Source: a virus. Taken from it: DNA of 22,275 nucleotides. The position numbers were made by a program, and so were the translations under genes. Shown piece by piece: positions 1 to 22,275 of this stretch (its first letter is position 1; the number at the start of each line of letters is the position of its first letter). The notes under the pieces are model-generated. The model saw only the letters and a program-made list of their open reading frames with translations. It ran no database searches and had not been told where the DNA came from. Where the stretch lies: positions 1 through 22,275 of the IMG/VR virus record IMGVR_UViG_3300035698_000863; one strand, written 5' to 3'.

Positions 1-33
1 CCAATGATAAACATAAAATCTATTAGTATTCAT
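1..33 (-). CDS. start of a late gene leaving the window (frame uncertain)
   Basis: Downstream of a T4-type late promoter, two reading frames stay open to the window edge. One starts with ATG at 33 and reads MNTNRFYVYHW. The other starts with ATG at 14 and reads MFII. The first ATG lies only five bases past the promoter box, so that start would be nearly leaderless, which favours the second. On the other hand, the F-Y-V-Y-H string resembles the opening of GIY-YIG nuclease domains. Neither start has a clear ribosome binding site. Too little is visible to assign a function. Confidence 0.25.
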   Translation of the reverse strand, partial: MNTNRFYVYHW

Positions 34-38
34 ATATC

Positions 39-46
39 TATTTATA
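39..46 (-). promoter_or_regulatory. T4-type late promoter (TATAAATA)
   Basis: The minus strand reads TATAAATA exactly, the consensus -10 box of T4 late promoters (recognised by gp55 with gp33 and the sliding clamp). It lies between the stop of the spanin-like gene and the gene leaving the left edge. The intergenic position and perfect match support a real promoter for the next late gene. Confidence 0.7.
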
Positions 47-67
47 CAATAAGGAACATAGTAAAGA

Positions 68-538
68 TTAATAATCTATAAAATTCGGATTTGCTATTGA
101 CGGACATTCTGAATTAATTTCAGACTTCTTTGTAGCATTCTTTTCCTTATCTGTTAAAGGTGAGCCACTAGCAATCTCTATACATCTTGTCGCCAGTTTA
201 CTTGCACCGTTTGTTATTCGTTCAATAGTTTCTGTTCTCTGTATGGCTAACTTACCAACGTCTCTATTCTTTTTATTAAATCTTTTATCTAAATCTTCTA
301 AATCTTTTTTAAGTACATTCACCAACTCATTTATCTTATTGTTAGCGTCTAGTATCTTTTTAAAATCTTTCTTTTGGTTTACTATGAGTTCTTTCTGCTC
401 TGTGACGGCAGATTCTAACTTGATTTGATTTGCTTTTAATGTAGCATTATCAGACCTTAATTTCATAACGTAGGCACCAGCACCGGCAAGACCAGCAACC
501 ATTACACCTATCATTATCATTCTCATAGAACCAAACAT
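68..538 (-). CDS. membrane-anchored coiled-coil protein, possible i-spanin
   Basis: A 156-residue protein. A short start (MFGSMR) leads into a hydrophobic segment at about residues 7-25 (MIMIGVMVAGLAGAGAYVM), then a charged, probably coiled-coil region at about 28-105 rich in Lys, Glu, Asp and Asn. The C-terminus has two cysteines (ATRCIEIASG and ECPS). One N-terminal membrane anchor followed by a periplasmic coiled coil is the layout of inner-membrane spanins (Rz-like), which help break the outer envelope at lysis. The gene begins one base after the stop of a 34-aa membrane peptide, with a DUF1353-like gene before that, so the set may be a lysis cassette. The spanin role is inferred from architecture; I see no o-spanin lipoprotein embedded in it. 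It could also be a structural membrane-linked protein. Confidence 0.6.
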   Translation of the reverse strand: MFGSMRMIMIGVMVAGLAGAGAYVMKLRSDNATLKANQIKLESAVTEQKELIVNQKKDFKKILDANNKINELVNVLKKDLEDLDKRFNKKNRDVGKLAIQRTETIERITNGASKLATRCIEIASGSPLTDKEKNATKKSEINSECPSIANPNFIDY

Positions 539-539
539 A

Positions 540-644
540 TTATTTCTTTCTTAATTTTTTCATAGCATTTAAGATGTCTTCAAACTTTTCGTTGACATAC
601 CATCCTAATATAAAACCGATTAATAGTCCAATTGTTAAAAACAT
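540..644 (-). CDS. 34-aa single-pass membrane peptide, possible holin-like
   Basis: A small gene between the DUF1353-like and spanin-like genes. It reads from ATG at 644 to TAA at 540-542 and encodes MFLTIGLLIGFILGWY, then a charged tail (VNEKFEDILNAMKKLRKK). The first 16 residues form one hydrophobic helix with glycines; the rest is an amphipathic, basic tail facing the other side. The stop is one base before the ATG of the next gene, so the two are probably translationally coupled. Small one-pass peptides next to spanin-like genes can be holins or pinholins, but nothing here proves that. Confidence 0.6.
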   Translation of the reverse strand: MFLTIGLLIGFILGWYVNEKFEDILNAMKKLRKK

Positions 645-645
645 A

Positions 646-1218
646 TTACTTATCTCTCTTTCTGTGTCCGTTCCATGCCATAAATCCACCAATTCTTAAT
701 GCCCAATAGGCAAGGTAGTTTAGGAAATGAAAACCATTTACTTCAATATTTATATCTCTAAAAATTTTATCTGCTTCTTTTTGGTTAAGAAGTAATAGAG
801 GCTGACTTTTTATTTTAGGTCTTAAACTTGCATATTTATATGCCCAATCATGTACAAGACCACCAATTAGTAGTACACCTACTGGTGATAAGAAAGTTGC
901 TAGGAATTTAGGTACACTTGCACCATCAAATTCAAAACCTTTTGGTACTATATAATCGTTGCCTTTTAAAGTATATTCAAAGTCTTTTATGATAGTCCAC
1001 TTTCTAGTGCCTAATAACCACAAAATGATTGCTGACCAAAAACCTTTACCTTTGGTAGCAATTCTAATTGGCTGCATATGTGGTAATTCTTTGTATTTAA
1101 ACCCAATTGTTTTGCCTGATAGTTTATCACACAAGTTGATGATAAAACCTAATATTATTAATGCAATTAAAACTGACCATTGCCAAAATTTAACCGCTAA
1201 TGCAATAATTATTTCCAT
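646..1218 (-). CDS. DUF1353-like membrane protein
   Basis: A 190-residue protein with an AGGAG ribosome site just ahead of ATG at 1218. Residues about 3-29 are a hydrophobic membrane helix, with a possible second segment near 60-70. The core carries the two signatures I associate with DUF1353: GFEFDGASVP (94-103) and VHDWAYKYA (122-130), followed by a Lys/Glu-rich stretch and a C-terminal hydrophobic region. DUF1353 proteins occur in many tailed phages; their biochemical role is not settled, although the conserved His-Asp and Asp residues have a catalytic look. The position directly upstream of two membrane genes hints at a role at the cell envelope or in lysis. The family call is from motif memory. 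Confidence 0.7.
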   Translation of the reverse strand: MEIIIALAVKFWQWSVLIALIILGFIINLCDKLSGKTIGFKYKELPHMQPIRIATKGKGFWSAIILWLLGTRKWTIIKDFEYTLKGNDYIVPKGFEFDGASVPKFLATFLSPVGVLLIGGLVHDWAYKYASLRPKIKSQPLLLLNQKEADKIFRDINIEVNGFHFLNYLAYWALRIGGFMAWNGHRKRDK

Positions 1219-1225
1219 AATACTC

Positions 1226-1567
1226 CTAATTTTTTGTTTTTTTCTTTTTCAAATAATCCTTTATGGGTTTTGAAATTTTATCCATTATCTTTTTTTTAAA
1301 GGGAGATTTTTCACTAATAAGTCCTTTTTCCTTTAAATGATTATATAGAGCTGTATTTTTATTTACATCTTCAATTTCTGTATATCTTGTTTTCTTTTTT
1401 TTAACTTTTGTTTGTGGTTTTACAGCAGTAGTAGCCCTCTGATCCGCACTAGGCTGAGGAGGTCTATCAGTAGAACCTAAACTAGCCATTGGTCTATATG
1501 AGTCTAAACTTCCAATGGAAACTCCACCCATACCATAAGATTCAAGATGTTTTTTAAATGATTTCAT
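1226..1567 (-). CDS. basic late protein with capsid-targeting-like N-terminus
   Basis: A 113-residue protein beginning MKSFKKHLESYG, one of the set in this window that shares a short M-K-x-F start. The middle is Ser/Pro/Gly-rich and probably disordered (about residues 15-45). The second half is very basic, with runs such as KVKKKKTRY, KSPFKKKI and YLKKKKTKN. The start overlaps the stop of the previous gene as ATGA, so the two are coupled. I do not recognise the family. The strong positive charge would suit DNA or scaffold contact inside a head, but that is a guess. Confidence 0.6.
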   Translation of the reverse strand: MKSFKKHLESYGMGGVSIGSLDSYRPMASLGSTDRPPQPSADQRATTAVKPQTKVKKKKTRYTEIEDVNKNTALYNHLKEKGLISEKSPFKKKIMDKISKPIKDYLKKKKTKN

Positions 1568-1926
1568 TTTATATTGTATCTCTTTTTAAATGATTTTTTT
1601 TCTTCTATATTTTTAATTTCAACTTCGGTTTCAATGCCATTCATTTTATCAATAAAATTATCTACTTTATCTAAACCATCTAATATAGATTTTAGAACAA
1701 CGTTGTTATTATCATTATTTTCTTTAATTCTTCTTTTGAGTGGTTTTGCAAACATCAAAGGATCTCTTACTTCATCCTCGTCCTTTTTTTTCTTTTTAAC
1801 ACCAGGTTCAACAGATGGTGGCAGCGAAACATTAGAACCATCGCCTACTGCATTGGCAGGTGCGTCTTCTTCCATAGGACTTTTATTGATAATCTCATCA
1901 ATCATATCTTTATAATTTTTCGGCAT
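1564..1926 (-). CDS. conserved late phage protein, unknown function
   Basis: A 120-residue protein. I place the start at ATG 1926 because GCGGAG lies seven bases upstream; an in-frame ATG at 1932 would sit almost on that site. It begins MPKNYKDMIDEII, then has a Pro/Gly/Ser-rich linker (EEDAPANAVGDGSNVS and VEPGVKKKKKDEDE), then a charged second half with a possible helix at about residues 75-100. The A-P-A-N-A-V-G-D-G linker followed by a lysine run is, as I recall it, a recurring pattern in marine T4-like phage proteins. It overlaps the preceding gene by 17 bases and the following gene by ATGA. Function unknown. Confidence 0.6.
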   Translation of the reverse strand: MPKNYKDMIDEIINKSPMEEDAPANAVGDGSNVSLPPSVEPGVKKKKKDEDEVRDPLMFAKPLKRRIKENNDNNNVVLKSILDGLDKVDNFIDKMNGIETEVEIKNIEEKKSFKKRYNIK

Positions 1927-2404
1927 AAACATTCTCCGCTATAAACCCTTTTCCAGATTGATATACATCTACACCAAAAGCTGTTATAAAAGGTTCTTGT
2001 TTTGATTTATCAAAATCATTTTCAATGATTTCTCTTTGTTCATTTAACATGGTGTTGTATAAATTACTTTCTTTTAAATAACTAATTAAAGTTGATTCTA
2101 TGATTAACTTATGTTTAGATATTTCTGAATTTTCTTTTAACAGTAATGCAAGGGCAACTGAAAACCCAGCTAAGGAACTTTTTAATCCTAATTTTTGTAT
2201 AATTCTTTTTAGATTGAATACAAATCTATGAAGTATAGTATAAGCATCCTTTTCAGACTCGGTGTTTAAATCCCTATTCTTTCTTAATACTTTACCATTC
2301 TGATCAATAATACCAAACTTATAGGCTTCTTGGTTTTTCCAATCTGTCGCCATTAATTTAACTATTCTATAAGTTATTAGTAAATCTATACCTCTATTCG
2401 CCAT
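1910..2404 (-). CDS. conserved T4-like marine phage protein, unknown function
   Basis: A 164-residue protein starting at ATG 2404, whose first base is shared with the stop of the preceding gene (TAATG), so translation is coupled. An upstream in-frame extension to 2512 exists but overlaps the neighbour and has low-complexity, Cys/Arg-rich translation, so I reject it. The sequence opens MANRGIDLLITYRIVKLMAT, then IIDQNGKVLRK, KDAYTILHRFVFNLKRII and an aliphatic helical segment. This pattern (short start, 'yRIvk.la', 'kDAYt.lhRfvfNLKRii') matches a conserved protein I recall from cyanophages and pelagiphages and is probably virion- or assembly-related. No enzyme motif is visible. Confidence 0.6.
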   Translation of the reverse strand: MANRGIDLLITYRIVKLMATDWKNQEAYKFGIIDQNGKVLRKNRDLNTESEKDAYTILHRFVFNLKRIIQKLGLKSSLAGFSVALALLLKENSEISKHKLIIESTLISYLKESNLYNTMLNEQREIIENDFDKSKQEPFITAFGVDVYQSGKGFIAENVYAEKL

Positions 2405-2775
2405 TATAGTTCCTTTAACATATTGTTTATTTCCATATCTACAACTACACCATCTAATTCGTGTGGATACAAATATGTCAAATAATCTAAAACAGATTTT
2501 AAAGCTGGCCAATATTGCACGTCTAACTTATACAATAATAAAGTAACCGTAGCCTCTACACCAAAAACATTCTGTAAAACTATGATATGATTAACCACAA
2601 GTCGGACATTAAAATCCTCTTCTTTTGCAATCACATATTTGCGAAATAACCTTTTAAGATATTTAAATCTTTTCAGGTCTTCATAAAACTCCTTCTCTTT
2701 TTCCAGAGTAGGATTATCATAATTTTTCAAAGCAAACAATAACCAATTGTCTTTAGTAATCTGTTTAAACATCAT
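2404..2775 (-). CDS. DUF7207-like conserved phage protein
   Basis: A 123-residue helical protein. Two adjacent ATGs (2775 and 2772) are possible starts; the second gives MFKQITKDNWLLFALKNYDN. Key strings are the N-terminal aromatic segment (NWLLFALKNYDNP), EFYEDLKRFKYLKRLFRKY and VVNHIIVLQNVFGVEA. These resemble the small 'FKELD..tFLLFAmknY.NP...EFydDL.R.KYikrL' family common in T4-like marine phages (I believe annotated as DUF7207). It has no catalytic motif or signal peptide and probably forms a helical bundle. Its stop is fused to the next start (TAATG). The family assignment is from memory. Confidence 0.65.
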   Translation of the reverse strand: MMFKQITKDNWLLFALKNYDNPTLEKEKEFYEDLKRFKYLKRLFRKYVIAKEEDFNVRLVVNHIIVLQNVFGVEATVTLLLYKLDVQYWPALKSVLDYLTYLYPHELDGVVVDMEINNMLKEL

Positions 2776-2791
2776 AATCTAATAATTTATA

Positions 2792-3226
2792 TTATATTAG
2801 CTTAGCGTAAACCTTTGATGTATTGTTGTTTAATTTTTCATATTTAAACTCGATCTTCAATCCGCCAGCTTTTCTGTGTGAAATGCCATCATCATTTATT
2901 ACATCTTCAGGTTTAGTATCAGTATCTTTTCCGTATCTTCCGCCAAACTGTTTAACTTCAAGTGTTACAGTTCCTTTTTTGCCTTCTAAAGTTACATTAC
3001 CGAAACCTAATCCAATTCTTGCTAACTTTTCTTTTAGTTCACTAATTGCAACTTCAGGATTTATGTATTCTCTATCTGCAATAGCTCCTACAAAAGCATT
3101 AACTGCTTCCAATACTTTAGGATTTTCAATATTATGAACGCCGATATTACTATCTTCCACTGAATTGGAATTTACTGTACCAACGCCGTCAACTTTTTCT
3201 TTAATGTGTTGTTTAAATGTTTTCAT
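2792..3226 (-). CDS. late protein with capsid-targeting-like N-terminus
   Basis: A 144-residue protein. I choose ATG 3226, giving MKTFKQHIKEKVDG; the longer in-frame version to 3268 begins with a TTG and a lysine-rich tract that is really the preceding small gene read in another frame. The first ten residues match the T4 internal-protein leader (MKTYQEFIAEA) in spacing, with I-K-E as a candidate cleavage site. A Ser/Asn-rich linker follows (about 15-33), then a helical region (LEAVNAFVGAI, about 39-50) and a predicted beta-rich C-terminus with basic strands (VTLEVKQFGGRYG, LKIEFKYEKL). The preceding 45-aa gene overlaps it by 14 bases. Function unknown; the leader suggests packaging in the head. 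Confidence 0.6.
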   Translation of the reverse strand: MKTFKQHIKEKVDGVGTVNSNSVEDSNIGVHNIENPKVLEAVNAFVGAIADREYINPEVAISELKEKLARIGLGFGNVTLEGKKGTVTLEVKQFGGRYGKDTDTKPEDVINDDGISHRKAGGLKIEFKYEKLNNNTSKVYAKLI

Positions 3227-3350
3227 TTTTTTCCTCTTTATTTTCTTTCTTTGATTCAGGAGTTTCAACAGTTTCTTTATTATCTGCTAAAACATCTTCT
3301 TCAAAATCTTTTAAATTTTCGTCAATAATATGAGATTTAAATCTTTTCAT
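3213..3350 (-). CDS. 45-aa acidic small protein with M-K-x-F leader
   Basis: A short gene from ATG 3350 to TAA 3213-3215. It begins MKRFKSHIIDENLKDF and continues as a Glu/Lys/Asp-rich tail ending KEEKNENI. The ATG shares one base with the stop of the preceding coiled-coil gene (TAATG), and the 3' end overlaps the next start by 14 bases, which is the coupling style seen across this operon. Its leader aligns with those of neighbouring late proteins, and I-D-E at 9-11 is a candidate gp21-type cleavage site. The high charge and lack of hydrophobic core suggest a disordered peptide, comparable in style to T4 head-internal or core peptides. Coding status rests on overlap pattern and leader similarity. 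Confidence 0.5.
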   Translation of the reverse strand: MKRFKSHIIDENLKDFEEDVLADNKETVETPESKKENKEEKNENI

Positions 3351-3589
3351 TAACTTGTTGCAAGGTTCAAAGCAGCCGCTTTTTCTTTAGGCATTTCTGT
3401 TTTGGTATCCTCTGTTTTTGTTAATTTTAAAAACTTATCACACTGCTGTATAGCACCATAAATTGCATTTAAATTATTTCTTGCACCTTTGGTATCATTT
3501 TCCATTTTTTTAATGTTCTCACTTAAAATATCAAAATCTTTTTTTAATATATCACGTTCTTCTTGTAATACTTTTTCATCAATTGTCAT
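3350..3589 (-). CDS. small coiled-coil phage protein
   Basis: A 79-residue protein with an AAGGA site six bases before ATG 3589. Residues about 5-55 form a continuous charged helix with heptad-like spacing (VLQEERDILKKDFDILSENI), followed by GARNNLNAIYGAIQQCDKFL and a Lys/Thr-rich tail. No catalytic motif. Similar small 'r..L...l..l.GAiq.cd.fL' proteins are common beside virion genes in marine myoviruses, where they may act as chaperones or tail-associated parts; that link is inference. It lies 19 bases after the virion-type gene at 3609 and is coupled by TAATG to the next small gene. Confidence 0.6.
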   Translation of the reverse strand: MTIDEKVLQEERDILKKDFDILSENIKKMENDTKGARNNLNAIYGAIQQCDKFLKLTKTEDTKTEMPKEKAAALNLATS

Positions 3590-3608
3590 AATTTTCCTTT
3601 AATTAATA

Positions 3609-4070
3609 TTATGATACCGTGTATCCTTGGCCACCAATAATATTCCAGTTTGAATTTTTAAATATTAATGTAACTGTTTCCCCTGGAGCATTAAGAAGAA
3701 CGTTTGAATATCCTCTTAAATTACTAGGTGTAATTGTTTGAATGTATGTTCCGCCTGTTGATGTATTAATAATTGTTTTAATTTGTCCATTTGCACCATC
3801 AGCTAATGTGATTGTTGCTGTGCCAGATGTTCCAACAACTTCTGTTATTGGCGTAGTAACGTTAGCTACTAGTGTAGTTGAACCATCACTAGTTAGTGAT
3901 TGAGATGTTGAATTTAAACCTAACCAACTTGGAATGTTATTAAAAACATTTTCTGCTGATATTTTTTTATTGATTGGTGTTACTAACGGATCATCCACTA
4001 TGTGGAATAAATCGCCAGCTGCTAATGCGTCACCTAAATCGGTCAACGCCGTAATTTTCTTATCTGCCAT
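3609..4070 (-). CDS. putative virion structural protein (fibre/decoration type)
   Basis: A 153-residue protein with an AGGAG ribosome site ahead of ATG 4070. The N-terminus (MADKKITALTDLGDALAAGD, then LFHIVDDPLVTPINKKI) is a typical phage virion adaptor opening: 'MAdkkITaLtdlg...aagDlfhiVDdp..tP.NKKi' often starts tail-fibre, neck or decoration proteins in marine phages. The remainder is Thr/Ser/Gly-rich and looks like beta strands (TSGTATITLADGANGQ, SNVLLNAPGETVTLIFK, ending NWNIIGGQGYTVS). No signal peptide or catalytic motif. The gene has its own hairpin-rich leader and sits in the block after the late promoter at 4810. The exact place in the particle cannot be told from sequence. Confidence 0.7.
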   Translation of the reverse strand: MADKKITALTDLGDALAAGDLFHIVDDPLVTPINKKISAENVFNNIPSWLGLNSTSQSLTSDGSTTLVANVTTPITEVVGTSGTATITLADGANGQIKTIINTSTGGTYIQTITPSNLRGYSNVLLNAPGETVTLIFKNSNWNIIGGQGYTVS

Positions 4071-4088
4071 TTTGTTTTCTCCTGTTAA

Positions 4089-4123
4089 CCCTTTCGGGAA
4101 TGCTACTCTAGGTATTTGCCTAG
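4089..4123 (-). promoter_or_regulatory. two hairpins in the leader of the 153-aa virion gene
   Basis: On the minus strand the leader holds CTAGG-CAAATA-CCTAG (4123-4108) and then CCC-GAAA-GGG, a GNRA tetraloop hairpin (4098-4089). The second ends 6 bases before AGGAG. These could protect a processed 5' end or tune translation of the downstream gene. Confidence 0.4.
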
Positions 4124-4149
4124 ATCAATTTACTCATATAGTATATATA

Positions 4150-4170
4150 AGGGCAGCCAAAGACCGCCCT
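4150..4170 (-). terminator. hairpin between two virion genes (terminator or processing site)
   Basis: The minus strand reads AGGGCGGTC-TTT-GGCTGCCCT, a stem of nine pairs including two G-U pairs, the most GC-rich hairpin seen in the window. It starts 18 bases after the stop of the Ig-like virion gene. The following bases (TTATATATA) form only a weak U tract, so it may be a partial terminator or an RNA-stability element rather than a full stop. Confidence 0.55.
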
Positions 4171-4187
4171 CATATAATAAGTTGTTA

Positions 4188-4760
4188 CTATGCTACTACT
4201 GTAACTGAACCAGCCGCTGTACCTATGCCAGCAGCGTTAGTTATAGTAGATACAGTCACTGTACCTAAGTCTTTAACTGTACCACCGTTTAATGCCATAG
4301 CGTTTGCACCAATTACCATTACATCACCGTCATTTGTAGCTCCGTTAGCCGCTGCTATTACTAATGTAAATAATAGTTCGTTAGTTCCTGAACCACTTGC
4401 ATAAGATAATACGTGTGGACCTCTACCTGTACCTGCACCTTCGTTACCGTTTGTAACTGAAAGTTGTGGTGTACCTGTAACTGTAACTGCTTCGTTGAAT
4501 CTAGCTAGTACGGACATTGTGAAACCAGCAGACTTATCGTAAACAGTGTTTACAAATTCTAATTCTGTGATATTCGCCGTACCCATATTCACGTTTAATC
4601 CTCCGATTGCTACTAATACTTCAGGATCCGCTGATGTACTTCCGTTTCCGGTTAATATTGATCCAGCTTCTCTAACCCAACCTCGTGCTGTAGCGTAGAC
4701 TTCTTTAGCTTCAGCTGTAGTCAAATTTTTGGGCTTGATATCATTTCCCCATAAAGACAT
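4188..4760 (-). CDS. putative virion decoration protein with Ig-like domain
   Basis: A 190-residue protein behind AAAAGGAGAG and a late promoter. The N-terminus (MSLWGNDIKPKNLTTAEAKE, then VYATARGWVREAG) is a phage-virion type opening, with WGN and GWV motifs. From about residue 75 the sequence looks like a bacterial Ig-like beta domain: FNEAVTVTGTPQLSV, HVLSYASGSGTNELLFTLVI, NGATNDGDVMVIGANAMALN. This pattern resembles surface repeat domains in which F-x-E-x-V-x-V-T-G opens a strand. It is Gly/Thr/Ala-rich and poor in Cys. Probable role: head or tail surface decoration made late in infection. The palindrome and late box just upstream fit high late expression. The precise location is unknown. 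Confidence 0.7.
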   Translation of the reverse strand: MSLWGNDIKPKNLTTAEAKEVYATARGWVREAGSILTGNGSTSADPEVLVAIGGLNVNMGTANITELEFVNTVYDKSAGFTMSVLARFNEAVTVTGTPQLSVTNGNEGAGTGRGPHVLSYASGSGTNELLFTLVIAAANGATNDGDVMVIGANAMALNGGTVKDLGTVTVSTITNAAGIGTAAGSVTVVA

Positions 4761-4794
4761 AATTCTCTCCTTTTTTAAATTTATAAATTTATCG

Positions 4795-4806
4795 TTGTTA
4801 TAACAA
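4795..4806. repeat. 12-bp perfect palindrome TTGTTATAACAA
   Basis: TTGTTATAACAA is its own reverse complement. It begins four bases downstream of the TATAAATA late box, so it covers the expected transcription start. It could form a small hairpin at the 5' end of the transcript or be a protein site; chance occurrence in AT-rich DNA is also possible. Confidence 0.35.
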
Positions 4807-4809
4807 TAC

Positions 4810-4817
4810 TATTTATA
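4810..4817 (-). promoter_or_regulatory. T4-type late promoter (TATAAATA)
   Basis: Exact TATAAATA on the minus strand in the 117-base gap between the HAD nucleotidase gene and the Ig-like virion gene, 50 bases upstream of the latter's ATG. The match and placement ahead of a virion gene make this a convincing late promoter. Confidence 0.8.
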
Positions 4818-4877
4818 TGATTTGATTGTTTGTAATGTAAGTATTATGCAAAATTGAAGGTTTCCGCCTATACAATC

Positions 4878-5372
4878 TTACTTAAATCCTAATTTTTTTA
4901 ATTCAGTTATTGTATTTGATGTTGTTGTATGTCGTATTCCTATACCACCTCTTTGTTGAAATTGAGATGTATTTTTTAAATAATCATCTATTAATATGGT
5001 AGGTTTTCCTATTAATGTTGCAAAGTTTTGCTTTTGCATCCTTTTAACTAGATTAATTCTGCCTGTACCAATACCTAAGTTTGTTCTTGCCCAATGCGAT
5101 TTACCTGGTATACAATTAGGATCAAAAGTTTCTTCAACATACGCCGATAGTATGTGTGGATTATATTTTTTAATAAAGTTCCAGAGTTGTTGACCACCTG
5201 GAGTCCAAGGAAGAGTATGCCAAAATCTGGGAATAGATTTTATTTGATTCCACTTTTCCTTTTTATCTCCATAAGACCATTTGTCTATAGAAGTACCTAA
5301 TACTTTTTCAACACCTTTGGCGAAGTCACAAAGAACTCCATCCATATCACAATATATTCTAGGTAACTCCAT
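4878..5372 (-). CDS. HAD-family 5'-nucleotidase-like phosphatase
   Basis: A 164-residue HAD-superfamily protein of the 5'(3')-deoxyribonucleotidase type. Motif I is IYCDMDGVLCDF (6-17), with nucleophile Asp9 and acid/base Asp11. Motif II is probably ILSAY with Ser76, motif III a Lys near 91 (GKSHW), and motif IV LIDDY with Asp129-Asp130. The short length and small cap (about 18-65) fit single-domain phage nucleotidases that dephosphorylate nucleoside monophosphates. It is the last gene before the late promoter at 4810 and lies 5 bases after the preceding gene. Together with the adenylate kinase and nucleotidyltransferase upstream it suggests nucleotide turnover as a theme. Substrate cannot be read from sequence; a polynucleotide 3'-phosphatase-type role is possible. 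Confidence 0.8.
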   Translation of the reverse strand: MELPRIYCDMDGVLCDFAKGVEKVLGTSIDKWSYGDKKEKWNQIKSIPRFWHTLPWTPGGQQLWNFIKKYNPHILSAYVEETFDPNCIPGKSHWARTNLGIGTGRINLVKRMQKQNFATLIGKPTILIDDYLKNTSQFQQRGGIGIRHTTTSNTITELKKLGFK

Positions 5373-5377
5373 TTAAA

Positions 5378-6199
5378 TTACATACTTCCGTCTTTGAAAG
5401 TCAATTTTGGATCTATTTCAATCGGCGTTACAGGTTTTTTAGTCATAGTTGTTTTCATATTTTTACCTTTTGCCGTTTCTTTTTTCATATCGTTATAAGA
5501 CTTATATGATTTACCTTCATCGCCTTCTTTGACAGTTTTATCACCTTCTGATTGTTTCTTCAACATATCTTGTAATTTTAACTTGTCAGTTTTTAATTGA
5601 GAGGCCATCAATTCTGCTTTTGCTTTCTCCTCTGGAGTTTCAGTATCAATAGTTGTCATTTTATTTGATGTATCAGTAATCTTTTGTCTTAGTCTTTGTA
5701 TGGTTTCAGGATCAACAGCTTCTTCCATTTTTTTTACATCTTTAGGGTCGATACCTGCTTCTTGTAATTCTTCGTTACTCATTGGTACACAGTTTGGTAC
5801 TTCTTTACCATTCTTGTCTTTCATACCAACTTGTTTGTAACCTTTCCAACAAGGGTCGCCAGCTCTTTTGTCGCCATCATTAGCTTCTTTTACTTCTTCA
5901 TCTTTTGCTTTATACATACCATCAATTTTATCGAAGAACTTTTTCTTTTCTGTGTCAGACATTTGTGGTATAGACTTACCTGTTTTTGCTAATTCTTTTT
6001 TAAATAGTTTTTGATAATGTGTTTCTTCTGAAACTACTTTTGTAACCGCAGCTTCAAGTGAATCTGGTCTTATATCCAAATATCTTCTTGTTGGTGCAGC
6101 TATTTTAATTTCTTCTTTTTTAAATGTTATATTTTTTTCTACAGTATCTATACCAGCAGCTTCAATCGAATCTGGTCTTGTGTTTAAATATTTGTTCAT
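5378..6199 (-). CDS. charged marine-phage protein with duplicated YLxxRPDS motif
   Basis: A 273-residue, very hydrophilic protein. The N-terminus carries a repeat: KYLNTRPDSIEAA (3-15) and RYLDIRPDSLEAA (39-51), also similar at DNA level. A conserved-looking block follows: FKKELAKTGKSIPQMSDTEK and KKFFDKIDGMYKAK (about 65-98). Then comes DPCWKGYKQVGMKDKNGKEV with PNCVP (about 115-139), a Cys-containing motif I recall from other marine phage proteins. The rest is probably helical and disordered (Lys/Glu/Thr-rich). Start ATG 6199 shares a base with the preceding stop (TAATG). Its place in a late operon and its composition suggest a virion or core-associated protein. Function unknown. Confidence 0.65.
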   Translation of the reverse strand: MNKYLNTRPDSIEAAGIDTVEKNITFKKEEIKIAAPTRRYLDIRPDSLEAAVTKVVSEETHYQKLFKKELAKTGKSIPQMSDTEKKKFFDKIDGMYKAKDEEVKEANDGDKRAGDPCWKGYKQVGMKDKNGKEVPNCVPMSNEELQEAGIDPKDVKKMEEAVDPETIQRLRQKITDTSNKMTTIDTETPEEKAKAELMASQLKTDKLKLQDMLKKQSEGDKTVKEGDEGKSYKSYNDMKKETAKGKNMKTTMTKKPVTPIEIDPKLTFKDGSM

Positions 6200-7278
6200 T
6201 ACTTTACTCCCTTTTTTAATTTTTTTTGTATTAATCCATCTACTAAGTTCTTAGCCCCTTTGTGTTTTTCTATTGAAAAAGATTTGCTAGAAGGTTTTCC
6301 TATCTCTACCTTTTCAACTAGTGTAATATCTCCAGGTTTACATTGCACGTTTGTGCCGTCATCCATCTTAACTGTATAGTAAGCACCAACTTCAGGTTGA
6401 CCTACTGCTACAATTTGTCCTGTCTTATTGCCAACCATAACGTGTGAGTTTGGTTTATAATGCGACTCTCCTAAAATGCTTTTAACTTTATTTACAGATA
6501 TTTTTAACCTCTTTGCAATATCTTCAACAGAAATTCCTTCTTTATCAGCTGCGAATATATCTTTTATTTTAGATTCTACAATATCATCTTCATCTGTTGA
6601 TCTCTTATCAGAATTTACTGCAGGTGTTTTAACTGCTTCAAACTTACCTGTTTTTTTGTATAGTTTGTTTTTTGCAAGGCCAGATACAAATGGTATATTT
6701 GCTTTTGCCAATTGTTTTAATGATGATACATCAAATGTATCTTTATCTAACATCTTTGAAAGGGCAATTCCTTTTTCAGTAGATATTGTTTTATCTCTTA
6801 AAGGTTCCCATTGTTTTTTAAGATCATTTATTTGATTATTTGTAAACTCTTTTAAATCTTTTGCTTCTTTAATTCTTTTTTGTACTCTTTCAAAAACAGC
6901 TTTTGCTCTAGTTTTAAAACTATCATCTGTTGTATTAACCGCTTCTTTTTTATGTTCACTATCTTTCATTACAGTGCCATCAGGCATTTTATGATAACCC
7001 GGTTTAACATCTTTTACTTTAACTTCGGGTGTTTCTTTAACTTCAGGTGTTTCTTTAACTTCAGGTGTTTCTTTAATCTTTTTTTCCACTTGAAGAAGTT
7101 TATCTTTTGCAATATCAGATAGAATAGCAATATCCATTTTTGCCATTTCGCTTAAAGTATCTTTAGGTAACTTAGAAAGCATTTCAGACACCTGATTTAA
7201 TTTTTTGGTATCTAATTGTTTTCCTCGTAAATCTTCGTACTGTTCTTTTAATTTTTGTAAATCTGATATCTTAATCAT
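6199..7278 (-). CDS. charged late phage protein with duplicated helical domain
   Basis: A 359-residue protein; ATG 7278 has AGGA eight bases upstream, and the longer version to 7299 would overlap the preceding gene without a better site. A helical unit occurs twice: residues about 5-62 (DLQKLKEQYEDLRGKQLDT start, ILSDIAKDKLL end) and about 150-207 (NDLKKQWEPLRDKTIST start, FVSGLAKNKLY end). Between them lie three KETPEV repeats (70-87) and GYHKMPDGTVMKDSEHK (94-110), a motif I associate with marine phage proteins. Residues 249-269 (ISVEDIAKRLKISVNKVKSI) look like a helix-turn-helix. Residues about 276-322 look like an SH3-like beta barrel. Function unknown; late-operon location suggests a virion-associated protein. 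Confidence 0.65.
   Translation of the reverse strand: MIKISDLQKLKEQYEDLRGKQLDTKKLNQVSEMLSKLPKDTLSEMAKMDIAILSDIAKDKLLQVEKKIKETPEVKETPEVKETPEVKVKDVKPGYHKMPDGTVMKDSEHKKEAVNTTDDSFKTRAKAVFERVQKRIKEAKDLKEFTNNQINDLKKQWEPLRDKTISTEKGIALSKMLDKDTFDVSSLKQLAKANIPFVSGLAKNKLYKKTGKFEAVKTPAVNSDKRSTDEDDIVESKIKDIFAADKEGISVEDIAKRLKISVNKVKSILGESHYKPNSHVMVGNKTGQIVAVGQPEVGAYYTVKMDDGTNVQCKPGDITLVEKVEIGKPSSKSFSIEKHKGAKNLVDGLIQKKLKKGVK
7021..7074 (-). repeat. three tandem 18-bp repeats (KETPEV x3)
   Basis: Three consecutive 18-bp units encode K-E-T-P-E-V three times; the units differ by a single base in one copy (GGG versus AGG on the plus strand). They form a flexible acidic Pro linker between a helical domain and a conserved motif. 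Near-identical units point to recent expansion by slippage, so copy number may vary among relatives. Confidence 0.85.
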
Positions 7279-7282
7279 TGTT

Positions 7283-8338
7283 TTATTCCTCTCCATCATT
7301 TACGAATTTGTATATATCTTCTTTAACTAGTTTAGATAGAACATTTATATCTGCAAATTGTATAGCTAATTTTGTAGGCGTATCCATTTTTTTGATCATA
7401 TCTCTAATACCTTGTGTAACATCTTTAGATGTTTTCTTTGCCCAAGTTTTTTTAATATTAGCTAATTGACTGTCTGATATTTTACCCATTAAATCACTAC
7501 CATAGATATCACTCTCTTTAAAATTAAGAGTGTGTTTAGTAATAGTAATATCTTTTAGACCATCTTTTTTTAGTTGAGCAGCTTTGTCTTCGGCATCCTT
7601 TTTAGTTTTAAATGCAGCTGCAAATCTTTTCTTATTAGATGGATCAAAAAATCTAACAGCAAACCCGTCTTGAAATTTCTCATCTATTTCTTTTGGGTTT
7701 GGATTAGAAGGTTTAGGTCTATCTGTTTCTTCATTCTGTTTTCTTAATTCTACTGCTACTTCAGGATCTTTTGATAACCCTTTAGCAAGTTTTTCTATTT
7801 CATCATAAGCTTTTGTCATATTGCCTGATAATTTCTTAGCAATCTCTTTTGCTTTAACAATTAGATTGGTAGCAAACCCTTCTTCTAATTCTTCTTTATG
7901 AACTTTTTTTCCTTGTTTATGAAGTTGTAAAGCTGTTTTAGCGTCTGGAGCATAAACGTGATCTTTTTTATCAGGTGTATTTCCAACATCTCTTTTTGCT
8001 TTACCGCCTATGATAATAAATCTTTCGTTATCGTAAGCGTCTTCTTCTTTAACTAAACCCTCTTCCACTTCTTCCATAGCATTATCTGGAGTGTATGCCA
8101 TATAATCGTGTACAGCAGTGATGTCATCTTTTGCTCTCGTAAGTTTAGATTGAACCCAAGCTTCTAATGGATTTCCCATTTCTGGTTTTTCTTTTAACAT
8201 AGAAGAAAGTTGTAATGCTTTATCAGCAATTGCTTCTAATTGGCCTCTAGCCATAGATACTTCGTGGTCTGTATCTTGTTCTTTCAAGCCAATTTTGACT
8301 TGATCATATGCTTCTGCAAATATTTGTCTATAACTCAT
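7283..8338 (-). CDS. conserved late phage protein with capsid-targeting-like start
   Basis: A 351-residue protein starting MSYRQIFAEAYDQV at ATG 8338, overlapping the preceding gene by 11 bases. F-A-E-A at 7-10 aligns with the I-A-E-A cleavage site of T4 internal proteins. Next comes DHEVSMARGQLEAIADKA (24-41) and PLEAWVQSKLTRAKDDI (57-73), a helical block I recall as widespread in T4-like marine phages ('DHEvsMAr.qL....eAWVQSKit.a'). The centre is hydrophilic, with a short strand-rich motif (RFIIIGGKAKRDVG, about 105-118). A second region (GFAVRFFDPSNKKRFAAAFK, about 225-244) looks like a small alpha-beta repeat. No catalytic motif. Probably virion- or core-associated; function unknown. Confidence 0.65.
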   Translation of the reverse strand: MSYRQIFAEAYDQVKIGLKEQDTDHEVSMARGQLEAIADKALQLSSMLKEKPEMGNPLEAWVQSKLTRAKDDITAVHDYMAYTPDNAMEEVEEGLVKEEDAYDNERFIIIGGKAKRDVGNTPDKKDHVYAPDAKTALQLHKQGKKVHKEELEEGFATNLIVKAKEIAKKLSGNMTKAYDEIEKLAKGLSKDPEVAVELRKQNEETDRPKPSNPNPKEIDEKFQDGFAVRFFDPSNKKRFAAAFKTKKDAEDKAAQLKKDGLKDITITKHTLNFKESDIYGSDLMGKISDSQLANIKKTWAKKTSKDVTQGIRDMIKKMDTPTKLAIQFADINVLSKLVKEDIYKFVNDGEE

Positions 8339-8627
8339 TTTGTTCCTCTATTTCTATTATTAGTTTGCCTATTCCTTTATGCACTCTGTGAAAACTCTCT
8401 TTTTTAACATAGTACGTTTGTCCATCCACCAATTCAATTGGCAACTGATTATCATATTGAATTTTCCATCCACTACCTTGTAACACATAGATAACTCTAT
8501 CTTTTCTATCTCTATGCCAAATCAATTCACCATTATCAACTTGTTCATCAAAAATTCTTTTTATTCTATTTTCAGAAACAAATGAATCTGAAAAAGGATT
8601 ATTACCAATAAAAGTTTCCACCGCCAC
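8328..8627 (-). CDS. cupin-like small protein
   Basis: A 99-residue protein. It probably starts at GTG 8627, with AGGA five bases upstream; no ATG lies in the early part of the frame and TGA precedes it. The core pattern IFDEQVDNGELIWHRDRKDR, then VIYVLQGSGWKIQYDNQLPI and YYVKKESFHRVHKGIGKLII, has the alternating strands and the G-W-K-I-Q-x-x-x-x-L-P turn of a small beta barrel. I recall this as a cupin-like protein common in marine phages. His residues (WHRD, FHRVH) could bind a metal, but a full cupin metal site is not evident. It overlaps the DUF5872-like gene by 26 bases and the next gene by 11, so it is coupled on both sides. Confidence 0.65.
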   Translation of the reverse strand: MAVETFIGNNPFSDSFVSENRIKRIFDEQVDNGELIWHRDRKDRVIYVLQGSGWKIQYDNQLPIELVDGQTYYVKKESFHRVHKGIGKLIIEIEEQNEL

Positions 8628-9141
8628 TCATTCCTAAACTTTTAGCATATCGTGGCAAATTACAAGCCCAATACGCTGCTGTTGTTCTATCTTTCTGCTG
8701 ATCACATTTATGTCTAGCAGCAAAACTTTTTCTCGCCTTTAGATTATTTAATTTAACAGTTAATCCAGTTGTATCTCCCCAAGTGACTTTCTTAATCTTG
8801 TCGCCATCACGGACAAACACATAAAACTTCTTAGGACCGCCTCTTTTTGGTTTATTTAAAACCGGATCCTTTTCATCTTCTTCTTGTATCGGACAGTCTA
8901 AAGGTACTTTTTGACCCTCATGTTCGATAACTTCTCCGATATCAGTTTCTAATAGTTGTTTATCCCAATCAGATAATTCAATTAATAGACCCTCATTATA
9001 CAATTCTCTTGCTTCTCTAAACAACTTATAAAATTCTTCACTGTGAACACGATAAATGTTTTCTGCAAACGGTATATTATTTTCTATATGGTAATGTACC
9101 GATTTTGATAACTTGTCTTTATATTCACTAAATTTTAGCAT
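8602..9141 (-). CDS. DUF5872-like conserved phage protein
   Basis: A 179-residue protein. I choose ATG 9141, giving MLKFSEYKDKLSKS, within the 14-base overlap with the preceding stop; the longer version to 9180 adds a basic stretch with no counterpart I know. The C-terminal half has the DUF5872-like signature: RGGPKKFYVFVRDGDKIKKV, TWGDTTGL, ARKSFAARHKCDQQKD, TTAAYWACNLPRYAKSLGMS, ending GGGNFYW. The Arg-Lys-Ser-Phe-x-x-Arg-His-x-Cys and Tyr-Trp-x-Cys strings are strongly conserved in this family as I recall it, suggesting a nucleic-acid or metal-binding fold. The N-terminal half (HIENNIPFAENIYR, FREARELYNEG) is helical. Biochemical role unknown. Confidence 0.75.
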   Translation of the reverse strand: MLKFSEYKDKLSKSVHYHIENNIPFAENIYRVHSEEFYKLFREARELYNEGLLIELSDWDKQLLETDIGEVIEHEGQKVPLDCPIQEEDEKDPVLNKPKRGGPKKFYVFVRDGDKIKKVTWGDTTGLTVKLNNLKARKSFAARHKCDQQKDRTTAAYWACNLPRYAKSLGMSGGGNFYW

Positions 9142-11494
9142 AATCTTTAAACGATAACATCTTTTTTCTGACTTCATCAATCTTTGATTGATAGTCGTTT
9201 CCGTATCGTTCCCTATATTTATCTATTGTTTCACCTGAAGTTGCCCATTCTTCTATATCTTTTTCAGATATTTCTGGTGGATTGCCTCGTTCTTTTGCTT
9301 CAACTGGTTTATTGTCTGGTTTTTCACCAGGTGTCACTTCTTTTGTATGGTTTGCATAGTCGGCGCCAACTTCATACGATTCTTTTGTCTTCATTATTAA
9401 TTCTTTCTTTAATTGTCCAAAATATTTCTTCTTTTTTTCTTCGATTTTCTTTGGTTCTGTTTTAATTTCTTCTGGTTGAGAAACAGCTGTAAATCCATAA
9501 TCTACATCTAAATTATATTCTCTAATAGCAACCTCTTTATCTGAAACTATAGGAATACAATCCCATATCCAAGCTTTGTGTAAGTTGCCCTCTACGTCTT
9601 CTACTACTATGTAGTTTGTACTTTTTCTAACTACTTTGCCTTCAACACTTTCTTTGATATAGTTTACTTTATCGCCTATGTTAAAGATGATTTCTCTAAT
9701 ATATAAATCTCTTATTTGTTGTTGTTCAAACTGTTCTAAGCTTGCAATTGGGCTTACAGCACTATCATAAGCATATGAAGCTGCTAATCTCATTCCTTTT
9801 CTTACTTGCTTCATAATATCATCTGCATTTACCCCACGAGGTAATCCTAATTTGAAACTTCTTATATCACCTTTGGCAGCTGCATCTCTCATTTTACTTG
9901 CACTCATACCAATAGCTCCTTCAGCGTCTGGATCTCTTTCACCCGCTGATACAACTTCTATCTTATCAAAATTATAATATCCGTGTCTGCTTTTAACATT
10001 GTTATATTTTGTAAGTATTGTTTTAAATTCCACAGTTCTATCTGAACCTGCCACCATTTTAATTTCTGTAAAGCCTTTGTTATACAAATCGGTAGCAATA
10101 TCTAAAACCATATTTGTTTTATTAACCATTATTTTAGAAGCGTAAGATGGAAACATCTTTTTCATAATGTTTAATTTTTGGACTGCTGATAGCGGGTTCT
10201 TTTTAGGGTCTTCACTTCTACTTAAATAAATTCTATAATCATTTGCGGGAACACTCGCAACTTTTTTAATTAACTTCTCGTGTCCTATTGTTGGTGGATT
10301 AAATCTACCAAAAGCAAAAGCAACTGATTTTTTTGTAGCTTCTTGTAATGTTTCTTCGTGTACCATTGTTTGTAGTTTTTTGCCATCGATATCTCTAAAT
10401 GTATCAGCGACAGCGGAAGCGTAATAACCAATATCGTGTCTTAATGGTAATCCTTCTCTCGCTCTTTCGCTTTTCTTTCTATCAATAACATCTTGTAAAA
10501 CTTTAGCAGCATATTCATATCTCTTTTGAGTTGTTGCCATCATTTTAATTTTAGTAACTAAATTTTTAAACCAAGCAGTTGCTTTTATTTTTGCTTTGTC
10601 TAATGTGATTGCTTCTTTCAAACTATCTATTTCAGCGTCTGTTACTTCTCCGTCTTCTAAAATCTTTTTGCATTTTTTATAGAATGTTAGATAGTGATAT
10701 TTTTCTAACATCTTATAGATAACGTTTTTAGGTAATCTGTTTTTTACCCCAAACTTTCTTATTTCATCTGGCAACATATCTGTGTCAAAAGCTGCTCTTC
10801 TTTCAGCGTCAACCACAACGCCTATGTTAACAATATCATTTATACTATCTTCTATTTCTTCTAACTTATCATTAACCCTATCTTGTAAATCTAAAATATC
10901 ATTTGGTTGTAATTCTTTTAATTCGTCATAGTCAATAATATCTCTTTTTAATTCGCCCTTAACTACGTCCAATTCTTGTACTTTTCTTTCAAAATCTTTT
11001 AAGTATATGTTTAAATCAAAAACAAAATTATCTGGTCTTTTAATAAACTTATTGTTTTTTATATCGAATACTGTATCTGCTTTGTTATTCTGATCATCAT
11101 AAGTTTCTTTAGATGTTAAAAAATAAAAATTGATTGGGTGTTTAGTTCCTGGTATTTCTTTACCTTGAATATTATCTGGATTTTTTGCTGACAAATACTT
11201 TTGAGAAAGATTTGTTCGTTCTTCTTCTTGCTTTTCTTTTGGAACATCAAACAATACATTAATATCTAGGTCTGCGTCATTTCTATATCTCTTTGTAAGA
11301 ATAGAACCAATTAATGCTGTTTTGATGATGGGGTAATCTTTTTCAAAATCTTTAAGTTGATCGTTAATTAATTTTAAAATATTATCTTTAATTTTAGGAT
11401 TTTTAGTATCAGCGTCATCAAATACACCTGGGGCATATGTTTGTCTAGGTATATCAATGATACTTTCTTTTAAAAAATTTTTAAACTTTTTCAT
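9128..11494 (-). CDS. double nucleotidyltransferase fusion (Pol-beta-type plus HIGH-type)
   Basis: A 788-residue multidomain enzyme. The leader MKKFKNFLKES resembles a capsid-targeting sequence. Residues about 50-160 look like a Pol-beta/MNT nucleotidyltransferase: ALIGSILTKRYRNDADLDIN with Gly-Ser at 63-64 and acidic metal ligands in DADLD (73-77). Residues 391-560 are a cytidylyltransferase/NMN-adenylyltransferase-like domain: FAFGRFNPPTIGHEKLI (393-409, HIGH-type T-I-G-H) and GMSASKMRDAA (529-539), a counterpart of the I-S-x-T-x-x-R motif. About 605-650 looks like a small SH3-like barrel, and the tail (YEVGADYANHTKEVTPGE onward) matches segments I recall from other marine phages. It overlaps both neighbours (ATGA upstream, 14 bases downstream). 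Likely transfers nucleotides to a small molecule or RNA; substrates unknown. Confidence 0.75.
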   Translation of the reverse strand: MKKFKNFLKESIIDIPRQTYAPGVFDDADTKNPKIKDNILKLINDQLKDFEKDYPIIKTALIGSILTKRYRNDADLDINVLFDVPKEKQEEERTNLSQKYLSAKNPDNIQGKEIPGTKHPINFYFLTSKETYDDQNNKADTVFDIKNNKFIKRPDNFVFDLNIYLKDFERKVQELDVVKGELKRDIIDYDELKELQPNDILDLQDRVNDKLEEIEDSINDIVNIGVVVDAERRAAFDTDMLPDEIRKFGVKNRLPKNVIYKMLEKYHYLTFYKKCKKILEDGEVTDAEIDSLKEAITLDKAKIKATAWFKNLVTKIKMMATTQKRYEYAAKVLQDVIDRKKSERAREGLPLRHDIGYYASAVADTFRDIDGKKLQTMVHEETLQEATKKSVAFAFGRFNPPTIGHEKLIKKVASVPANDYRIYLSRSEDPKKNPLSAVQKLNIMKKMFPSYASKIMVNKTNMVLDIATDLYNKGFTEIKMVAGSDRTVEFKTILTKYNNVKSRHGYYNFDKIEVVSAGERDPDAEGAIGMSASKMRDAAAKGDIRSFKLGLPRGVNADDIMKQVRKGMRLAASYAYDSAVSPIASLEQFEQQQIRDLYIREIIFNIGDKVNYIKESVEGKVVRKSTNYIVVEDVEGNLHKAWIWDCIPIVSDKEVAIREYNLDVDYGFTAVSQPEEIKTEPKKIEEKKKKYFGQLKKELIMKTKESYEVGADYANHTKEVTPGEKPDNKPVEAKERGNPPEISEKDIEEWATSGETIDKYRERYGNDYQSKIDEVRKKMLSFKDYAKI

Positions 11495-12171
11495 CTTTTT
11501 CTAGCCGCTCTTTCTTTTGCCATCCATTTTTTTGCAACGTAGCTTTTGATTGGAGTATTAATTAGTCTTCTGACTACTTTAGAAACTTTATTAAGTGTTA
11601 ATGTTACTAATTCCTGATCACTCTTATTATTATCAACTAAAACAAAATTAGAAAGGCCAAACAAATTTTGAAATTTGCCCATATTATTTTGTACCATTTC
11701 CCAACTTTGCTTTGCTATATATTCTGGTACTTGCCTTTCTCTTTTCTTTTGCCTTTCTAATGCAACAGCTAAACTAGTATTTACAAATATCATTGAACAA
11801 TCATATCCTAATAATTTTAACATTGAGAATTGATTATGAATTAAGTTATAATCTCTACTTGTTGCGTCAATAACTAATCCTAATCTTCCTTTAATATAAC
11901 TGTCTAATTGAGAGTTTGTAGTTACCTTTGATTTTTTTCTTATCAAATCTCTAAAATAAGTTTCTTCTTCTGGCATACTTAATGACAAATTGGCCTGTTT
12001 TAGACCTATTTCAAATGATTTATCAGAATTTACCAGTTTTAAACCACTGCCAGCAAAGGATGATTGTGTAATAAATGATTTGCCTGCACCCGGACCACCA
12101 GCTAAAAAGAACGCTTTAAAAATGCCTGGATCGTAGAGGCCTTCGTTAATTATTTGTACAAAATTTTTCAT
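11491..12171 (-). CDS. P-loop kinase (zeta-toxin/AAA-like)
   Basis: A 226-residue P-loop NTPase. Leader MKNFVQIINEG shows the shared late-protein motif, with I-N-E-G as a candidate cleavage site. Walker A is LAGGPGAGKSFIT (23-35). A Walker-B-like strand with Asp (GLVIDATSRDY, about 98-108) and a later strand (DCSMIFVNTS) fit small kinases that phosphorylate a substrate hydroxyl, such as polynucleotide kinase or zeta-toxin relatives. ERQKKRERQVPEYI (about 139-152) holds basic residues suited to a LID. The C-terminus is basic (KKWMAKERAARKR). It overlaps both neighbours as ATGA. The substrate cannot be assigned; a nucleoside or nucleic-acid 5'-kinase would suit the neighbourhood. Confidence 0.75.
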   Translation of the reverse strand: MKNFVQIINEGLYDPGIFKAFFLAGGPGAGKSFITQSSFAGSGLKLVNSDKSFEIGLKQANLSLSMPEEETYFRDLIRKKSKVTTNSQLDSYIKGRLGLVIDATSRDYNLIHNQFSMLKLLGYDCSMIFVNTSLAVALERQKKRERQVPEYIAKQSWEMVQNNMGKFQNLFGLSNFVLVDNNKSDQELVTLTLNKVSKVVRRLINTPIKSYVAKKWMAKERAARKR

Positions 12172-12743
12172 TTTACTTTATCTATAATTGTTTGAGCTAT
12201 CTTTTCGGGTGTACTACCTTCAGCTTTTATATTTATTATATTACTTTTAAAATAATCTAACAATGGTGCTGTTTGTTGGTGATACACTTCTAATCTCTTT
12301 TTAATAATTTCTGGTTTATCATCAGCTCTACCTCTTGCTGATAGTCTTTTAATAATTTCTTCTTCACTTACTTCAAGGTTAATAACATAATTGTATTCAA
12401 TACTTTCCTTTTTCATTCGTTCTGCTTGTTCAACATTACGAGGGAAACCATCAAACACATAACCGTTTTGTGCGTCTGGCTTTGAAACTCTATCTTTAAC
12501 TGCCTTAATAACAATTTCTAATGGAGCGAATTTACCTTGTGCTAATAAATCTTTTACTTTAACACCATCCGGTGTATCTTGTTTTGCTAAAGCTCTCATC
12601 ATATCACCGGTGTATATATGTGGTATGTTTAACTTTTTAGTAATGATTTCTGAGTAAGTTGATTTACCAGAACCTGGTCCACCAATCATTATGATTTTTG
12701 GTTCATTAACTGCCTCTGAAAAAAATTGACCAAATGTTTTCAT
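12168..12743 (-). CDS. adk: adenylate kinase with extra N-terminal leader
   Basis: A 191-residue adenylate kinase (ATP + AMP to 2 ADP). ATG 12743 forms ATGA with the preceding stop, so I prefer it to the longer frame. Motifs in order: Walker A GGPGSGKST (21-29), YTGDMMR (44-50) in the NMP-binding region, GYVFDGFPRNVEQAERM (94-110), and a short LID starting RLSARGRADDKPEIIKKRL (133-151). The LID lacks the cysteines of long zinc-type kinases. Unlike a standard kinase, the P-loop is preceded by 15 extra residues, MKTFGQFFSEAVNEP, which match the T4 internal-protein leader MKTYQEFIAEA almost position by position. Most likely it works on nucleotides in the infected cell or is delivered with the virion. 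A different NMP substrate is possible. Confidence 0.85.
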   Translation of the reverse strand: MKTFGQFFSEAVNEPKIIMIGGPGSGKSTYSEIITKKLNIPHIYTGDMMRALAKQDTPDGVKVKDLLAQGKFAPLEIVIKAVKDRVSKPDAQNGYVFDGFPRNVEQAERMKKESIEYNYVINLEVSEEEIIKRLSARGRADDKPEIIKKRLEVYHQQTAPLLDYFKSNIINIKAEGSTPEKIAQTIIDKVK

Positions 12744-12952
12744 TCGTTTGACATAGGACACCACGGTAATGGTTCCAACTCCTCTTGTAATCTTTCTGAT
12801 TCTGTTTGTCTTTTTTCTAGTTTTTTTATAATACTATTTTTTAAATCATCACTAAAAGAATCCAAATATCTTTCCATTTTATTTTGTAAACTTTGTTTAT
12901 ACGATTCGTCTAGTTGTTTTTTTTCTATTTCTGCGTGTTCTAAAAAATCCAT
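12740..12952 (-). CDS. 70-aa coiled-coil protein, unknown function
   Basis: A small protein starting at ATG 12952, which shares a base with the stop of the DUF6267-like gene (TAATG). A TTG at 12967 in the same frame is less likely. It reads MDFLEHAEIEKKQLDESYKQ, then a long charged helix (RYLDSFSDDLKNSIIKKLEK) and ends PLPWCPMSNE with a single Cys. The composition suggests a coiled coil or an oligomerising peptide. Its stop forms ATGA with the adenylate kinase gene. I do not recognise the family. Confidence 0.55.
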   Translation of the reverse strand: MDFLEHAEIEKKQLDESYKQSLQNKMERYLDSFSDDLKNSIIKKLEKRQTESERLQEELEPLPWCPMSNE

Positions 12953-14064
12953 TATCCTTTTACCCAATCCTTAGCAATTGTGAAATTGTCCCTACTGAAC
13001 TCCAGTCGATCTACTAATTTGACTGCACCTCTAACTCTATCAACTGCAACATATCCTTCAGGATTTGTTACTTTAAAACCATTAGGTGTTCTAATAAAAT
13101 GTCCGATTGACTGTATTTGATTTAATTTTCTAATTAAAAAACTTTTTGCTCTTTGTAATGATAGATGACTTGCAATAGCAAAATATAATCCTTGTTGGTT
13201 TCTATCAATAAATTTTAAACCATCTTCTTGTATTTTTTGGTATTTCTTTTTTGTATCTTCCCTAGTTACTGCGTCAACTTCTTGTTGTAAAATATTCTGA
13301 TAATATTCTCTAAACATTGTAACCAAAGACTTAACTTTTCCCATATCACTATTATTTCTAACGTAATAATTGAAAAATGTTTTTAATCTAAACCCTACAG
13401 ATAACGGATTAGAAGTTTCAAATTCATTTAATACGGCAGCTGCTTTGCTTAATGAACCTTCAGCTTGTGCTATAATACTATCAAATTGTGCCATCTCACC
13501 TTTATTAAATGTAGATGTTCCTGAAGTATCTTTGTACGTTGCGTCTGTAACAAATATAGATGATAATTTTGGAATACGAGTCAGTGAACCAAAACTAGCT
13601 GATAAGTTAGCCATATTTTTGCCAGAATATGAAGTGTGAAATACGATACCCATTCTTGCTCGTGCAATACGATTTCCGATATCACTATCTTTATCTACAG
13701 CATACGTGATTGTATTAGGAGTAAATGTGTAATATTGTCTATCATCTATGGATTGAGATTTAACATCACCTTTAGTAAATAATAAATCTCCTTGTAAAAT
13801 TCCTGTTATTCCTAGTTTAGACAATTCTCTTAAACATACTACTAGTTTATTTGCTAAAACTCCACTATGATTTTTCAGTATATCACCAGTAGAGTAATTG
13901 ATCTTAGGAGTTTTATTGAATATTGATTTTGTGCCTACAAAGAATTTACCGTTTTCTGGATTAATTCCGCAAAATACAGCAGGCGCACCGTCCCATTTAA
14001 CGGTGATATTAAGTCTACCGCCAATATTGCCTGTAAGCATTTTCTTAACTGATTTTAGAAACAA
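12952..14064 (-). CDS. DUF6267-like protein, main open part (TTG start if not bypassed)
   Basis: A 370-residue open frame from a TTG at 14064. Conserved-looking blocks are NITVKWDGAPAVFCGINPEN (19-38), KFFVGTKSIFN (40-50), GITGILQGDLLF (85-96), YYTFTPNTITYAV (111-123) and RMGIVFHTSYSG (137-148). These match a protein I recall from cyanophages and pelagiphages as DUF6267. The K-W-D-G string has the K-x-D-G form of the lysine motif of covalent nucleotidyltransferases (ligases, capping enzymes), with later blocks in roughly the right order for motifs III to IV; this is speculative. The true N-terminus lies farther upstream (to ATG 14178) but is cut by TGA at 14119-14121. The TTG has no clear ribosome site, so either an N-terminally short protein is made or the stop is bypassed. 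Confidence 0.75.
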   Translation of the reverse strand: MFLKSVKKMLTGNIGGRLNITVKWDGAPAVFCGINPENGKFFVGTKSIFNKTPKINYSTGDILKNHSGVLANKLVVCLRELSKLGITGILQGDLLFTKGDVKSQSIDDRQYYTFTPNTITYAVDKDSDIGNRIARARMGIVFHTSYSGKNMANLSASFGSLTRIPKLSSIFVTDATYKDTSGTSTFNKGEMAQFDSIIAQAEGSLSKAAAVLNEFETSNPLSVGFRLKTFFNYYVRNNSDMGKVKSLVTMFREYYQNILQQEVDAVTREDTKKKYQKIQEDGLKFIDRNQQGLYFAIASHLSLQRAKSFLIRKLNQIQSIGHFIRTPNGFKVTNPEGYVAVDRVRGAVKLVDRLEFSRDNFTIAKDWVKG

Positions 14065-14118
14065 TACGGCGTCTTTGCCGCCTTTAGATCCTCTATCTAT
14101 GATAGCGTCTTCGAGTCT

Positions 14119-14178
14119 TCACAGGTGCTCCAAATGAGTATTTTTTCCTTTGGTAATAAAACCTTTGAAACTAAACAT
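14119..14178 (-). other. separated 5' end of the DUF6267-like gene, ending in TGA
   Basis: From ATG 14178 the frame reads MFSFKGFITKGKNTHLEHL and then TGA, and continues in the same frame as RLEDAIIDRG into the main ORF. Family members, as I recall them, start roughly 'M..F..fi.EGKNTHLEHLEDeI', so the stop falls in the middle of the conserved H-L-E-H-L-E-D string. Relative to that, the sequence has 9 extra bases (for example GTGAAGACT after CACCT). The ATG overlaps the end of the endonuclease gene by 8 bases (ATGTTTAG). This is a decayed or bypassed 5' exon-like segment, or a sequencing/assembly error. Confidence 0.7.
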
Positions 14179-14189
14179 TCGGAGCACCT
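14123..14189. repeat. 9-bp inverted repeat flanking the DUF6267 start
   Basis: AGGTGCTCC at 14123-14131 and its reverse complement GGAGCACCT at 14181-14189 are perfect 9-bp arms 49 bases apart. In the transcript the first arm lies at the end of the endonuclease ORF (encoding its C-terminal Gly-Ala-Pro) and the second ends within the Leu codon just before the TGA. Pairing would enclose the DUF6267 start codon and place a stem directly before the stop. Confidence 0.6.
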
Positions 14190-14428
14190 AACCTTTCTTT
14201 ATATTGAATTGTTAAATTATATTTGTTGATATAGTATATCTCTTTTGAATATACTTCCTCTGGAGTGGAACAATGTTCTAATATTGTTCTTTTGAAATTC
14301 TCTCTTCCGTATTTGCGTATGGCAGACTTTAATAGTCTTCCACTTCCTAGGTAGGAATCACTATTGAATGTGCATACACCTATATACTTTTTACCGTTTT
14401 TTAAATTCTTCGTCTGATAAACAAACAT
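14171..14428 (-). CDS. short GIY-YIG homing endonuclease
   Basis: An 85-residue GIY-YIG nuclease resembling the N-terminal half of T4 Seg-type free-standing homing endonucleases. Motifs: first strand FVYQTKNLKNGKKYIGV (2-18), with V-Y and Y-I-G in place of canonical GIY and YIG; SYLGSGRLLKSAIRKYGREN (25-44), with conserved Gly and Arg; and YSKEIYYIN (60-68), where Glu63 is the likely metal ligand. Length is far below full Seg proteins; the DNA-binding C-terminal domain is missing, so it may be inactive or depend on a partner. The gene lies directly after a late promoter and overlaps the start of the DUF6267-like gene, as expected for a mobile gene lodged at a gene boundary. The ribosome site is weak. 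Confidence 0.85.
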   Translation of the reverse strand: MFVYQTKNLKNGKKYIGVCTFNSDSYLGSGRLLKSAIRKYGRENFKRTILEHCSTPEEVYSKEIYYINKYNLTIQYKERLGAPNV

Positions 14429-14492
14429 TTCTCTATTTCTCTCATTGGTTCCATTAATAATATCAACTTTTCCATATACTTTTCAACACTAC

Positions 14493-14500
14493 TATTTATA
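14493..14500 (-). promoter_or_regulatory. T4-type late promoter (TATAAATA)
   Basis: Exact TATAAATA on the minus strand, three bases past the stop of the 360-aa gene and 65 bases ahead of the endonuclease ATG. It marks the change from the replication block to the long late operon (14.4 to 4.9 kb). It may originally have served the DUF6267-like gene before the endonuclease arrived. Confidence 0.8.
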
Positions 14501-14503
14501 AGA

Positions 14504-15586
14504 TTAAATATACTTAAAATCGCCCATTAACCTAGTCGGATAGCCATCCGCACCTTGGGTATCTCTTATATTCAATTTAAATTCGTACTTTGGTGTCATA
14601 ATTTCCATATCAATTCTTTTACCTAGACCACCTTTACCACCATAATACACTACTAATGATTTTGGTTTAGCTGCTTCTCTCATATAAGCTTCATCAACTT
14701 TGATTGATTTAATAGTTCCGCCTAATTTATGGATGACGTGATATCCGTGTCCTATTCCTGATTGTAATAATTTCTCTAATTGAGTTTTTTGTAAACTGCT
14801 CATCTTAGGCCAAACATTTACACTATGACCTTTTTTCATTTTACCATTAAACACATCACAAAAATCCTCCTTATCGATATTAAATAATTTTAATATTCTA
14901 TTTCCATTAGGACTTTTAATACTATTTGATTTAATTTCTTGCGTTGTTAATATTGTTTTTACTCCAACATTAAAGAAAGTGGTGGTACCTGAAAGTTTTA
15001 AACTTAAATAAACTATTGGTTTTGATTTTTGTTTGTTATTAAATAGAGTTATATCTGTAACAATAGGACCTACATTTAATCCTTTTTGTCCATCAGCTCT
15101 CATTGTAATATCAGGTCCAAATATTAAAGGTCTTTTTGTGTTTGCAGCCCCTTCTTGGTGTACGTATAAATCTTTAAATCCATTTAATTTATAAGTCTTA
15201 TATAATCCTTCTATTGAAGGCACTAAAGACATATCAGTAATTTTTTCTCCTGCGTGATAATCCTGGGTAGCTGTTGCATATTGATTTTCAAATAAATTTC
15301 CTTTATTGTTAACACCTCTGCCGCCTTTAGAACCATTACCAAATTTCAATCGTATTGTATTAGCCTTTGTTTGTACCCTTATATTATTAATTTCTACCAT
15401 ACCTTGCAAGTCACGGCTAACATTTACCATAGTAAGACTATTAGGATCAAGGTTGATAGGTGTATCAATCTGCTTATATTTTGCAGTAAGATAGTTATAT
15501 ACGGATAAGATTTCTTGTATCTTAGTCTTATCGGTTCTTAACGATTTTATTTCTTTTGATGTTTTTGGAAACAACGTGTATGCCAT
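14504..15586 (-). CDS. conserved phage protein of unknown function (360 aa)
   Basis: A 360-residue protein with AAGGAG four bases upstream of ATG 15586. The N-terminal 60 residues are helical (IKSLRTDKTKIQEILSVYNY). The rest alternates strands and glycine-rich turns: KFGNGSKGGRGVNNKGNLFE (81-100), ADGQKGLNVGPIVTDITLF, SKPIVYLSLKLSGTTTFFNV and VVYYGGKGGLGKRIDMEIMT, ending NIRDTQGADGYPTRLMGDFK with a final YI. The charged D-x-x-x-x-Y-L-S-L-K type strand (about 180-200) faintly resembles PD-(D/E)xK nuclease cores, but the spacing is not convincing. I do not recognise the family. Its position between replication genes and the late operon suggests early or middle expression. It has its own candidate promoter. 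Confidence 0.65.
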   Translation of the reverse strand: MAYTLFPKTSKEIKSLRTDKTKIQEILSVYNYLTAKYKQIDTPINLDPNSLTMVNVSRDLQGMVEINNIRVQTKANTIRLKFGNGSKGGRGVNNKGNLFENQYATATQDYHAGEKITDMSLVPSIEGLYKTYKLNGFKDLYVHQEGAANTKRPLIFGPDITMRADGQKGLNVGPIVTDITLFNNKQKSKPIVYLSLKLSGTTTFFNVGVKTILTTQEIKSNSIKSPNGNRILKLFNIDKEDFCDVFNGKMKKGHSVNVWPKMSSLQKTQLEKLLQSGIGHGYHVIHKLGGTIKSIKVDEAYMREAAKPKSLVVYYGGKGGLGKRIDMEIMTPKYEFKLNIRDTQGADGYPTRLMGDFKYI

Positions 15587-15593
15587 ATTACTC

Positions 15594-15622
15594 CTTATAT
15601 ACTATTTATTACAATATGTCAA
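15594..15622 (-). promoter_or_regulatory. candidate sigma-70 promoter overlapping the ribosome site
   Basis: TTGACA (15622-15617), 17-base spacer, TATAAG (15599-15594) on the minus strand, between the 85-aa and 360-aa genes. The -10 overlaps AAGGAG, so a transcript starting here would begin at or near the ATG and be leaderless. An AATAAATA in the spacer (15610-15603) is one base from the late consensus. Which one, if any, is used is unclear. Confidence 0.4.
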
Positions 15623-15625
15623 GTA

Positions 15626-15883
15626 TTATTTGGTAATAAATAAAAATTTTGGCATACCGCCGCTGACTTGCCATACAAGGTGTTTATTTTGAAAGTTGAC
15701 TACTTTGTCAACATCTTCTTCAAAGAATGATTCTATAACCACACTCTTTGTAGGTTGTTCAACAGCTTGCCATATGATCTTATTCTTCTTCTTGGTCATA
15801 CGTTTTTCATAACATAGCTTTGCAACGTTTCCTCCAGGTCTTTTATCTCCTTTATGGAATCTAACTTTTTGTTTTTTTGACAT
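15626..15883 (-). CDS. small basic protein, unknown function
   Basis: An 85-residue protein. ATG 15883 is preceded by a perfect AGGAGG four bases upstream, the strongest ribosome site in the window; the frame could extend to 15910 but would overlap the oxygenase gene without such a site. It opens with a basic region (MSKKQKVRFHKGDKRPGGNV, KRMTKKKNKIIWQ), followed by an acidic, hydrophobic half (VVIESFFEEDVDKVVNFQNK) and ends GGMPKFLFITK. The layout suggests a small alpha-beta nucleic-acid-contact protein, but I know no family. The strong ribosome site implies high translation. Confidence 0.6.
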   Translation of the reverse strand: MSKKQKVRFHKGDKRPGGNVAKLCYEKRMTKKKNKIIWQAVEQPTKSVVIESFFEEDVDKVVNFQNKHLVWQVSGGMPKFLFITK

Positions 15884-15897
15884 ACATCCTCCTACTA

Positions 15898-16467
15898 TTA
15901 ATAAACCCAAGACACATATGAATATCTAACACCTTTAAACACAGGTTCTACTCTATGTGGATATAAAAACAAAGATGGAAATAAAATTAAATCTCCTTGT
16001 TTTAACTTTATTTTTTTATCTTTAAACATTATAAAATCTCCACCCTCGTAATCGTCATTTAAGGCTCCCACAATACTTAATGTAGGTATGCCTTTTCGTT
16101 CTCCATCAAAAATAGAGTTGATATGATCACAATGCTCGGCCATTTTTTTGTTTTCAGAATATTTATTGTATCTTAATGTCGTATATCCTTGCCAACCAAC
16201 AAACCACTCAAAGTCTAATTTTTTAATATAATCATCAATTACCTTCCAAAGTTTATCCATAATAATTTTATTCGTAGTTATTTTTTCATCAAAACTATAA
16301 TCATTCTCCAAATCTCCTGATAATGTACGAGTTAAATTTGATTTTGAATCGTAAAATACATTTTGTTTCCAGTTTGTATTTTTTAATTCATCTATTGTTT
16401 GATTGCATATATCTGGTGTTAAAAAATTACTATGTTTTACAATATATGAATCTAATAGCCTATCCAT
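15898..16467 (-). CDS. 2OG-Fe(II) oxygenase (prolyl 4-hydroxylase type)
   Basis: A 189-residue 2-oxoglutarate- and iron-dependent dioxygenase. The iron ligands appear as H112-x-D114 (in MAEHCDHINS) and H171 (in YPHRVEPVFKG), and R181 in VRYSYVSW is the likely 2-oxoglutarate anchor. Strand motifs typical of the fold are WFVGWQGYTTLRYNKYSEN (88-106), EGGDFIMFKD (141-150) and KQGDLILFPS (156-165). The family hydroxylates proline or other side chains, and phages of marine hosts often carry it; the substrate is unknown. The gene follows gp41 with a TAATG overlap, so it is co-expressed with replication genes. All key residues are present, so it should be active. Confidence 0.85.
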   Translation of the reverse strand: MDRLLDSYIVKHSNFLTPDICNQTIDELKNTNWKQNVFYDSKSNLTRTLSGDLENDYSFDEKITTNKIIMDKLWKVIDDYIKKLDFEWFVGWQGYTTLRYNKYSENKKMAEHCDHINSIFDGERKGIPTLSIVGALNDDYEGGDFIMFKDKKIKLKQGDLILFPSLFLYPHRVEPVFKGVRYSYVSWVY

Positions 16468-17843
16468 TATATTTTAAAATCTGAAAATTTATCATAGGAA
16501 GATTTAATTGGATCCTCTTTTGTTTGTCCACTATCTACAATATTTTGAGCTGATACATTAAGATCATACAGTTTCATCTTAGCTCTATCAACTCCAATAA
16601 TAAAAGCACGGTTCGTACTAGGATCATTATATCTATTCTTTAATTGTTTTATTTTCATTTGGCCTAATGCTTCTAGTTCTTCATTAGAAATGAGAGCAAA
16701 CATAAAGTCAGCTGTTGCTGGAAGACCAAATGATTCAGATGTATCTTCTAATCCAATATCAGATGAAGTAAATCCTGTTCTGGTTGTTTGTGTTGCACTA
16801 AAGATTGGTACATTAAATTCTACTGCAAGACCTCTCAATTCTTCAGCAATAGATTTAACCATTGTATATGAATTAATATTTCCACCTTTAAATCTAGCAC
16901 TAGAACATATGTTTAAATAATCTATAAAAACAACGTTAGGTTTAAAACTTTTCTTTAGTGCTAATTCATTAAATAATGCTCTAAAGTGCCCAGCGTGGGC
17001 TGACGCTGTAGGATATTCTTTGATAATTAATTTGCCTGTTGTCTTTGCTCTTAATTTAGCAATCTTATCTTCATATAGTTGTTTTGGCATTGCGTGTAAA
17101 TCATCCATAGTCACGTCTAATAAGTTTGCGTCTATTCTTTCAGCAATTCTTTCTTCAGCCATCTCTAAAGTAATATACAATACATTATGGCCTTGAGTTA
17201 AAAAACTTGAAGCACAGTGACACATAAACAAAGATTTACCAACACCTGTACCTGCAAGAGCAATGTTTAGTGTTTTAGGTGGTACCCCGCCTTTGGTAAT
17301 ACGGTTCATATAAGATAAATCAAACTGATATCTTTGTTCTTTTGTATGATACCAACTCCATCTATCTTCCGAATCTTCCATATAATCGTGACCAATATGA
17401 TTATCAAAACTAACAGCTAATGCCTTTGATAAAATTCCTGGAATAGCTTCTGGTGTATGTAGAGGATCTTTTTTATCTAATATTTTAATACCAGATAACA
17501 CAGCATTATGTACAGCCCTATCCTTACAAAACTTTTCTGTAGTATCAAATAGCCACTGTAAATCTGGTTTGTCCGAATCTATTAGTATAGTAGTTAAAAG
17601 TTGTTTAAGTAGTTTTATTTCTTCTTCGTTTATATCTTTTCTTTGATGAAGTTCGATTAAAATCGCTTCCTTTGTAGGAGGATTTTTATATTTGTTTACA
17701 AAGATATCAATCTGTTCAAACATCAATCTTTCAATTCTATTTGAAAAATAATCTGTTTTTAAAAATGGTAAAACTTTTCTTACGTAAGCTTCCGTATAGA
17801 ATAAGTTTCTTAATATTGTTAGTTCTAGTCTTTCATTAATCAT
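16467..17843 (-). CDS. 41: replicative DNA helicase gp41 (DnaB-like)
   Basis: A 458-residue homologue of T4 gp41, the hexameric 5'-3' helicase that unwinds the fork and works with the primase. The N-terminal helical domain (about 1-150) opens [20 protein letters not shown]. The RecA-like motor domain has Walker A LAGTGVGKSLF (196-206), TLEMAEERIAERID (225-238), Walker B NVVFIDYLNIC (303-313) and SATQTTRTGF after a polar stretch. Length is close to T4 gp41 (475). It overlaps the preceding small gene as ATGA and shares TAATG with the oxygenase. The order uvsX, small gene, 41 is the order I recall from T4-like marine phages. No primase (gp61) is in the window. Confidence 0.92.
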   Translation of the reverse strand: MINERLELTILRNLFYTEAYVRKVLPFLKTDYFSNRIERLMFEQIDIFVNKYKNPPTKEAILIELHQRKDINEEEIKLLKQLLTTILIDSDKPDLQWLFDTTEKFCKDRAVHNAVLSGIKILDKKDPLHTPEAIPGILSKALAVSFDNHIGHDYMEDSEDRWSWYHTKEQRYQFDLSYMNRITKGGVPPKTLNIALAGTGVGKSLFMCHCASSFLTQGHNVLYITLEMAEERIAERIDANLLDVTMDDLHAMPKQLYEDKIAKLRAKTTGKLIIKEYPTASAHAGHFRALFNELALKKSFKPNVVFIDYLNICSSARFKGGNINSYTMVKSIAEELRGLAVEFNVPIFSATQTTRTGFTSSDIGLEDTSESFGLPATADFMFALISNEELEALGQMKIKQLKNRYNDPSTNRAFIIGVDRAKMKLYDLNVSAQNIVDSGQTKEDPIKSSYDKFSDFKI

Positions 17844-18166
17844 TTATATTCAACCTTACCCTCATTCACTTGTTTTTCTAAACACTCTATTAATATATCG
17901 CCAATGTAATTAATAAACTCTTGGCTATCAACATCCTTATCCTCTGGATTTTTTACTATGTCAAAATCAAACTTCATTGGTAATGTTCCATCAGAATTTT
18001 CATCTTTAGCAAACGCAACTTTACCGTACTTGTAAACAACATTTAAATATTTGTCGTCAACTAGTTTGATACAGGTAAAATCGTCACCGTCTTTTTGAAC
18101 AAAGAGGTATCGTTTTTTATTCTGATTCGTCTGATCCGTAACTGAATTTTCTTTTGGCTGCTTCAT
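17840..18166 (-). CDS. small conserved protein between uvsX and gene 41
   Basis: A 108-residue protein from ATG 18166, overlapping the 3' end of uvsX by 50 bases; AGGAG lies 16 bases upstream inside uvsX, and a TTG at 18169 would be closer to it. The region [19 protein letters not shown] is hydrophilic and may be disordered. The rest is alpha-beta: [17 protein letters not shown] (about 20-36), [20 protein letters not shown] and [20 protein letters not shown]. No enzyme motif. The constant place between recombinase and helicase in related phages suggests an accessory replication or recombination role, but this is only from context. Confidence 0.65.
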
Positions 18167-19145
18167 CAATTTTGTCTAATATCTCCTTTGTAAAATACTT
18201 CTCGGGATCATCATTAATGCTTTTGCCAAATACTTTTGTTCCATCCGGCATTTCAAATCGTGTAGATACTTTTTTGAATATACCAGCTTCTTCAGCAATA
18301 TCTAACAGACCATAATATCTGTCTAAACCAGATTTGTATGTTAGTTTTACATCTATTTTAGCATTTTCTTTTGTTAACCTTGATTTATAGTTTTTACAAT
18401 GTATAATATTACCAATCACTTCCGTGCCGTCTTTTTCTTTACGTTTACTTAAATATATGATTGATGAAGCGGCGTACTTCAAACCTGATCCGCCACCCAT
18501 TTCTTTTTGTGGGAACATTGAACCGATAACATCATATGTATGATTGGTCATAATCATAGGCACATTTGCTTTACCTAATTTCAACGTTAAAACTCTAAAA
18601 GTGGATTTGACAATTTGCGATCTTGTCATATCTCTTGTTTCTTTACCAGCAGCTGTATCTTCCATTTCTTTTGTAGTAGATAACATACCTAAACTATCTA
18701 ATACAAACAACAAAGGTTTTCTATCTTTTTCTGGTTGTTCTATATATTTGTCTAATATTTTAATTGATTGTGTTCTAAATTCTTGTACTGTTGATACTGG
18801 AACAATCACCATTCTTGTTGAATCGATATCTCTAGCTTCAATCATCTCTTTTGAGATTGCACTTTCCGATTCGAAGTAGATAACACCAGCTTCTTTGTTT
18901 TTATCTAAGAATGCTTTACAAATACCTAAAGCAAAAAATGTTTTACCTGTAGCAGCTTCACCTGCAATAGCTGTAATCTTATTACCTGGCATTCCGCCAT
19001 ATACACTTCCAGATAATAATGCGTTGAAAGAATAGGAGCCTGTATCTATAAAATTTGTTATATCTGCACTATCAATACCATCACTAACTAGTGAAGCATA
19101 TTCATTACCTGTTTCTTTTATTATATCTTTTAAAAAATCACTCAT
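18117..19145 (-). CDS. uvsX: UvsX, RecA-like recombinase
   Basis: A 342-residue strand-exchange ATPase, the T4-type RecA. AGGAG precedes ATG 19145, and a sigma-70 promoter lies about 45 bases upstream. Motifs: Walker [16 protein letters not shown] (61-75), [20 protein letters not shown] (88-107), with the catalytic Glu region in FESE, Walker [13 protein letters not shown] (144-155), then the loop region ([20 protein letters not shown]) and [20 protein letters not shown] with [10 protein letters not shown], a probable DNA-binding loop. The length is somewhat short of T4 UvsX (about 390), a common size in marine relatives. It promotes recombination-dependent replication and repair with UvsY (not seen here). 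Confidence 0.92.
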
Positions 19146-19189
19146 TGTTCACTCCTATTATAATTAATAACATAATATTTTATACCCAT

Positions 19190-19218
19190 ATCATAACATA
19201 TTTTTTTGATATTGTCAA
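19190..19218 (-). promoter_or_regulatory. strong sigma-70 promoter upstream of uvsX
   Basis: The minus strand reads TTGACA (19218-19213), a 17-base AT-rich spacer, then TATGAT (19195-19190). This is a near-consensus host-type early promoter, about 45 bases before the uvsX ATG. The sequence just ahead of -35 (GAGC) is shared with the promoter at 20851, suggesting a common element. Confidence 0.8.
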
Positions 19219-19250
19219 GCTCTTTCGGGTGAAAATTATGTGTAAAATAC

Positions 19251-19682
19251 TTATTCCCCTTGTGTATTACTATTTGCATATTGTTGCATTGAATCTTTCT
19301 TCAATCTAATTGATTTTAAACCTGTTTCTCTATTTAAGAATTTATAATCTAGTTTAACCACATCAAAGTCTTGCTTTAATTTTTCAGCAATCTTATATGC
19401 GTCAAATTCAGCACAACTATATATGTCTAATTGCATTAATGCTGGAGCTGGTTCGTCCCAAACGTGCATTGCAATATGAGAGGTTTCAATAATTGCAACT
19501 GCTGTAATACCACGGTTTCCTGGCATTGTACAATACTTAACATAAGGACCCATAAACAATTTCATATTAATAAATTTAATAAATTGTTCCATCCATTCCT
19601 TTAATACCAATTCATCCATTGGTGGATTTTGAACCTCAGCCCTAATAATTAAGTGTTTATGTATCTGTAAACTGTTTTCCAT
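19251..19682 (-). CDS. speD: SpeD/SpeH-family pyruvoyl-dependent decarboxylase
   Basis: A 143-residue protein of the S-adenosylmethionine decarboxylase proenzyme family (class 1B size). The core reads ITAVAIIETSHIAMHVWDEP (59-78), then MQLDIYSCAEFDAYKIAEKL (83-102). Ser68 aligns with the serine that self-cleaves to give the pyruvoyl cofactor, and His73 and Cys90 with the processing/proton residues. The residue before the serine is Thr rather than the usual Glu. AdoMet decarboxylase supplies aminopropyl groups for spermidine; some phage and bacterial SpeD homologues act instead on ornithine or arginine, so the substrate is open. The gene ends 105 bases before uvsX, with the uvsX promoter between them. 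An AGGA ribosome site precedes ATG 19682. Confidence 0.82.
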   Translation of the reverse strand: MENSLQIHKHLIIRAEVQNPPMDELVLKEWMEQFIKFINMKLFMGPYVKYCTMPGNRGITAVAIIETSHIAMHVWDEPAPALMQLDIYSCAEFDAYKIAEKLKQDFDVVKLDYKFLNRETGLKSIRLKKDSMQQYANSNTQGE

Positions 19683-19711
19683 TTTCCTCTCGTTGTTTCT
19701 TGGTTTGTTAT

Positions 19712-20809
19712 TTATCTTATAATATCTATATTACTGTCCTTAGTCCAAATTTCAAGTTCATTCCTTAACCGACCATCTTCTTTGATATTATTAAATCTTT
19801 TTGTGGCAAGTTTTCTCCACCATTCTATAAGTTCTATATCATTGTACCTGTCAAAGTTAGGTGCTTTAACAATCTTATCTGTCTTACCGTTTACTATGTC
19901 GATATAGTTTTCAATACCATAGTTCGATACGTAATACCTTTTACGTTCTGTTAACTTCTTAGCATTGGTAATTGTGTCTTTAAACTTTTGTAAATCATTA
20001 CCATCTAAAGTCTTTTTAATTAAACCTTGTATTGCAGTTGTGATTTTTAATTTTCTACTAGAGGCATCCTCTTTAATGAATACACCGATTTTGTCTTCTA
20101 CATAATTAAGTAATTCTTTAAATGGTTTTCCGTGTATCATAGGAATAAAATCACTATCAGTTAACCCTCTATTTTTTAACATAGGTTTCATACCATCATA
20201 TTGACTAGCAGCTTTACTGTTACCAAATAAACTTGTGGTTTCAAACATACACAGGTTCATATCATATTTATTATTTAATTTTTCCCTAACTGAATGTGAA
20301 CAACACAAAGCAGCTAGTAGTTTACCACCAAGATAATTGAAACCAAAAGGTTGTGATGGTACTATTACAAATCCCATAATAGCAGTCTTGTTGAATACTT
20401 TTAAATCAGGTACATTTCCTAATAATACATTTCTTGGTCGCATATTAATAACAGGAGAACCAAATCTCATAAAACCAACATACGTATTTGTATTCTTTTC
20501 CTTTACTGCCAACTTTAAACTTTTACCAGGAATACTTACCATATTACTATGACTTGATATCATATTAATACAAGTGTCCCACGTATGGTTATCTAGTTCA
20601 GCAACTTCTAAATCCATATCTTCTGGCAACATAGTAAAGTCATTAAATAGTTCTGTTTCTAATCCCATACCAGGAAGTGAAGTTGGTATAGATTCAATTT
20701 GAGCCATTTTCTGATCTCTCATATATTCATCTATACGAGTGAATTGATCAAAATAATTTGAAAATACATTAGCACAATATTGTGCTTCTTCTCTACTTAG
20801 GGTCTTCAT
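19712..20809 (-). CDS. conserved phage protein, possibly DUF4338-like
   Basis: A 365-residue protein just after a strong sigma-70 promoter. The core has VGFMRFGSPVINMRPRN (111-127), FNKTAIMGFVIVPSQPFGFN (139-158), YLGGKLLAALCCSHSVRE, CMFETTSLFGNSKAASQYDG, and later WWRKLATKRFNNIKEDG. The order of strands (initial 'GS', then 'ilP..pf.fnyLg.kLL.al', then 'l.ETtsl.G.s....y') resembles DUF4338, the fold of DruA in the Druantia defence system, but the match is distant and by eye only. In phages such a protein could be a nucleic-acid enzyme made early. It is flanked by the adenine methyltransferase and SpeD. Unknown function is the safe call. Confidence 0.65.
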   Translation of the reverse strand: MKTLSREEAQYCANVFSNYFDQFTRIDEYMRDQKMAQIESIPTSLPGMGLETELFNDFTMLPEDMDLEVAELDNHTWDTCINMISSHSNMVSIPGKSLKLAVKEKNTNTYVGFMRFGSPVINMRPRNVLLGNVPDLKVFNKTAIMGFVIVPSQPFGFNYLGGKLLAALCCSHSVREKLNNKYDMNLCMFETTSLFGNSKAASQYDGMKPMLKNRGLTDSDFIPMIHGKPFKELLNYVEDKIGVFIKEDASSRKLKITTAIQGLIKKTLDGNDLQKFKDTITNAKKLTERKRYYVSNYGIENYIDIVNGKTDKIVKAPNFDRYNDIELIEWWRKLATKRFNNIKEDGRLRNELEIWTKDSNIDIIR

Positions 20810-20850
20810 TATTCCACATCCATAACATAATTACTGGTATCAATACTAAT

Positions 20851-20879
20851 ACTATACTACATATTAAACTTAATGTCAA
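20851..20879 (-). promoter_or_regulatory. strong sigma-70 promoter upstream of the 365-aa gene
   Basis: TTGACA (20879-20874), 17-base spacer, TATAGT (20856-20851) on the minus strand, in the 75-base gap after the methyltransferase gene and about 42 bases before ATG 20809. It matches host sigma-70 promoters closely and carries the same AGC-TTGACA context as the uvsX promoter. Confidence 0.8.
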
Positions 20880-20884
20880 GCTCA

Positions 20885-21436
20885 TTATTTAAACTTATCT
20901 GTTTGATTTCCCCAGCTGTCCCAACCAGGTCTTTTTGTTCTGGCAAACAACTCAATATAGGGGCCCTCCACCAATCTTTCAATTCTATTATACATCTGGT
21001 CTGGTTTTCTGGAGTGTTCTCTACGTTTAGATACAACTAGTTGTTGCACGTCTTTATTGATTCGTTTTGGTTTACCTTTTGTAGCAAGTAAACACATTTC
21101 AGGATTGGCTCGTGTCCAATAACCCATTCCTGTAAAATAATCAGGATTAGTTTTGTTCATTTTTACCCAAGTAAAGGCAACTGTCTTATAGGTAAAACCC
21201 CAGCCTTCTATAACTTCAAATGCTTTTTTAAGAAATGGGTCTGTAACCCACATTAAGAGAGTTGAATTGTCCTCAGCAATTCGCTCAACAGGTAAAGAAA
21301 CAATGTCACTAAGACCAAGGCACTGATAATGCTTAGTAGCGTTTCTTCCTTGTCCTTTTTGCGAATATGATTTAAAATACCACGGAGGATCAGCATAAAT
21401 TACTTTATATTTTTTGTTACTAATATTTATGTCCAT
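20885..21436 (-). CDS. MT-A70-type DNA N6-adenine methyltransferase
   Basis: A 183-residue methyltransferase of the MT-A70 superfamily, transferring methyl from SAM to the N6 of adenine. Motif IV is VIYADPPWYFKSY (12-24, catalytic D-P-P-W at 16-19). LLMWVTDPFLKKAFEVIEGW (60-79), TWVKMNK (89-95) and GMGYWTRANPEMCLLATKGK (103-122) follow, with the R-x-N-x-E binding string. REHSRKPDQMYNRIERLVEG (139-158) and YIELFARTKRPGWDSWGNQ (160-178) close the fold. The protein is short, as usual for phage members, and has no target-recognition domain or restriction partner next to it. Likely role: protecting phage DNA from host restriction or marking replicated DNA. It follows gp43 with a weak terminator between. 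Confidence 0.88.
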   Translation of the reverse strand: MDINISNKKYKVIYADPPWYFKSYSQKGQGRNATKHYQCLGLSDIVSLPVERIAEDNSTLLMWVTDPFLKKAFEVIEGWGFTYKTVAFTWVKMNKTNPDYFTGMGYWTRANPEMCLLATKGKPKRINKDVQQLVVSKRREHSRKPDQMYNRIERLVEGPYIELFARTKRPGWDSWGNQTDKFK

Positions 21437-21442
21437 AATTAA

Positions 21443-21469
21443 AAAATTGATATGTTAATTAATCATATC
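21443..21469 (-). terminator. AT-rich hairpin with T tract after gene 43
   Basis: On the minus strand GATATG (21469-21464) and CATATC (21454-21449) form a 6-bp stem around ATTAATTAA, followed by AATTTTTT, ten bases after the polymerase stop. The layout is that of an intrinsic terminator but the stem has only two G-C pairs, so it may be weak. Confidence 0.35.
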
Positions 21470-21478
21470 TAATATACT

Positions 21479-22275
21479 CTAAAAGAATGCCTCCAAATTT
21501 GCTTTAGGTTCGTGTTCCCATCCAATAGCTTGTAATATAAATCTCATTGGATCAAGGAATGTTTTTTGGAACTGTGTTTCATAATCTATATATTGTTGTA
21601 ATTTAAACTCTTTGGGTAATACTGTAATATAACTGATTACATCAAACTTAAATGGATTAGCTTCTATCAATTTTAAAAATTTAATTTTATCACCTTCTTG
21701 TATGTAGGGGTATTTATTTTGCAACTTAAATTGTTTTATTTGATGATTATAAATCAAAGCACCTTTCACGTGTATTGGCGTTCCCTTAATACAGATATTA
21801 TTACTGTCTTTATATTTTTTCATATTATTGCAAGACCTAGGAAAGGATATCTGTTCAGCCGACATATTGAAAAACTTGGTTTTAAAGTCTGCAATAAACG
21901 TATGCAAATCGCCTTCTGTTTTGTTCATTATAATATTAATAGCTTCTTTAATTTTACCTCTACAAACTTTTGGTGTGGAAGATTTAACAGCTTCAATACC
22001 CATAATCTTTAATTTAGATTTAGAAAGTCTAACCCCTTCTTCATCTAAGACATTTAACATATATCTTTTCTTAGCAACCCATATGCCTTTATTGGCAATT
22101 ACTTCTCGTTTCATAACCATACAATTTTTAAAAGCATTTGTATAATCGGATAATTCATCAAAACATTTCTCTAGGAATGGTTCAATTCTGCTATCAACAA
22201 CCTTATCTATAAAATTACATATTTGGTCATTTGTTTTACCCTTACAAGTTTTTTCTACTAACTTATCAAGTGTTA
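21479..22275 (-). CDS. 43: DNA polymerase gp43, C-terminal part (family B)
   Basis: The last 264 residues of a family B DNA polymerase of T4 gp43/RB69 type; the frame is open past the right window edge, so the internal ATG at 22120 is not the start. The visible part covers the thumb and palm end: MKREVIANKGIWVAKKRYML (DREAI..-K-x-x-Y-motif, KKRY conserved), LKIMGIEAVKSSTPK (matching the RB69 'LKIMGMETQQSSTPK' block), FHIR-equivalent IHVKGALIYN, and the C-terminal FQKTFLDPMRFILQAIG-type segment ending WEHEPKANLEAFF, a probable sliding-clamp contact peptide similar to the T4 tail KASLFDMF. Polymerase and exonuclease catalytic aspartates lie outside the window. It opens the replication block shown here. 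Confidence 0.93.
   Translation of the reverse strand, partial: TLDKLVEKTCKGKTNDQICNFIDKVVDSRIEPFLEKCFDELSDYTNAFKNCMVMKREVIANKGIWVAKKRYMLNVLDEEGVRLSKSKLKIMGIEAVKSSTPKVCRGKIKEAINIIMNKTEGDLHTFIADFKTKFFNMSAEQISFPRSCNNMKKYKDSNNICIKGTPIHVKGALIYNHQIKQFKLQNKYPYIQEGDKIKFLKLIEANPFKFDVISYITVLPKEFKLQQYIDYETQFQKTFLDPMRFILQAIGWEHEPKANLEAFF

Follow-up and report, generated by a model that had tools for sequence, protein, structure and literature searches.

A new domain combination in a family of virion enzymes of T4-like marine phages: Pol-beta/MNT and HIGH nucleotidyltransferase folds in a single, probably injected protein

We describe a gene of a T4-like marine myovirus that encodes, in one chain of 788 residues, two unrelated nucleotidyltransferase folds, a Pol-beta/MNT domain and a HIGH-superfamily domain, behind a ten-residue leader of the T4 capsid-targeting type. 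We consider this protein a new domain combination in a known family of virion enzymes, and it is probably injected into the host. The gene lies in the window, that is, the whole 22,275-base virus record analysed here, whose minus strand carries UvsX, a DnaB-type helicase and other replication genes. The features discussed are collected in Table 1.

Table 1. Features of the window discussed in the text (coordinates are positions in the window).
Feature	Coordinates	Strand	Basis or remark
Pol-beta/HIGH protein gene (788 aa, ATG start): leader, Pol-beta/MNT, helical middle, HIGH adenylyltransferase, SH3-like module, tail	9128..11494	-	
MKKFKNFLKE, T4-type capsid targeting sequence, residues 1-10, predicted prohead-protease site after E10	11465..11494	-	sequence pattern
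Pol-beta/MNT nucleotidyltransferase domain, residues 24-155	11030..11425	-	Pfam, AlphaFold, Foldseek, conservation
HIGH-superfamily adenylyltransferase domain, residues 388-572 (GRFNPPTxGH, GSDR, SASKMR)	9779..10333	-	phrog_395, AlphaFold, Foldseek, VIA-align, conservation
SH3-like beta module, residues 604-650	9545..9685	-	AlphaFold, moderate confidence; kept in relatives
P-loop kinase (AAA_33 / Zeta_toxin / polynucleotide-kinase-like), starts MKNFVQIINE	11491..12171	-	Pfam, profiles; near-constant upstream partner
Adenylate kinase; internal Met gives leader MKTFGQFFSE	12168..12764	-	Pfam; optional neighbour
DUF6267 (T4-GC71), ligase-like motifs KWDGAP / QGD / PEGxV / KLVDR	12952..14178	-	Pfam; TGA at 14121-14119 (codon 20)
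GIY-YIG (SegE-like) homing endonuclease gene, internally deleted	14171..14428	-	stop overlaps DUF6267 ATG
TATAAATA, T4-type late promoter motif heading the unit	14493..14500	-	place upstream of DUF6267 in relatives
phrog_7595 downstream gene	8602..9180	-	profile match
HAD / 5'(3')-deoxyribonucleotidase-like gene, without leader, end of late block	4878..5372	-	profile match, synteny

Results

The initial annotation, made from the sequence, had placed two unrelated transferase folds in this chain, and Pfam, AlphaFold and the fold search all agree with it. The three motifs on which it relied are where it had put them (GS...DADLD at residues 63-77, GRFNPPTIGH at 396-405 and GMSASKMRD at 529-537). 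The Pfam scores lie just above the cut-offs, both for NTP_transf_2 at residues 46-96 (21.3 bits against a cut-off of 21) and for CTP_transf_like at residues 394-497 (23.4 against 21), and the phrog_395 'cytidyltransferase' profile matches the C-terminal half, HIGH domain and downstream module together, with an E value of 8.5e-68. Structure prediction of each domain, which had been proposed as a check, recovered both folds: the AlphaFold model is confident for residues 24-155 and about 388-570 and of low confidence in the helical middle, and Foldseek relates the Pol-beta part to the MNT protein HI0073 (E 7.9e-3, probability 0.98) and the HIGH part to PPAT/NadD (E 7.5e-6). The protein thus carries GS and DxD motifs within a Pol-beta/MNT fold, and T/HxGH and SxSxxR motifs within a HIGH fold. 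The SH3-like module that had also been claimed is seen in the model and is kept in relatives, although with moderate confidence (pLDDT about 60-73 at about residues 604-650). No PolyA_pol head domain, as found in CCA-adding enzymes, was matched by Pfam at E values up to 0.1, the structure of the middle region being uncertain, and searching PDB sequences with the HIGH, Pol-beta and DUF6267 profiles yielded no convincing relative among solved structures.

The collection of relatives comprised 398 matching stretches in IMG/VR, some contigs being present more than once, so that the counts taken from it are partly non-independent. Among 126 Pol-beta domains G63, S64, R71, D73, D75, D77, H119 and N122 are invariant, down to about 41% identity, and among 130 HIGH domains, down to about 38% identity, the same is true of G396, R397, P400, P401, T402, G404, H405, G483, D485, R486, E489, R520, D521, D523, S531, K534 and R536. 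This conservation of the signature residues is far beyond chance. Loss of the catalytic residues in homologues had been named as the observation that would overturn the annotation; the signatures are intact throughout, but the usual third carboxylate of the Pol-beta site appears to be replaced by the invariant Asn122, which in the model lies on the strand where that carboxylate is expected. The Pol-beta domain may therefore be atypical, weak or non-catalytic.

Regarding the architecture, 160 closed ORFs of the collected loci have the order Pol-beta, middle, HIGH, SH3, about a dozen more distant ones carry the HIGH domain without Pol-beta, and in no closed ORF of these loci was Pol-beta found without HIGH. 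The Pol-beta half is common in IMG/VR and had no match, even at E values up to 1, in 50,697 deposited phage records; a scan of whole genomes placed it in four MAG contigs only, which are presumably viral contigs that ended up in bacterial or archaeal bins. Coupling to the neighbouring kinase is supported, as the kinase gene accompanies the Pol-beta/HIGH gene in 76 of 80 loci and is fused in front of it in two contigs, L188 and L239 (913 aa). The fusion in L188 (7216-9957) reads LVMGE-SIIDVP; a Glu-Ser persists where the leader used to end and may be a protease site inside the fused chain. The adenylate kinase had likewise been described as coupled, and in the window its gene does overlap the kinase gene, which in turn overlaps the Pol-beta/HIGH gene, but as a neighbour it is optional, being present in 28 of 80 loci. 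Of the first 80 loci, 60 have DUF6267 upstream, and it was never missing when the available upstream sequence exceeded 4.5 kb. The kinase itself weakly matches a polynucleotide-kinase profile and, also weakly, L-seryl-tRNA kinase, and its relatives match Zeta_toxin.

Other arrangements were seen in this neighbourhood. In phage Melnitz the HIGH protein, as judged by eye, carries at its C-terminus a fused domain resembling the phrog_7595 product, and the adenylate kinase and P-loop kinase form one 405-aa protein in L015, L054 and L075 (confirmed by Pfam for L015). In Agrobacterium phage Atu_ph07 (L085, 4254-6590) the kinase domain is part of a 778-aa protein that starts MKWNDLNEA and whose N-terminal part looks ADP-ribosyltransferase-like by eye, without Pfam confirmation. 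A fusion of DUF6267 and HIGH suggested by the phrog_455 profile was rejected, no real fused ORF being found and the examined isolates having two adjacent genes. Elsewhere in the window, a DruA-like (DUF4338) protein (19712-20809, minus strand; Pfam E 1.5e-7) is encoded beside a speD-like gene and occurs in a few relatives too.

The late expression proposed for the gene is supported by the placement of the motif TATAAATA. Of 171 relatives, 143 have it no more than 200 bp upstream of DUF6267, where about 0.03 is expected per stretch, and none of 197 has it upstream of the Pol-beta/HIGH gene. In the window the literal count of this motif is not above chance; its fixed position upstream of DUF6267 in the relatives is. 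As the next downstream late-promoter motif of the window, at 4817, lies beyond the HAD gene, a single late unit from DUF6267 to the HAD gene is likely, in which DUF6267, the optional adenylate kinase, the P-loop kinase and the Pol-beta/HIGH gene would follow each other. The HAD phosphatase had been assigned to the same operon, and its gene does lie within the conserved late block, on the same strand and several genes downstream, but it shows no specific link to the protein. Scans of the window for host-type promoters and terminators gave results at or near background, and an Rfam scan of the window was empty.

Delivery with the virion had been made dependent on the leader. For T4 IPIII, the ten N-terminal residues are enough to direct packaging, with positions 4 and 7 acting in targeting and positions 8 and 10 in processing (PMC9026906), and F4, F7, L8 and E10 of our protein agree with these determinants (aromatic at 4, hydrophobic at 7, aliphatic at 8, Glu at 10). 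IpII and IpIII of T4 start with MKTYQEFIAE; the T4 internal proteins IPI-IPIII share with our protein the ten-residue targeting sequence with its aromatic residue 4, Phe7, aliphatic residue 8 and Glu10 (the latter in IPII and IPIII), but they are small basic proteins rather than a large enzyme, and cleavage of the latter is predicted. The pattern is present in 58 of 58 distinct GC190 orthologues and at 0 of 2,897 internal Met residues. Within the family of the Pol-beta/HIGH protein, most leaders are one residue shorter than in T4 (MRFKDYIKE), so the exact T4 spacing occurs in 1 of 64 distinct members and a relaxed pattern in 49 of 64; this relaxed pattern was dropped as non-specific, as it also matches UvsX in 13 of 13 cases. 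The exact pattern was found in 11 of 15 relatives of the adenylate kinase. A Peptidase_S77 prohead protease is encoded by two related genomes, HTVC008M and S-SM1, the window fragment stopping short of that region, and YLAE-A or FMSE-A is found in gp23 of related genomes where its propeptide region ends. With the T4 determinants in place and an orthologue detected in virions (PMC3037559), the leader is probably real. A small protein of the window (2792-3268, minus strand) also begins with an exact T4-type leader, MKTFKQHIKE, and since the pattern is found in 19 of 19 distinct relatives, it is probably another packaged protein.

T4-GC190 has its local counterpart in the HIGH half. In S-SM1, SSM1_189 (T4-GC71, that is, DUF6267) is followed by SSM1_190 (GC190), and four related contigs, all incomplete records, have a single phrog_395 match per genome. 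The cyanophage proteins (T4-GC190/phrog_395, such as S-SM1 gp190) share with ours the HIGH domain, the SH3-like module, the single copy per genome and the place downstream of DUF6267, and the S-SM1 leader, MKKFSAFLNE, resembles MKKFKNFLKE; unlike ours, S-SM1 GC190 has 387 aa and lacks both the Pol-beta domain and the kinase neighbour. Pelagibacter phage HTVC008M (AGE60461-AGE60464) has DUF6267, P-loop kinase and HIGH protein in the same order as the window, although its HIGH protein is without the Pol-beta domain and its leader without Glu. GC190 has been detected in purified S-SM1 virions and belongs to the cyanophage core (Sullivan et al. 2010, PMC3037559), a cytidylyltransferase has been found in S-CREM2 virions, where neighbouring genes also encode virion proteins (PMC10665884), and an NMNAT-like protein in those of S-SCSM1 (PMC9602691), with the caution, raised in such papers, about carry-over contamination (PMC10665884). 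For the clade of our protein, the virion location would follow by analogy with these orthologues from S-SM1 and other phages.

At the head of the unit, DUF6267 has the motif order of covalent, ligase-type nucleotidyltransferases, conserved in 49 clusters; it had no match to RNA ligase profiles, no similarity emerged when its profile was compared with six phage RNA ligases, and its model folded poorly and had no fold match. Its reading frame is broken in 16 of 16 GIY-YIG loci that have DUF6267 downstream (the insertion was noted at 14119-14428 of the window, minus strand, and in L106, L345-L351 and L352-L367). The GIY cassette sits at the DUF6267 start codon, and the recoded 5' end has its stop directly behind a codon for Leu or Glu; with few exceptions among the distinct junctions, the native sequence is taken up again at a synonymous codon 3-8 nt downstream. 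Written as take-off codon, stop plus gap and synonymous codon, the junctions are CTG-TGAAGA-CTC, CTG-TGACGA-CTC, CTG-TGAC-CTT, CTT-TGA-CTA, GAA-TAGCT-GAG and GAG-TGACTAAT-GAG; that of L365 reads GAG-TAAT-GAA by eye, the scripted reading having chosen a different stub, and for L359 there is no landing codon from which the native sequence would resume. It is possible that the insertion is a mobile translational-bypass ('stop hop') cassette like that of T4 gene 60, whose 50-nt gap has been proposed to give protection from a homing nuclease encoded next to it (PMC5009743); such a hop across the junction would restore HLEHLED or its equivalent. Alternatively, the cassette brings along duplicated first codons of DUF6267 and simply breaks the gene, in which case the insertion itself would account for a synonymous landing codon. 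The GIY gene of the window is internally reduced to 85 codons, against 209, with the remainder of DUF6267 still open; this is a weak sign that DUF6267 continues to be used.

Discussion

We prefer to read the protein as an adenylyltransferase that is delivered by the virion and acts on a small phosphorylated molecule, and we give this statement, taken as a whole, an even chance of being right. In a T4-like marine phage, it would be the virion enzyme of the GC190 type, to which a Pol-beta/MNT domain has been added at the N-terminus, and it would be synthesized late, along with the P-loop kinase, from the promoter upstream of DUF6267. Its residues 1-10 would bind the prohead core, a gp21-type protease would presumably cut off the leader after Glu10, and the mature protein would be retained in the head and, as we infer, enter the host with the DNA. 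There, if both sites are active, the HIGH domain, whose chemistry is probably adenylyl transfer, would move AMP from ATP, the presumed donor, to an acceptor of the putative class of phosphorylated small molecules, as in PPAT and NMNAT, and the Pol-beta domain may carry out a second nucleotidyl transfer or regulate the HIGH reaction.

One alternative, which we regard as unlikely, is NAD salvage: the HIGH domain would be an NMN adenylyltransferase that maintains the NAD level during the first minutes of infection, an idea put forward in cyanophage papers. NMNAT structures match it nearly as well as PPAT ones (VIA-align gives a tie, with Z 14.0 for PPAT, over 155 residues, and Z 13.2 for an archaeal NMNAT), and the authors of the virion studies relate its orthologues to NMNAT (PMC9602691, PMC10665884). 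However, the domain scores under every NCBIfam NMNAT equivalog cut-off (14.8 bits against 181.2 for TIGR01527), T402 stands in place of the first His of HxGH, and its best PDB sequence matches, none of them significant, are PPATs with TxGH, one of which also shares KKNPL. The PPAT equivalog cut-off was not reached either (16.8 bits against 103.3, TIGR01510), the domain being under all NCBIfam equivalog cut-offs. It shares with CoaD and NadM/NadD the Rossmann-type HIGH nucleotidyltransferase fold and the T/HxGH and SxSxxR motifs, but at 12-19% identity and with a conserved loop of its own, SAGERDPDAEG. To a similar degree we doubt that the kinase, a Pol-beta terminal transferase, the HIGH domain and a ligase-like DUF6267 form a partly virion-delivered set that mends RNA or DNA ends cut by host nucleases. 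The tight synteny of all four modules, the kinase-Pol-beta-HIGH fusion, the ligase-type motif order of DUF6267 and the weak polynucleotide-kinase match are consistent with such a set; against it, DUF6267 has no RNA ligase profile match and its poor model no fold match, the relatives of the kinase match Zeta_toxin and its polynucleotide-kinase role is putative, cyanophages retain DUF6267 and HIGH without kinase or Pol-beta, and no link to tRNA or nucleases was seen.

MntA AMPylates its toxin partner, and the MNT-type domain could act in the same way on a host protein, neutralising a toxin or defence protein at entry, a reading we find quite improbable. The domain shares GS...DxD and the predicted fold with HI0073 and MntA, HI0073 being its fold match, and it gives weak matches to the MntA antitoxin and to a PADLOC candidate family (E 4.1e-6). 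Nevertheless, all these scores are weak, the host target is putative, and the domain differs from HI0073 and MntA in its conserved HPxN at the expected third acidic residue, apparently an Asn, and in being embedded in a large virion-type protein. We see just as little chance that the protein is a degenerate enzyme with a structural role only, in the head or core: its orthologue is located in the virion (PMC3037559) and neighbouring S-CREM2 genes encode virion proteins too (PMC10665884), but a purely structural protein would not need the HIGH signature residues that are invariant in 130 sequences.

A broader scheme, also improbable in our view though slightly less so than these last two, would have P-loop kinase, Pol-beta and HIGH make up a capsid-delivered set for nucleic-acid or cofactor processing, together with a ligase-like DUF6267 made in the cell, for which the HIGH domain would supply or regenerate an adenylylated donor; such a set would operate in many ocean phages, and would do so from the very start of infection.

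The core genes of marine T4-like cyanophages include GC190, which is among the few enzymes repeatedly detected in their virions. Its fusion with a Pol-beta domain, and in some genomes with a kinase as well, with the active-site residues invariant, suggests that these partners act together, and it gives concrete proteins, residues and controls for learning what these phages inject.

Follow-up and report, generated by a model that had tools for sequence, protein, structure and literature searches.

The Druantia type I anti-phage system of bacteria combines DruA with DruB, DruC, DruD, and DruE, and in the literature that we searched we found no account of what DruA does in Druantia. DUF4338, the Pfam family of DruA, has been named a GNAT domain (available part of PMC10853773), and the term DUF4338 also occurs in the available parts of PMC7251935 and PMC6174562. 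A word search found 'DruA' absent from the main text of PMC12458937 and PMC13192584. On the phage side, DruA-like proteins were reported by structural likeness in six Synechococcus phages, including S-PRM1, in the available part of the Phold paper (PMC12774648), and Mom-family GNATs were described in jumbo phages (available part of PMC7824862). Kinship between phage proteins and DruA is, going by the available text of PMC12774648, partly published already. As far as our searches show, what is apparently new relative to this literature is sequence homology over most of the protein length, a clade B paralogue, a usual position among replisome genes, and a structural ranking that places Mom first.

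Here, we analyzed 22,275 nucleotides of viral DNA (IMG/VR record IMGVR_UViG_3300035698_000863), referred to as the window. Our data support the conclusion that a bacterial protein of defence against viruses has a genuine relative encoded by a marine bacteriophage, in the midst of its genes for DNA copying. Our best reading, to which we give a probability of roughly 40%, is that this protein is a GNAT-type acyltransferase, homologous to DruA, that makes a Mom-like modification of phage DNA.

Homology to DruA

The gene (19712..20809, minus strand, ATG start) encodes a DruA-like (DUF4338) protein of 365 amino acids, recognized from its open reading frame and by Pfam, PHROG, and PADLOC. Residues 91-192 (20234..20539, minus strand) match positions 76-179 of the 297 in the Pfam DruA profile (PF14236), with 31.3 bits against a gathering cut-off of 27 (E 1.5e-7). 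PADLOC, which was run on three window proteins, matched DruA1 to residues 61-186 (E 5.4e-6), and PHROG assigned the protein to phrog_19197 (474.5 bits), a family annotated as function unknown. NCBIfam gave no match, the strongest hit in a sequence search of the PDB (E 0.61) was unconvincing, and a Pfam match to adenovirus IVa2 (E 0.03) fell below the cut-off and was taken as chance. Reciprocally, two plasmid-borne bacterial DruA proteins match phrog_19197 (E 4.8e-7 and 2.3e-6), and five phage relatives also exceed the PF14236 cut-off (35.3-80.3 bits). When 53 phage proteins (alignment A1; 52 loci plus the window, with loci from named phage records left out) were compared to seven bacterial and archaeal DruA proteins (A2), hhalign gave a probability of 99.0 (E 4e-18) over 280 columns, which is most of the length, and the alignment extends to a C-terminal W and R. 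Identity of the phage proteins to a Nitrosococcus DruA is 16-19%. The Pfam score, the reciprocal plasmid matches, and the hhalign result indicate that the window protein is almost certainly a phage homologue of Druantia type I DruA. The first-pass annotation had suggested this kinship; similarity to DUF4338 was found at the profile level, and structural likeness has been published (available part of PMC12774648).

The three peptides on which that suggestion was built are all present in the open reading frame, and the PF14236 E-value argues against a chance resemblance. FGSPVIN (residues 116-122; 20444..20464, minus strand) lines up, together with R126, with the GDPVFNL..RD stretch of bacterial DruA. 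The second peptide, FVIVPSQPFGFNYLGGKLLAA (residues 147-167; 20309..20371, minus strand), is predicted to form the strand, loop, and helix at which other GNATs bind CoA, a placement that we infer from the alignments and the structural model. In the region of MFETTSLFG (residues 188-196; 20222..20248, minus strand), the phage and bacterial rows share T191, S193, and G196, followed by S202 and Y204. Many invariant columns of the 53 aligned phage proteins fall within these motifs. Besides Met1, we found 21 positions conserved in at least 5 of 6 phage rows and at least 33 of 35 bacterial rows, which include, in addition to the five just named and R126, G95, G112, P154, G161, G162, K163, Y182, G215, and W331 (window numbering).

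Bacterial sequences were drawn from 80 genome loci, 76 of which have a DruA open reading frame; 35 entered alignment A7 and 28 entered the tree list. Three of the 80 loci were checked with PADLOC for DruB, DruC, and DruD. All three adjoin DruA in two of these loci, and the third holds DruD only, plus a 955-amino-acid protein without a match. No Druantia type I set was found at the window, where the neighbours are of the gp43, MT-A70, SpeD, UvsX, and gp41 types.

Predicted structure and relation to Mom

Mom is a DNA-modification enzyme, and many other GNATs act on proteins or small molecules. An AlphaFold2 model of the phage protein, built on A1, reached a mean pLDDT of 86.5 and a pTM of 0.83. 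Foldseek found no PDB match to this model at E ≤0.001, and its best PDB rows were mostly acyltransferases. Among 997 chains, VIA-align ranked phage Mu Mom (8bv8) first (Z 10.0, rmsd 4.2, 183/222 aligned), followed by ordinary GNATs at Z 9.5, a difference that is a tie by VIA-align's own rule. The best 50 of the 997 rows are all titled acetyltransferases (Z 8.9-10), in a ranking that covers only Foldseek's own matches and leaves room for other folds. A model of bacterial DruA (Chromobacterium, alignment A7, pLDDT 85.5) likewise ranked Mom first (Z 9.6, rmsd 3.8, 173 aligned; next 8.6), and the two models are not fully independent since A7 held six phage rows. Judging from these models, the core of the phage protein very probably adopts a GNAT fold, predicted to span residues 61-309 (19883..20629, minus strand), the range aligned to Mom.

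These structural neighbours also bear on an earlier proposal that the protein is a nuclease- or ligase-like DNA enzyme. We found nothing in its favour beyond the proposal itself; the best PDB matches of the model are mostly acyltransferases, and neither a nuclease nor a ligase family appeared in Pfam at E values of 1 or lower, which makes such an enzyme highly improbable.

We rejected Mom as a sequence homologue, since the profiles do not support it even though Mom is the first-ranked structure. The window protein drew no Mom (PF25680) row from Pfam at E values of 1 or lower, and hhalign of Mom gave 0.4% against the phage set and 0.06% against the bacterial DruA set, with a Mom alignment of only nine sequences. 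The conserved loop of the phage DruA-like proteins is without the PRNSES stretch of Mom, which holds S124 (Mu numbering), presumably the one that was mutated to give the inactive protein of 8bv8. The public label 'methylcarbamoylase mom' on a homologue in S-SCSM2R (PQ898602.1 133706-134827, locus L082) was also rejected; Pfam identifies this protein as DruA, with no Mom match at E up to 1.

A Mom relative was seen in Methylophilales phage Melnitz-3 (Kyanoviridae, with another host), where it is labelled DUF465 (L374 292-1101, tblastn E 7e-17); Melnitz records are absent from the 31 records that carry a DruA-like gene by tblastn. In BFVD, the giant-virus proteins A0A3G4ZXG3, A0A5K0UAJ3, and A0A3G4ZRA1 (Faunusvirus, Yasminevirus, and Dasosvirus) rank within the four best viral structural matches of each DruA model, with best E-values of 6e-15 (phage) and 2e-15 (bacterial).

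The usual GNAT motif is Q/RxxGxG/A, and the conserved GGK loop departs from it. This departure, together with the location of the gene in the replisome region, would suit a non-catalytic or sensing module: DruA proteins would recognize DNA or some structure formed during replication, an ability that the phage would direct at its own replication or at phages competing with it. The polar residues K163, T191, S193, S202, and Y204 are nevertheless kept in phage and bacterial rows, which suits catalysis better. We regard a sensing module as rather unlikely, and the protein is probably an enzyme rather than a dead fold.

Distribution and evolution of the phage gene

Relatives of the window protein were detected by tblastn in 31 of 50,697 phage records, some of which are duplicates of one phage. 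These comprise 25 records of Synechococcus phages, three of Pelagibacter phages, two of marine single-cell viruses, and one of another cyanophage. For scale, relatives of the gp44 clamp-loader protein at 1e-40 occur in 1,686 records, 421 of which share 60% identity or more with the protein of S-SM2. Given these counts, the DruA-like gene looks like an accessory gene found in a minority of phages. Viral-contig stretches were confirmed for four query proteins (237, 121, 145, and 278, in sets that may overlap), and 80 were kept per query. Matches were present in 327 loci; those with an unclosed 3' end or fewer than 330 amino acids were dropped, and 317 sequences, window included, were clustered.

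The phage proteins form two clades: A, with the window and cyanophage proteins, and B, with the protein of Mosig EXVC030M and the second copy of HTVC008M (86116-87258), a phage that contains both paralogues. The Mosig protein matches PF14236 with 80.3 bits over profile positions 60-296, and by this match it bridges to bacterial DruA. A 70-row maximum-likelihood tree separates the phage proteins, both clades jointly, from the sampled bacterial and archaeal ones, with support of 100/99 for this division. The tree is unrooted, with a root placed for drawing only, and so carries no direction of transfer, which leaves it neutral on the first-pass suggestion that the phage gene is an ancestral source of the defence gene; inner placements are unsure because several branches are long. 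Pairwise dN/dS (NG86) is approximately 0.04-0.11 in 10 window-clade pairs and 0.07-0.15 in five clade B pairs, rough values since dS exceeds 1 in several pairs. These codon comparisons support the view that the phage gene is under purifying selection.

Gene neighbourhood

We found that one paralogue usually sits among replisome genes, in the order gp44-x-gp62 or gp43-(MT-A70)-x-uvsX. Loci were grouped by the best-scoring of the four query proteins, and a neighbour here means whichever of 28 marker genes lies closest; small unmarked open reading frames may intervene, as in S-SM2. At the window, an MT-A70 adenine methyltransferase gene (20885..21436, minus strand) and the C-terminal part of a gp43-type DNA polymerase gene (21479..22120, minus strand; PHROG) lie upstream. 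Directly downstream is a gene for an S-adenosylmethionine decarboxylase-like protein, SpeD (19251..19682, minus strand; Pfam), followed by the usual downstream marker, a UvsX-like recombinase gene (18117..19145, minus strand; PHROG). Among the 82 loci of the window group, which include the window itself in reverse (L087), MT-A70 is the upstream marker in 62 and gp43 in 11, and UvsX is downstream in 65; the remaining loci end before a marker or differ. The two cyanophage-type groups have gp44 upstream in 70/83 and 67/81 loci and gp62 downstream in 70/83 and 78/81, with both as nearest markers in 59/83 and 64/81. Of the clade B loci, 64/81 have a peptide-deformylase-like gene upstream, and the clade B genes of Mosig and HTVC008M lie near recombination-endonuclease genes. 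Pelagiphage clade B paralogues near both gene types were seen at L083 6674-7972 and L458 7117-8259.

The place of the gene between two clamp-loader subunit genes in most cyanophage-type loci raises the alternative that the protein is a GNAT acyltransferase with a protein substrate, for example a clamp-loader subunit within the replisome, a defence protein, or the RNA polymerase or another protein of the host, and that it thereby aids takeover of the cell. The fold evidence from the model and VIA-align would suit this alternative equally, and a phage GNAT that acetylates RNA polymerase has been described (available part of PMC7824862). Nonetheless, bacterial DruA, with the same conserved residues, adjoins other Druantia proteins, and both the phage and bacterial models rank a DNA-modification protein first. 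We therefore consider a protein substrate unlikely.

Neither of the two flanking enzymes looks like a general partner. The adenine methyltransferase neighbour noted in the first-pass annotation is real (Pfam MT-A70, 113.6 bits, with DPPW present), and MT-A70 lies within the flanks of 63/82 window-group loci, but of 0/83, 0/81, and 0/81 loci in the other groups. Searches of six whole records returned one short MT-A70 match (Mosig, 29.3 bits) and none in the other five. Functional coupling of the DruA-like protein to the methyltransferase is thus weak. SpeD is directly downstream in 0/62 window-group relatives with room for it, and a speD gene occurs somewhere in 14/83 and 20/81 cyanophage-type loci. 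By eye, the likely processing site of the window SpeD-like protein, TSHIAMH, appears intact.

Elsewhere in the window, a short GIY-YIG homing-endonuclease-like gene (14171-14428, 85 amino acids) was observed, as was a gene for a DUF6267 protein (12952-14064) with a KWDGAP stretch, which we take to resemble a ligase-type nucleotidyltransferase motif. A 788-amino-acid protein (9128-11494) joins nucleotidyltransferase-like and cytidylyltransferase-like domains.

Promoter and the decoy explanation

A promoter-like sequence, TTGACA-17-TATAGT (20851..20879, minus strand), lies 41 nucleotides before the start codon and agrees with 11 of 12 consensus bases. The gene had been described as standing under a strong early promoter; a sigma-70 consensus-type promoter is indeed present, and its strength and early timing are predicted from its sequence. 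It is one of two 11/12 sites in 14000-22275, a region in which sites of all strengths are in no clear excess (53 found, 48.7 expected, sd 6.8). The best upstream site averages 10.27/12 in the window group (77 loci with 130 nucleotides upstream) and 10.15 in clade B (80 loci), compared to 8.53 after shuffling in each case, where 20 shuffles per locus kept base composition only. In the window group, the match is 12/12 at 12 loci, 11 at 23, and 9 or fewer at 21; the closest relative with upstream DNA (L001, 96% identical) is without the promoter match, its best site scoring 8/12. Averages are 8.82 versus 8.24 shuffled in the S-PRM1 group (78 loci) and 8.29 versus 8.15 in the S-SM2 group (77 loci), which is what a gene transcribed as part of the gp44-gp62 cluster might show.

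DruA homology over most of the length and a consensus-type promoter, possibly an early one, might be displayed by a protein that counters host Druantia as an inhibitor or, as suggested in the first-pass annotation, as a decoy. DruA is uncommon, however, occurring in 10 of 289 genomes (a sample of one bacterial class that is not host-specific and includes one genome picked as its centre for having DruA). The 16-19% identity to Nitrosococcus DruA and the presence of two paralogues in one group are more in keeping with an old enzyme than with a mimic. Since two distant phage clades have retained the motifs and selection appears to be purifying, a mere decoy is improbable.

Proposed function

Our computations support DUF4338 membership along most of the protein, a GNAT fold, the conserved motif set, purifying selection, the sigma-70-type promoter, and the replisome position. 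Returning to the preferred reading, an acyltransferase that modifies phage DNA, the protein would bind an acyl donor at its QPxGxNxxGGKLLA loop and transfer a group to phage DNA bases during copying, and the resulting Mom-like modification would shield phage DNA from host restriction. The MT-A70 methyltransferase would place a separate mark in the window lineage rather than act as a partner. We favour phage DNA as the target for three reasons: the gene keeps company with replication genes, the bacterial relative is part of an anti-phage system, and Mom heads the ranking of solved structures; DNA as the substrate is still a tentative proposal, somewhat short of even odds. By extension, DruA itself may be a Mom-like DNA-base-modifying enzyme, such that Druantia type I rests on a base mark and marine T4-like phages mark their own DNA with the same chemistry during copying, an idea that we hold to be doubtful.

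A stand-alone phage homologue, under apparent purifying selection and without adjacent DruB-DruE, isolates the activity of DruA for direct study, and HTVC008M, S-PRM1, and S-SM2 are isolated carriers of the gene. If carrier DNA does contain an unusual base, it would represent a further DNA modification in marine phages and a hint as to how Druantia type I deals with DNA.

Comparison with known systems

Phage Mu Mom (PF25680, 8bv8) shares the predicted GNAT fold and is the top-ranked solved structure for both the phage and bacterial models, yet no sequence relationship to it was seen, and it has 241 amino acids compared to 365 for the window protein. The DUF4338 GNAT domain of DndF belongs to the same Pfam family, but it is an N-terminal fusion in a DNA-restricting system (available part of PMC10853773), whereas the window gene is a stand-alone phage gene. 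The DruA-like protein of S-PRM1 is of the same phage family (47.4% identity over 99% to the window protein); the window differs from S-PRM1 and the other published Synechococcus phages in belonging to another lineage, with MT-A70 upstream. Relative to Druantia DruA, the phage gene has replication-gene neighbours and no DruB-DruE was found beside it, yet the two proteins are homologous over most of their length and agree at the GGKL, TxS..G, and S.Y positions, and a GNAT-like fold is predicted for each.
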